From an uncultured Oscillospiraceae bacterium (GTDB lineage: Bacteria; Bacillota; Clostridia; Oscillospirales; Oscillospiraceae), in the NCBI GenBank assembly GCA_944385175.1, contig CALWWB010000003.1:1-48447 (forward strand): 48,447 bases of DNA. The letters run 5' to 3'. A model generated the notes under the pieces. That model saw nothing but the letters and a program-made list of their open reading frames with translations, was not told where the DNA came from and did no database searches. The position numbers and the translations under genes are program-made. This document shows, one piece after another, positions 1 through 48,447 of the stretch. The stretch's first letter is position 1. Each line of letters starts with the position of its first letter.

Positions 1-1
1 A

Positions 2-2251
2 TATACGTATCTCTACGGTACCGTCAAGGTCGGTTCTGTACACATTATACCCGCAAAATTCCATCCGTTCAAGTGTTTCCTCCGCCGGGCAGCCCTGGTA
101 ATTGAAGCCCACGCTTACCACTGCCGTTTCTCCCCCAAGGCTGCGCAGGAAGCTCTCCGAGCAGGAGGTCTTTCCGCCATGGTCGCCGGCCACCAGCAGT
201 TCCGGAGACTTTGTGCCCAGTCGAGCGAGGAGGCCCAGCTCCTCTTCCGCCGTAAGATCTCCCGTCACCAGTGCCTCATATCCGCCGCTCCCGGTCAACA
301 CGCTGAGATTTACCCGGCGGTTTTCACCGGAGTGGACAAACAGCTCCATATCCACCGTTCCGATGTCCAGGCGGGTATCATGGCCTACATATTCCACCTG
401 TACGCCTTTTTCTCCGGCACTGTGGAGTATCTTTTCCAGCAGGGCATTTCCGCCTCTCACCCTGGGCAGCAGAAGGCGCTCCACCTCCACCATCTCCAGG
501 AGCATGGGGACGCCGTTGGCGTACTCCTCTTCCAAAGATGTGAGCACCAGGGCATCCACATCATCCCTTCCCCGGCTGATAAGGTATCTTCCGGCCAGTT
601 CCCCGGCATCATCCAGACTGTACAGTCCCCCGCAGCCCACTACCACGGTAGTCTCCTCCCCCAGGATTGCAGTGCACAGCCCCTGGCCAACGTCTATTAC
701 TCCAAAGGTCCCCTTATCCTGGGAATAGCTGTAGTTTACATAACACAAAATAAAACTCAGGCTGGCAAGGCTCAGGGCCCCAGGCAGAATAATGCGCAGC
801 CAAAAGCGTCTGCCGGCCATGGCCCCCAGAACAAACAGCCCATAGCAAGCCAGCAGCCAGGGTACGAGCAGGGTGTTTTCCAGATACAGCACGGCCAAGG
901 GCAGCTCGGACACCAGCCTTGCTACCAGGAAAATATATCGGGCCAGCCAGGAACACAGCCATGCGGCAATATATCCCACACCGGGCAGCAGTGAAAGAGC
1001 GCAGGAAATCCAGCCCATTCCGAAGCACAGGGAGACCGCCCACAGTCCGGCAATGTTGCTCAGTATTGCAAGCACCGGGATATATCCGAAATGTATAGCC
1101 GTAAGGGGCACGGTAAAAACCATGACTCCCAGGGATGTAGCTGCATTCATTGCGCCATAGCGGTAAAGCCCGACTTTTTCCAGCCTGGGCAATCTTCCGC
1201 AAAACCAACGATATATTTTTCCTGAGAAACAAAATATACCCGCCACAGCAGCAAAGGACAGCTGCAAGCTGACACTGGAGGCTGCAAAAGGGTTTTGCAG
1301 CAATATCAAAGCCAGAGCCAGCAGCAGGGATGTGGGCGGGTCGTTCTCCCGCCGCAGCAGCGGAGCCATCAGCAGTATGCTCTGCATGAATCCTGCCCGC
1401 ACTGCGGAAGGGCTGGCACCGGTAATCAGCACAAAAAGCCACACCAGCACAAGGCAGAGCAGGGAGCTTTTGCGTCCCGCCCCCATCCCCAGGCGCAGCA
1501 GGCCCACCAGAAATGCCACATGCATTCCGGATACCGCTACTATGTGCATTAATCCGGCTCTGGTCAATGCCAGGTGCAGTCCCTCGTCCTCGTACAGCAG
1601 GCTCTTGTCTCCCAGCAGCAGGGCCTGCATAAAAGCCGCCGTATCCTCCGGAAAGATCTCGCTTATGCGCCCGGACAGACTGCGGCTCAGACGCAGCAGC
1701 AAATATCCTCCGCCCTGTTCCGTTTCCTTCTTTATCTCTCCCTGGGCACTTATTTTAAGATAGATTCCCCTGCTGTAATAGTGGTCATAGCTTTCGCCAT
1801 ATATCGTATCCGCCCTTCTTACCGTGCCTGTAAAGCGGATGCGCTGACCCGGCAGCAACTGGGCACAGCTCATTTCATTGTCATAGACTATGGCTTTCAG
1901 CTCCGGCAGCCCATCCCCCAGAATACGCACTTCCAGGCGGCAGTAGTCCTCATACACGGCAGGGTAGTCGCAGAGTTCGGCATAAACCTCATGGCTCTCC
2001 CCATCAAATTTCAGAGTCTTTCCCACACTGCGGTCATAGTTAAATTGATAGCAGAGTATGCCCAGGGCAAAAGCCATGAGGGCAATGGCTCCGGAGCGCA
2101 GCCATCTTCTTCGGGGCAGGAGGAGCAGAGCGCCCAGGAAGGCAGATAAAACGGCGGCATATATCAGCCGGCTTTGTGAGAGAAGATAATTTGAAATAAA
2201 AATGGCGGCAGAAAATCCGCCTGCCGCCACGGCCAGCTTCCTCGTGCCCAT
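2..2251 (-). CDS. comEC: ComEC/Rec2-type DNA uptake channel, C-terminus cut by window edge
   Basis: Inner-membrane channel protein that moves single-stranded DNA into the cell during natural transformation. About 750 codons are visible. Residues 1-70 hold short hydrophobic helices, followed by an OB-like soluble stretch. A competence-domain core of many membrane helices (about 200-510) includes the phrase LMHIVAVSGMHVAFLVGLL. A C-terminal metallo-beta-lactamase-like domain starts at DVGQG (about residue 523). The start ATG has a strong AGGAGG site. The reading frame is open to the window edge. The metal-ligand motif, normally HxHxDH, reads TSLEEEY near residue 572, and the usual IDCGG reads VVGCGG near 538, so the nuclease-like domain looks metal-free. 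GDHGGK (about 690) is retained. It lies downstream of the HIT gene, separated by a terminator. Other com genes are not in the window. Confidence 0.9.
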   Translation of the reverse strand, partial: MGTRKLAVAAGGFSAAIFISNYLLSQSRLIYAAVLSAFLGALLLLPRRRWLRSGAIALMAFALGILCYQFNYDRSVGKTLKFDGESHEVYAELCDYPAVYEDYCRLEVRILGDGLPELKAIVYDNEMSCAQLLPGQRIRFTGTVRRADTIYGESYDHYYSRGIYLKISAQGEIKKETEQGGGYLLLRLSRSLSGRISEIFPEDTAAFMQALLLGDKSLLYEDEGLHLALTRAGLMHIVAVSGMHVAFLVGLLRLGMGAGRKSSLLCLVLVWLFVLITGASPSAVRAGFMQSILLMAPLLRRENDPPTSLLLALALILLQNPFAASSVSLQLSFAAVAGIFCFSGKIYRWFCGRLPRLEKVGLYRYGAMNAATSLGVMVFTVPLTAIHFGYIPVLAILSNIAGLWAVSLCFGMGWISCALSLLPGVGYIAAWLCSWLARYIFLVARLVSELPLAVLYLENTLLVPWLLACYGLFVLGAMAGRRFWLRIILPGALSLASLSFILCYVNYSYSQDKGTFGVIDVGQGLCTAILGEETTVVVGCGGLYSLDDAGELAGRYLISRGRDDVDALVLTSLEEEYANGVPMLLEMVEVERLLLPRVRGGNALLEKILHSAGEKGVQVEYVGHDTRLDIGTVDMELFVHSGENRRVNLSVLTGSGGYEALVTGDLTAEEELGLLARLGTKSPELLVAGDHGGKTSCSESFLRSLGGETAVVSVGFNYQGCPAEETLERMEFCGYNVYRTDLDGTVEIRI

Positions 2252-2325
2252 TTCGTCCCTCCTATCACTTCTTTGTATTTTGGTGCTTCCCCTATTCAGC
2301 CTGGAAAAGTTCACGGTCCATACAG

Positions 2326-2361
2326 AAAATCCGCAGGAGGCGTTGACTTCCCCCTGCGGAA
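2326..2361 (-). terminator. Rho-independent terminator after the HIT gene
   Basis: A 10-bp GC-rich stem (2331-2340 with 2350-2359, one G-U pair) has a 9-base loop and is followed on the minus strand by a T-rich run. It lies 5 bases after the HIT stop codon and ends the alaS-HIT transcript before comEC. A-rich flanks on the other side could let it act in both directions. Confidence 0.75.
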
Positions 2362-2365
2362 AAAT

Positions 2366-2713
2366 TTATATCATCTTATCTGCCATCTTCACTCCGCCCA
2401 GAATGTGGAAGTGCAGGTGGAAAACAGTCTGTCCGGCATCCTCGCCGCAGTTGCTTATAACGCGGTAGCCCTTGTCCAGTCCCTCAGCCTTGGCTATCTT
2501 TGCCACTGCCTCAAGGCACTTGGCAGCATAGACGGAATTGCTCTCCTCCACCTGGGCTACGGAAGCGATGTGCTCCTTGGGTACCACCAGGATATGAACC
2601 GGGGCCTGGGGATTAATATCCCGGAAGGCATAGACGTATTCGTCCTCATAGACTTTACTGCTGGGTATTTCCCCGGCAATTATTTTACAGAACAGACAAT
2701 CCTGATCTCTCAT
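2366..2713 (-). CDS. HIT family protein (HinT-like nucleotide hydrolase)
   Basis: A 115-residue histidine-triad protein, the usual length for the HinT branch. These enzymes hydrolyse purine nucleoside phosphoramidates and aminoacyl-adenylates in the cytoplasm. The triad HLHFH is at residues 99-103, followed by ILGG, and the N-terminal CLFC (6-9) matches the zinc-binding pair found in many family members. It sits 15 bases after alaS and is probably co-transcribed with it. That pairing is suggestive because HinT acts on aminoacyl-AMP, although function in this operon is inference. A terminator follows at once. Confidence 0.9.
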   Translation of the reverse strand: MRDQDCLFCKIIAGEIPSSKVYEDEYVYAFRDINPQAPVHILVVPKEHIASVAQVEESNSVYAAKCLEAVAKIAKAEGLDKGYRVISNCGEDAGQTVFHLHFHILGGVKMADKMI

Positions 2714-2728
2714 GATCTTACCTCCTGA

Positions 2729-5365
2729 TTATATTTTTTCCCTGACAAAGCTCTCCACAGCGGCCAGAGCTTCATCCAGCTTGCTCAAATCATTTCCGCC
2801 GCCCATGGCGGAGTCGGGCCTGCCGCCGCCCTTGCCTCCGGCAATTGCGGTAATGTTCTTTATGATGTCTCCGGCTTTCAGGCCCTTGGCTACAGCCTCC
2901 TTGCCGCATACGCACTGGAAGCTTATCTTGTCCCCGTTCACGGCGGCAATGACTGCCACCACAGAGCCGTCCTTGTCTCTCAGCACATCGCCCATCTGCC
3001 GCAGGGTGTTGGCGTCACAGCAGCCCTGCTTGCAGGTGACCACGTGTACACCGCCCACATCGGCCGCCTTCTTCAGCAGCTCCTCAGCTCCGCCGGCGGA
3101 CTCCTTGGCCTTGTACTGCTCTATGAGGCGCTTTGCCTCTCTCAGCTCGTTGGCCTGCTGCTCCAGCTTCTGGAGTATATCCCCACTGCCTGTTTTCAGC
3201 ATAGCGGCGATGGCGGAAAGCTCCTCCAGGCTGCCGTGCATGTCTTTCAGAGTACGCTCTCCGGTGCTGGCCTCTATGCGTCTTACGCCGGAGGCAACTG
3301 AGCCCTCGGAAATGATATGGAACGCGCCGGCCTTTGCAGTGTTGCTCAGATGGGTGCCGCCGCAGAGCTCCACACTGTAGCCCCCCATATCCACAACACG
3401 TACAACTTCACCGTACTTTTCTCCAAACAAGGCGGTAGCGCCGCTGCTCTTGGCCTCATCCAGGCTCATTTCCTTTACGTTTATATCGTAGCCGTGGAGA
3501 ATGGCCTGGTTCACCAGCTGCTCCACCTCCTGGAGCTGCTGGGGGGTGACGGCGGAGAAATGGGTGAAGTCAAAGCGGAGGAAATCCGGTTCCACCAGGG
3601 AACCTGCCTGGTGTACATGGTCCCCCAGAATGTTCCTCAAGGCGCTGTGGAGCAGGTGGGTAGCACTGTGGGCACGGCCTATGGCTTCCCGGCGGTGCCG
3701 GTCATATCTGACCTCCACCTCGTCCCCCAGCTTCACGCAGCCAGACTTTACGGTGCCGTAGTGCATGAACTTGCCGCCCTTGTTTTTCTGGACGTTGTTC
3801 ACCTCAAAAACGAAGTCCCCGGCGCTGATAATGCCATGGTCGGCCACCTGGCCGCCCATCTCAGCGTACATGACGGTCTTGTCCAGCACCAGTATGGCCT
3901 CAGCCCCCTGGGACACGGCTTCCCTGGCTTCACCCTCGGCCACTATTGCCAGGACCTTGGCCTTACAGCTGTCACTATCATAACCCAAAAACTCGGTGTC
4001 CGCAATACCCTTGCCGAACTCTATCCCGGCCCAGCCCAGGTCCCCAAGGGCTTCTCTGGCCTTGCGGGCACGGACACGCTGCTCCTCCATGAGCTCACGG
4101 AAGGCGGCCTCATCCACCTCCATTCCCTCGTCGGCGCACATCTCTATGGTCAGGTCAATGGGGAAACCGTAGGTATCATAGAGCTTGAAAGCGTCTGCTC
4201 CGGAGAACACTGTCTCTCTCTTGGCCTTGTGCTCAGCCATCAGCTCCTCAAAAATGTGCATACCGGCGTCGATTGTACGGGCGAAGTTCTCCTCCTCAGT
4301 CTTTATGACCTTGGTAATATAGCTCTGCTTCTCCCTAAGCTCCGGATACTGGCACTCGTTCTCGTGGACAACGGTGTCTATGACCTTGTAAAGGAAGGGC
4401 TCGTTGACGCCCAGGAGTTTACCGTGGCGGGCAGCCCGGCGCAGCAGGCGGCGCAGCACATAGCCCCGGCCCTCGTTGGAGGGCAGCACCCCGTCGCAGA
4501 TCATGAAGGTGGCGGAGCGGATATGGTCGGTGATCACTCGGAGGGACACATCCATTTTCTCGCTCTTGCCGTAGTAGGCGTGGGTGAGCTCGCTGACCTT
4601 GTTGGTGATATTCATGACGGTGTCCACATCAAAGAGGGAATTCACGCCCTGGCACACCACAGCAAGACGCTCCAGACCCATGCCGGTATCGATGTTCTTC
4701 TGCTTGAGCTCGGTATAGTGGCCCTCGCCGTCGTTGTCAAACTGGGAGAAGACGTTATTCCAGACCTCCATATAGCGGTCGCAGTCGCAGCCCACGGTGC
4801 AGTCCGGCTTTCCGCAGCCGTACTCCTCGCCCCGGTCGTAGTAGATCTCGGAGCAGGGGCCGCAGGGGCCGGCCCCGTGCTCCCAGAAGTTGTCCTCCTT
4901 GCCGAAGCGGAAGATGCGCTCGGCAGGAATGCCCACGTCCTTGTTCCATATCTCAAAGGCCTCGTCGTCATCCACGTATATGGAAGGATAGAGACGGTCC
5001 GGGTCTATTCCCACCCACTTGGGAGAGGTAAGGAACTCCCAGCTCCACTCTATGGCCTCTTTCTTGAAGTAATCCCCAAAGGAGAAGTTGCCCAGCATCT
5101 CGAAATAGGTGCCGTGGCGGGCGGTCTTGCCGATATTCTCAATATCGCCGGTGCGGATGCACTTCTGGCAGGTGCAGACCCTGTGCCGTGGGGGCTCCTG
5201 TTCGCCTTTGAAGTAGGGCTTCATGGGGGCCATGCCGGAGTTTATAAGCAGCAGGCTCGCGTCGTTCTGGGGTATGAGGGAGAAGCTGGGCAGGCGCAGG
5301 TGGCCCTTGCTCTCAAAGAAGCTGAGGAACATCTCCCGCAGCTGATTCACACCGAATTTTTCCAT
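2729..5365 (-). CDS. alaS: Alanyl-tRNA synthetase
   Basis: Class II synthetase that charges tRNA-Ala, 878 residues, normal length. The N-terminal catalytic core begins MEKFGVNQLREMFLSFF and holds motif 2 and 3 signatures such as GMGLERL. The editing domain carries the zinc-binding pair HSATH (about 562) and CGGTH (about 668). The C-terminal glycine-rich domain includes GGKGGGRPDSAMGG. The start chosen is the ATG after a GGAGG site at 5365. A longer in-frame extension to 5485 runs back through the T-box leader and is not credible as protein. Expression is predicted to be controlled by the T-box upstream. The downstream partner is the HIT gene. Confidence 0.97.
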   Translation of the reverse strand: MEKFGVNQLREMFLSFFESKGHLRLPSFSLIPQNDASLLLINSGMAPMKPYFKGEQEPPRHRVCTCQKCIRTGDIENIGKTARHGTYFEMLGNFSFGDYFKKEAIEWSWEFLTSPKWVGIDPDRLYPSIYVDDDEAFEIWNKDVGIPAERIFRFGKEDNFWEHGAGPCGPCSEIYYDRGEEYGCGKPDCTVGCDCDRYMEVWNNVFSQFDNDGEGHYTELKQKNIDTGMGLERLAVVCQGVNSLFDVDTVMNITNKVSELTHAYYGKSEKMDVSLRVITDHIRSATFMICDGVLPSNEGRGYVLRRLLRRAARHGKLLGVNEPFLYKVIDTVVHENECQYPELREKQSYITKVIKTEEENFARTIDAGMHIFEELMAEHKAKRETVFSGADAFKLYDTYGFPIDLTIEMCADEGMEVDEAAFRELMEEQRVRARKAREALGDLGWAGIEFGKGIADTEFLGYDSDSCKAKVLAIVAEGEAREAVSQGAEAILVLDKTVMYAEMGGQVADHGIISAGDFVFEVNNVQKNKGGKFMHYGTVKSGCVKLGDEVEVRYDRHRREAIGRAHSATHLLHSALRNILGDHVHQAGSLVEPDFLRFDFTHFSAVTPQQLQEVEQLVNQAILHGYDINVKEMSLDEAKSSGATALFGEKYGEVVRVVDMGGYSVELCGGTHLSNTAKAGAFHIISEGSVASGVRRIEASTGERTLKDMHGSLEELSAIAAMLKTGSGDILQKLEQQANELREAKRLIEQYKAKESAGGAEELLKKAADVGGVHVVTCKQGCCDANTLRQMGDVLRDKDGSVVAVIAAVNGDKISFQCVCGKEAVAKGLKAGDIIKNITAIAGGKGGGRPDSAMGGGNDLSKLDEALAAVESFVREKI

Positions 5366-5410
5366 TTCTCTATTCCTCCGTAATAAAACTGAATTTACCT
5401 CCGGGCGGGG

Positions 5411-5634
5411 AAAAAATAAACCTCCGCCCCGGACAGGGGCGAAGGTATGTTCGCGGTACCACCCTGATTTGCCGCAGTGCGGCATCTCTCATGTCCTTAA
5501 CGCGGACCTACGCCCCGGTCATCCCGGGGAGGCTCGGAAGTGGCTGCCGGCTAGGGACACAGGGCCTTTCAGCAGGCGGCCCCTCTCTGTAGTGCACCAT
5601 ATTCCGGCTGGTTTCGTCACAGCCAAAATTTACT
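5411..5634 (-). promoter_or_regulatory. T-box riboswitch upstream of alaS
   Basis: The conserved T-box antiterminator sequence GGGTGGTACCGCG is at 5452-5464 (minus strand). It is followed by a terminator hairpin (stem around 5421-5446) and a run of Ts at 5411-5416, just ahead of the alaS ribosome site. The preceding 170 bases hold several strong stems compatible with Stem I to III. In this class uncharged tRNA (here expected tRNA-Ala) stabilises the antiterminator. I could not fix the specifier codon by eye. Confidence 0.93.
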
Positions 5635-5640
5635 TTTGTA

Positions 5641-5668
5641 ATTCTATCACAAGAATAGGGTTTGTCAA
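5641..5668 (-). promoter_or_regulatory. SigA-type promoter for the alaS T-box transcript
   Basis: Minus strand TTGACA (5663-5668), a 16-bp spacer, then TAGAAT (5641-5646). It is positioned to start the T-box leader. Confidence 0.8.
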
Positions 5669-5672
5669 GCCT

Positions 5673-6896
5673 TTACCTGCATTTTCTCACTATGGACAGA
5701 CGGGGTGCAGGGCAAGGCAATTCCATATGTATCTCCATCATGGGGTGGCGGGTATCCTCTATCTCCTCACCCTGGGAGTTATACATATGCTCAACCCTGA
5801 ACTTCACCGGCCTTATATCCGGGCCGATGAGTTCCAGCTCGTCCCCTCTATAGAACTTGTTGCGCTGAGTGAGCAACGCTCTCCCCTCTCCGTCCCAGCT
5901 CTCCACTACGGCGGCCACATCCGCATCGCTGGAGTAGCTGGCTTGGGCATAGTGCTGTCCCGGGTAGCCATAGTAGAAGCCGGTACAATAGGGCCGGTGG
6001 CTGACCTTATCCGTCTCCTCCACCCAGAGCCTGTCCAGCTCTTCGCCCCGGGCAGCAGCGTCTATGGCATGGCGGTAGGCGTTGGTGACTATGGCGGCAT
6101 AGTAGGCGGACTTCATCCGTCCCTCTATCTTGAAGCTGCTTACCCCGGCGTCTATTAGCTCCGGCATATGCTCTATCATGCACATGTCCCGGGAGTTCAT
6201 GATATAGACGCCTTCCTTATCCTCTCCTACAGGGAAAAACTCTCCGGGCCGTGTTTCCTCCATAAGGCTGTATTTCCAGCGGCAGGGCTGGGAGCACTCT
6301 CCCCGGTTGGCGTCCCTGCCGGTGAGGTAGTTGGACAGCAGGCAGCGGCCGGAGAAGGACACACACATGGCCCCGTGGACAAAGGCCTCCAGCCTCAGCT
6401 CTTTTGGTGTGTTGGCCCTTATCTCACGTATATCCTCCATAGGGGTCTCCCGGGCCAGCACCACGGTGTCTGCCCCCATGTCATACAGGGCGCAGGCTGT
6501 GGCGCTGTTGATGACGCCCAGCTGGGTGCTCACGTGGAGCTTTGCATGGGGTGCATGGCGCTTGGCCAGCTCCATCACTCCCAGGTCGGCAATTATAAGT
6601 CCGTCCACCCCCAGGCTGTCCAGCCATTCCAGATAGCCCGGCAGTTCCTTCAGCTCCTCCTCCCTGGGAAGGGTGTTGCAGGTGACATAGACACGGCGGC
6701 TCAGGCCGTGGCAGAGAGCCACGGCCTTTTCCATTTGTTCCCTATTGAAATTTCCAGCAGAGGCCCTCATGCCGAATTTGCTTCCGGCCAGATATACGGC
6801 GTCGGCGCCGTAGCAGAGGGCCATCTCCAGCCGCTCCATGTCCCCCGCAGGAGACAGGAGTTCCAAATCATTATGAGTAATCCTGAGTTGCGACAA
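5673..6896 (-). CDS. U32 family protein, likely tRNA 5-hydroxyuridine synthesis protein (TrhP/YrrO-like)
   Basis: About 407 residues. The U32 signature is intact: EAFVHGAMCVSFSGRCLLS, then the cysteine-rich GECSQPCRW. An N-terminal ELLSPAGD barrel start and a C-terminal RNA-binding-like domain make it resemble YrrO/YegQ, which hydroxylate U34 of certain tRNAs using prephenate. Older annotation as a peptidase is less likely. The start is uncertain. No ATG precedes the conserved ELLSPAG in a sensible place, so a TTG at 6896 (GGAG 10 bases upstream) or a TTG at 6866 must be used. Either overlaps or abuts the mltG 3' end, implying coupling. mltG and U32 genes are also neighbours in other Firmicutes. 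Confidence 0.85.
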   Translation of the reverse strand: MSQLRITHNDLELLSPAGDMERLEMALCYGADAVYLAGSKFGMRASAGNFNREQMEKAVALCHGLSRRVYVTCNTLPREEELKELPGYLEWLDSLGVDGLIIADLGVMELAKRHAPHAKLHVSTQLGVINSATACALYDMGADTVVLARETPMEDIREIRANTPKELRLEAFVHGAMCVSFSGRCLLSNYLTGRDANRGECSQPCRWKYSLMEETRPGEFFPVGEDKEGVYIMNSRDMCMIEHMPELIDAGVSSFKIEGRMKSAYYAAIVTNAYRHAIDAAARGEELDRLWVEETDKVSHRPYCTGFYYGYPGQHYAQASYSSDADVAAVVESWDGEGRALLTQRNKFYRGDELELIGPDIRPVKFRVEHMYNSQGEEIEDTRHPMMEIHMELPCPAPRLSIVRKCR

Positions 6897-8238
6897 AGTT
6901 ATTGAACTCCGTTTCGTTGGTAAAGAATCTGTGCTCCCCGGTAGCGGTGTCCAGAGCATAGTAATAATAGCCGGTGCTCTCCGGGTTCAGAGCCGCGGTG
7001 ATGGAGGCCATGCCCGGGCTGCATATGGGTGTTGGGGGCAGGCCGGTGCGGATACGGGTGTTATAAGGGCTGTCGGTTTGGAGCATTTCGGCTGTGGGCG
7101 CTCCCTCATGGTCCGGGTACTCATAGAGCACCGATGCGTCTATGCCAAGCTGCATATTGGCATACAGGCGGTTGTAAATTACAGAAGCAATCAAGGCCCG
7201 CTCTCCGTCGTTGGCAGCTTCCTTTTCTATAAGGGAGGCCACAGTGACCACCTGGCGCATGGTCATATTCATATCAGCAGCCTGTTTGAGCATGTCTGCG
7301 GTCTGCTTATAGTAGAAAGTCTCCAGCATCTTGTTTATTGCGCTGGACGCCTGCATCCCCACATAGAACTCATAGGTGTCCGGGAAGAGGAAGCCCTCCA
7401 GGCGGGAGGCGTCTCCCTCCTCGATATCCTCCAGGAAGCTGTAGTTAAACTTGTCGTTTGCGGCAGATTCCATAAGCTCGTCATAAGAGCAGACGTTCAT
7501 CTCCTCCAGGCGCTGGAAAATCTGGCGCATGGTAAAGCCCTCCGGCAGCGTCACGTCCACGGTTACGGTAGAGGCGGAACCCGCCCGCATATTCTGGATC
7601 AGGGCACGGTAATCGAAGCTGGATTTCAGCTCATATTCTCCCGGGCTGACCTTTTCGCTGGCGGTGGATATTTTACAGAACACATTGAAAAGCCACTTGT
7701 ATTCAATCAGCCCGGCCTCTTTCAATGCGTCAGTGACATAGTCCATGTCCGCGTGTGTCACTCTCTCGGTGCCGGTCTTATTGCCTTCCTCATCAAAGGT
7801 GTCCACCGTCTCGGAAGTGAAAATGGACATGGGCAAAGTGACCACCGCAGTGAACTCATCCTTGTTCAGGGCCAGCATATCACTGGCGGCCATCCAGGCC
7901 AGGCAGGCCAGAATCACGCTGACGCAGGCGATAAAGACGAAATACATGATGCCACCCATGCAGCCTGAATGATACTCATGGCTCTGGCGCACCGGGTGGT
8001 AGTCCCGCTCCGACTCCTCGTCCCCCGTGTAGTTGCTGGGCCCTTGACCGGAATCGTCAGTGAGGAGCTTGTCCATGGCCTTCACCGGGTAGCGCAGCTC
8101 CTTGAGTTTTTCTCTTTTTCCCGATTTCTTTTTGGCCTTGCCCTTTTCTTCTTCCTTTTTCTCCTCATCCTCCGCGGAGTTTATGGCCTCGTCATGGATG
8201 CGGAATATCTCGTTTATCTTATCGATATCGCCTGACAT
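6871..8238 (-). CDS. mltG: Endolytic murein transglycosylase MltG (YceG-like)
   Basis: Membrane enzyme that cleaves nascent glycan strands and helps set their length. About 455 residues: a highly charged cytoplasmic N-terminus (1-90), one membrane helix (about 96-117), a LysM-like region, then the YceG catalytic domain. The catalytic motif ASLIEKEAANDGERALIASV (Glu about 340) and the C-terminal YNTRIRTGLPPTPICSPG are typical. The start at 8238 has GGAG six bases upstream. An ATG at 8250 is possible but has a weaker site. It overlaps the U32 gene by its last codons. The long acidic/basic cytoplasmic tail is larger than in enteric MltG but common in Firmicutes. Confidence 0.93.
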   Translation of the reverse strand: MSGDIDKINEIFRIHDEAINSAEDEEKKEEEKGKAKKKSGKREKLKELRYPVKAMDKLLTDDSGQGPSNYTGDEESERDYHPVRQSHEYHSGCMGGIMYFVFIACVSVILACLAWMAASDMLALNKDEFTAVVTLPMSIFTSETVDTFDEEGNKTGTERVTHADMDYVTDALKEAGLIEYKWLFNVFCKISTASEKVSPGEYELKSSFDYRALIQNMRAGSASTVTVDVTLPEGFTMRQIFQRLEEMNVCSYDELMESAANDKFNYSFLEDIEEGDASRLEGFLFPDTYEFYVGMQASSAINKMLETFYYKQTADMLKQAADMNMTMRQVVTVASLIEKEAANDGERALIASVIYNRLYANMQLGIDASVLYEYPDHEGAPTAEMLQTDSPYNTRIRTGLPPTPICSPGMASITAALNPESTGYYYYALDTATGEHRFFTNETEFNNFVATQDYS

Positions 8239-8428
8239 AGTGTTCTCCATTCTGCCGCCCCTGTGTCTCTGTACCGGCCCTTCCGGCGGCATGGCAAAGG
8301 GCCTTTACACATGATCGTTTTTATTATAAATCTCCGCCCGGACAGTAGCAGCCGAGGGGATAAATGCATATTATGGCACGAGCGCTGGGGATTCCCCCCT
8401 GCCTCTCTTACACAGAGCTTCGGATATG

Positions 8429-8454
8429 CCGCTGACGTCCGTGCACGTCAGCGG
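8429..8454. repeat. 9-bp inverted repeat upstream of the cysteine-rich peptide gene
   Basis: CCGCTGACG and CGTCAGCGG are separated by 8 bases and end 38 bases before the start codon at 8493. No T-run follows on either strand, so it looks more like an operator or mRNA leader stem than a terminator. The rest of 8239-8492 shows a TATAAT-like box for mltG near 8333 without a convincing -35, and nothing else I can name. Confidence 0.5.
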
Positions 8455-8492
8455 GCAAAATAAAAACCATGGCACGGAGAAAGGGTTCAAAT

Positions 8493-8630
8493 ATGTTCTG
8501 CAACAACAATTGTAACAGCTCTATCTGGCTCATCATCCTCATTATCATTCTCTTCAGCTGCTGCGGCTGTGGCTGCGGCTGCGAGAGCAACAACAACAGC
8601 TGCGGCAACAGCTGCGGCTGCGGCTGCTGA
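8493..8630 (+). CDS. Small cysteine-rich membrane peptide (HCB/chorion-like)
   Basis: A 45-residue ORF with a good ribosome site (GGAGAAAGG) and its own strong terminator, so it is probably real. Layout: MFCNNNCNSS head, a single hydrophobic helix IWLIILIIILF (11-21), then a tail rich in Cys, Gly and Asn (CCGCGCGCESNNNSCGNSC). I count 12 cysteines in 45 residues. It resembles short Clostridia proteins annotated as chorion-class high-cysteine HCB protein. That name reflects composition only and no function is established. It may lie in the membrane with the Cys-rich tail outside or bind metal; this is inference. Confidence 0.75.
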   Translation: MFCNNNCNSSIWLIILIIILFSCCGCGCGCESNNNSCGNSCGCGC

Positions 8631-8641
8631 GCGATTTTCTC

Positions 8642-8667
8642 GGAGCATCGAAAGATGCTCCTTTTTT
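8642..8667 (+). terminator. Strong intrinsic terminator after the Cys-rich peptide gene
   Basis: Perfect 8-bp stem GGAGCATC/GATGCTCC with a GAAA tetraloop, followed by six Ts. It begins 11 bases after the stop codon. Confidence 0.92.
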
Positions 8668-8672
8668 ACAGC

Positions 8673-9350
8673 TCAGGCCCGGCCAAGCTCTTCCATGATA
8701 ATATTGAAAATCTCCAGGTTTTTCTCATCCACTTCCCGTTCAGCGCCGTCCTTGAGGTAGTCGATGCTCACCCAGCCGTAATAATCCGCCGCCTTCCTGG
8801 CAGTTTTAAGGCAGCGGCAGAGATATTCCACGTCCTGCTCATGTATGTCCGCATGAGTGTTGGTTTTCTCCTGGCGTTTGGCCATACGCCTCAGGGATGT
8901 CTCTACATCCACATCCAGGTATATCACAAGATCCGGCCTTGGCAGGCCCATCTTTACATATTCCATGTCGTAGAGCCATTCAAAGAATCCCGGCAGCTCC
9001 GCCTCAGGCAACTTTGAGCCCTGATGCACGGCGTTGGAGGTGGTATATCTGTCAGAGAGGATAAGTCCTCCGCTCTCGTACACCTTGCCCCAGTCCTCCC
9101 TGTAGGAGGCAAAGCGGTCCACCGCATAGAAGGTGGAAGCTGCGTAGGGGTTCACGTCCCCGGGACGGCTACCGAACTGGCCGGACAGATACATGCGTAT
9201 AAGGGCGCTGCTGTCCTTATCATATCTGGGGAATACAATATGATTATAGTCTATATTGTTCTTTTCCATTCTGTCGCAAAGGCGGCGATATTGGGCGGAT
9301 TTGCCGCTGCCGTCAATGCCTTCCAGTACTATCAGTTTACCCTTGCTCAC
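8673..9350 (-). CDS. tmk: Thymidylate kinase
   Basis: Phosphorylates dTMP to dTDP in dTTP synthesis. 225 residues, with P-loop GIDGSGKS (11-18), DRYTTSNAVHQG (from 100) and an Arg-rich LID region. The start is GTG at 9350, preceded by AAGGAG at ideal spacing. It begins 17 bases after the sirtuin stop, so the two are one transcript. It lies in the usual length range and all key residues are present. Confidence 0.93.
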   Translation of the reverse strand: MSKGKLIVLEGIDGSGKSAQYRRLCDRMEKNNIDYNHIVFPRYDKDSSALIRMYLSGQFGSRPGDVNPYAASTFYAVDRFASYREDWGKVYESGGLILSDRYTTSNAVHQGSKLPEAELPGFFEWLYDMEYVKMGLPRPDLVIYLDVDVETSLRRMAKRQEKTNTHADIHEQDVEYLCRCLKTARKAADYYGWVSIDYLKDGAEREVDEKNLEIFNIIMEELGRA

Positions 9351-9367
9351 TTTTGCTCCTTAGCCGG

Positions 9368-10084
9368 TCACACCCTGCTGAAAACCTCTCCGATCTTCTC
9401 ATGGATAATGAGGTCGGCATAGCTGTCGTAGGGTGTCTCGCTGAGATTTATCAGCACCAGCTTTTTCCCTCTGTAATAGTTTATAAGTCCCGCTGCGGGA
9501 TATACGTTCAGGGAGGTACCGCCGATTATAAGTATGTCCGCATTGCGGATATAGCTTATGGCGCTGCGGACAATGTCGTTGTCCAGAGGTTCCTCATACA
9601 GAACTATATCCGGACGGATGACCCCGCCGCAGGAGCACCTGGGAACACCGCTGCCCTTGTTAATTATCTCCGCCGGATAGGGCTTGCGGCAGCGGGAACA
9701 ATAGGCCCTCAGTATACTTCCGTGGAGCTCCAGAACATTTTTGCTCCCGGCAGCCTGGTGCAGCCCGTCGATATTCTGGGTTATCACCGCTTTCAGCTTG
9801 CCCTCCTGCTCCAGCTGGGCCAAACGCAGATGGGCCCTGTTAGGCTTCACCCCGTCTATCACCAGTTTCTCCCTGTGGAAACGATAGTACTCTGCCGGGT
9901 CTCTTTCAAAAAAGCTGCGGCTGAGTATAGTTTCCGGAGGGTATTTCCACTTCTGGTTATAAAGGCCGTCCACACTGCGAAAGTCCGGTATACCGCTCTC
10001 GGTGCTCACCCCGGCGCCGCCGAAAAACACGATGTTGTCGCTGTCTGCTATCATTTCCTTTAGCTGAGCTATCTTGTCTTCCAC
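9368..10084 (-). CDS. cobB: Sir2-family NAD-dependent protein deacylase
   Basis: Removes acyl groups from protein lysines using NAD. About 238 residues with GAGVSTESGIPDFRS (24-37), TQNIDGLH (102-109), catalytic His121 in ELHGS and four zinc cysteines (129, 132, 150, 152). The start is taken as the GTG at 10084, because the preceding AAGGCGGTGA is a near-perfect Shine-Dalgarno sequence at correct spacing. The in-frame GTG at 10093 overlaps that site and is unlikely to be used. It is first gene of a sirtuin-tmk operon with a strong promoter. Confidence 0.92.
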   Translation of the reverse strand: MEDKIAQLKEMIADSDNIVFFGGAGVSTESGIPDFRSVDGLYNQKWKYPPETILSRSFFERDPAEYYRFHREKLVIDGVKPNRAHLRLAQLEQEGKLKAVITQNIDGLHQAAGSKNVLELHGSILRAYCSRCRKPYPAEIINKGSGVPRCSCGGVIRPDIVLYEEPLDNDIVRSAISYIRNADILIIGGTSLNVYPAAGLINYYRGKKLVLINLSETPYDSYADLIIHEKIGEVFSRV

Positions 10085-10120
10085 ATATGTCACCGCCTTT
10101 TAAAATATATCAGCTTTTGT

Positions 10121-10149
10121 ATTATATACGAACAATGTGAACTTTTCAA
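10121..10149 (-). promoter_or_regulatory. SigA-type promoter for the sirtuin-tmk operon
   Basis: Minus strand TTGAAA (10144-10149), 17-bp spacer, TATAAT (10121-10126). It sits between the glycerate kinase stop and the sirtuin start. Confidence 0.82.
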
Positions 10150-10153
10150 TTAT

Positions 10154-11266
10154 TTAGAGATATTCCGGCAAGACTTTTGCCGCAAGCTCAGCAAGCTCCC
10201 GGCGGCAGCAGCCTCTCAGTTCTTCCATGTTCCGGCCCTCCGGGCCGCAGGCATAGAAGGCACTGATGCCTTCATTGAGGCACAGCTCCGCTCCTTTGCC
10301 CAGGCAGCCAGCCAGGGCGATGCAGGTAACTCCCTTGGCCCTGGCCCTCCTGGCAATGCCCACCGGCACCTTTCCCGCCATGCTCTGGCCGTCCAGCCTG
10401 CCCTCCCCGGTTATTACCAGCTCAGCCGTGTCCAGCATTTCGTCAAAGCCCACACTGTCCAACAGCAGCTCAATGCCCGGGGTCAGTTCCCCGTCAAGGA
10501 AGGCCAGCACTCCGGCCCCCAGGCCTCCGGCGGCTCCTGCCCCCGGAACTTCGGCTACATCTTTGCCCAGGTCCCGTTCTATCACCCGGGCAAAATGGGC
10601 CATGGCCTCGTTGTGTGGGGCTATTTGCTCCGGCCTCAGTCCCTTCTGGGGGCCGAATACTGCAGCAGCTCCCCGCTGCCCACACAGTGGATTGTCTACA
10701 TCACAGGCAGCTCTGACCCGGATATCCGTCAAGGTTTCAGGAGGGGCTATTCTCTCCACCCTGCCCAGGTTTTCTGCCAGGGGCATAACTTCCTCACCTG
10801 CGGCATCAAGAAATCTGTAGCCCAAAGCCGCCGCCATCCCAATGCCGCAATCATTGGTGGCGCTGCCCCCCAGGCCCAGCAGCAGCTTTTCACAGCCCAG
10901 AGATGCTATGTGCATTATGAGTTCACCCACCCCATAGGTGGTGGCAGTGAGGGGGGCAAGCTCCCCACCCATCAGTGGGAGTCCTGCGCAGGCGGCCATC
11001 TCCGTCACTGCGCTGCCGTCGGGCAGGATGCCGAACTCCGCCTCCACGGTTGACCCCTTGGGCCCGATGACGCTGAGGCTGCGGCTTTCCCCGCCGATCA
11101 GAGAAATATAAGAGGCGCACATACCCTCTCCCCCGTCGGACATGGGGATGCACAAAGTCTCCGCCTCAGGGCAGATTTTCTTCACTTCTCCGGCAATTAT
11201 ATTGCAGACCTGCTCTGCCTCAAGGGTGCCCTTGAAAGAGTCAGGTGCTATGACTATTCTTTTCAT
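10154..11266 (-). CDS. Glycerate kinase (GlxK/GarK family)
   Basis: A 370-residue glycerate 2-kinase type protein that phosphorylates D-glycerate with ATP, feeding glycolysis from glyoxylate, serine or sugar-acid routes. Family hallmarks include the start MKRIVIAPDSFKGTL, the SDGGEGM segment, GLGGSATNDCGIGMAAALGY (about 130-149) and TGEGRLDGQS (about 286). The ATG follows GGGAGGAAGC. It is the last gene of a group with the cyclodeaminase-like protein and prfC, and a hairpin in the gap may reduce read-through. No other glycerate pathway gene is nearby. Confidence 0.92.
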   Translation of the reverse strand: MKRIVIAPDSFKGTLEAEQVCNIIAGEVKKICPEAETLCIPMSDGGEGMCASYISLIGGESRSLSVIGPKGSTVEAEFGILPDGSAVTEMAACAGLPLMGGELAPLTATTYGVGELIMHIASLGCEKLLLGLGGSATNDCGIGMAAALGYRFLDAAGEEVMPLAENLGRVERIAPPETLTDIRVRAACDVDNPLCGQRGAAAVFGPQKGLRPEQIAPHNEAMAHFARVIERDLGKDVAEVPGAGAAGGLGAGVLAFLDGELTPGIELLLDSVGFDEMLDTAELVITGEGRLDGQSMAGKVPVGIARRARAKGVTCIALAGCLGKGAELCLNEGISAFYACGPEGRNMEELRGCCRRELAELAAKVLPEYL

Positions 11267-11286
11267 GCTTCCTCCCGATTCCGCAA

Positions 11287-11319
11287 AAGGCAGGCAGATA
11301 TTTGTAATCCGCCTGCCTT
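11287..11319 (-). terminator. Hairpin between cyclodeaminase-like and glycerate kinase genes
   Basis: A 9-bp stem (11287-11295 with 11311-11319) and 15-base loop, followed on the minus strand by only TTTT-like bases. It may be a weak terminator or attenuator ahead of glycerate kinase. Confidence 0.45.
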
Positions 11320-11330
11320 CATTCTAGGCT

Positions 11331-11936
11331 CTACTGTTCCAGGAGCGCTCGTATCTCTTTTGCCTCGGAATCCAGCTGCTCCATAAGCAGCTCGTTTTCC
11401 CGGCGGGTGACGAAACGATAAGTCTCGTCGCTGCAATAGCTGGCCATATCCAGTATAAAGTCCCTTGCACTGCCGGCGGCGGAGAGGGCCAGTTCCGTGC
11501 TCTCTCTCAGGTAGTGGGCCGCCTCCTTGGGGCACTGGGGGCATAGCTCGGCGCTAAGCTCCAACAGCTTGCCCATCATGTTCACTATCTCCGCCGGTAT
11601 GGCGGAACCGGGCTGCCTGGCCGCCTCAATGGCCCGGGCATCACCCTCCTTGACCGCCCGCCTCAAAGGTCCGCGGCATTTCACATCCTCATCTATAAGG
11701 TGCACCATATAACTTCTAAGGATCTCCCCGTTGCGGCAGATATAGTCCAGCCGGTCTCCGCCTCCCGCCGTCTTTGCGGTGATGGCCGCCGCCCGGCACA
11801 TAAGGGCCGCAGCCACAGCAGCCACAGCAGCGGCGCCGCTGCCCGTATCCAGTCGATTCTCTGGATTGGCCAGGGCCTGGCTCAACTCCTCCACGGTCTT
11901 TTTTCTATAGACCTCAACAAGTATCTTTTCCGCCAC
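11331..11936 (-). CDS. Cyclodeaminase/cyclohydrolase family protein (FTCD_C-like)
   Basis: A 201-residue, mostly helical protein. The N-terminal segment SGAAAVAAVAAALMCRAAA, followed by TAKTAGGG, matches the GGG-S-x-aALaAALgaMva pattern of formimidotetrahydrofolate cyclodeaminase / FchA proteins. The length also fits that family. Those enzymes form 5,10-methenyl-THF in one-carbon metabolism. The glycine run is shorter here, so substrate is uncertain. It starts 12 bases after prfC stops, so the two are probably one operon. It has no folate-gene neighbour. Confidence 0.65.
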   Translation of the reverse strand: MAEKILVEVYRKKTVEELSQALANPENRLDTGSGAAAVAAVAAALMCRAAAITAKTAGGGDRLDYICRNGEILRSYMVHLIDEDVKCRGPLRRAVKEGDARAIEAARQPGSAIPAEIVNMMGKLLELSAELCPQCPKEAAHYLRESTELALSAAGSARDFILDMASYCSDETYRFVTRRENELLMEQLDSEAKEIRALLEQ

Positions 11937-11948
11937 GGTTTGCCTCCT

Positions 11949-13541
11949 TTAATCTCGGTTGAATTCTCTTAAAATCAATCCCTCATTTTTCTGCAAGGCC
12001 CAGTTTATGCACCACTCGGAGGTGAACAGCAGCAGGTCGTTGCCCTTGAAGTCCTGCACCCACTTGGTGTCGCTGGTGAGGTTCAGTTCGTTTATCTTAA
12101 CGTTTTCGCTGTCCACCCAGCGCACCAGCTCATAGGGCATGGCCCGGCGGCGCACATCCACGCCGTACTCTGTCTTGAGCCGGTACTCCAGCACTTCAAA
12201 TTGCAGCACGCCCACAACGCCCACAATGACCTCTTCCACTCCGGTGAAGGGCTCGTGGAAGATCTGTATGGCGCCCTCCTGGGCTATCTGGGTTATGCCC
12301 TTTTCAAACTGCTTGCGCTTCATGGTGTCTATGCGTTCCACGGCGGCAAAGTGCTCCGGAGCAAAGGTGGGTATGCCTTCAAAGCAGATGTCCCTGCCTT
12401 TTTCGCATATTGTGTCCCCTATGGAAAAAATGCCCGGGTCGAACACGCCGATGATATCCCCGGCGTAGGCTTCGTCAATTATTGCCCTATCCTGAGCCAT
12501 GAGCTGCTGGGGCTGGGCCAGGCGCAGGGCCTTGCCTCCCTGTACATGATAATACTCCTTGTCCCGCTGGAAGCGGCCGGAGCAGATGCGCATAAAGGCT
12601 ATCCTGTCTCTGTGGGCCTTGTTCATGTTGGCCTGGATCTTGAACACGAAGGCGGAGAAGCCCGGGTCCGTAGGTTCCACAATGTCGTCCTTGGATATTC
12701 TGGGCAGGGGCGGCATAGTCATCTTCAGGAAGCTCTCCAGGAATGGCTCCACTCCAAAGTTATTCAGGGCCGAGCCAAAGAACACCGGGCTGAGCCTTCC
12801 CTTACGCACCTCGTCTATATCAAAGTCGTAGCCCGCTCCGTCCAGCAGCTCTATGTCATCAGAGAGTGTCTGGCACAGACGGGGCCCGATGAGTTCATCC
12901 AGCTTCTCCGTCTCCTCCAGTCGGCACTCGATAGCCTTGATCCGGCTCTGGCCCCGGTGGAATTCGTTGAAAGCCAATATCTCCCGCTTCTCCCTGTCAT
13001 ACACGCCCTTGAATTCCTGGCCGCAGCCTATGGGCCAGTTCATGGGGTAGGTGCCGATACCAAACTCGGTCTCCAGCTGCTCCATCAAATCGTAGGGACT
13101 GCGGGCCTCCCGGTCCAGCTTGTTGATAAAGGTAAAGATGGGGATATGGCGCATAGCGCATATCTTGAAAAGTTTTCTGGTCTGGGGCTCTATGCCCTTG
13201 GCGGCGTCGATTACCATCACCGCCGAGTCCGCCGCCATAAGGGTGCGGTAGGTGTCCTCGGAAAAGTCCTGGTGTCCGGGAGTGTCCAGGATGTTGATGC
13301 AGTAGCCCTCATACTCAAACTGCATGACGGAGGAGGTTATAGATATACCTCTCTGCTTTTCCAGCTCCATCCAGTCGGAGACCGCATGGCGGGCGGTGGC
13401 CTTGCCCTTTACGGAGCCGGCCAGCTGTATGGCCCCGCCGTAGAGCAGCAGCTTTTCCGTCAGGGTGGTCTTACCGGCGTCGGGGTGGGATATGATGGCG
13501 AAGGTCCTCCGCCGCTCTATCTCTTTTACTAAATCTGGCAT
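11949..13541 (-). CDS. prfC: Peptide chain release factor 3
   Basis: GTPase that recycles RF1/RF2 from the ribosome after termination. 530 residues, normal length. G1 SHPDAGKTT (18-26), switch region RGISITSSVM, G3 DTPGHQDFSEDTY and G4 NKLDREAR are all intact, followed by the RF3-specific domains. The start ATG follows GGAAG. A promoter lies inside the end of the upstream FliB-like gene. The cyclodeaminase-like and glycerate kinase genes follow closely. Confidence 0.96.
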   Translation of the reverse strand: MPDLVKEIERRRTFAIISHPDAGKTTLTEKLLLYGGAIQLAGSVKGKATARHAVSDWMELEKQRGISITSSVMQFEYEGYCINILDTPGHQDFSEDTYRTLMAADSAVMVIDAAKGIEPQTRKLFKICAMRHIPIFTFINKLDREARSPYDLMEQLETEFGIGTYPMNWPIGCGQEFKGVYDREKREILAFNEFHRGQSRIKAIECRLEETEKLDELIGPRLCQTLSDDIELLDGAGYDFDIDEVRKGRLSPVFFGSALNNFGVEPFLESFLKMTMPPLPRISKDDIVEPTDPGFSAFVFKIQANMNKAHRDRIAFMRICSGRFQRDKEYYHVQGGKALRLAQPQQLMAQDRAIIDEAYAGDIIGVFDPGIFSIGDTICEKGRDICFEGIPTFAPEHFAAVERIDTMKRKQFEKGITQIAQEGAIQIFHEPFTGVEEVIVGVVGVLQFEVLEYRLKTEYGVDVRRRAMPYELVRWVDSENVKINELNLTSDTKWVQDFKGNDLLLFTSEWCINWALQKNEGLILREFNRD

Positions 13542-13573
13542 AATCTTCTTCCTTCAAATAATCTAACCGTGAT

Positions 13574-13602
13574 ATTATATATGTTAGGCACCGAAAAGTA
13601 AA
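13574..13602 (-). promoter_or_regulatory. Promoter for prfC, inside the 3' end of the FliB-like gene
   Basis: Minus strand TTTACT (13597-13602), 17-bp spacer, TATAAT (13574-13579), 32 bases before the prfC start. Confidence 0.7.
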
Positions 13603-14483
13603 GGGCTTATTGCCTCCGTTATCCGAGCTATGTTCTCGTCGGAATACTCTATCTCCGAGGAGTAGAGGCGCACAAGCTCCATAAGCTCTCCCCCGCTCTG
13701 CTCCAGGGCGGAGATGAGGCCAAGGCTCAATATGCAAAATTGCAGCATCAGCGCCGCCTCCCGGCGGTTTTCGGCGGAAGCAAAGTGCCGGTAGATAAGG
13801 TATTGCAGCAGCCGGGTGTGGGCCATGTCTCCGGGCAGCTCCCCGTTCAGTGGTCTGAGCTCTTTCAGAGCCGATGTCCAGGCCTCATCCAGGCGCTCCA
13901 GCCCCAGGTAAAATTCCCGCCAGTAACTCATGTCAAAATCAAGCTTCGGCATGTCCATCAGGGCGCAGCAGCTCTCCAGCCGTTTTTCCATAGGCAGCTC
14001 CGTCCCGGCCAGGATGTCCAGAAGCTTCCGCCGCAGTGCGATGAGCTCCGGCTCATTTTCCTCCGGCTCCCCCTCTACCTCGTATATAAGCTTCAGAGGA
14101 CTCTCCCCAGTCAGCAGCAGCCTCGCCGCCTCTTCACAGCAGAGGCCCAGGCCCGCCTCCTGTCGCTGGGGGAAATCATTATAAAATCTGGGGTGCTCCC
14201 GGCAGATATCGCAGAGCACATCTTCGCCCCAGGCCAGGATGAGGCGGCACAGGCCCTTATCATTGAGAAAAGGGCAGCGGCCGTCGGCAGTCATTTTAAA
14301 GTGTGGCTGAGGCAGAAGGCAGAGCTGCTCTCTTAGTTCATCCCCCAGGGGGCCGGGCAGCTCTTTATACAGCTGCGCCGTGTCCTCGTCCACATCTATC
14401 TCCCAGCCCAGACAGCAGCTGTGGCGGCAGGCGGAGGCAAGACATTGAAAGTCAGAATAAAAATCCGGCTCTACATACAGCAT
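13584..14483 (-). CDS. fliB: FliB-like flagellin lysine N-methylase family protein
   Basis: About 299 residues. The N-terminus contains the family cysteine pattern CLASACRHSCCLGWEID, then CPFLNDKGLC, CDICREHPRFYNDF and GLCCEEAARLLL. This is the CxxCxxCC-like metal-binding layout of proteins annotated as flagellin lysine-N-methylase. FliB methylates surface lysines of flagellin in Salmonella. Clostridial relatives often occur without flagellar neighbours, as here, so the true substrate is unknown. The start at 14483 (MLYVEPDFYSDFQC) has GGTGAT upstream. An ATG at 14501 lies inside an inverted repeat with no ribosome site. Confidence 0.75.
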   Translation of the reverse strand: MLYVEPDFYSDFQCLASACRHSCCLGWEIDVDEDTAQLYKELPGPLGDELREQLCLLPQPHFKMTADGRCPFLNDKGLCRLILAWGEDVLCDICREHPRFYNDFPQRQEAGLGLCCEEAARLLLTGESPLKLIYEVEGEPEENEPELIALRRKLLDILAGTELPMEKRLESCCALMDMPKLDFDMSYWREFYLGLERLDEAWTSALKELRPLNGELPGDMAHTRLLQYLIYRHFASAENRREAALMLQFCILSLGLISALEQSGGELMELVRLYSSEIEYSDENIARITEAISPLLFGA

Positions 14484-14568
14484 TATTATCACCGGGGACA
14501 TTTTACTATATAAGTCCCCGGCTTTTCAAGGCGGGAACAAATTAATTTCCGGGAAATTTCCCCGCCTT

Positions 14569-14595
14569 TGAAACCTTCCGCCCCGTTTTCGGTAT
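14569..14595 (+). promoter_or_regulatory. Candidate ECF-type promoter for the sigma/anti-sigma cluster
   Basis: TGAAAC (14569-14574), 15-bp spacer, then CGGTAT (14590-14595). This fits the TGAAAC...CGTA layout often used by ECF sigma factors and would allow autoregulation. There is no well-spaced SigA promoter instead. The inverted repeat at 14492-14521 lies further upstream. Confidence 0.5.
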
Positions 14596-14639
14596 ATTAT
14601 AGGCGAGGGACCTCAACAACAGAAAGTAAGGTGAAAACC

Positions 14640-15188
14640 GTGGATGAAGGGAAGATATTAAAAAGGCTGAAGGCCGGGGACGAGGCGGCTCTGGGCTGGT
14701 TTATTGAGCGCTACACCGGCTATGTGAGCAGCATAGTCCACAGCCTTATCGGTCAGGCTATGAGTCAAGCGGACATTGAGGAAGTGACGGCGGACGTGTT
14801 CCTGTCCCTGTGGGAGGGCCGGGAGAAAGTCCGGCCCGGAAAGGTGCGCCCCTGGCTCAGCGCCGTGGCCCGGCACAGGGCCCTGAACCGGCTGAGGCAG
14901 CGGCATATGGAGCTGCCCTTTGAGGAGGACATCCTGGTAATAAACTCTCCCGATCCGGAGTCGGAATGTAGCGAGAAAGAGCTGGCCCAGATAGTCCGCC
15001 GGGCGGTGGACAGCCTGCCCTACCCGGAGAGGGAGATTTTCCTCCGCCACTATTATTACGGGCAAAAGGTGAAGGACATTGCCCGGCAGCTAGGCATCAA
15101 CGAGTCCACGGTAAAGACCAAGCTGCGCCGGGGCCGGGAGGCTCTGGGCCGCAGCTTGCAGGAGGGAGGCGGCATTGATGGAATATAA
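14640..15188 (+). CDS. ECF RNA polymerase sigma factor, copy 1
   Basis: A 182-residue ECF sigma factor. Region 2 (about 20-85) includes DIEEVTADVFLSLWEGRE, and region 4 (about 120-175) carries the helix-turn-helix DIARQLGINESTVKTKLRRG. The GTG start at 14640 is chosen because TAAGGTGA lies at correct spacing. The GTG nine bases earlier overlaps that site. The stop overlaps the start of the anti-sigma-like gene by 11 bases. It is nearly identical to the second sigma gene at 16263, showing tandem duplication. Confidence 0.92.
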   Translation: MDEGKILKRLKAGDEAALGWFIERYTGYVSSIVHSLIGQAMSQADIEEVTADVFLSLWEGREKVRPGKVRPWLSAVARHRALNRLRQRHMELPFEEDILVINSPDPESECSEKELAQIVRRAVDSLPYPEREIFLRHYYYGQKVKDIARQLGINESTVKTKLRRGREALGRSLQEGGGIDGI

Positions 15189-16257
15189 GATAAGCGAGCT
15201 CATGGAGCTGATAAGCGACGACAGCATCAGCCTCCCAGACTATGATGAAGTCGCCCCCCACAGGATAAAAGAAATGGTGAATGGTAAAATCCAAGGCAAC
15301 GGCAGAAAGCCGCCCAAATCTCGGAACCTGGGGCGCACGCTCTTGATAGCGGCCATAATATCCGCTTTCTTTGCAGTGTCTGCCTTTGCCATAGGCTACA
15401 GCATAAACCGGCAGCGGCAGCAGGAGCTGAGGGAACAGCTGCAAATTGATGAAAACCATGTAGGCGGATATCAGGAGTATTATTTACCGGAAGAGAGTGA
15501 AGCGGCAGTTAAAGCATCAGACGGTAAAATATGCGCCGCACTTCTATCATCCATCAGCGGCACAGAATTGGACTATGTTTACGTCAATGTCTACCCCTGT
15601 GAAGAGAGTATGCTTGACACCAGTAGCGCCTTTGTAGTCTCCTACAACGGCGGCTACAGCTGGTCGGCGGCAGAGCCTGTAAGCCGGGACGGAGAGCCTA
15701 TGTATGATGAAGAGAGTAAAACTTTGACTCTTCGCTGCCCTCATTTCAACTCCAAATCCACAGAAATGATCCTTGGTTTTTCCAAAGGCTACTATACCCA
15801 AAACATGGAATATCCCGTTGAAATCTCACGCTTCCATCTGGACTTCACTCAGGTGGAAACACGCACTTGCATATTTGAAACTCCTATGGAGTTTCCATGC
15901 GAAGAGCTGGGTAAAACAGGCTATGTTATCGGCGTGGAGTTGAGTTCTACTGGCATTACCTGGCTTGTGGAACACGAGGACGCAGAAGTAATCTACAATA
16001 TTGACCTATCCGCATTAAGCTCTGATGAAATTAACCAAGTGCAAAGTCTACAGGGTCAATGGGCCAGAACCATAGACAGTTTCCTCCACGGAAGTCTGCA
16101 CATGGCCGACGGCTCGATAACAGAAGTTTACGGTGGCGAGAGCCGAGTCTATAAAGATGGTGTCTTAATGTGCATCAGTCAATTTTCGATGAGCACAATT
16201 GACATAAATGCCGTTGTCTCAGTCACCATAGGCGACACCACCCTTGAACTGAGGTGA
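15178..16257 (+). CDS. Putative membrane anti-sigma factor / sensor, copy 1
   Basis: A 359-residue protein with a cytoplasmic N-terminus of about 52 residues, one membrane helix (LLIAAIISAFFAVSAFAIGY, about 55-74) and a large extracytoplasmic domain. Translational overlap with the ECF sigma gene and this topology make an anti-sigma role likely. No zinc-type HxxxCxxC motif is present. The outer domain resembles DUF4179-type proteins only loosely. Residues 1-86 are almost identical to copy 2. The outer domain then diverges sharply, and similarity returns near the C-terminus (LHMADGS, TIGDTTLEL). The GGAGG-type site lies inside the sigma gene. Confidence 0.75.
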   Translation: MEYKISELMELISDDSISLPDYDEVAPHRIKEMVNGKIQGNGRKPPKSRNLGRTLLIAAIISAFFAVSAFAIGYSINRQRQQELREQLQIDENHVGGYQEYYLPEESEAAVKASDGKICAALLSSISGTELDYVYVNVYPCEESMLDTSSAFVVSYNGGYSWSAAEPVSRDGEPMYDEESKTLTLRCPHFNSKSTEMILGFSKGYYTQNMEYPVEISRFHLDFTQVETRTCIFETPMEFPCEELGKTGYVIGVELSSTGITWLVEHEDAEVIYNIDLSALSSDEINQVQSLQGQWARTIDSFLHGSLHMADGSITEVYGGESRVYKDGVLMCISQFSMSTIDINAVVSVTIGDTTLELR

Positions 16258-16262
16258 AAACC

Positions 16263-16811
16263 GTGGATGAAAGCAAGATACTGAAAAAGCTGAAGGCCGG
16301 TGATGAGGCGGCTCTGGGCTGGTTCATTGAGCGCTACACCGGCTATGTGAGCAGCATAGTCTACAACCTCCTTGGCCAGGCTCTGGGTCAGGGGGACATT
16401 GAGGAAGTCACGGCGGACGTGTTCCTGGCCCTGTGGGAGGGCCGTGAAAAGCTCAGGCCCGGAAAGCTGCGCCCCTGGCTCAGCGCCGTGGCCAGGAACA
16501 CAGCGCTGAAGCGGCTGAGACAATGCAGTGTCGAGATGCCCTTTGAGGAGGACATCCTGGTAATAAACTCTCCTGGCCCGGAGACAGCCTACACTGAAAA
16601 GGAGCTGGCTCAGATTGTCCGCCGGGCGGTGGACAGCCTGCACTACCCGGAGCGGGAGATATTCCTCCGCCACTATTATTACGGACAAAAGGTGAAGGAC
16701 ATTGCCCGGCAGCTGGGCCTTAACGAGTCCACGGTGAAGACCAAGCTGCGCCGGGGCCGGGAGGCCCTGGGCCGCAGCTTGCAGGAGGGAGGCGGTATTG
16801 ATGGAATATAA
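16263..16811 (+). CDS. ECF RNA polymerase sigma factor, copy 2
   Basis: 182 residues, differing from copy 1 at roughly 25 positions by my count. Region 2 and the region 4 helix-turn-helix are conserved. The GTG start follows GAGGTGA, which also contains the stop codon of the preceding anti-sigma gene, so translation is probably coupled. Substitutions cluster in region 2 (YNLLGQALGQGD versus HSLIGQAMSQAD) and the linker (GPETAYTEKE versus DPESECSEKE). Promoter-recognising residues of region 4.2 are almost unchanged, so both factors may read similar promoters. Confidence 0.92.
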   Translation: MDESKILKKLKAGDEAALGWFIERYTGYVSSIVYNLLGQALGQGDIEEVTADVFLALWEGREKLRPGKLRPWLSAVARNTALKRLRQCSVEMPFEEDILVINSPGPETAYTEKELAQIVRRAVDSLHYPEREIFLRHYYYGQKVKDIARQLGLNESTVKTKLRRGREALGRSLQEGGGIDGI

Positions 16812-17865
16812 GATAAGCGAGCTCATGGAGCTGATAAGCGATGACAGCATCAGCCTCCCAGACTATGATGAAGTCGCCCCCCGCAGGATAAAGGGAATGG
16901 TGTTGAGCAAAGTCCAAGACAGCGGCAGAAAGCCGCCCAAATCCCGGAACCTGGGGCGTACACTCTTGATAGCGGCCATAATATCCGCTTTTTTCGCAGT
17001 ATCTGCCTTTGCCATAGGCTACAGCATAAACCGGCAACGGCAGCAGGAGCTGAGGGAGAAATACCACGTCGACCAGACCGGCACGGACAGCTACGTGGAA
17101 TATCCCCTGCCAGAGGATAGAGATGAAGTCCCGGGCGACGGCGTGGAGGATATCAGTGTAACTACTTTATCCACCGTAAGGCATAATAATACCGTTGACA
17201 TTTACTTCAATGTCTCCCCCATTGATTTCAAATATGTGAGTCCCGCCGAGGAATGCATAGAGCTTTCCTCTGATGGCGAGCACTGGGTATACGCCGAGCC
17301 GGTATACAGTGACCTTGCTCCCAGCGGGATAAGCTACGCAGATATCACCCAAGAGCATGTCCTTTACGATGCCCAGACCAGGACGGCCACCATGCACTGC
17401 TATATCCATCCATCTCGGTTTTGGGAAAGCGGCGACGCAGAGCTCACGGTAAGGCTCTTCCCCGACGATGTGCTCATTGGCCGCTTCACTGTGGAAGCGC
17501 CGGAGCTGGAGAAAAGGCTGTGCCTGTTTGACAGGCCCCTTGTATTTTCTCCGGAGGGCTATGATGAGTCCGGCCGGGTGCTGGGTATAGAGCTGAGCGC
17601 CACAGGCGTCTGGTTTCTGGTGGAGATGGAGGATTTCAGTCTGATGGACAGGGATGAAAATACGGCCTGGATCAGGGCCGCCGACCAGGTCACAAGAGGT
17701 ACGCTGCACATGGCAGACGGTTCGGACTTTTCCGCCCCCGGCTGCGACTCAGTACAAAAATATGAAAATGGCATAGCCTATTTCTATTGCAGATGGCAGG
17801 ACACCATCGACATCCACGCCGTTACGGCTATCACCATAGGCGACACCACCCTTGAGCTGAACTAA
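16801..17865 (+). CDS. Putative membrane anti-sigma factor / sensor, copy 2
   Basis: A 354-residue paralogue of the protein at 15178, with the same cytoplasmic segment and membrane helix. Its extracytoplasmic domain (about 87-325) is largely unrelated in sequence, and the C-terminal LHMADGSDF and TIGDTTLELN are shared. The start ATG overlaps the sigma stop by 11 bases. The conserved sigma-binding and membrane parts with a changed sensor suggest the two modules respond to different signals; this is inference. A terminator follows. Confidence 0.75.
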   Translation: MEYKISELMELISDDSISLPDYDEVAPRRIKGMVLSKVQDSGRKPPKSRNLGRTLLIAAIISAFFAVSAFAIGYSINRQRQQELREKYHVDQTGTDSYVEYPLPEDRDEVPGDGVEDISVTTLSTVRHNNTVDIYFNVSPIDFKYVSPAEECIELSSDGEHWVYAEPVYSDLAPSGISYADITQEHVLYDAQTRTATMHCYIHPSRFWESGDAELTVRLFPDDVLIGRFTVEAPELEKRLCLFDRPLVFSPEGYDESGRVLGIELSATGVWFLVEMEDFSLMDRDENTAWIRAADQVTRGTLHMADGSDFSAPGCDSVQKYENGIAYFYCRWQDTIDIHAVTAITIGDTTLELN

Positions 17866-17880
17866 ACATTTTCTAGCACA

Positions 17881-17925
17881 AAAAGACACATCCTGCATTT
17901 ACACGCAGGATGCGTCTTTTATTAT
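17881..17925 (+). terminator. Terminator after the sigma/anti-sigma cluster
   Basis: Stem AAAGACACATCCTGC (17882-17896) pairs with 17905-17919 with one mismatch. It is followed by a T-rich tail and ends the four-gene operon. Confidence 0.88.
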
Positions 17926-17963
17926 TATGTAAACTTGATTATGTTGACTTATGGTCTGTGTTC

Positions 17964-18851
17964 TCAGGCTCCGTCCGGCCTATGGCCCTTGAAGAATGGC
18001 AGCTTCACCTCGCTGAAGACGACGGCCAGGAAGATGAGCACAAAGCCCAGGAGCATCTTTCCCGTTACAAGCTCGCCGTAAAACAGCACTGAGGTCAAAA
18101 CGCCGAAAACGCTCTCCAGGGTCATTATCATGGCGGCCACCGAGGAGTTGGTATACTGTATGCCCCAGGCCTGGAGGAAGAAGCAGATAGCGGTGCAGAA
18201 CACACTGAGGTAAGCTATACCCAGCCAGGCATCCATGGATACGTTCTTGGGTGCGGTCTCAAAGGCTACGGCGCCAAACCAGCAGATAAGGGCGGCAACG
18301 GCAAACTGGATGGCGGAGATTGTGACGGCCTCGCCGCTGTCTTTATAGTGTTCCAGGATTATCACCTGAAAGGCATAGAAGAAGCCGCACATCAAGGTGA
18401 GCATATCTCCGATGTTCACGTTGCCCAGGCCCTCGTTCAGGGATACAAAGCCTATGCCGCTTATGCACAAAAAGGCAGCAAGCACATTGGCAAGACCCGG
18501 GCGGCGTCTGTACACCAGCCAGGCCAGGAAGGGCGTTAGCACACAGTAGGTGGCGGTGAGGAAGGCGTTCTTCCCCGGAGTGGTGTACACCAGGCCATAG
18601 GTCTGGACTATATAGGCCAGAGCCAGGCACAGGCCCGCCAGTGCTCCGCCCTGGATGCAGCGCTGGCTCACTTTCTTAAACCGTCTCCCCGCCGCCGCAG
18701 CCAGCAGCACTGCCGACACGGTAAAGCGTATGGACAGCACCCACATGGTGCCTATACTGCTGAGAGTATTTTTCAGCACCACAAAAGAGGTGCCCCAGAT
18801 TATTGCACACAGCAGCAGGGCCAGCCTGCCCTGCAATCCTTTTCCCTTCAT
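17964..18851 (-). CDS. DMT superfamily (EamA) transporter
   Basis: 295 residues with about ten hydrophobic helices in two repeated EamA halves. The first begins LLLCAIIWGTSFVVLKNTL and the second begins near LMCGFFYAFQVIILEHYK. Members export metabolites or amino acids across the inner membrane; the substrate cannot be told. The start lies 6 bases after the pcrA stop, with AAGGAA inside the pcrA end, so it is translated as part of the pcrA operon. Confidence 0.9.
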   Translation of the reverse strand: MKGKGLQGRLALLLCAIIWGTSFVVLKNTLSSIGTMWVLSIRFTVSAVLLAAAAGRRFKKVSQRCIQGGALAGLCLALAYIVQTYGLVYTTPGKNAFLTATYCVLTPFLAWLVYRRRPGLANVLAAFLCISGIGFVSLNEGLGNVNIGDMLTLMCGFFYAFQVIILEHYKDSGEAVTISAIQFAVAALICWFGAVAFETAPKNVSMDAWLGIAYLSVFCTAICFFLQAWGIQYTNSSVAAMIMTLESVFGVLTSVLFYGELVTGKMLLGFVLIFLAVVFSEVKLPFFKGHRPDGA

Positions 18852-18857
18852 TTTTCT

Positions 18858-21230
18858 CTATTCCTTGGTCATAAACTGGGCCGCCGCCCGAAGCATCAGC
18901 TTCTTGGTGCCGGCACTTTCAAAATTGATCTCTATGAGATAGTCTCCCCCCATGGGGGTGAGTTTATTTATAACGCCCAGGCCGAAAGCCTTGTGCTTCA
19001 CCCTGTCCCCCAGCTGGAAACTGGGAGCCTTGGCCGGGGCTGCCGGGGCCTTTACTGCCGGAGCTGCCAGGGGGCTGCGGGTCTGAGGCTGGGCCTTCCG
19101 GGCAAATTCCGCCTGGACCCGGCTCCGCTCTCCATAGCTGTAGCCTCTGGGGATATTTTTCTTTATATGCTCTTCCGGTATCTCGTCCACAAAGCGGGAG
19201 ACACGGTTTGAGGTGGTTCGGCCAAAGAGCATGCGCTGCCGGGCACAGACCAGGTGCAGCTGCTCCTTGGCCCGGGTCAGGGCCACGTAGCACAACCGCC
19301 GCTCCTCCTCCATCTCGTCCTGCTCCCCTATGGCCCGGATGCCTGGGAAGATGCCCTCCTCCATGCCAACGATGAACACGCTGGGGAACTCCAGCCCCTT
19401 GGCGGAGTGCATGGTCATCATCACCACGCAGTCGGCCTCCTTGTCGTAATTGTCCATGTCGGTATAGAGAGCCACGTTTGCCAGGTATCCCTCCAGAGTC
19501 TCGTCCCCGGATTCCTTCATATAGCTGAGCATACTGGATTTGAGCTCCTGGACGTTCTCCGCCCGAGCGGTATCCTCCACGGTGTTTTTCTCCTCCAGGC
19601 TGCGCAGGTACCCGGTCTTTTCCATCAGCTGGTCGAAGAGGGCGTCGGGGCTGTTGTCCTTTGCAAAATCCTGCAGCTCCCTTATCATGGCGGCAAACTG
19701 CCGCAGCCGCAGTCCTGAGCGCTGGAGCTGGGGATAGCTCTCCGCCCGGCAGAGGATATCGAACATGGAGCAGCTCTCCTCCCCGGCAAGCTCACGCACA
19801 GTCTCCACCGTGCGCTCCCCTATGCCCCTGGGGGGGCTGTTGATTATACGGCTCAGGCGCAGGTCGTCGGAGCTGGAGGCGATGAGGCAGAGATAGGCCA
19901 GCACGTCCTTCACCTCGGCCCGGTCAAAGAAGCGGGTGCCGCCTATTATCCGGTAAGGTATGCCGTTTCGCTTGAAGGCGTACTCCAGCTGGTTGGACTG
20001 GGCATTCATCCGGTAGAGCACCGCACTGTCCCGCCAGTTGGCTCCCCGGCCGTAGTTCGCCATTATTTTCGAGGCCACATACTGGGCCTCGTCATGCTCG
20101 TTGTCCGCCACATAGAGCTCCGGCAGCTCTCCGCTGCCCTGATCGGACCACAGCTCCTTGCCCTTGCGGCCCTGGTTATGGCGGATGACTGCGTTGGCGG
20201 CGTCCAGAATGTGGGTAGTGCTGCGGTAGTTCTGCTCCAGGCGTATGGTGCGGCAGCCCTTGTACTGCTGCTCAAAGGATAGGATATTCTCAATGGTGGC
20301 GCCCCGGAACTTGTATATGCTCTGGTCGTCGTCTCCCACCACGCAGATGTTGCCCCAGCCTCCCGCCAGCAGGGAGGACAGCAGATATTGCAGATGGTTC
20401 GTGTCCTGGTACTCGTCTATCAGCACATATTTGAATCTCCTCTGCCAATAGCCCCTCACGTCCTCCTGCTCTTCCAGGAGCTTCACGGTGAAGAAGATCA
20501 GGTCGTCAAAGTCCATAGCGTTGGCGGAAAACATCCGGCGCATATACTCGCTGTAAATCTCGCCGTAGCGGATGCGGCGTACATCCCCGCTCTTTCTCGC
20601 CTCTGACAGATAGTCGGCAGCGCCGATACGGCTGTCCTTGGCCCGGCTTATCTCCCCCATCAGGGCCTTGGCCGGGAACATCTTGTCGTCCAGATCCATG
20701 TCCTTTATTATGTGCTTTAAAAGGCTGAGACTGTCTGAGGTATCATAGATGCTGAAAGAGGAAGTGAAGCCCAGCTTCTCCGCGTCCCGGCGCAGTATAC
20801 GCACACAGGCGGAATGGAAGGTACAGGCCCAGATGTCGTCGGCCTTGTCTCCCAGCATACGTCCCAATCTGTCCTTAAGCTCTCCCGCCGCCTTGTTGGT
20901 AAAGGTGATGGCCAGGATACGCCATGGCTCCACCGGCTCATAGGCCGCCAGAGCCTCCGCTTCCTCGCCTCCCCGGCGCAGGATCTCCAGCTTTTTCTCG
21001 TCCGCATCCGGCGGGATCTCCTCCGTGTCCGCCGCCTTGCCATATTTCAGCAGGTTCGCTATGCGGTTTATGAGCACCGTGGTCTTGCCGCTTCCGGCTC
21101 CGGCCAGGATAAGCAGCGGCCCTTCGGTGCTGAGCACCGCCTGCCGCTGCATTGGGTTGAGCCGGGCAAAATCCCCGGCTATCACGGCCCTCCGGGCCTC
21201 TATGTAGTCTTTTTCAAATTCCATATTCAT
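18858..21230 (-). CDS. pcrA: ATP-dependent DNA helicase PcrA (UvrD/Rep family)
   Basis: Superfamily 1A 3'-5' helicase for repair and replication restart. About 790 residues: Walker A AGAGSGKT (43-50), DEYQDTNH (about 271-278), VVGDDDQSIYKFRGA, LEQNYRST, TMHSAKGLEFPSVFI and VALTRAKEQLHLV. It has a proline/alanine-rich linker and a C-terminal Tudor-like segment (FQLGDRVKHKAFGLGVI), typical of PcrA. The start is taken as ATG 21230, with a second in-frame ATG two codons on. Neither has a ribosome site, and the promoter -10 lies only seven bases upstream, so the mRNA may be leaderless. An acidic insertion of about 35 residues follows motif I. Confidence 0.96.
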   Translation of the reverse strand: MNMEFEKDYIEARRAVIAGDFARLNPMQRQAVLSTEGPLLILAGAGSGKTTVLINRIANLLKYGKAADTEEIPPDADEKKLEILRRGGEEAEALAAYEPVEPWRILAITFTNKAAGELKDRLGRMLGDKADDIWACTFHSACVRILRRDAEKLGFTSSFSIYDTSDSLSLLKHIIKDMDLDDKMFPAKALMGEISRAKDSRIGAADYLSEARKSGDVRRIRYGEIYSEYMRRMFSANAMDFDDLIFFTVKLLEEQEDVRGYWQRRFKYVLIDEYQDTNHLQYLLSSLLAGGWGNICVVGDDDQSIYKFRGATIENILSFEQQYKGCRTIRLEQNYRSTTHILDAANAVIRHNQGRKGKELWSDQGSGELPELYVADNEHDEAQYVASKIMANYGRGANWRDSAVLYRMNAQSNQLEYAFKRNGIPYRIIGGTRFFDRAEVKDVLAYLCLIASSSDDLRLSRIINSPPRGIGERTVETVRELAGEESCSMFDILCRAESYPQLQRSGLRLRQFAAMIRELQDFAKDNSPDALFDQLMEKTGYLRSLEEKNTVEDTARAENVQELKSSMLSYMKESGDETLEGYLANVALYTDMDNYDKEADCVVMMTMHSAKGLEFPSVFIVGMEEGIFPGIRAIGEQDEMEEERRLCYVALTRAKEQLHLVCARQRMLFGRTTSNRVSRFVDEIPEEHIKKNIPRGYSYGERSRVQAEFARKAQPQTRSPLAAPAVKAPAAPAKAPSFQLGDRVKHKAFGLGVINKLTPMGGDYLIEINFESAGTKKLMLRAAAQFMTKE

Positions 21231-21237
21231 GGCGAAG

Positions 21238-21266
21238 ATTTTAACACAAAGCTGCACGGATAACAA
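21238..21266 (-). promoter_or_regulatory. pcrA promoter, predicting a leaderless transcript
   Basis: Minus strand TTGTTA (21261-21266), 17-bp spacer, TAAAAT (21238-21243). Seven bases then separate the -10 box from the ATG at 21230, so transcription would start at or next to the A of ATG. Confidence 0.65.
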
Positions 21267-21289
21267 GAGCCACATTGAATCAAGCTGTG

Positions 21290-21318
21290 TTGACTTTTTC
21301 CGCCGTTTTGGTTACTAT
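21290..21318 (+). promoter_or_regulatory. Promoter for the GH25 gene
   Basis: TTGACT (21290-21295), 17-bp spacer, TACTAT (21313-21318), 47 bases before the ATG. It is divergent from the pcrA promoter. Confidence 0.7.
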
Positions 21319-21364
21319 AACTATATGTGTTTTTATGCGGCCAAGTCGGCCTACGGAGATCAGA

Positions 21365-22423
21365 ATGAGAAAAATATTAGGCACACTGTGGAATAAAGCA
21401 AATGAGCCCCACATCGAACGGGCACTTATAGTTATCCTTCCCTTCATTACCCTGGTCATTGTCGCCCTTATCCTGACGCCGGGCCTGCTTGCCCTGGCTG
21501 GTGATACCGTTGTCAGCGCTGCTCTGGAGAGTCCGATCCCCACCCAGACCCTGAGGGAGGAAGAGGGCTTTGCCCACATATCCCAGGCAGAGGAGCAGGC
21601 CATCTTGGAGGAGCTTCCTGTTTCACCCAGTCCCGCTCCTACCCCTTCGCCTCAGCCCAGCCCGGAAACTGTGGAGCAGGTTTTCTCCGGCCCCCTCACC
21701 GGCTGGCAGGAAATCGGCGGCATCACCTACTACTACGATGAAAACGGAGTTCCCCTCACCGGGCTGCAACAGATAAACGGACAACTCTATTTCTTTGACC
21801 AGTACGGCCAGTGCGCCAGTGAGCTGGGGATAGATGTGTCCACCTACAACGGGTTTATTGACTGGCAGGCCGTGGCCGCCCAGGGCATAGACTTTGCCAT
21901 TCTCAGGGCCGGGGGCCGGGGCTGGGAGACCGGCCTCATCTATGACGACGAGTGGTTCCAGCGAAACCTTATGGAAGCCGGAATAGCCGGGATAGACCTG
22001 GGGGTCTATTTTTTCTCCACCGCCACCAATCCCCTGGAGGCTGTACAGGAGGCAGACTATGTGATCCATTGCCTGGGCGGAACGGAGCTTAAGCTGCCCA
22101 TATTCATAGATGTGGAATACTCGGGAGATTATCCCCATGGCAGGGCCGACAAGCTCAGCAACACGGAGCGTGAGGTAATAATCAACGCCTTCTGCCGCAC
22201 CGTTATGGATGCGGGATATGATGCCGGTGTTTACTCCGGGGAGTACTACTATAAATACAACCTTGATTTTGTATCTCTCAGCAAGTACAGCATCTGGCTT
22301 GCAAGCTACACAAAGAGCGCCCGGCTGCCCAACTTCCCCGGCAGCTACGACATGTGGCAGTTTACCGACAGCGGGCTTGTGAACGGCATTACCGGCATTG
22401 TGGATATGAACGCCGTATTTTGA
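21365..22423 (+). CDS. Membrane-anchored GH25 lysozyme with cell-wall-binding repeat
   Basis: 352 residues. A short basic N-terminus is followed by one membrane helix (ALIVILPFITLVIVALIL). A Ser/Pro linker (SPSPAPTPSPQPSPE) leads to a choline-binding-like repeat pair (GWQEIGGITYYYDENG, then LQQINGQLYFFDQYG) and the GH25 muramidase domain. The catalytic signatures GIDVSTYNG and FIDVEYSGD are present, so it should cut glycan strands of peptidoglycan. The start at 21365 follows GGAG. It is anchored rather than secreted, so it probably acts on the cell own wall. The next two genes encode membrane proteins. Confidence 0.9.
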   Translation: MRKILGTLWNKANEPHIERALIVILPFITLVIVALILTPGLLALAGDTVVSAALESPIPTQTLREEEGFAHISQAEEQAILEELPVSPSPAPTPSPQPSPETVEQVFSGPLTGWQEIGGITYYYDENGVPLTGLQQINGQLYFFDQYGQCASELGIDVSTYNGFIDWQAVAAQGIDFAILRAGGRGWETGLIYDDEWFQRNLMEAGIAGIDLGVYFFSTATNPLEAVQEADYVIHCLGGTELKLPIFIDVEYSGDYPHGRADKLSNTEREVIINAFCRTVMDAGYDAGVYSGEYYYKYNLDFVSLSKYSIWLASYTKSARLPNFPGSYDMWQFTDSGLVNGITGIVDMNAVF

Positions 22424-22491
22424 AAAGACTTATATCCCTGCAATGATAAAGCAATGTAATTATACACTGCGGAGTTATGGAGGTAGTTAAA

Positions 22492-23838
22492 ATGAAATAC
22501 CTAAACCTGCCCCAAAATAGGAAGCCGTTAGTTTGGGCCTGTGTGATGCTCTTTTTCCTGTTTTTTACCCTGAGTTTTCTTACCCCAATGCTGGCCGATG
22601 ACTACTCCTATTCCTTCAGCTACGCTGATAGGAGCAGGATCAACTCTATCTCCGATATAATCTCATCCCTGGCAGCCCACCGCGTTGATATGAACGGCAG
22701 AATGGCCGCTCACTTTTTCGCTCATCTCTTTCTGATGCAGCCCAAAATAGTATTCTGTCTGGCAAACTCTCTTATTGTCCTGGGGATATTCTATCTGATT
22801 TATCTTACTCTCCCAGGAACGGATGACCGGCAGAAATTTATTGTCATGCTCATGGTATTTTTTCTTGTATGGCTATATACTCCGGTATTCGGCCAGGTCT
22901 TTCTATGGCTGGATGGGGCATGCAATTACGCTTGGGCCTTCTTTTTTATCTATGCTTTTATTTTCCCCTATTGCAGGGCCTATCTCTTTAAGTGCAGTGC
23001 TTCTCCCTTCGGTAAGCTTGGGAAATTCTTTTTCCTGCTGCTGGCCTTTCTAGCCGGTTCTTACTCTGAAGGTGCTTCTTTCGGCATGCTTTTTATTGCC
23101 TTTTGCTTTTTGCTGTGCCTGTGGCACAGGGACAGGAAGCTCCCACGTTTCCTTGTGCTGGCGCTTATTACGGCAGCGCTGGGCTACCTGTACTTAATGA
23201 CTGCTCCGTCCGAGTGGAGCGGCCGCACCGGAAGTTTTTCCATAGAAACCATAGCAAAAAATATTAAACGCATGATAAGCGCTCCTCAAGAAACCATGAT
23301 GCCCCTATTTTCTCTCTATGCAGTATTGCTGGCAGCCTGCGTATGCTTTAAGAGACGGCGAGAAATTATAGTTACATCGGTGATTTTATTTCTTGGAGCT
23401 TGGGCTTCCATTGTCCTGTTCGCCGTAGCCATTTATTTCCCCTGGCGCTCCCTCCTGATGATGTCCATGCTTCTGGTTATTTCCTGCGCGCTCATGGTTT
23501 CAGAGCTGTGTGAAGCAGGGTTTCGTCCTTATTTGCCCATGGCAGCAGCTCTGGCAGGCAGCCTGTTCATTTTTCAGTTCGCCCTGGGCCTGGGGGATAT
23601 TGCCAATGTGTACAGCCAGTACATACAGAGAGAAGCAGCAATCGAAACTGCCATTGAAAATGGTGAAATGCAGATCTGGCTCCAGCCTTATGTGGCTGAT
23701 ACCAAATATAGCGGTGCCTATCTCCTGGCAGATATATATGAGGACTGTTGGAGCTGGCCTAACTACGATCTGGCGGACTATTACGGTATAAATGAAGTAT
23801 ATGCCCTCCCCTCTGAGGTATGGCAACACGGAGAATGA
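22492..23838 (+). CDS. DUF6056-like polytopic membrane protein
   Basis: 448 residues with about ten to eleven membrane helices. The N-terminal motif LTPMLADDYSYSF after helix 1, the ADDY acidic pair and the overall plan match DUF6056, a GT-C-like membrane family near surface polysaccharide genes. A later PWRSLLMMSMLL segment is also conserved. The start at 22492 is set by GGAGG eight bases upstream. It is followed after one base by the next membrane protein, so the two are coupled. A role in glycan or lipid-linked sugar transfer is inference from fold and neighbours. Confidence 0.75.
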   Translation: MKYLNLPQNRKPLVWACVMLFFLFFTLSFLTPMLADDYSYSFSYADRSRINSISDIISSLAAHRVDMNGRMAAHFFAHLFLMQPKIVFCLANSLIVLGIFYLIYLTLPGTDDRQKFIVMLMVFFLVWLYTPVFGQVFLWLDGACNYAWAFFFIYAFIFPYCRAYLFKCSASPFGKLGKFFFLLLAFLAGSYSEGASFGMLFIAFCFLLCLWHRDRKLPRFLVLALITAALGYLYLMTAPSEWSGRTGSFSIETIAKNIKRMISAPQETMMPLFSLYAVLLAACVCFKRRREIIVTSVILFLGAWASIVLFAVAIYFPWRSLLMMSMLLVISCALMVSELCEAGFRPYLPMAAALAGSLFIFQFALGLGDIANVYSQYIQREAAIETAIENGEMQIWLQPYVADTKYSGAYLLADIYEDCWSWPNYDLADYYGINEVYALPSEVWQHGE

Positions 23839-23839
23839 A

Positions 23840-25303
23840 ATGCCTGAAAGAATTTCCAATGTATTTATAAGGATAATGCTGGGCATTTATATGCTTTTGC
23901 TAGGACTGGGGGTGTTTCTTGGCACCTTCGGCAAGCTGGAGAGCCCCAGTTATATTCTGGCCCTTGTTCTGGCCGGCGGGCTGTTCCTCTGCCTTTGGCT
24001 GCTTTGGCCCAGGCTTGGCAGAGCCATGGAGATGCTTCAGCTTCCCGGCGCTTTTGTCACCGGCCTCGTTCTCAGTCTTTTCTGCCTGCTTCTGAATCTG
24101 GCCTGGGTGCTCTTTTTTCAGATAGAGCCCACCGTTGACTTCCAGACCTTTTATGAGACTGCCCGAGCCATCGCCCTGGAGGAGCGGGTGGACATGCTCT
24201 ATCTGGGGCTGTTCCCCCACATTCTGGGTTACTCCACTTTTCTGGGTCTGATGATGCGCCTGTTTGGACAGTTTCCTCTTCTGGCACCGTTGCTGAATGT
24301 AGCGCTCACCCTGATCTCCGGGCTGTGTATTTATGCTCTCTGCCTGCGCTGGATAAATCTCAAGGCGGCAGCAGCGGCTTTTTTCCTGTGGAGCATATGC
24401 CCATCCAAGCTGATGTACAACTCCATGGTAATGTCTGAGCCTTTGTACACCTGCCTTATTCTGCTGGCACTGCTGCTTATGAGTCTGGCGCTGGACGGTC
24501 GCAGCCGCCCTTGTCTGCGGCTCCTGGCAGCCCTGCCCCTGGGCTTGGGCTGCGGTGCCCTGCTGCTGGCAGTGAACGTGACCCGGCCTGTAGCCCTTAT
24601 TCTTATAGTGGCTTTCTGCCTCTGGATACTGTTTCTGAGAGGCAGGGATTTTCTGAAATTGAAAAGCTGGCTGGTGCTGGCACTGTTCGCCCTCTCCATG
24701 TTCGCGGCCTGGTCCCGCTGCGGATACTATTGGGATCGCTGGGAATACCTGCATATCTTTGAAAAGACCTCGGATATCCCCGCTTATAACATCTATGTTG
24801 GGCTTAATATGGACAGCCTGGGCAGCTATTCCGAAGAAGATATGGATACCCTGATGAACTACCGCTATCAGGGCACTGCCCTGTCTGCTCAGGAGGACAT
24901 GCTGGAGGAGGTAAAAGAGCGCCTGTCCAGTGGAGAGATAAATTTTCCAAAGCTCTTTGCCGCAAAGCTGGCCAAGCTCATAGGCAACGACGAGGGCGGC
25001 GCCTTTTATGCCCAGGCCGAGCTGAGCCACCTTGCTTTCAGTCTGAGCTCCGCCTTAAGCAATGTGTTTTATTATTATCTTGTGTTGCTCAGCCTTTTCG
25101 GTGCAGCCATGCTTTTCCGCCGTCCGGTATATTCCACGGCATATATGGCGCCGCTGTATTCCATCGGCCTGATACTGGCCCATCTCATTGTGGAGGTCTC
25201 CGGAAGATATAAGTACTCTCTTATCCCCATGTTTATAATCGTAGCAGCCTTTGCCCTTAAAGCGCCGGAGCCGCCCCCGGCTGCCCATAATAGCAAAGCC
25301 TGA
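23840..25303 (+). CDS. GT-C-like membrane glycosyltransferase family protein
   Basis: 487 residues, about eleven to twelve membrane helices. After the second cluster of helices comes EPTVDFQTFYETARAIALEE, an acidic extracytoplasmic loop of the type that binds lipid-linked sugar in GT-C (family 39/83-like) enzymes. The start ATG at 23840 has GGAG in the end of the upstream gene, one base beyond its stop. With the DUF6056-like neighbour it may form a two-gene surface glycan unit. Substrate unknown. A terminator overlaps the stop codon. Confidence 0.7.
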   Translation: MPERISNVFIRIMLGIYMLLLGLGVFLGTFGKLESPSYILALVLAGGLFLCLWLLWPRLGRAMEMLQLPGAFVTGLVLSLFCLLLNLAWVLFFQIEPTVDFQTFYETARAIALEERVDMLYLGLFPHILGYSTFLGLMMRLFGQFPLLAPLLNVALTLISGLCIYALCLRWINLKAAAAAFFLWSICPSKLMYNSMVMSEPLYTCLILLALLLMSLALDGRSRPCLRLLAALPLGLGCGALLLAVNVTRPVALILIVAFCLWILFLRGRDFLKLKSWLVLALFALSMFAAWSRCGYYWDRWEYLHIFEKTSDIPAYNIYVGLNMDSLGSYSEEDMDTLMNYRYQGTALSAQEDMLEEVKERLSSGEINFPKLFAAKLAKLIGNDEGGAFYAQAELSHLAFSLSSALSNVFYYYLVLLSLFGAAMLFRRPVYSTAYMAPLYSIGLILAHLIVEVSGRYKYSLIPMFIIVAAFALKAPEPPPAAHNSKA

Positions 25304-25333
25304 GAGTTTTTCTTTTGAAACTCTCAGGCTTTT
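25298..25333 (+). terminator. Terminator overlapping the GT-C gene stop codon
   Basis: 12-bp perfect stem (25298-25309 with 25318-25329) followed by TTTT. It lies between convergent genes and may also serve sigF on the minus strand. Confidence 0.85.
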
Positions 25334-25344
25334 GCCATATTCTT

Positions 25345-26052
25345 TTATTCCAGCTTCTGCCGCAGCAGCTCCACCGCCCGGCGTTCCAACCGGGATATCT
25401 GTACCTGGGAAACGTGCATCACCTTGGCGCAGTTTTGCTGGGTCATGCCATGGTAATAGCGCAGAGCCACTACCTGTCTTTCCCGCTCCGGCAGGGATTC
25501 TATGGCGGCGCGAAGGGCCACATGCTCCACCATTTTCTCTTCGGCGCCATAGTCTCCCAGCACCAGCTCCAGGGTGAAGCCGTCCTCTCCGCTCTCCCTG
25601 TGCAGGCTCTCCGCAGGACCTGTGGCAGTCTCGGCAAAGGCAATGTCCTCCGGGCTGATCCCCGTCTCCCGTGACAGCTCCGACAATGTGGGCTCCCGGC
25701 CCAGGCGCTGCTCCAGGTTTATACGGGCCATACGTATCTGCATGGCCTGCTCCTTTATGCCACGGCTGACCTTTATTGCCCCGTCATCCCGCAAAAAGCG
25801 GCGTATCTCCCCGGATATCTTTGGCACCGCATAGGTGGAAAAGCGGGTCCCGAAGCTCTCGTCAAAGCCCTCAATGGCCTTTAGGAAACCTACGCAGCCC
25901 AACTGATACAAGTCCTCCGCCTCTACGCCTCGGCCGAAATAGCGCCTGGCCACGCTCCATATTAGGCCGGAGTTTTCCTCTACCAGCTTTCCGGCAATCT
26001 CCGTATCTCCCTGCTTTGCCCGGCGAATATCTTCATAGATGTCGGTACTCAT
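25345..26052 (-). CDS. sigF: Sporulation sigma factor F
   Basis: Forespore-specific sigma factor, 235 residues. It has region 2 (LVEENSGLIWSVARRYFGRG, YQLGCVGFLKAIEGFD, FSTYAVPKISGEIRRFLRDD), region 3 and the region 4 HTH (MTQQNCAKVMHVSQVQISRLE). The start ATG overlaps the spoIIAB end by four bases (ATGA). An in-frame extension to 26241 runs through spoIIAB and is not real. Third gene of the spoIIA operon, with the same order as in Bacillus, showing that the organism has the genetic basis for endospore formation. Confidence 0.96.
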   Translation of the reverse strand: MSTDIYEDIRRAKQGDTEIAGKLVEENSGLIWSVARRYFGRGVEAEDLYQLGCVGFLKAIEGFDESFGTRFSTYAVPKISGEIRRFLRDDGAIKVSRGIKEQAMQIRMARINLEQRLGREPTLSELSRETGISPEDIAFAETATGPAESLHRESGEDGFTLELVLGDYGAEEKMVEHVALRAAIESLPERERQVVALRYYHGMTQQNCAKVMHVSQVQISRLERRAVELLRQKLE

Positions 26053-26489
26053 CTCTGACCCTGGCGTGGGCTTATAAAGCGCTGCATCACTACGGTGGTA
26101 CCCTTGCCGGGACTGGAGCGCACCCGGAGCTTGTCCATAAAGCTGCCCATGATGGTAAAGCCCATGCCGCTGCGTTCTTCTCCGCCGGTGCTGAAAAGGG
26201 GCGTCATAGCCTGCTCCACATCGGCTATACCCTTCCCCCAATCGCGTATACTTATCTCCAAGGTGCTGCCCTTGATTATCCTCAGACGCATAGCAATACG
26301 GCCTATGCTGTCTGGATAGGCATGGACTATGGAATTGGTAACCGCCTCGGATACTGCGGTCTTTATGTCCCCCAGTTCCTCCAGAGTGGGGTCCAGCTGT
26401 GCTGCAAAGGCAGCGGCCGCCGTGCGGGCAAAGGCCTCGTTGCAGCTGCGGCTGGGAAACTCCAGCTTTATGTAATTGTTTTCCTTCAT
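26049..26489 (-). CDS. spoIIAB: Anti-sigma F factor SpoIIAB
   Basis: A 146-residue GHKL serine kinase that holds sigma F inactive and phosphorylates SpoIIAA. ATP-binding boxes are visible: EAVTNSIVHAY (N box), RDWGKGIAD (G1) and GMGFTIMGSFMD (G2). It lies 12 bases after spoIIAA and overlaps sigF. Normal length. Confidence 0.96.
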   Translation of the reverse strand: MKENNYIKLEFPSRSCNEAFARTAAAAFAAQLDPTLEELGDIKTAVSEAVTNSIVHAYPDSIGRIAMRLRIIKGSTLEISIRDWGKGIADVEQAMTPLFSTGGEERSGMGFTIMGSFMDKLRVRSSPGKGTTVVMQRFISPRQGQR

Positions 26490-26501
26490 CTTCTCCTCCT
26501 T

Positions 26502-26816
26502 TTATTTCCCCACGGCCACGGGCACCAAACGGTCAATCCCCGCCGCGTCAATAACTCTCTGGGGCTGCTTTGCCGGGTTCTCTATCCAGGCCCGTCCACC
26601 CAGGGTCTTCATCCGGCGGCTGACCCGTATTATTACGGCAATGCCCGAGGAATCCATAAAATTGAGCCCCGCCATGTCCAGCACACAGTCCCTTGGCATA
26701 TACTCGTCCAGCAGCTCCTCTATGCGCCGGATTGTGTTCCTGGCCTCGTGGTGATCCAGCTCACCGGCCAGATACAGGGTGAGCCTCCCGGAATTAAAAG
26801 CCGTGTTTATTGTCAT
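26502..26816 (-). CDS. spoIIAA: Anti-anti-sigma factor SpoIIAA
   Basis: A 104-residue STAS-domain protein. Its serine (DSSGIAV, residues 56-57) is phosphorylated by SpoIIAB. The unphosphorylated form releases sigma F in the forespore. The ATG follows AGGAGA. First gene of spoIIA. Only about 30 bases separate it from the valS terminator, and I see no clear sigma-H promoter in the gap. Confidence 0.95.
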   Translation of the reverse strand: MTINTAFNSGRLTLYLAGELDHHEARNTIRRIEELLDEYMPRDCVLDMAGLNFMDSSGIAVIIRVSRRMKTLGGRAWIENPAKQPQRVIDAAGIDRLVPVAVGK

Positions 26817-26845
26817 GTCTTATCTCTCCTGTCCGCTGTAAAAAG

Positions 26846-26887
26846 CAAAAAAATAGCACCGCATCCTCGGATGCAGTGCTATTTTAA
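26846..26887 (-). terminator. Terminator after valS
   Basis: Long stem with one mismatch (around 26851-26866 with 26869-26884) and a 2-base apex, followed on the minus strand by seven Ts. It separates valS from spoIIA. Confidence 0.9.
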
Positions 26888-26931
26888 TTTATTCCCTATG
26901 CGTAAACAGTCGAAAACAGGGCAGCGGCAGC

Positions 26932-29556
26932 TCACTTGCCCAGATTTTCCAGGCTAATTTTCAGATTGTCGATAAGTGCCTCCAATTTGGCTTTCTTCTC
27001 CCGCTCCACATTGACAACGGCCTCAGGGGCGCGGGTGACGAAGTTCTGATTGGAGAGCTTGCCTATCTGGGCGGCCAGCTGCTTTTCGGCGTTGGCCAGT
27101 TCCTTCTCTATCCGGGCCCGCTCTTTCTCCAGATCCACCAGTTCCGCCATGGGCATAAACATGCGGGCATTGTCTGTGATGACAGAGACCATACCCTCGG
27201 TCTTTTCCGGGGCGGCGGAGGTGACGCTCACCTCGCTGGCGTAGGCCAGCTTGGAGATATAGCTGCGCCCGGCGGTGAAAGCCTGGGTCTTATCGGTGAC
27301 GATTATCAGATGGGCCTTCCGGGAGGGGGGCACATTCATGTCGCTGCGCCGGGCACGGACGGCCTTGATGGCGCTCATGACCATCTCAAAGTTCTGCTCG
27401 TCCTGGGGGAAGTCCAGTTCCGCCTTGTATTCCGGATATCGCTCTATCATCAGGGCCTCGCCCTCGTGGGGCAAGGCCTGCCAGATCTCCTCGGTGATGA
27501 AAGGCATGAAGGGATGCAGCAGCTTCAGTATCTCCGTGAGCACATAGAGCAGCACCTTCTGAGCTGAGAGCTTCAGCTCCTCATCCTCCCCATTGAGCCG
27601 GGGCTTGGTCAGCTCTATATACCAGTCGCAGTAGCTGTCCCAGATGAAGTCGTATATCTTGCCCGCGGCCACGCCCAGCTCAAAGCTGTCCATGTTCTCG
27701 CAGACTTCCTTCACCACGGTGTTGAGCTTGGAGAGTATCCACTTGTCCTCCAGCTCCAGCTTTTCCGGCAACTCATTTTTATCGATGCTCAGATTCATCA
27801 TCACGAAGCGGGAGGCATTCCATATCTTGTTGCAGAAGTTGCGCATTGCCTCGCACTTTTCCACATAGAAGCGCATGTCATTTCCGGGGGAGTTGCCGGT
27901 TATCAGATTGAAGCGGAGAGCGTCGGCGCCGTAATTGTCCACCATCTCCAAGGGGTCGATGCCGTTGCCCAGGGACTTGGACATCTTCCGGCCCAGGCTG
28001 TCCCTCACCAGGCCGTGGATGAACACGGTGTGGAAGGGCTCCTTCTTCATCTGCTCCATGCCGGAGAAGATCATTCTGGCAACCCAGAAGAAGATGATGT
28101 CATAGCCGGTGACCATGACGCTGGTGGGATACCAGTAGTCCAGCTCCGGGGTCTTTTCCGGCCAGCCCATAGTGGAGAAGGGCCAGAGGGCAGAACTGAA
28201 CCAGGTGTCCAGCACGTCCTCGTCCCGGGTGATGTTCTTGCTGTGGCAGTGCTCACACTCGGTGGCGTCCTGGCGGGAGACGGTTATATGGCCGCAGTCG
28301 GCGCAGTACCAGGCGGGGATCTGGTGGCCCCACCACAGCTGCCGGGAGATGCACCAGTCATGGACGTTCTCCATCCAGTTCAGGTAGGTCTTGGTGAATC
28401 GCTCGGGCACGAACTTTATCCTGCCGTCCTTCACCACGTTTATGGCCTCCTTGGCCAGAGGGGCCATCTTCACGAACCACTGGGGGCTGGTGAGAGGCTC
28501 CACCACGGTGCCGCAGCGGTAGCAGCAGCCCACATTGTGGCTGTAGGGCTCGGTCTTGACCAGATAGCCCTGCTCCTCCAGGTCGGCCACTATGGCCTTG
28601 CGGGCCTCGTAGCGGTCCATGCCGTTATATTTGCCGCCGTTTATTATCCTGGCGTCCTCGTCGATGCACTGTATCTGCTCCAGGTTGTGGCGCAGACCCA
28701 CCTCGTAGTCGTTGGGGTCGTGGCAGGGGGTCATCTTCACGGCGCCGGTGCCGAAGCCCAGCTCCACGTAGTCGTCGGCCACGATGGGCAGCTTCCGGCC
28801 CACCAGGGGCAGGATGGCGTTCTTGCCCACCAGGTGCTTGTAACGCTCATCGTCGGGGTGGACGGCCACGCCGGTGTCGCCCAGCATGGTCTCGGGCCGG
28901 GTGGTGGCAATAATGAACTCCTCGTCGGAATCCTCAATGGGGTAGCGGATATGCCAGAAGGCGCCTGGCATGTCCTTATACTCCACCTCGGCGTCGGAGA
29001 GGGCGGTGCGGCACTTGGGGCACCAGTTGATTATACGGCTGCCCTTGTAGATGAGTCCCTTTTCATACAGGTCGCAGAAGGTCTCCCGCACGGAGCGGGC
29101 ACAGACCTCGTCCATGGTGAAGCGGCTGCGCTCCCAGTCGCAGGAGACGCCCATGCTCTTCTGCTGCTCCACTATCCTGTCGCCGTACTGCTCCTTCCAG
29201 GCCCAGACCCGCTCCAAAAACTTCTCCCGGCCCAGGTCATAGCGGCTCAGCCCCTCTTCCTTGCGCAGCACTTCCTCCACCTTTATCTGGGTGGCTATGC
29301 CCGCATGGTCAACACCGGGCAGCCACAATGCTGCATAGCCCTGCATGCGCTTGTAGCGGGTGAGTATGTCCTGGAGGGTCGCGTCCAGGGCATGGCCCAT
29401 GTGCAGCTGGCCGGTGACATTGGGTGGGGGCATGACGATGGAAAAGGGCTTTTTGTCCTTATCCACCACGCCTTTGAAGTAGCCGCCCTTCATCCACATG
29501 TCGTAGATATTCTTTTCCACCGCTTTGGGGTCGTAGGTCTTTGGAAGCTCTCGCAT
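26932..29556 (-). CDS. valS: Valyl-tRNA synthetase
   Basis: Class I synthetase charging tRNA-Val, 874 residues. The HIGH box is HMGH (about 57-60), the KMSKS loop KMSKSLGN is near 525, and the CP1 editing domain contains [17 protein letters not shown]. It has zinc-ribbon cysteines ([17 protein letters not shown]) and a C-terminal coiled-coil rich in Glu/Lys (about 810-870). The start ATG follows AGGAGG. Controlled by the T-box upstream. Confidence 0.97.
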
Positions 29557-29571
29557 ATAAACATCCTCCTG

Positions 29572-29818
29572 AAAAAATGAAAGCGCCCTGAAGCCGTAGC
29601 TTCAGGGCGATAATTTACCGCGGTACCACCTGAATTCCGCCTATGGCGGCGCTCATGGACTCTGTAACGGGAATCCCCCGCCGGGACTACGCAGCTTTTG
29701 AAGCCTTCATCCCCGGTGCTCAAGGCCGACCTTCCCCGGCGTTTCACAGGAGCTCTCACCAACCGCTCCCTCTCTGAGATCCGCAGACCCGGGTACTCCT
29801 GCCTGTCACAGCAATTTG
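29572..29818 (-). promoter_or_regulatory. T-box riboswitch upstream of valS
   Basis: GGTGGTACCGCGG lies at 29618-29630 (minus). An 11-bp terminator stem (29584-29594 with 29599-29609) and six Ts end just before the valS ribosome site. The 5' part holds Stem I-like pairing and an AGTA box near 29795. A GTC triplet on the 3' side of Stem I is a possible valine specifier, but I could not confirm its position. Confidence 0.93.
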
Positions 29819-29823
29819 AATGG

Positions 29824-29852
29824 ATTTTACTGCAAACAGCGGATTTTGTCAA
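29824..29852 (-). promoter_or_regulatory. SigA-type promoter for valS
   Basis: Minus strand TTGACA (29847-29852), 17-bp spacer, TAAAAT (29824-29829). It lies just after the trxA stop codon. Confidence 0.85.
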
Positions 29853-29858
29853 TAGCTA

Positions 29859-30164
29859 TCATTCAACCATTCGGCGGAGCTGCTCCAGGCTCTGTACACC
29901 TACCCGCATTTCCAGCACTTCCCCGTCCTCAATGGTTGCCAGCGTGGGTATACTCATTATCCCAAAGCGGCGGGCAAGCTCCGGCTGCTCATCAATATCC
30001 ACTTTGCATATCTTCACGCTGCCCTCCAACTCCCCGTCCAGCTGCTCCAGAATGGGAGCCTGCATACGGCATGGCCCGCACCAAGTGGCCCAGAAATCCA
30101 CCAGGCTCCTGCCTTCTCCGGTTACAGCGTCAAAGTTTTCCTCTGTCAAATGCAGTATTGCCAT
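29859..30164 (-). CDS. trxA: Thioredoxin
   Basis: 101-residue dithiol protein with WCGPC at 28-32, the cis-Pro segment MSIPTLA and a thioredoxin fold throughout. It reduces protein disulfides and is recycled by a thioredoxin reductase. It starts 1 base after the flavoprotein gene, and the two clearly form one operon. Confidence 0.95.
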   Translation of the reverse strand: MAILHLTEENFDAVTGEGRSLVDFWATWCGPCRMQAPILEQLDGELEGSVKICKVDIDEQPELARRFGIMSIPTLATIEDGEVLEMRVGVQSLEQLRRMVE

Positions 30165-30165
30165 G

Positions 30166-30987
30166 TCAGTTCTCCTTATTTTTATCTATATATTCGCAGG
30201 CAGCAAGGGCAGCAATATTACCCTCCCCTGCGGCCTTAGCCAGCTGATAGGGCTTGCCGGTGCAGTCCCCGGCGGCAAAGACCCCGGGCACATCCGTCTC
30301 CATGTTCCGCCCGGTGACAATGCCCCCCTTTTCATACCTGAGTCCCGGCACCAGCTGAGTGACGGACACGGTATCCTTTATTATAAACACCGCGTCCACC
30401 TTGTATTCCTCTCCATTATACACCAGAGTGTCCGCCTTCCCCTCGCCTTTTATCTCGTATTTCCCGCCGCCGGCAAAATGCAGCAGCTCCGAGCAGATGC
30501 CCCGGAGGAAGTCCGCATCCTGCTCGGCCTCTTCCCCGCTGCCTATGAGGGCCGCCCGCCTGCCCTTATAGAGCATGCCGTCGCAGGTGGCGCAGTAGCT
30601 GACGCCCCGGCCTAAAAACTCCGCCTCGCCAGGGTAGAGCTTTTCCCGGGTGATGCCGGCGGCGATTATCACGGCCCCAGCCTGGTAATAGTCGCTGCCC
30701 ACCGCTACGCCGAAGCTGCCGCCGAAGGGCATTACCGACAGGGCCCGGCCACGTATCACCTCCGCCCCGCTGTTTTCCAGCTGGCTGAAGAGCTGCTTTG
30801 CCATGTCCGCCCCGCTTATGGAGGCTATGCCCGGGTAATTGGTCACCTGCTCCGCCTTGTAAAGGCTGCTGGTCTCCACCGGATTTGTCACAACGCCCAC
30901 GGTTTTCCCACGGTTCAGGCAGGTGACGGCTGCCGACACACCGGCGATGCCTCCGCCGATTATCATTATATCAAAGCTGTCAGCCAT
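30166..30987 (-). CDS. Short thioredoxin-reductase-like flavoprotein, probably not NADPH-type
   Basis: A 273-residue FAD protein, shorter than the usual 300-320 of TrxB. The FAD site GGGIAGVSAA (11-20), the redox pair CATC (132-135) and the C-terminal DVPGVFAAGDCTGKPYQLAKA are present. The pyridine-nucleotide domain is reduced: GSGEEA replaces GGGdSA, and the HRRxxxR segment that binds the NADPH phosphate is absent (FAGGGKYEIKG at that place). Known Clostridia enzymes of this kind, such as ferredoxin-dependent flavin thioredoxin reductases, lack these motifs. Coupling to trxA supports a reductase role. The electron donor is inferred. Confidence 0.8.
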   Translation of the reverse strand: MADSFDIMIIGGGIAGVSAAVTCLNRGKTVGVVTNPVETSSLYKAEQVTNYPGIASISGADMAKQLFSQLENSGAEVIRGRALSVMPFGGSFGVAVGSDYYQAGAVIIAAGITREKLYPGEAEFLGRGVSYCATCDGMLYKGRRAALIGSGEEAEQDADFLRGICSELLHFAGGGKYEIKGEGKADTLVYNGEEYKVDAVFIIKDTVSVTQLVPGLRYEKGGIVTGRNMETDVPGVFAAGDCTGKPYQLAKAAGEGNIAALAACEYIDKNKEN

Positions 30988-31047
30988 GGTGATTTTCCTT
31001 TCGCTTTATAATTCAGTATTATGTACAGTTATCTTAGCACATTTTTG

Positions 31048-31076
31048 TTGTAATTACCAGAGCAATCGTTTATAAT
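31048..31076 (+). promoter_or_regulatory. Promoter for glnS
   Basis: TTGTAA (31048-31053), 17-bp spacer, TATAAT (31071-31076), 39 bases before the start codon. No T-box is present. Confidence 0.85.
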
Positions 31077-31114
31077 GTGGAATGATTCATTAGTAGATAT
31101 AGGAGATGGAAAAG

Positions 31115-32800
<1,686 letters not shown>

Positions 32801-32813
32801 ATTAAATCTTAGC

Positions 32814-32846
32814 AAAAACCAGGCTGCGTTTGCAGCCTGGTTTTTT
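32814..32846 (+). terminator. Terminator after glnS
   Basis: Perfect stem around CCAGGCTGC/GCAGCCTGG (32819-32840) with a GTTT loop and six Ts. A-rich on the other side, so it probably also ends rfbB transcription from the minus strand. Confidence 0.93.
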
Positions 32847-32858
32847 GTCGTATTGTTT

Positions 32859-33920
32859 TTAAATGACGCTGTTGGCATACATCCTGTCGTAGTAGTTCAT
32901 GTACTCCCCGGAGACTATCTTCTCCATCCACTCCCCGTGGCGGAGATACCAGTCTATGGTGCTGGCCATGCCGGTCTCAAAGGTATACTTGGGGGCCCAG
33001 CCCAGCTGGGTGGTTATCTTGGTATTGTCTATGGCGTAGCGCCTGTCGTGGCCGGGCCGGTCCTTCACGTGGACGATCAGGTCCTCGCTCTTGCCGGTAC
33101 TGCCGATAATGAGCTTGACTATATCGATATTGGCCTTCTCGTTGTTGCCGCCGATATTGTACACCTCGCCGGTGACGCCCTTCTCCAGCACCGTGGCTAT
33201 GGCGGCGCAGTGGTCCTCCACATACAGCCAGTCCCTTATCTGCATACCGTCGCCGTAGACCGGGAGGCTCTTGCCGTTCAGGCAGTTGTTAATCATCAGG
33301 GGGATGAGCTTCTCCGGGAACTGGTAGGGGCCGTAGTTGTTGGAGCAGCGGGTTATGTTAACCGGCATGCCATAGGTCTTGTTGTAAGCTCTCACAACAA
33401 AGTCTGCGGAGGCTTTAGAGGCCGAGTAGGGGCTGTTGGGGGCCAGCGGCGTAGTCTCGGTAAACATGCCGGTGGGGCCCAGAGCGCCGTAGACCTCGTC
33501 GGTGGAAACCTGGAGGTACTTCACTCCCTCTCTGAACTCATAGGAATACTTGTCATCCGGGTCCAGCTTCCAGTGGCGCTTTGCCACGTCCAGCAAGGTC
33601 TGGGTGCCCAGGATGTTGGTGGTAAGAAATATGTCCGGATTGGTTATGCTCCGATCCACGTGGCTCTCGGCGGCAAAGTTCACCACGGTGTCAAACTCAT
33701 ATTTGTCAAAAAGCTCTTCCACCAGGGTACGGTCATGGATATCACCCTTGGTGAAATGATAGCGTGGGTCACTACTGATCTCCGTCAGGTTGTCCAGGTT
33801 GCCTGCATAGGTGAGCAGATCAAGGTTCACTACAGTAATATCGCCGTAATTTTTCAGCAGGTAATGTATGAAGTTGGAGCCTATAAAGCCGGCTCCGCCG
33901 GTGACCAAAAGGTTTTTCAT
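32859..33920 (-). CDS. rfbB: dTDP-glucose 4,6-dehydratase
   Basis: Second step of dTDP-rhamnose synthesis. 353 residues, NAD-binding TGGAGFIGS (7-15), the catalytic TDEVYG triad region and YSASK, as in extended SDR enzymes. It follows rfbA by 8 bases. Epimerase (rfbC) and reductase (rfbD) genes are not in the window. The product may feed dTDP-rhamnose or another deoxy sugar for surface glycans. Confidence 0.96.
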   Translation of the reverse strand: MKNLLVTGGAGFIGSNFIHYLLKNYGDITVVNLDLLTYAGNLDNLTEISSDPRYHFTKGDIHDRTLVEELFDKYEFDTVVNFAAESHVDRSITNPDIFLTTNILGTQTLLDVAKRHWKLDPDDKYSYEFREGVKYLQVSTDEVYGALGPTGMFTETTPLAPNSPYSASKASADFVVRAYNKTYGMPVNITRCSNNYGPYQFPEKLIPLMINNCLNGKSLPVYGDGMQIRDWLYVEDHCAAIATVLEKGVTGEVYNIGGNNEKANIDIVKLIIGSTGKSEDLIVHVKDRPGHDRRYAIDNTKITTQLGWAPKYTFETGMASTIDWYLRHGEWMEKIVSGEYMNYYDRMYANSVI

Positions 33921-33928
33921 TTTATGTA

Positions 33929-34798
33929 TCAGTCCTTTTCCACAAGTGATATGAGATACTGGCCGTATTCGGTCATTTTAAGCTCGGTGCCCAGAGCCAG
34001 CAGCTGGTCGTCACTTATCCAGCCACGGCGCCAGGCTATCTCCTCTATGCAGGAAACATAGAAGCCCTGGCGATTCTGCACCGTAGCCACGAACTGGGCG
34101 GCCTGGAGCATGCCCTCGGGAGTACCGGTATCCAGCCAGGCCATGCCGCGGCCCATAGGGCTCACCAGCAGCTCGCCCCGCTGAAGGTATACATTGTTTA
34201 CAGTGGTTATCTCCAGCTCACCTCTGGGGGATGGGCTGATATTCTTTGCCACATCCACCACACTGTTATCGTAGAAGTACAGGCCGGGAACGGCAAAGTT
34301 GCTCTTGGGATTTGCGGGTTTTTCCTCAATGGACACAACACGTTTGTTCTCGTCAAATTCTACCACGCCGAAAGCCTTGGGGTTTTTCACCTGAACACCG
34401 AAGATCATTCCGCCTTTTTCTATGGCTGCGCCCTTGCGCAGATAGTCCGAGAGAGCTTGGCCGTAAAACACATTGTCTCCCAGGATAAGACAGACCGAGT
34501 CGTCGCCTATAAATCGTTCCCCCAGGATAAAGGCTTCCGCCAAGCCCCGAGGCTGCTCCTGCACCACATAGTCAAAATTCATGCCCAGGCGCTTGCCGTC
34601 CCCCAGAAGTTCCCTATAATGGGGCAGATCCTCCGGAGTGGAGATTATCAGCACATCCCTGATACCTGCCAGCATCAGTACAGACAGAGGGTAGTAGACC
34701 ATAGGCTTGTCATAAATAGGCAGCAGCTGCTTTGAGACAACTCTTGTCATTGGATACAGGCGGGTACCTTTTCCGCCGGCAAGTATAATTCCCTTCAT
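33929..34798 (-). CDS. rfbA: Glucose-1-phosphate thymidylyltransferase
   Basis: Makes dTDP-glucose from dTTP and glucose-1-phosphate. 289 residues starting [18 protein letters not shown], with the nucleotide-binding GGKGTRL and LGDNVFYG. The ATG at 34798 is the family start, with GGAGG eleven bases upstream. An in-frame extension to 35014 crosses the promoter and is rejected. It heads the rfbA-rfbB operon. Confidence 0.96.
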
Positions 34799-34833
34799 TG
34801 CGATGCATACCTCCGTATTGTTTTTGACAATTG

Positions 34834-34863
34834 ATTGTACCATTCTCCCCTGTGCCCTGTCAA
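34834..34863 (-). promoter_or_regulatory. Promoter for rfbA-rfbB
   Basis: Minus strand TTGACA (34858-34863), 18-bp spacer, TACAAT (34834-34839). Confidence 0.75.
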
Positions 34864-34932
34864 TCTCTGTCACATATATGACGTATCCGGGAAATTTTCT
34901 GTACGCTGCCCCAATATACAGTGAAAAAGGGC

Positions 34933-34961
34933 TTGAATTATGAGAAAGCCTATGGTATACT
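34933..34961 (+). promoter_or_regulatory. Promoter for secG
   Basis: TTGAAT (34933-34938), 17-bp spacer, TATACT (34956-34961), divergent from the rfbA promoter. Confidence 0.75.
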
Positions 34962-35004
34962 TTCATGGCTGTGAAGCGTGTATACTTTGAAAGGGTTGAA
35001 ATAA

Positions 35005-35241
35005 ATGTCTGCAATCACCATCGTTCTCACCATTCTCCAGGTCCTCTCCGGTGTAGCCGTCACCGCTATCGTGCTCATGCAGAGCGGTAAGAGTGCCGGC
35101 CTTTCCGGTGCAATTTCCGGCGGAGCCGAGACCTTTATGTCCAAGGGCAAGGCCAAGACCTGGGACGCAAAGCTGGCAAAGGCCACAAAGTGGTTTGCCC
35201 TGGCTTTTGTCATCCTGACCTTGAGCCTGCACTTTGTTTGA
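35005..35241 (+). CDS. secG: Preprotein translocase subunit SecG
   Basis: 78 residues with two membrane helices (about 4-24 and 60-78) joined by the conserved [19 protein letters not shown] loop. It assists the SecYEG channel. Normal length. Monocistronic, with its own promoter and terminator. The usual partners rnr and smpB are not next to it here. Confidence 0.93.
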
Positions 35242-35261
35242 TTAGTCTGAGAACCAATCTG

Positions 35262-35314
35262 AAAACCCCCGCTGTCCGGCAAATGCCTGGCAGCAGGGGT
35301 TTTCTTTGCATAAA
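35262..35314 (+). terminator. Terminator after secG
   Basis: Imperfect long stem (AAAACCCC...GCTG with CAGC...GGGGTTTT) with a T-rich tail ending near 35308. Confidence 0.8.
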
Positions 35315-35486
35315 AATCGTCACCGAGAACAATATGCCGTCCGCCAACCCTGCGTCAAAACACCAAACCTCAACCCAGCGTCAGCGGGTTCGATTTGGAG
35401 AGGAGGAGCAAGGGGGCGGAGCGGATGGTGCTTTCTATTCCCCGTGAAATAGAAAGCGCCGGAGCAAAGCGGACTTTGCTCCGACG
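35315..35486. other. Gene-free stretch with hairpins between secG and the tRNA fragment
   Basis: I see no credible gene here. Two hairpins stand out: GGAGCAAAG/CTTTGCTCC with a 4-base loop (35461-35482), and a stem formed by GCTTTCTATT with its reverse near 35453 (about 35431-35460). On the minus strand they follow the CCA end of the tRNA fragment and could be relics of its terminator. Confidence 0.4.
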
Positions 35487-35519
35487 TGGTATGGCTGACA
35501 GGATTCGAACCTGCGACCT
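35487..35519 (-). pseudogene. 3' fragment of tRNA-Arg(CCG), relic attachment site
   Basis: 33 bases identical to the 3' end of the intact tRNA-Arg at 42524-42600: CCA, acceptor strand, T arm and start of the variable region. It breaks off at the junction with a hairpin-rich insert. This is a further copy beyond the pair that bounds the element and probably marks an older integration at the same tRNA. Confidence 0.7.
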
Positions 35520-35603
35520 GACTTGCCGCTATGCGGCAGTCAGCCTGCGGCGCATCCGGCAGGCTTCGCCTGCCTCAACGTGCTTCGCACCTGAAGGTCG
35601 CAG
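35511..35603. repeat. Nested hairpin element bounded by a tRNA-derived inverted repeat
   Basis: CTGCGACCT (35511-35519) pairs with AGGTCGCAG (35595-35603). Inside lie an 11-bp hairpin with TAT loop (35518-35543), GCCTGC/GCAGGC and alternative GGCAGGC/GCCTGCC stems (35543-35574) and GTGC/GCAC with a TTC loop (35580-35590). The right arm is itself a 13-base piece of the tRNA in reverse orientation. No coding capacity. Confidence 0.6.
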
Positions 35604-35628
35604 CTTATAATGCTTTTAGCTTATGACC

Positions 35629-35661
35629 AAAAAAGGCAGCCCCATAGGGGCCGCCTTTTTT
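35629..35661. terminator. Bidirectional terminator beside attL, original tRNA-Arg terminator
   Basis: A-rich run, stem with CCCC/GGGG core and ATA loop, then a T run on both strands. On the minus strand it directly follows the tRNA CCA end, so it was probably the tRNA-Arg terminator before the element arrived. Confidence 0.85.
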
Positions 35662-35706
35662 GGTATGGCTGACAGGATTCGAACCTGCGACCTTCAGAGT
35701 CGGAGT
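35660..35706 (-). repeat. attL: 47-bp direct repeat of the tRNA-Arg 3' half
   Basis: Identical to 42523-42569, running from the CCA end through the T arm to the anticodon loop. Sequences diverge immediately after. It marks the left end of the integrated element. Confidence 0.92.
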
Positions 35707-35823
35707 ATTGTTCAGGACGTTTTCCATCGTTTCATATCGTGCTAAAAAGTATTGAAAAAACAGGATTTTTTGATTTAACTGTGCAGCTTCGTTTTGTATT
35801 GTAATTTATCTTTTTGCAACGTA

Positions 35824-35840
35824 GTTGAATTATTGTTGAA
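35824..35840 (+). repeat. Candidate integrase arm site, left
   Basis: GTTGAATTATTGTTGAA, 16 of 17 bases identical and in the same orientation as 42423-42439. Lies about 118 bases inside attL. Confidence 0.55.
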
Positions 35841-35848
35841 CTCCAACT

Positions 35849-36049
35849 TCAGTCCTCTATTTGCCCCTTATCTCTTTCCATTGTTTCATCAATTGCTCGG
35901 TTAATAAATGCATTCACGCTCTCGTCCCTGGAGTCTGCATGGGCCTTTATAGTTTCTTTTTTTCCTTTGGGCATTGTAATATTGATACGATCATAGTTCA
36001 ACTTGACATATTTGTTTACTGATGCTTGCTGTGCTTTTGTGACGGCCAT
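35849..36049 (-). CDS. Ribbon-helix-helix (Arc/CopG-like) DNA-binding protein
   Basis: 66 residues: a basic N-terminus, a beta-strand-like YDRINITMPKGKKETIKAHA and helices ending ESVNAFINRAIDETMERD. This is the pattern of Arc-family regulators found on Clostridia mobile elements. AAGGAG precedes the ATG and a strong promoter lies upstream. It is the last gene before attL. Whether it regulates the element, its own promoter or a toxin is unknown. No toxin-like partner is adjacent. Confidence 0.75.
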   Translation of the reverse strand: MAVTKAQQASVNKYVKLNYDRINITMPKGKKETIKAHADSRDESVNAFINRAIDETMERDKGQIED

Positions 36050-36108
36050 CGTCAGACTCCTTCCTATTGCAGCTTGGATGCATGTGCCGCTTTTCCTGTA
36101 ATAATTAT

Positions 36109-36137
36109 ATTATAGCGCATTTGTATATTGGTGTAAA
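36109..36137 (-). promoter_or_regulatory. Promoter for the ribbon-helix-helix gene
   Basis: Minus strand TTTACA (36132-36137), 17-bp spacer, TATAAT (36109-36114). Confidence 0.8.
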
Positions 36138-36173
36138 TATGTCTATACCGTCAATAGACTATTGGTGTAAATA
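36126..36173. promoter_or_regulatory. Candidate operator: two 14-bp direct repeats around an inverted repeat
   Basis: TATTGGTGTAAATA occurs at 36126-36139 and 36160-36173. Between them GTCTAT/ATAGAC (36141-36159) forms an inverted repeat. The first copy covers the -35 box of the RHH promoter, and the second lies just before a TATAAT at 36179 on the plus strand. This fits binding by an RHH repressor. Confidence 0.55.
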
Positions 36174-36253
36174 GTGTTATAATGAAACAGTAATATAGGG
36201 AGAGAGGGCAATATAAAAATTTTCGCCCTCTCATATAACAAAGGGGGATAATA

Positions 36254-36541
36254 ATGAAGACCGAGCAAGTTGAAAAAGCATGGCAGCAGCTTACTCCAAA
36301 ACATCAAGCCATTGTTCTTGAAGCCGTTGATATACTGTTAAGAGAGCAAGAAGCAAATGGGAAATTGAACAAGGCACAGGAGACAAGGAAACGGAACGAA
36401 CAGAAGCGCCGGGAGCGCTACGAGCGGGAGAATGCAGAACGGGAAGCGACGGCGGACGCTTTGCGTCTAGTTAGAGATCATCCAGACAGCACACCCGCTC
36501 AGATATTGGATGCAATTAAGATGATTAAAGAAATGAAATAG
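36254..36541 (+). CDS. Hypothetical charged helical protein of the element
   Basis: 95 residues, not recognised. The middle (about 35-65) is extremely rich in Arg, Glu and Lys (RKRNEQKRRERYEREN) and likely a long helix or coiled coil. The C-terminal DHPDSTPAQILDAIKMI looks like a small folded part. It is preceded by AAAGGGGG before the ATG and by a possible TATAAT at 36178-36183. It is convergent with the next gene, with a long shared hairpin between them. Confidence 0.65.
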   Translation: MKTEQVEKAWQQLTPKHQAIVLEAVDILLREQEANGKLNKAQETRKRNEQKRRERYERENAEREATADALRLVRDHPDSTPAQILDAIKMIKEMK

Positions 36542-36553
36542 GAAATTTACATT

Positions 36554-36601
36554 AATATTGCAAAGAGGTCATGGACTAACCCATGACCTCTTTGCAATAT
36601 T
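36554..36601. terminator. 21-bp perfect hairpin between convergent genes
   Basis: 36554-36574 is the exact reverse complement of 36581-36601, with a 6-base loop and A/T-rich ends. It should end transcription from both sides. It overlaps the stop codon and last codons of the minus-strand gene. Confidence 0.8.
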
Positions 36602-36890
36602 TTGCCAATCCAGACAGCGTTTTTATGAGTTGGATAGTTTCAAATGTTATGTTGTTTGATGCTTTGGAAACTGAATTTAAGTATTTTATCATTTGCTCAT
36701 CAGTTGTCTTTTCTGCAGCTTGCAGTGAGTATTTGCTCATAAAATAATTAATTACAATTATTTTGCCGACACTTATACCGGGGTTCCAGTTAGCTACTAT
36801 ATCTTTGTTTGGGGATTGGCTGAGTCGAAGCAGTTCCTCCCAGGCCGTTTTAAACTCTTTGTCGATTCTATCAGCGAGAAATTCTTCCAT
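36576..36890 (-). CDS. Hypothetical protein of the element
   Basis: 104 residues, not recognised. Predicted largely helical: EEFLADRIDKEFKTAWEELLRL at the start is given here only in part, and the C-terminus ends in ETIQLIKTLSGLAKY. No signal peptide or membrane helix. A GAGG-type site precedes the ATG. It follows the DUF6291-like gene by 60 bases, probably in the same transcript. Its last codons lie in the terminator hairpin. Confidence 0.65.
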   Translation of the reverse strand: MEEFLADRIDKEFKTAWEELLRLSQSPNKDIVANWNPGISVGKIIVINYFMSKYSLQAAEKTTDEQMIKYLNSVSKASNNITFETIQLIKTLSGLAKYCKEVMG

Positions 36891-36950
36891 TTTGCTGCCC
36901 TCTCTGTGTCTTTTTTTCGTGCACTTTTTCGCTCGTTTTTGTTAGAAATT

Positions 36951-37418
36951 CTATTTGTTTTTCATAAATTCCATGAATCCTTCTGCTGGCGATGGAGTAT
37001 TTTTCGCCCTAAACTTGTACTCTGCATAGCGTTTTCTCCCTGCTCCACACTTTTTCTGAAAAATTCCGGAAAAACTTGATGGATGGGAGGGCAGCTTTGC
37101 CCTTGTAATAATATTGCTTATTGTTTCTGCAAGCCCCCCTATAGGGGGGCTATTTTCGCCCCACCTTTTTATGGTTCCGCCTTTTCCGCATGCCACAGAG
37201 TCCTCAAAGTCTCTTATGCTTTCGTCGATATATGGTCGAATCACGCAAAAAACCGTAAAGGCTCCGGGCGTGAGTGAACCGGTGTCCACCTCGTCCCCGT
37301 CAAAATATGCAAAAGCGGCTTTTAGGCCCTTCCCTGCATCTTCGTCCGATACTGAGGAAATCGCCGCCCGTTGATGATACAGCATTTTCCACCATGTGGC
37401 CCTCTTTTCCTTCGGCAT
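36951..37418 (-). CDS. DUF6291-like phage/mobile-element protein
   Basis: 155 residues. The N-terminal part (KMLYHQRAAISSVSDEDAGK, then FAYFDGDE and FCVIRPYIDESIRDFED) resembles DUF6291, a family common in phages and often beside replication genes. The ATG shares a base with the tape-measure stop (TAATG), so translation is coupled. A 20-bp GC-rich palindrome lies within the gene at 37132-37151. A replisome-organiser-like role is only a suggestion. Confidence 0.55.
   Translation of the reverse strand: MPKEKRATWWKMLYHQRAAISSVSDEDAGKGLKAAFAYFDGDEVDTGSLTPGAFTVFCVIRPYIDESIRDFEDSVACGKGGTIKRWGENSPPIGGLAETISNIITRAKLPSHPSSFSGIFQKKCGAGRKRYAEYKFRAKNTPSPAEGFMEFMKNK
37132..37151. repeat. 20-bp perfect GC-rich palindrome inside the DUF6291-like gene
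   Basis: AGCCCCCC and its reverse complement flank TATA. It is conspicuous in AT-rich DNA and codes for the PPIGGL part of the protein. It could be a protein-binding site or an origin-like element. Confidence 0.55.
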
Positions 37419-38797
37419 TAGCTCACTCCCATTCTCGATGATACTCTTTGATTTTGCGCTTCCCTGGCGATGTCCTGGAGCTCGCTGATACCAGAGGCAT
37501 CCACGTTGACGTTGTAATTATTCACTGTTGTGTTGGTGGATCCGGCGCCATTCCCCACCCATGCGCCTATTGTCGGGTCGTATACGCTGGTTTCCAGGGC
37601 GTCGGCATAATAGAGCTGCTGCTGGTGAGACAACATGCCATACTCGACATTCAGGCCCATAGCCGTGTTGTATTTCTCCGTGTCTCTTGTTATAACGGCG
37701 ATAGCAGCGTCTCCCACATCGGCGATAAATGCCAACAGGCTTGCCACCGGCTTTAAAACCGCCGCAAAAGCTGGTAAGAATACTTCAATCAGAGAGGCCA
37801 GAGGGTCAAGCAGCATTATGGCAGAGTCCAAAACTGCGCCGAAGCTCTCCACCACTCCGCTGTCGGAAAAAGCCTCGCCCACTCGCTCCAGGAAATCCAC
37901 GCCTTTATCAGCGGCGTTCTGGAAGTGTGGGATAAGGTCGGCCAGGATGTTGTCCTTGAACTCGCCCATTTCCTCGCCCAGCTGGGCGGTCATTTCTTGC
38001 AGAGCCAGCTCGTTCTCCCGGTGGAGCATGAGCTGTTCGTTGTTCTTCTCAAAGGTTTCCGCCGCCGAGTCATACGTCCCGGCCAGCGTCTCCATTATGA
38101 GCTGGTTTCGCTCCGCCTCCGTGGAGCACTCTGCCAACAGGCCGTTGAACTCGTCCTCGTTTATGCCTGCCCAGTTAAGGGCATCGGCCAGCACACCGGT
38201 CACGGTGCCAACCTTTGCCGTCTCGTTGCTTGCCTCGATTAGTCCGTTTATCGGCAGAGCGTCGCCGAAGGTGCCGTATACACCAGCGGAGATCTTCGTC
38301 CATTTCTCCACGTCCTGCTGGTTTTCGGCCAGGGTTGCCAGCAGCTGAGAGGCCTCCACGGCGGTGTCGCTGTCCCCAAGGATTTTGTAAAAGTCTGAAT
38401 ACGCTTGATTGGCTGTTGACAGGCTCAGGCCCTGACTTTCAAATGCGGTGTTGAGCTTGGCCTGGGAAGCCCTGTAATCCTCCGTGGCCTCGTCCAGGTT
38501 ATATACCCACGACGCTACAGAGCTAAGAATTTCAAAGCCCTTCTCCAGCGCAGAGGCCATAAGATTACCGCTAATAACGGCCTTCTGCATCTTGTCGGCC
38601 AGACTATCAACGCCGCCTCCGGCATCTTCAGCTCCCTTGCCAAACTGCTTGACCTTTTCACCGGACTGCTTTGTCTTTTCTCCAGCACCCTCTGCGGACT
38701 CGCCCAGGCCGTCAAACTTCTTTTCGGCGCTGTTGACGTTCTTCTCATACTCCGATGTGTCCAGGGTTATTGTGGCAAAAAGCTCAAATAGGTTCAA
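37418..38797 (-). CDS. Phage tail tape-measure-like protein
   Basis: 459 residues. N-terminal FELFATITLDTSEYEKNVNS is typical of tape-measure proteins of tailed phages. It is followed by Gly/Glu/Lys-rich coiled-coil (EGAGEKTKQSGEKVKQFGKG), then long alanine-rich helices. Hydrophobic stretches LLDPLASLIEVFLPAFAA and VASLLAFIADVGDAAIAVI follow, and the tail NNYNVNVDASGISELQDIA, then SSRMG, is also typical. It is short for such proteins. The start is TTG, preceded by GGAGGTGG at good spacing. It is the only virion-like gene in the element, translationally coupled to the DUF6291-like gene. It could set tail length for a helper phage or be a co-opted remnant. Confidence 0.75.
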   Translation of the reverse strand: MNLFELFATITLDTSEYEKNVNSAEKKFDGLGESAEGAGEKTKQSGEKVKQFGKGAEDAGGGVDSLADKMQKAVISGNLMASALEKGFEILSSVASWVYNLDEATEDYRASQAKLNTAFESQGLSLSTANQAYSDFYKILGDSDTAVEASQLLATLAENQQDVEKWTKISAGVYGTFGDALPINGLIEASNETAKVGTVTGVLADALNWAGINEDEFNGLLAECSTEAERNQLIMETLAGTYDSAAETFEKNNEQLMLHRENELALQEMTAQLGEEMGEFKDNILADLIPHFQNAADKGVDFLERVGEAFSDSGVVESFGAVLDSAIMLLDPLASLIEVFLPAFAAVLKPVASLLAFIADVGDAAIAVITRDTEKYNTAMGLNVEYGMLSHQQQLYYADALETSVYDPTIGAWVGNGAGSTNTTVNNYNVNVDASGISELQDIAREAQNQRVSSRMGVS

Positions 38798-39156
38798 TCC
38801 GCCACCTCCAACATATAAGCTGGTATTTTGAATGGTGTTCTTTGTACGGCTTTGTAAAGTTCTTGTCCCTTAAAATGTGATTTTAAAATTCCTAGTTTCT
38901 CCTAGTTTATATTTGAGCTCTTGCTTTTACATTAAAAAGCATCCATATTCTTTTCTGCCACTACTTTCCAGCAATTTTCATTTTGGCTATTGTACTAATA
39001 CAATAGCCTGTAGCAAAAATTCATTGACTTAATGCAATATGTTTTCTGTTTTGCATGGTCTCGCTTATTGCATTGATACTATATCTGTTATCTCACATAT
39101 TAAACTGACCTTATTGTATTGATACAATAGATTTAATAAATTTTACCAGGGGGTAT
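38798..39156. other. AT-rich gene-free region holding an iteron-like array
   Basis: No gene seen on either strand. It contains the four palindromic repeats listed below, and a CCTAGTTT direct repeat near 38890-38910. It follows the replication-initiator-like gene, the place where PICI origins lie. Confidence 0.6.
38987..39130. repeat. Four imperfect 20-bp palindromic repeats (iteron-like)
   Basis: Copies at 38987-39006, 39021-39040, 39065-39084 and 39111-39130. Consensus YTATTGYAYTRATACWATAK. The first and last are near-perfect palindromes (CTATTGTA...TACAATAG); the second is most degenerate. Start-to-start distances are 34, 44 and 46 bases. Likely binding sites for the replication protein or a regulator. 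Confidence 0.7.
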
Positions 39157-39612
39157 CTATTTTTTTATTGTCTTTTTTCTGCACATTGCTAAAGTCATTT
39201 CAGACGGCTTTATCTCAAAATCCTGCGTGCCATATTTTTGCCACATGGAAGAAAATTGGTATATGGATTTTGTGCGAGTAGTGGCTCCACATTCTTCGCA
39301 TTTTATAAATCCTGCTCCAATTAAAGCCGACATGTCCCTATAGAATCCCCTTGCATTGGATTTCTCATAGAGCCCGTACAGGCCGCACCATTTTGCTTGA
39401 GACATAGTAAAGCATAACGGGTCGCCGTTGGGCTTATTTTTTTCAGCGTAGTATTGGGCTTTGCAGTATAGATAAAGTCTCTGCTGCTGAGCACTAAGAG
39501 ATCTCCAAGCATTTGACAGCAACATAGACATATACAGATTAGAGCTAGTATCCGATTTACTACCGCTGCTTTCAAAAGGCTTTTTCTGATATGGCGTTTT
39601 CCGTTTGCTCAT
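39157..39612 (-). CDS. Replication-initiator-like winged-helix protein
   Basis: 151 residues. The central part, LLSNAWRSLSAQQQRLYLYC, then FTMSQAKWCGLYG, SNARGFYRDMSALIGAGFI and TKSIYQFSSMW, follows the winged-helix pattern of short replication initiators/regulators of Clostridia mobile elements (A-W-x-x-L...LY...Q...G...L...AGFI). GGAGG precedes the ATG at 39612. A longer extension to 39729 would overlap upstream coding. Position directly before the iteron array supports a replication role; no catalytic motif is visible. Confidence 0.55.
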   Translation of the reverse strand: MSKRKTPYQKKPFESSGSKSDTSSNLYMSMLLSNAWRSLSAQQQRLYLYCKAQYYAEKNKPNGDPLCFTMSQAKWCGLYGLYEKSNARGFYRDMSALIGAGFIKCEECGATTRTKSIYQFSSMWQKYGTQDFEIKPSEMTLAMCRKKTIKK

Positions 39613-39796
39613 TATTGTCTGCCTCCGGCATCTGCCATATAACGATTTCATAGCCCTGTTTAAAAGAGAGGCGGGCCAATATAACAGATTCATCCCATGC
39701 AAGATTGTCAAACCGCATAAGGCTGACATCTAAGTTGCCCGCCTCCATAAATGAGCCGTTAATGGCTATTACAGTAAATAGCTTATCTTCATGCAT
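39572..39796 (-). CDS. Small hypothetical protein of the element
   Basis: 74 residues, not recognised. It overlaps the next gene start by 41 bases. The ATG at 39796 has GGAGG upstream. The core (NLDVSLMRFDNLAWDESVIL, then KQGYEIVIWQMPE) looks like a small alpha/beta domain. The acidic tail is encoded in the overlap. It sits between the winged-helix and the initiator-like genes, so it probably belongs to the replication/regulation block. Confidence 0.6.
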   Translation of the reverse strand: MHEDKLFTVIAINGSFMEAGNLDVSLMRFDNLAWDESVILARLSFKQGYEIVIWQMPEADNNEQTENAISEKAF

Positions 39797-39800
39797 TAGC

Positions 39801-40193
39801 CTATTCCTCCCCCTTGATATTCTCTTCGTTCTCTTCAATAGCCTCAGCAACTGCTAGAATTTCTTGTGCTCTATGGCGCAAAGAACGCACGCAATAGTTG
39901 CGTTCCTGGGGAGAGGATGGGAGATAATATCCATCTCGATTATTGCTTAGAATAGGCGTGTGATGCCGCCGCTCTATGTGAATTTGCTGTCGAACCTCTC
40001 GCTCTGTCCATCCAGTAATTTTCACCAAGTCCTGAAGATGTAGGCCATTTTCCTGACCTTCCATTAAAAGCCTTGATATTGGCCCGTGCCATATGATACA
40101 ATTATTTTGTGGATCGCCGTTTGCTGAGTGACGTTCCCGCTCTGCCTGTCCTGCTGCGCTACCAGCAGGACAGGCTTTTTTGTTTTTATTCAT
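39801..40193 (-). CDS. Winged-helix/HTH protein of the element
   Basis: 130 residues. GPISRLLMEGQENGLHLQDL, followed by VKITGWTEREVRQQI, then PILSNNRDGYYLPSS, has the helix-turn-helix plus wing pattern common next to excisionase genes on Clostridia elements. The C-terminus is acidic. The ATG overlaps the excisionase stop. An antisense terminator hairpin lies in the first codons (40144-40190). Confidence 0.6.
   Translation of the reverse strand: MNKNKKACPAGSAAGQAERERHSANGDPQNNCIIWHGPISRLLMEGQENGLHLQDLVKITGWTEREVRQQIHIERRHHTPILSNNRDGYYLPSSPQERNYCVRSLRHRAQEILAVAEAIEENEENIKGEE
40144..40190 (+). terminator. Strong intrinsic terminator antisense to the winged-helix gene
   Basis: 13-bp perfect stem GCCTGTCCTGCTG/CAGCAGGACAGGC (40144-40156 with 40163-40175), 6-base loop, then six Ts, G and five Ts. 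It functions only in plus-strand RNA, yet no plus-strand gene ends here. Confidence 0.8.
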
Positions 40194-40374
40194 TCACTTT
40201 TGCCCCCTCACGGCTTTGTTTGTCCAGCAATTCCGCTAAGGCATCAACATTTACAAGGAAACGGTTGCCTGTACTGATTCCAGGGCAAATTCCTTGTTCC
40301 ACCATAAGTCTAATGCGATGCTCAGTAAGGATTCCCGTAGCTGCTGTTTGCCGAATAGTCTTGAATGTTGGCAT
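40186..40374 (-). CDS. xis: Excisionase
   Basis: 62-residue small winged-helix protein: MPTFKTIRQTAATGILTEHR, MVEQGICPGISTGNRFLVN, then DALAELLDKQSR. This is the Tn916-type Xis pattern. It bends DNA and directs the integrase toward excision. GGGG-rich ribosome site. First gene of the minus-strand operon, divergent from the repressor. Confidence 0.85.
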   Translation of the reverse strand: MPTFKTIRQTAATGILTEHRIRLMVEQGICPGISTGNRFLVNVDALAELLDKQSREGAKVNE

Positions 40375-40404
40375 ATCATTTTCCCCTTTCTTTGAAATAC
40401 TTCG

Positions 40405-40433
40405 TTGACTTTCGTCTGACTATATGTTACCAT
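40405..40433 (+). promoter_or_regulatory. Promoter for the repressor-integrase operon
   Basis: TTGACT (40405-40410), 17-bp spacer, TACCAT (40428-40433). It overlaps the xis promoter on the other strand. Confidence 0.6.
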
Positions 40434-40448
40434 CTTAATTAAGATAAA
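40419..40448 (-). promoter_or_regulatory. Promoter for the excisionase operon
   Basis: Minus strand TTTATC (40443-40448), 18-bp spacer, TATAGT (40419-40424). Confidence 0.5.
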
Positions 40449-40470
40449 AAAATATCTATAAAATATCTAT
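40432..40470. promoter_or_regulatory. Candidate repressor operators
   Basis: A 14-bp perfect palindrome ATCTTAATTAAGAT (40432-40445) covers the -35 of the xis promoter and -10 of the repressor promoter. AATATCTAT is repeated at 40451 and 40462, eleven bases apart, about one helix turn. Suited to a cI-like repressor switch. Confidence 0.55.
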
Positions 40471-40492
40471 TTTTTATGTGAGCGGGAAATAT

Positions 40493-41227
40493 ATGAATAA
40501 AATTTTATTCTCCAGTCGTTTGGCTGATTTAAGAAAGAAGAGAGGCTTTAAGACGCAATATGCGCTGGCAAAGGCGTACAACGAAAAATTTCCAACCAAG
40601 CGACGTAATGATGCATCTGGAAATGAGGGTGACTTTGGCGGCATTTTTGGTACAATCAAAAACTATGAAAATCCAAATAGAGAAAATGGGCAAAAGTTAA
40701 GTGTTGTATGCAATCTATGTGAACTTTTGGACTGTGATATCGATTATTTGATAGGGAAAATTGAAGTCCCGCAACATGAAACAGCAGATATAATGGCATT
40801 AACGGGACTAAGTGAAAAAGCGGTCGAAACCATATTATTGTTACGCAGAGATAACCAAATGGATTGGGGGCTTGATGCTCTAAATTTTTTGCTTGAAACT
40901 ACAGACTTTCTGGCCTTGCTGTACTATATGATTCAGTTTTCCACTACTGACGAAGGTTACATAGAATATGGGCGTGAGCATGTAAAAAAAAGAGATGTTT
41001 TTGAAATGAGGTTGATCGACTATATCAAGAAAATTGCGAACAATCTTGCTGAAATAAACAAAAACAAGCCTGATGATAGGCATCTGTACAAAGTGTATAT
41101 ATCGGCCTATATGGAGAAAAGCAACTCAGGAATTAAGTATTCTTTGGCTGGCTTTCAGAAAGCGATGGAAGCAGATGGTCTATTTTTTGACCCTAAGTCC
41201 TTTGAAGGGAGAGAACAGAATGGCTAA
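40493..41227 (+). CDS. cI-like XRE-family repressor
   Basis: 244 residues. The N-terminal HTH (SRLADLRKKRGFKTQYALAK, about 6-25, then FGTIKNYENPNRENGQKLSV) is XRE-like with an insertion between helices. The C-terminal part (about 95-240) is helical and not a LexA-type protease domain. ATG 40493 is preferred over GTG 40478, because GCGGG lies before it. It overlaps integrase by 8 bases, so both are made from one transcript. It probably holds the xis operon silent, as Stl does in SaPI islands. Confidence 0.75.
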   Translation: MNKILFSSRLADLRKKRGFKTQYALAKAYNEKFPTKRRNDASGNEGDFGGIFGTIKNYENPNRENGQKLSVVCNLCELLDCDIDYLIGKIEVPQHETADIMALTGLSEKAVETILLLRRDNQMDWGLDALNFLLETTDFLALLYYMIQFSTTDEGYIEYGREHVKKRDVFEMRLIDYIKKIANNLAEINKNKPDDRHLYKVYISAYMEKSNSGIKYSLAGFQKAMEADGLFFDPKSFEGREQNG

Positions 41228-42413
41228 TATTCAAGAGCGCCGAGACAAACACGGCAAGCTGATTTCCTACTCCATCCGTGTTCATCGTGGCCGTGGGCCG
41301 GACGGCAAGCAGCTCAAGCCGTATACAGCCACCTTTGAGGTCTCCCCTACATGGACCGAAAAAAGCGCAAGAAAAAAGGCTGAGGCTTTCGCCGCAACCT
41401 TTGAAGAAAAGTGCAAAACAGGCATAAGCTCAGATTGTCGTCTGACCTTTCAGCAATACACTGAGTATGTTTTAGAGCTTAAAGAGCGCCGGGGAGACAA
41501 GCACACCACCCTTGCAGACTACAAGACCATGACCCCTAGAATATTCAGCGCTATAGGGCCCATAAAGCTCCGTGACCTGCGTCCCGCTCACCTAAATGAT
41601 TTCTACGCTGAGCTTGCCAAAGAAGGCGCAAATAAGCGCACAGGCGGGAAACTGAGCAATACGACAATCCTCAGATACCACCGTCTGATCTCCATAGTTT
41701 TGTCCCAGGCAGTAAAGGAAGGTCTGATAGCCATTAACCCCGCCTCAAGAGCAGAGCCGCCTAAAGCTGACAAGAAAGACCCCAACTACATCCAGGCCGA
41801 GACAATCCCGCTCATATTTGAGGCATTGAAAACCGAACCCATAATGTGGCAGGCCCTTGTAAATCTGCTCTTTATAACCGGCTGCCGCCGTGGTGAAATA
41901 CTTGGCCTGAAGTGGCAGAATGTAGACCTGGACAACTACCGGCTGTATATCTGCAACACAATTTCCTATACCTCGGACCGGGGCATTTACGAAAGCACGC
42001 CCAAGACCAAAAGCAGCGTCCGGTATATCTCTATCCCTGCTGAAACCACTCAGATGCTCAGGCAATACAAGCTGTGGCAGACAGAGGAGATATTGAGGCT
42101 TGGCACATACTATCAGCGCAACGACTACCTCTTTTCCCAGGACAACGGGCAGCCCATGAGGCCGGACAGTGTTACACAGTGGCTCTCTAAATTCAGCAGA
42201 CGTCACAGGCTGCCTCATCTTAATCCCCATGCTTTCCGGCACACAATGACCTCAATGCTGATTTTCGGAGGTATGGACACCGTGAGTGTTTCAAAGCGTC
42301 TGGGTCATTCTCAGGTCAGTACAACCACTGATATATATGCCCATACCATTGCTGAAGCAGACAGACGTAACGCTGATTTATTGGGAGAAATTCTCCTAAA
42401 AAGAGCATTGTAA
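41220..42413 (+). CDS. int: Tyrosine recombinase / integrase
   Basis: 397 residues. N-terminal arm-binding domain (SYSIRVHRGRGPDGKQLKPY), core-binding SAM-like domain (about 75-165) and catalytic domain with Arg in TGCRRGEILGLKW, HAFRHTMTSML (HxxR), LGHSQVSTTTDIYAH (nucleophile Tyr). GGGAGAG precedes the ATG inside the repressor gene. It lies 110 bases from the attR copy in the intact tRNA-Arg, the usual arrangement for self-integrating elements. Confidence 0.95.
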   Translation: MANIQERRDKHGKLISYSIRVHRGRGPDGKQLKPYTATFEVSPTWTEKSARKKAEAFAATFEEKCKTGISSDCRLTFQQYTEYVLELKERRGDKHTTLADYKTMTPRIFSAIGPIKLRDLRPAHLNDFYAELAKEGANKRTGGKLSNTTILRYHRLISIVLSQAVKEGLIAINPASRAEPPKADKKDPNYIQAETIPLIFEALKTEPIMWQALVNLLFITGCRRGEILGLKWQNVDLDNYRLYICNTISYTSDRGIYESTPKTKSSVRYISIPAETTQMLRQYKLWQTEEILRLGTYYQRNDYLFSQDNGQPMRPDSVTQWLSKFSRRHRLPHLNPHAFRHTMTSMLIFGGMDTVSVSKRLGHSQVSTTTDIYAHTIAEADRRNADLLGEILLKRAL

Positions 42414-42422
42414 AATAGTCTT

Positions 42423-42439
42423 GTTGAATTATAGTTGAA
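42423..42439 (+). repeat. Candidate integrase arm site, right
   Basis: GTTGAATTATAGTTGAA, matching 35824-35840 at 16 of 17 bases. In the circular form the two would flank the core in the same orientation. Confidence 0.55.
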
Positions 42440-42472
42440 TTTTTAGCCCATTTTATGAGGAAGAAGAAAAAT

Positions 42473-42521
42473 AAAAAGCTAGTATTCAAACCCGCAAAGG
42501 CTTGATAATACTAGCTTTTTT
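42473..42521. terminator. Bidirectional terminator between integrase and tRNA-Arg
   Basis: 14-bp stem AAAAAGCTAGTATT / AATACTAGCTTTTT (42473-42486 with 42507-42520). It ends the integrase transcript and the tRNA-Arg transcript. Confidence 0.85.
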
Positions 42522-42522
42522 C

Positions 42523-42569
42523 TTGGTATGGCTGACAGGATTCGAACCTGCGACCTTCAGAGTCGGAGT
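42523..42569 (-). repeat. attR: 47-bp direct repeat within tRNA-Arg
   Basis: Identical to 35660-35706. The element supplies this 3' part of the tRNA, so the gene remains functional. Confidence 0.92.
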
Positions 42570-42600
42570 CTGACACTCTATCCAGCTGAGCTACAGCCAC
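42524..42600 (-). tRNA. tRNA-Arg (anticodon CCG)
   Basis: 77 bases with encoded CCA. Acceptor GTGGCTG pairs with CAGCCAT (G-U at the first pair). D stem GCTC/GAGT-type, anticodon stem TCAGA/TCTGA, loop CTCCGAC giving CCG, T arm GCAGG-TTCGAAT-CCTGT. It reads CGG codons. Integration site of the element. Confidence 0.95.
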
Positions 42601-42615
42601 ATATTGGATTTGCGG

Positions 42616-42644
42616 TTTACATCGGCTGTAAAATATGGTATACT
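42616..42644 (+). promoter_or_regulatory. Promoter for the AKR-ApbE-RecG operon
   Basis: TTTACA (42616-42621), 17-bp spacer, TATACT (42639-42644). Leaves a leader of about 140 bases with no recognised riboswitch. Confidence 0.8.
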
Positions 42645-42705
42645 TCCAAGGTAAAGCCTCAGGGATAATCAGCAGGATGTCATTCCCCTATGAACCGCAA
42701 GGGCT

Positions 42706-42734
42706 ATTATAGCAAACTTCCGCCGCAAAGTAAA
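42706..42734 (-). promoter_or_regulatory. Promoter for tRNA-Arg
   Basis: Minus strand TTTACT (42729-42734), 17-bp spacer, TATAAT (42706-42711), about 100 bases before the tRNA. Confidence 0.75.
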
Positions 42735-42789
42735 TAGCTGTTTCAAACTTTTTTCTAAAGCCCATCTATTAATTCAAGGAGATGAAGCC

Positions 42790-43818
42790 ATGAGGAAAAT
42801 AAGACTTGGCAAGACAGGACTTATGGTCACGGCAACTGCAATGGGCTGCCTGCCCGTCCAGCGCTGTGATGAGGACTATGCCGTTAAGCTGCTGCAGGCA
42901 GCCTATGAAGGCGGCATCAACTATTTCGACACCGCCAACGCCTACACTGACAGTGAAAAGAAAATAGGTCTCGCTCTCAGCAATGTGCGTGACAAGATCA
43001 TAATTTCCACTAAAAGCGCCGCCAAGGACAGGGACGGTGTGCTCTCACACATTGAAAACAGTCTGCGTATGCTGAAGACCGACTATATTGATTTGTTTCA
43101 GTTCCACCAAGTGACAGAGGTTCCCGACCCCAACGACCCCAACGGAGCCTTTGCCGGGGCGCTCATAGCCAAGGAGCGGGGCTGGATAGGCCACATAGGC
43201 GTAACTTCCCACCGGGTGAACATAGCCGAGGACTGTATCGCTTCTGGTCTGTTTGAGACTTTGCAGTTCCCTTTCAGCTACATATCTGACGACAGGGATC
43301 TGGCTCTTGCGGAAAAATGCAAAGCGGCAGACATGGGATATATCGCCATGAAAGGCTTGGCCGGCGGCATGCTCAGCAACGCACGGGCCTGTTACGCTTT
43401 CATGAAAGGCCACGACAATGTGGTGCCTATCTGGGGTATACAGAAAATGGAGGAGCTGGAGCAGTGGCTGGCCCTGGCCCAGGAAGATCCGGACATGGAT
43501 GAGGAACTGGATACCTTTATTCGCAAGGAGAGGCAGGAACTGTCCGGCAGCTTTTGCCGCAGCTGCGGCTACTGTATGCCATGTCCCGCCGGTATAGAGA
43601 TTTTCAACTGCGCCCGTATGAACATGCTCCTGCGCCGCTCCCCCTGGCAGCAGTACATGACGGATCAGTGGAGAGAGAAGATGGAAAAAATAAACGACTG
43701 CATCGGCTGCCGCAGCTGCTCCAGTCGCTGTCCCTACCAGTTGGACACCCCAAATCTGCTTAAATACATGTTGAAGGACTACAGAGAATTCTATGAAGCA
43801 CATAAAGACCTGCTATAA
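42790..43818 (+). CDS. Aldo/keto reductase with C-terminal ferredoxin-like clusters
   Basis: 342 residues. Aldo/keto reductase barrel: FDTANAY, then Lys in IISTKSAA and His in LFQFHQV, giving the D-Y-K-H catalytic set. The C-terminal part adds two cysteine groups: CRSCGYCMPCPAG (about 254-266) and CIGCRSCSSRCPYQ (about 301-314), as in 4Fe-4S proteins. This AKR-ferredoxin fusion is common in anaerobes; substrate unknown. ApbE overlaps its end by 26 bases. Confidence 0.88.
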   Translation: MRKIRLGKTGLMVTATAMGCLPVQRCDEDYAVKLLQAAYEGGINYFDTANAYTDSEKKIGLALSNVRDKIIISTKSAAKDRDGVLSHIENSLRMLKTDYIDLFQFHQVTEVPDPNDPNGAFAGALIAKERGWIGHIGVTSHRVNIAEDCIASGLFETLQFPFSYISDDRDLALAEKCKAADMGYIAMKGLAGGMLSNARACYAFMKGHDNVVPIWGIQKMEELEQWLALAQEDPDMDEELDTFIRKERQELSGSFCRSCGYCMPCPAGIEIFNCARMNMLLRRSPWQQYMTDQWREKMEKINDCIGCRSCSSRCPYQLDTPNLLKYMLKDYREFYEAHKDLL

Positions 43819-44839
43819 ACTCATTTGCGCCCTGCTGTGCCTGGCAATGCTGCTGCCTTTGGCCGCCTGCGGTGAGACCAAGGAAAGCCAGAGAGAGATC
43901 TTCGCCATGGACACCGTCATGACCCTCACCGCCTACGGTAATTACAGAGAGGCAGGGTTGGATGCCGCCCAAAGCGTAATTCATTCTATGGATTCAATTC
44001 TGGACCCGGAGCTTGACACCAGTATAACTTACGCCATAAATAACGCCCAGGGGGCCAACGTCTCCGTCACTGCCCAGGTGGCAAATATGCTCAGCACCGC
44101 CAAGGATGTCTATGATAAATCCAACGGCTCACTGGACTTGAGCCTTTATCCGGTAATCAAGCTCTGGGGCTTTGTGGACGGACGCTATTATGTCCCCACG
44201 GATACGGAGATCTCCCAGGCTCTTTCCCTAAAAGCCTTTGACAAAATGTCACTTACCAGCTTCCCCAGCTCCGGCTCCTATGCCGTCTCTTTTCCTGCCG
44301 GAACTCAGATAAGCTTTGCCTCGGTGGGCAAGGGCTGCGCAGCCGACAGTGCCATTGACGCTATGCGCCAGGCCGGTGTGACCAGCGGTATAGTATCCCT
44401 GGGCGGCAATGTCCAGACTCTTGGCCAAAAGCCCAACGGCGATGACTGGAAAATAGCCATTCAGGACCCAAACAATACCAGCAGCTATCTGGGAGTCATA
44501 TCCGTAGGTGAAACTGCCGTTGTCACCAGCGGCACGTATCAGCGTAATTTTACCAGCAACGGTAAGACTTACCACCATCTGATAAATCCCAAAACCGGAT
44601 ATCCGGTTACTAATTCCCTGCTGTCAGTGACAATAATTTGCGACAACGGTACTCTGGCCGACTGCCTCTCTACCGCCATTTTCGTCTTGGGCGAGACAAA
44701 CGGCTTGAATTACTGGCGCAATCACGGCGGCTTTGAAATGATAATGGTAAACAGCTCCAACGAGATAATCTGTACCAGCGGGCTCATTGAGGAGTTCACC
44801 CTGGCCAATGACAGCTACACCCTGAAATTTACGGAGTAA
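43793..44839 (+). CDS. apbE: FAD:protein FMN transferase (ApbE), lipoprotein
   Basis: 348 residues with a lipoprotein signal (LAMLLPLAAC, Cys26). ApbE domain: FAMDTVMTL, SVGKGCAAD (about 180), LINPKTGYP (about 262). It attaches FMN by phosphoester bond to Thr/Ser of exported flavoproteins such as Rnf or Nqr subunits. It begins inside the AKR gene, with a weak ribosome site, so translation is likely coupled. Flavin acceptor proteins are not in the window. Confidence 0.93.
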   Translation: MKHIKTCYKLICALLCLAMLLPLAACGETKESQREIFAMDTVMTLTAYGNYREAGLDAAQSVIHSMDSILDPELDTSITYAINNAQGANVSVTAQVANMLSTAKDVYDKSNGSLDLSLYPVIKLWGFVDGRYYVPTDTEISQALSLKAFDKMSLTSFPSSGSYAVSFPAGTQISFASVGKGCAADSAIDAMRQAGVTSGIVSLGGNVQTLGQKPNGDDWKIAIQDPNNTSSYLGVISVGETAVVTSGTYQRNFTSNGKTYHHLINPKTGYPVTNSLLSVTIICDNGTLADCLSTAIFVLGETNGLNYWRNHGGFEMIMVNSSNEIICTSGLIEEFTLANDSYTLKFTE

Positions 44840-44840
44840 A

Positions 44841-46895
44841 ATGGCAGACCTGAATACCGACGTCAGATACCTGAAAGGCATAGGTGAGAAAAAGGCGCTG
44901 GCCCTGAACAAGCTGGGCGTCTTTTCTCTCTATGACCTTATTTCTTTTTTTCCCCGGAAATATGAAGACAGAAGCCATATTTGCCCAATTGCCATGACTA
45001 TGGATGGGGAAAATGCATGCATCCAGGCCCTGGTGGCTGACACGCCAAGACTGAACCACATACGCCGCGGCATGGATATTGTAAAGCTCCGGGCTGTAGA
45101 CGATAGCGGTGCAGTTGACATAACTTTCTTCAATCAGTCCTATGCCAAGGACAATCTGTGCCGGGGAGAGAGTTACAATTTCTTTGGCCGAATTGAGTTT
45201 AAGTGCGGTCGGCGTACCATGGTAAACCCGGTATACGAGGCTGCCGACAGAGCCGGTCAGGTGACCGGGCGTATTGTCCCGGTGTACAGGCTAAGCGCCG
45301 GACTCAACCAGCGGGGACTGATGCAGGCAGTGCGTCAGGGACTGGACAGCTGCCTGGACACGCTGCCTGAGGTATTACCGGAGGAAGTGCGCCGCCGCTG
45401 CCGCTTGGCTCAGGTCCGCTATGCCTACGAGAATATACACTTTCCGCCTGACTTTGAGGCTTTGGAGCTGGCCCGCCGGCGGATGATATTCGAGGAGCTG
45501 TTTGTCCTCTCATGTGCCCTGGGGCGTATGCGCGGCGAGCGCAGCCGGGATGAAGGTATCCGCCTCAAGGCTCGGGATATGGAGGACTTTTGGTCTTCCC
45601 TGCCCTTCAGTCCTACCGGCGCTCAACGCCGGGCGGTCAGTGAGGCAGTGAATGACATGTGTTCCGGAGCAGTGATGAGCCGGCTAATCCAGGGGGATGT
45701 GGGCAGCGGCAAAACCTTGGTAGCGGCAGCCTTGTTATGGCTGTGCGCCGAAAACGGGTATATGAGTGCCTTTATGGCTCCAACAGAAATACTAGCCCAG
45801 CAGCATTATGATACTCTCTCCTCCATGTTGGCCCACTTTGGGCTCAGGGTGGGCAAACTCACCGGCTCTATGAGTACAAAGGACAAACGGCTTATAAAGG
45901 ACAAGCTCCGGCTTGGCGAGTTGGATGTGATCGTTGGCACCCATGCCCTGTTCAGCCAGGATGTGGAATACAAAAAGCTGGCCCTGGTGGTAACCGATGA
46001 GCAGCACCGTTTCGGGGTGAATCAGCGTTCAGCTCTTATCGGCAAAGGCGCCAGGCCCCATGTACTGGTCATGTCCGCAACTCCCATACCCCGCACTTTG
46101 GCTCTCATTATTTACGGAGATCTGGACATTTCTATAATAGACGAGCTGCCCCCCGGACGTCAGAAGGTGGATACCTTTGCTGTGGATGAGAGCTACAGGG
46201 CAAGGCTCAATGGCTTTATCAGAAAACAGGTGCTGGAAGGGCGGCAGGTATTTGTGGTCTGCCCTATGGTGGAGGAGAATGAGGAGTTGAACATCAAGCT
46301 GAAATCTGCTCAGGAGCATGCCGCTCAGCTCTCCAATCTGTTTCCGGATCTGAAGGTAGCCTGTGTCCATGGAAAAATGAAGGCCAAAGACAAGGATGCC
46401 GCCATGTCCGACTTCGTCTCAGGAGATACCGACATCCTGGTAGCCACAACTGTGATTGAGGTAGGAGTGGACGTACCCAACGCCTCGCTGATGGTTGTGG
46501 AAAATGCTGAGCGCTTTGGCCTCAGTCAGCTCCACCAGCTAAGAGGCCGGGTGGGCCGCGGCAGGCACAAAAGCTACTGCATTCTTGTCTCCGACAATGA
46601 CAGCCCCGAAGTAAAGGCCCGTCTGGGCATATTGTGCAAAACAGGAGACGGGTTCAAAATTTCTGAGGAAGATCTGCGCCTGCGTGGGCCGGGAGACTTT
46701 TTTGGTTCGAGGCAGCACGGGCTGCCGGAGATGCATGTGGCAGACCTGGGGGCCAATGTAAATGTCCTCCAGCTGGCCCAGGATGAAAGCCGCCGTCTGC
46801 TGGAAGCCGACCCTCAGCTGGAACGGCCGGAGCATAGGCTGCTCAGGGAGCGGGTGGACAAGCTCTATGAGGCCAACAGCAAAGGATTTAACTAA
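44841..46895 (+). CDS. recG: ATP-dependent DNA helicase RecG
   Basis: 684 residues. N-terminal wedge OB domain (about 50-140), helicase motifs GDVGSGKT (about 284), DEQHRFG (about 386), MSATPIPRTLAL, and QLHQLRGRVGRGRHKSYC, then the RecG C-terminal DLRLRGPGDFFGSRQHG. It remodels stalled forks and Holliday junctions. It starts one base after the ApbE stop with GGAG in place. Last gene of the operon. Confidence 0.97.
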   Translation: MADLNTDVRYLKGIGEKKALALNKLGVFSLYDLISFFPRKYEDRSHICPIAMTMDGENACIQALVADTPRLNHIRRGMDIVKLRAVDDSGAVDITFFNQSYAKDNLCRGESYNFFGRIEFKCGRRTMVNPVYEAADRAGQVTGRIVPVYRLSAGLNQRGLMQAVRQGLDSCLDTLPEVLPEEVRRRCRLAQVRYAYENIHFPPDFEALELARRRMIFEELFVLSCALGRMRGERSRDEGIRLKARDMEDFWSSLPFSPTGAQRRAVSEAVNDMCSGAVMSRLIQGDVGSGKTLVAAALLWLCAENGYMSAFMAPTEILAQQHYDTLSSMLAHFGLRVGKLTGSMSTKDKRLIKDKLRLGELDVIVGTHALFSQDVEYKKLALVVTDEQHRFGVNQRSALIGKGARPHVLVMSATPIPRTLALIIYGDLDISIIDELPPGRQKVDTFAVDESYRARLNGFIRKQVLEGRQVFVVCPMVEENEELNIKLKSAQEHAAQLSNLFPDLKVACVHGKMKAKDKDAAMSDFVSGDTDILVATTVIEVGVDVPNASLMVVENAERFGLSQLHQLRGRVGRGRHKSYCILVSDNDSPEVKARLGILCKTGDGFKISEEDLRLRGPGDFFGSRQHGLPEMHVADLGANVNVLQLAQDESRRLLEADPQLERPEHRLLRERVDKLYEANSKGFN

Positions 46896-46961
46896 TTATG
46901 TTAATTGAATTATGTCAATAATATTATGTAAATCTAGTCTTGCGGACAGCAGAGGTGGCCC

Positions 46962-47132
46962 ATGAGCATATTCTCCTGTATTTTATTGATAGCGGCAGTT
47001 GCAGCGGCAATCTTTTCCGGCAGCATTGACAAGGCAGTAAATGGCAATAACGCAGTCAGGAAAGTGATCCTTGTTTTTTCTTCAGGAGCAATATGTGTAA
47101 TTTTATTGCCTTTGGTATGGGCTCTGTTTTAA
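46962..47132 (+). CDS. Small two-helix membrane peptide
   Basis: 56 residues beginning MSIFSCILLIAAVAAAIFSG, with a second hydrophobic segment VILVFSSGAICVILLPLVWA at the C-terminus and a short polar loop (SIDKAVNGNNAVRK) between. GAGGTGG precedes the ATG at good spacing. A strong terminator follows at 47181. Too short to assign to a family. The frame, site and terminator support a real gene. Confidence 0.6.
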   Translation: MSIFSCILLIAAVAAAIFSGSIDKAVNGNNAVRKVILVFSSGAICVILLPLVWALF

Positions 47133-47179
47133 AAGGCAGCAATTCTAAATTTTATTTCTTTCCTTTTGAGATTTAAACA

Positions 47180-47216
47180 AAAGCTCCCGACCTCTGCGGA
47201 GGTCGGGAGCTTTTTA
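47180..47216. terminator. Bidirectional terminator between the small peptide and J-domain genes
   Basis: Perfect 12-bp or longer stem around GCTCCCGACCTC / GAGGTCGGGAGC with TGCG loop and T or A runs on both sides. Confidence 0.93.
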
Positions 47217-47244
47217 TATTATGTCAACCATTTTCGTTCAAAAC

Positions 47245-47928
47245 TCAGCAGCAGAAAAAACGCCAGCCACACAGCGGGCCAAGGCAGAAGTTCAGCGCAC
47301 ACATGGTCATGCACAGGTTTCCGGGGCTCACGCCGGTAGAATAGGTAGTTGTATAACTGTCATAGAAATCCCCGCCGCCTCTCAGCTGTTCCAGGAGCCT
47401 GCGGTATTCCAGATTGTCAGGTTCCATCTCCGCAGCCCGCTTGGCATTTTCCAGGGCGGAGACTTTGTTGCCCAGATACATATTGGCAGCAGCAGTTAAA
47501 TAGTACCAGCGGGCATCTCTCTGAGATGCAGGCACCCCGGACAGGGCGTTGAGAGCCTCTCGATACATGCCGTTACGGATATAATTTCTGGCGGCTGTGT
47601 ATTCGCTGCGCTCTGTCTGGCGGCTCTGCGTCCCGCCCCACCCTGACCAGCTGCTCCAGCCGTTGTATCCTCCTCCGCCATAGCCTCCGAAGGGACCGTA
47701 TCCCTGGCCGTAGCTTCCGGACTGGCCATAGGGTTCCTGCTGTTGGCCGCCGCCGTTTTTTATCTGGTCATAGGCAGCATTTATCTCGTTCATTTTCTCG
47801 GCTGCGTGAGGATCCCCCGGGTTCAGATCCGGGTGGTATTTCTTTGTCAGCTCTCTGTATGCCTTTTTAATCTCTTCATCGCTGGCTCCCGGGGATACAC
47901 CCAGTACCTTATACGGATCCTGATACAT
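47245..47928 (-). CDS. J-domain protein with TPR-like region and Cys-rich tail
   Basis: 227 residues. J domain 3-60 with HPD at 32-34, then a Gly/Tyr/Trp-rich linker ([18 protein letters not shown]), TPR-like helices (about 105-180) and a hydrophobic cysteine-rich C-terminus ([18 protein letters not shown], last residues CC). Probable DnaK co-chaperone of special function, possibly membrane associated. The start follows the DUF5685 stop directly (TAAATG), with AAAGGA in its end. Confidence 0.85.
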
Positions 47929-48447
47929 TTAGGATTCCTTTCTCTTGCTGAATTTCTTGTTGAAGGCGGACCAAAGTCCGGCGCAGAGGATATTTTTCAT
48001 AAGCCCCACATCTTCCACCAGGGGCAGTTTGTCAAAATAGTATACGCACTCGCCCAGCTGCATTTTCAAAATATCCCTGAAACGCTGTTCATTGTCCTGG
48101 AGGCCGTAGTAGCGCCGCAGCGGATTATAGCGATTTCTCAGTGTGTCCGCATCCAGATCCATACAGGCATCCAGCAGATATATAAAACGGCCTAGGGCAT
48201 GGGCCATGGCTCGCATAGTATCGGCCCAGCGGTCTTCCCTGTAAACGAATATCTCCGCCATCATGCCGCCGAAACAGGCGGCAGCAGCGTCCGGTTCCTC
48301 CAGCTTTTGCCGCTCGATCTCATGGAGAGCCGTCATGGCGCGCCCTATAGCGGAGCACTGCCGAGGATAATCCTTTTCCACCCTGTCATAGGCGGGCTTC
48401 AGGAGTTTAGCCTCAAAAAGTGCGCCGGGGTTACCGTCATCCTCCCA
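47929..48447 (-). CDS. DUF5685 family protein, N-terminus beyond window
   Basis: The last 172 residues are visible and the frame stays open at the edge. Features seen: LLKPAYDRVEKDYPRQ, then GGMMAEIF, WADTMRAMAHALGRFIYLLD and YFDKLPLVEDVGLMKNILC. These match the DUF5685 layout of Clostridia, helical proteins often next to J-domain genes. Function unknown. An internal GTG (48381) is not needed as a start. Confidence 0.75.
   Translation of the reverse strand, partial: WEDDGNPGALFEAKLLKPAYDRVEKDYPRQCSAIGRAMTALHEIERQKLEEPDAAAACFGGMMAEIFVYREDRWADTMRAMAHALGRFIYLLDACMDLDADTLRNRYNPLRRYYGLQDNEQRFRDILKMQLGECVYYFDKLPLVEDVGLMKNILCAGLWSAFNKKFSKRKES

Follow-up and report, generated by a model that had tools for sequence, protein, structure and literature searches.

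What is a homologue of the phage tail tape measure protein (TMP) doing in a 6.86-kb element inserted at a tRNA gene? The element lies in a 48,447-nucleotide stretch of DNA (the window) from an uncultured Oscillospiraceae bacterium and is bounded by exact 46-nt repeats at 35661–35706 (its far end) and 42524–42569. The repeats are identical to the 3' end of tRNA-Arg(ccg) (42524–42600, minus strand), within which repeat and tRNA searches place the second copy, and form the exact stretch of a 51-nt direct repeat with 98% identity (35656–35706 and 42519–42569). Site-specific integration with flanking att repeats is a feature of PICIs, and in the sister species G047 the integration site is empty. 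The tRNA end is also present in a third, partial copy (35482–35532), which shows earlier use of the site.

The genes next to the tRNA also follow a PICI layout, with an integrase and repressor divergent from putative excision and replication genes and an origin. The tyrosine integrase gene (41217–42413, plus strand; PF00589, 9.5e-25; phrog_1, 2.8e-69) adjoins the tRNA gene and is accompanied by a gene for a repressor-like protein of 249 aa (40478–41227, plus; phrog_8, 8.3e-6), weak homologues of which lie beside int in several other elements. Facing these on the minus strand are genes for a 62-aa protein (40186–40374) with a weak HTH_17 match only, a winged-helix-like protein of 130 aa (39801–40193; phrog_2113, 2.4e-11; homologues of about 25–54% in other elements), the 74-aa backbone protein orf69 (39572–39796; homologues in G053, G051 and G006) and a Rep-like protein of 151 aa read from the ATG at 39612 (39157–39612). 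The 62-aa protein is presumed to be an excisionase: its homologue in the related element G053 is 61% identical and the gene order there is the same. The Rep-like protein, a presumed initiator, has relatives of 54–72% in three elements of the same genus. No credible match to it came from Pfam, NCBIfam or PDB sequences (PDB matches of its profile were chance matches to spike proteins and were rejected), none from 50,697 phage records and none from plasmid records; the protein alone matched 0 of 7 stretches in viral_contigs.

After the Rep-like gene, an A+T-rich gap of about 30% G+C (38988–39129) holds three 18-bp palindromic iterons (38988–39005, 39066–39083 and 39112–39129), a putative origin. 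Each iteron is matched on both strands, so that the three give six of the seven pattern matches in the window where 0.52 would be expected, for a pattern derived from the repeat already seen in this element. At the end opposite int is a gene for a ribbon-helix-helix protein of 66 aa (35849–36049, minus; phrog_13890, 3.5e-20), whose homologues in G066, G045 and G006 (64–72%) are likewise opposite int. Two further genes, orf95 (36254–36541, plus) and orf104 (36576–36890, minus), have no significant family match. The gene layout described in the sequence-only reading is borne out.

Beyond the iterons lies the TMP gene (37418–38797, minus), which is intact, with a TTG start and a GGAGG ribosome site upstream. 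Its 459-aa product matches phrog_23464 (3.6e-73; labelled unknown) and the tail tape measure family phrog_58 (6.9e-7), and its profile gave a match to FtbJ (5e-4); the predicted structure, a mostly helical model with a mean pLDDT of 37, is unusable. The phage homologues of this protein are encoded between tail-tube/chaperone-type and distal tail genes. In phage MT835551.1, the gene that precedes the distal-tail-type ORFs (by our reading of unannotated ORFs) aligns end to end with the 459-aa protein at 51%, and in NatCom_11578 an 886-aa gene just before Dit aligns with its core. With the TMP profile A5 there were 160 relatives in 192 stretches, and the 80 best were retained. The core is up to 61% identical in viral contigs, and the TMP branch length is 0.49; the 459-aa protein alone matched 0 of 13 stretches in viral_contigs and 0 of 20 in genome_contigs. 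A 31-aa stretch before the TMP start, considered as a leftover of an upstream gene, gave chance-level matches only and was rejected.

The TMP gene is coupled, as the sequence-only reading had claimed, to a DUF6291-like gene (36951–37418, minus; DUF6291, 4.3e-6, with a score right at the gathering threshold), whose ATG shares 1 nt with the TMP stop (TAATG). The DUF6291 protein is truncated at the C-terminus: it is 59–66% identical to the N-terminal part of a longer relative in a second satellite type (G839, discussed below), in an alignment limited to residues 1–99 of 155. It has no match in phages or in 198 other genomes. No other virion protein is recognised among the 11 named ORFs, and none of these matches head, portal or large terminase genes, as is expected of a PICI. 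Many, though not all, PICIs have TerS or a capsid-remodelling gene, and cf-PICIs carry capsid genes. In the 6.86-kb element we found neither a convincing TerS or capsid-remodelling gene nor capsid genes of its own, and recognised no gene for a primase or for capsid size. The best candidates for TAC (searched with two TAC-like references) and TerS are unconvincing (E values of 0.003, with 23 aa aligned, and 0.021, with 29 aa aligned), and PADLOC gave no convincing match.

Could the locus be what is left of a full prophage at tRNA-Arg? The TMP is a phage gene and the third tRNA-end copy records earlier use of the site, yet the backbone is found again in other elements of the genus that are small (4.8–8.3 kb) and bounded by tRNA repeats. 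In G053, 46-nt tRNA repeats spaced 7.2 kb apart enclose the full int-xis-winged helix-orf69-Rep set (Rep, 72%), and a sigma factor and TerS follow Rep. Part of the backbone is shared by G066, G045, G006, G048 and G073 (spans of 6.2–8.3 kb, repeats of 23–46 nt) and by G051 (4.8 kb). No phage structural genes were recognised in these relatives with the reference set used, a limited set that failed to pick up TerL-like ORFs in L182 and in L320 (there outside the element). This recurrence, the intact att repeats, the empty G047 site and the phage records that lack the Rep-like protein make a deletion remnant, the alternative named beforehand as fatal to the satellite proposal, very improbable. The element belongs with other tRNA-integrated elements in a genus of uncultured gut Clostridia, which have modules in common: int, repressor, xis, winged helix, orf69, the Rep-like protein and a ribbon-helix-helix gene opposite int.

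What differs is the cargo. The region that holds TMP-DUF6291 here holds TerS in six relatives (G053, G066, G045, G006, G048 and G073; best E values against PHROG profiles between 2.5e-6 and 8.4e-10), although five of the six were found through a search with the cargo protein orf213, making this a biased sample in which those five have orf213 by selection. The cargo region could be read in six Rep relatives: G053 and L057 have TerS, and no TerS was recognised in G024, G051, L058 and L059 (L053 and L054 are cut off and outside this count). The Rep-like gene itself was not detected by tblastn in G066, G045, G048 and G073, nor at 1e-3 in G006, which makes the family a loose mosaic. The proposal of a PICI-like satellite in which the TMP homologue is the sole recognised virion gene is supported, and these relatives, which have the same modules with TerS instead, strengthen it.

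The best reading, to which we give nearly even credence, is that of a small phage satellite whose TMP enters helper tails to give chimeric tails. Under this reading, an active helper siphophage would lead the element to excise and replicate, and the satellite TMP, made after the replication genes, would recruit the helper's tail chaperone and tail-tube protein. Tails would take up the satellite TMP in place of the helper's, and satellite-carrying particles would have chimeric tails. These would probably be shorter, since the TMPs of five prophages of the genus are 596–624 aa long; the satellite protein resembles their C-terminal part. As a rule of thumb, 459 aa would correspond to a tail of about 70 nm. 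Packaging would rely on the helper's terminase, as no TerS is detectable in the element.

Several observations count against this reading. There is no convincing TAC or TerS here, unlike in the G839 type, and PLEs also have TAC; DUF6291 is truncated; TerS is not universal in the relatives, and the Rep-like gene is undetected in several; the TMP with this backbone is known from one genome, and with dS saturated, selection on it is not measurable; and the source genome has no match to the one TerL profile used to look for a resident helper.

The same truncation bears on fortuitous capture, in which a TMP-DUF6291 fragment with no selected role would have been acquired by recombination from a phage or from a different satellite. 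The fragment would perhaps have replaced TerS, of which there is no convincing trace, and packaging of the element may be impaired. Most of the TMP gene has a G+C content of 51–58% within a stretch of 30–48%, and this G+C-rich block ends inside the truncated DUF6291 gene, like a raw recombination junction. TMP matches occur in 8 of the 149 nearest genomes, including the source genome (90.6% complete), which has no other; the five other same-genus matches are in prophages, and 14 loci of related elements have none. On the other hand, the TMP keeps both termini and an open frame of 459 codons with a good ribosome site, even at only 51% identity to its best end-to-end relative; that low figure may, however, just mean that the donor has yet to be sampled.

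A second satellite type argues further against capture without a role. G839 (12.8 kb, at tRNA-Val) has the order TerS-orf84-chaperone-like-TMP-orf94-orf213-sigma, and its type, from the same bacterial family, includes G892 (partial) and a 12.87-kb IMG/VR contig. Like our element, these combine a TMP and a DUF6291 gene with an int-repressor side and no recognised head genes (by a limited reference set), and they share TerS, orf213 and sigma homologues with G053, the element's closest backbone relative. They differ in having a DnaB-like replication module, their own TerS, a chaperone-like gene and a TMP of 680–704 aa. The latter is a separate capture, and is under purifying selection (dN/dS of 0.15). 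Satellites in this bacterial family have captured a TMP at least twice. We regard capture without a role as the main rival, possible but doubtful. Among further candidates, G814 (L115) has a transposase and an integrase as well as a TMP and a TAC-like gene, and is probably decayed; G860 (L162) has a TAC-like gene and a TMP start at a contig end; L182, labelled a satellite in our tree, has a TerL-like ORF adjoining TerS; and L012, a 9.3-kb circular S. variabile record with the look of a satellite, was rejected because we read phage head/tail-type ORFs in it.

Alternatively, the satellite TMP might serve defence instead of the satellite's own particles, competing with the TMP of a helper or invading phage for chaperone and baseplate and so producing mis-measured or aborted tails. 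Its resemblance to the C-terminal part of the genus prophage TMPs and the lack of a convincing TerS or TAC of its own are in keeping with such interference, but several relatives have TerS, a gene that serves transfer, in this region. Defences aimed at tail assembly are known, as described for Tab, Tai and Rta (PMC10884400, PMC11364771, PMC12987554). Tab, however, acts on the TMP of an invading phage and Rta on that of the helper, each as a separate inhibitor, and the passages on these two describe no TMP homologue acting as an inhibitor. We consider interference improbable.

If the TMP does enter helper tails, the mosaic family may swap single-function cassettes in one region, TerS in several members to redirect the helper's DNA-packaging motor and here a stand-alone TMP to re-measure its tail with the helper's chaperone, an extension that we think somewhat unlikely. 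Were it true, a single swapped cassette would decide the assembly step at which a satellite exploits its helper. A TMP in a 7-kb element of gut Clostridia, with the independent G839 type, lends support to tail takeover as a strategy that recurs among satellites, and these compact systems would allow the effects of a foreign TMP on tail length, helper yield and transfer to be studied.

Compared with PICIs and SaPIs, the element has the same int and repressor facing xis, a Rep-like gene, iterons and a tRNA-type att site, and several of its relatives carry TerS; it differs in having a TMP and in lacking a convincing TerS and a recognised primase or capsid-size gene. The suggested kind of tail-remodelling satellite is no longer new in principle: the PLE satellites of Vibrio have a tmp-tac cluster (PLE1, PLE4 and PLE11), and PLE11 has been shown to incorporate its TMP into chimeric tails, which are some 10 nm shorter than those of the phage (PMC12987554). 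PLE TMPs, a precedent for the chimeric-tail reading, are required for normal transduction, and this 2026 paper presents PLEs as the first known satellites to put their own proteins into chimeric tails (PMC12987554). A satellite-encoded TMP is common to both systems, but PLEs also encode a tail chaperone (and, in PLE11, a baseplate hub) and exploit a contractile-tailed phage (PMC12987554), whereas our 6.9-kb element has a TMP with no convincing TAC (by two TAC-like references) and belongs to Clostridia elements with a different backbone. Putative tmp genes are also listed for cf-PICIs in the legend to Extended Data Fig. 10 of that paper (PMC12987554); cf-PICIs differ in their capsid genes, none of which is recognised here. 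A further parallel is Ccm of SaPIbov5, a satellite-borne homologue of a protein used in helper morphogenesis, which alters particle geometry (PMC8569155). Ccm is a capsid protein, whereas the element encodes a homologue of the tail ruler.

The satellite that a sequence-only reading placed at 35660-42569 is borne out by the ORF list, the repeats and a tRNA scan, and its identity, boundaries and cargo are established. The 3'-terminal 46 nt of tRNA-Arg(ccg) (42524-42569) recur exactly at 35661-35706, a span of 6,863 bp. Integrase, DUF6291 and repressor-like proteins were recognised with Pfam and PHROG, and the iterons, three 18-bp palindromes in 142 bp, lie between the Rep-like gene and the tape-measure protein (TMP) gene. 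In an empty-site comparison covering five loci, the site is empty in G047 of the same genus (L063), with approximately 150 bp from the left flank (window 33965-35268) to the tRNA gene, and the tRNA gene of G075 (L062) directly adjoins sequence of the left flank. A partial third copy of the tRNA-Arg 3' end (35482-35532, 174 bp outside the element), together with a 152-nt stretch matching this region (93%) in a sister genome (G003, L061 318-469), suggests an older integration scar.

The 459-aa ORF matches phrog_23464 (3.6e-73) and phrog_58 (6.9e-7), the latter a tape-measure family; this match and phage homologues in tail-gene context uphold its earlier description as tape-measure-like. Using tblastn, 6 of 50,697 phage records matched the protein, none with a single stretch covering 80% of it. 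The 440-aa homologue in MT835551.1 (33.7 kb) is colinear to both ends (identity 53.7% in the local match, 51% in the full alignment); its gene is preceded by a 99-aa ORF, then come 653-aa and 349-aa ORFs, and this unannotated scaffold has what we read as terminase-, portal- and head-type ORFs. In Acutalibacteraceae phage NatCom_11578, one small ORF precedes an 886-aa homologue flanked by an annotated tail protein and distal tail protein; its long repetitive middle is absent from the 459-aa protein in the alignment. TMPs of five same-genus prophages (596-624 aa) resemble the C-terminal part of the 459-aa protein, with TMP PHROG matches in all three prophages checked. Given the end-to-end colinearity, the phage tail contexts and the prophage likeness, the protein is a TMP homologue that is short yet complete rather than a fragment of one. 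Confidence in its structure model (mean pLDDT 37) is too low for fold assignment, and in a 93-row TMP-core tree its row lies on a long branch (0.49), placed without resolution.

The Rep-like profile matched 6/102 genomes of the genus and 6/394 of the order, the source genome included in each. Within the genus, matches were strong in G053, G051 and G024 (54-72%) and weak in G006 and G071; the other matches in the order were weak. Eight loci were found in GTDB contigs, three apparently G053, G051 and G024 again; the MAGs are of uncultured Clostridiales, Clostridia and Oscillospiraceae, and in some cases come from the gut of goats and roe deer. G053 carries int together with xis, winged-helix, orf69 and Rep genes, those of the replication side ordered as in the focal element, then a sigma factor and small terminase (TerS), all enclosed by 46-nt tRNA-Pro repeats that lie 7.2 kb from each other. 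The Rep relative L057 has a PHROG-supported TerS (2.1e-12), and none was recognised in L058 or L059; the G024 cargo region holds a phrog_2412 protein, and G051 has no cargo.

An orf213-like cargo protein, used as query, matched 7/102 genomes of the genus. Six regions were opened; that of G041 ends at the contig end, leaving five compact elements of 6.2-8.3 kb between 23-46 nt repeats, at tRNA-Thr (G066, G048), tRNA-Met (G045) and tRNA-Ser (G006, G073). All have an integrase homologue and TerS, the latter supported by PHROG in 6/6 with G053 included. A winged helix is present in G066, G006 and G048, a ribbon-helix-helix (RHH) protein opposite int (64-72% identity to the focal RHH) in G066, G045 and G006, and a Rep match, weak, in G006 alone. 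A tRNA repeat was found in nine of ten loci tested (the window, G839 and eight relatives) and not at L058, which adjoins tRNA-Arg(ccg). The focal TMP gave no tblastn match at E <= 1 in 14 loci of such elements. The modules common to G053 and the compact tRNA elements place the focal element in a mosaic group of small satellites at tRNA genes; its TMP-DUF6291 pair lies where six of these carry TerS. Loci L316, L317, L318, L320, L321 and L035 hold these compact elements of 6-8 kb, integrated at tRNA genes within a single genus and carrying TerS together with orf213-like cargo. A protein matching phrog_15768 and phrog_16304 (L316 10037-10672, in G066) lies between winged helix and TerS; phrog_15768 is also matched by the G839 DUF6291.

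The TMP-DUF6291 block (G+C 51-58%; surroundings 30-48%, integrase 48-52%) looks like a gain by recombination, since the edge of the G+C-rich block falls within the DUF6291 ORF and the focal DUF6291 aligns to the G839 protein over residues 1-99 only. The phrog_15768 match is 0.15 for the focal DUF6291 versus 9.9e-27 for the G839 protein.

TMP searches matched 20/400 genomes family-wide and 16/149 around G839, mostly at loci with phage structural genes (28 regions opened). G839 itself carries a second satellite type (L114 5931-18753), a 12.8 kb element at tRNA-Val bounded by 23-bp repeats. Its genes run int, repressor, DUF6291, DnaB-like helicase, RusA, TerS (phrog_2538, 2.9e-6), orf84, chaperone-like (so labelled from position and mutual resemblance, without a family match), TMP (704 aa), orf94, orf213 and sigma factor; none of them was recognised as a head gene. 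The same block occurs in G892, whose contig ends in DnaB, and in a 12.87-kb IMG/VR contig, where the sigma gene alone was undetected (further coordinates: L158 7067-16670; L246). Between G839 and G892, the TMP has dN 0.196 and dS 1.33, a ratio of 0.15 that indicates purifying selection. Well-supported branches of the TMP-core tree force three label changes among eight satellite rows, of which three are short fragments and L182 is also doubtful; even without L182, we infer at least two captures by satellites. G839-type TMPs (complete frames 687-710 aa) are longer than nearby phage rows (553-559 aa), which argues against tail shortening as a general rule for satellite TMPs. Sigma-70-like genes adjoin the TerS/TMP cargo in two satellite types (L035 7699-8520, L114 6050-6616), possibly as a late switch.

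Other TMP-bearing loci include a phage scaffold with two successive TMP-like ORFs of 578 and 674 aa, alike at their N-termini (L017 3219-4955 and 5571-7595). The IMG/VR fragment L182 (1-4810) carries TerS, TerL-like, orf213-like and TMP genes, and no head genes lie among them; at the N-terminus its TMP is similar to the focal TMP (49% over 1-296). Beside tRNA-Gln in G814 (L115 912-10264) are an integrase, tail chaperone (TAC)-like gene, transposase, RHH, Bro-N-like ORF and TMP, probably a decayed element.

In the model we propose, the focal element would excise and replicate, and its TMP would be expressed and incorporated into helper-phage tails, making them chimeric. Because neither TAC nor TerS found a convincing match in the focal element, the helper would have to supply both; this lack weakens the model. 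Capture of the TMP without function we still consider somewhat unlikely. By an earlier rule, which gives estimates only, 459 aa corresponds to a tail of about 70 nm and 596-624 aa to about 90 nm.

No account of these Clostridia elements was found in the titles and abstract openings that literature searches of open-licence PMC papers brought up. The proposal of a new kind of tail-remodelling satellite does not stand, as satellite TMPs are already on record in PLEs and, as putative genes, in cf-PICIs, according to PMC12987554. Other papers describe a related defence logic (PMC11364771, PMC10884400) and a satellite homologue of a helper morphogenesis protein, SaPIbov5 Ccm (PMC8569155). The precedent for the chimeric-tail model is PLE11: according to PMC12987554, its TMP is incorporated in virions with phage TMP excluded, its tails are approximately 10 nm shorter, and tmp deletion in three PLEs lowers transduction by 96-99.9%.
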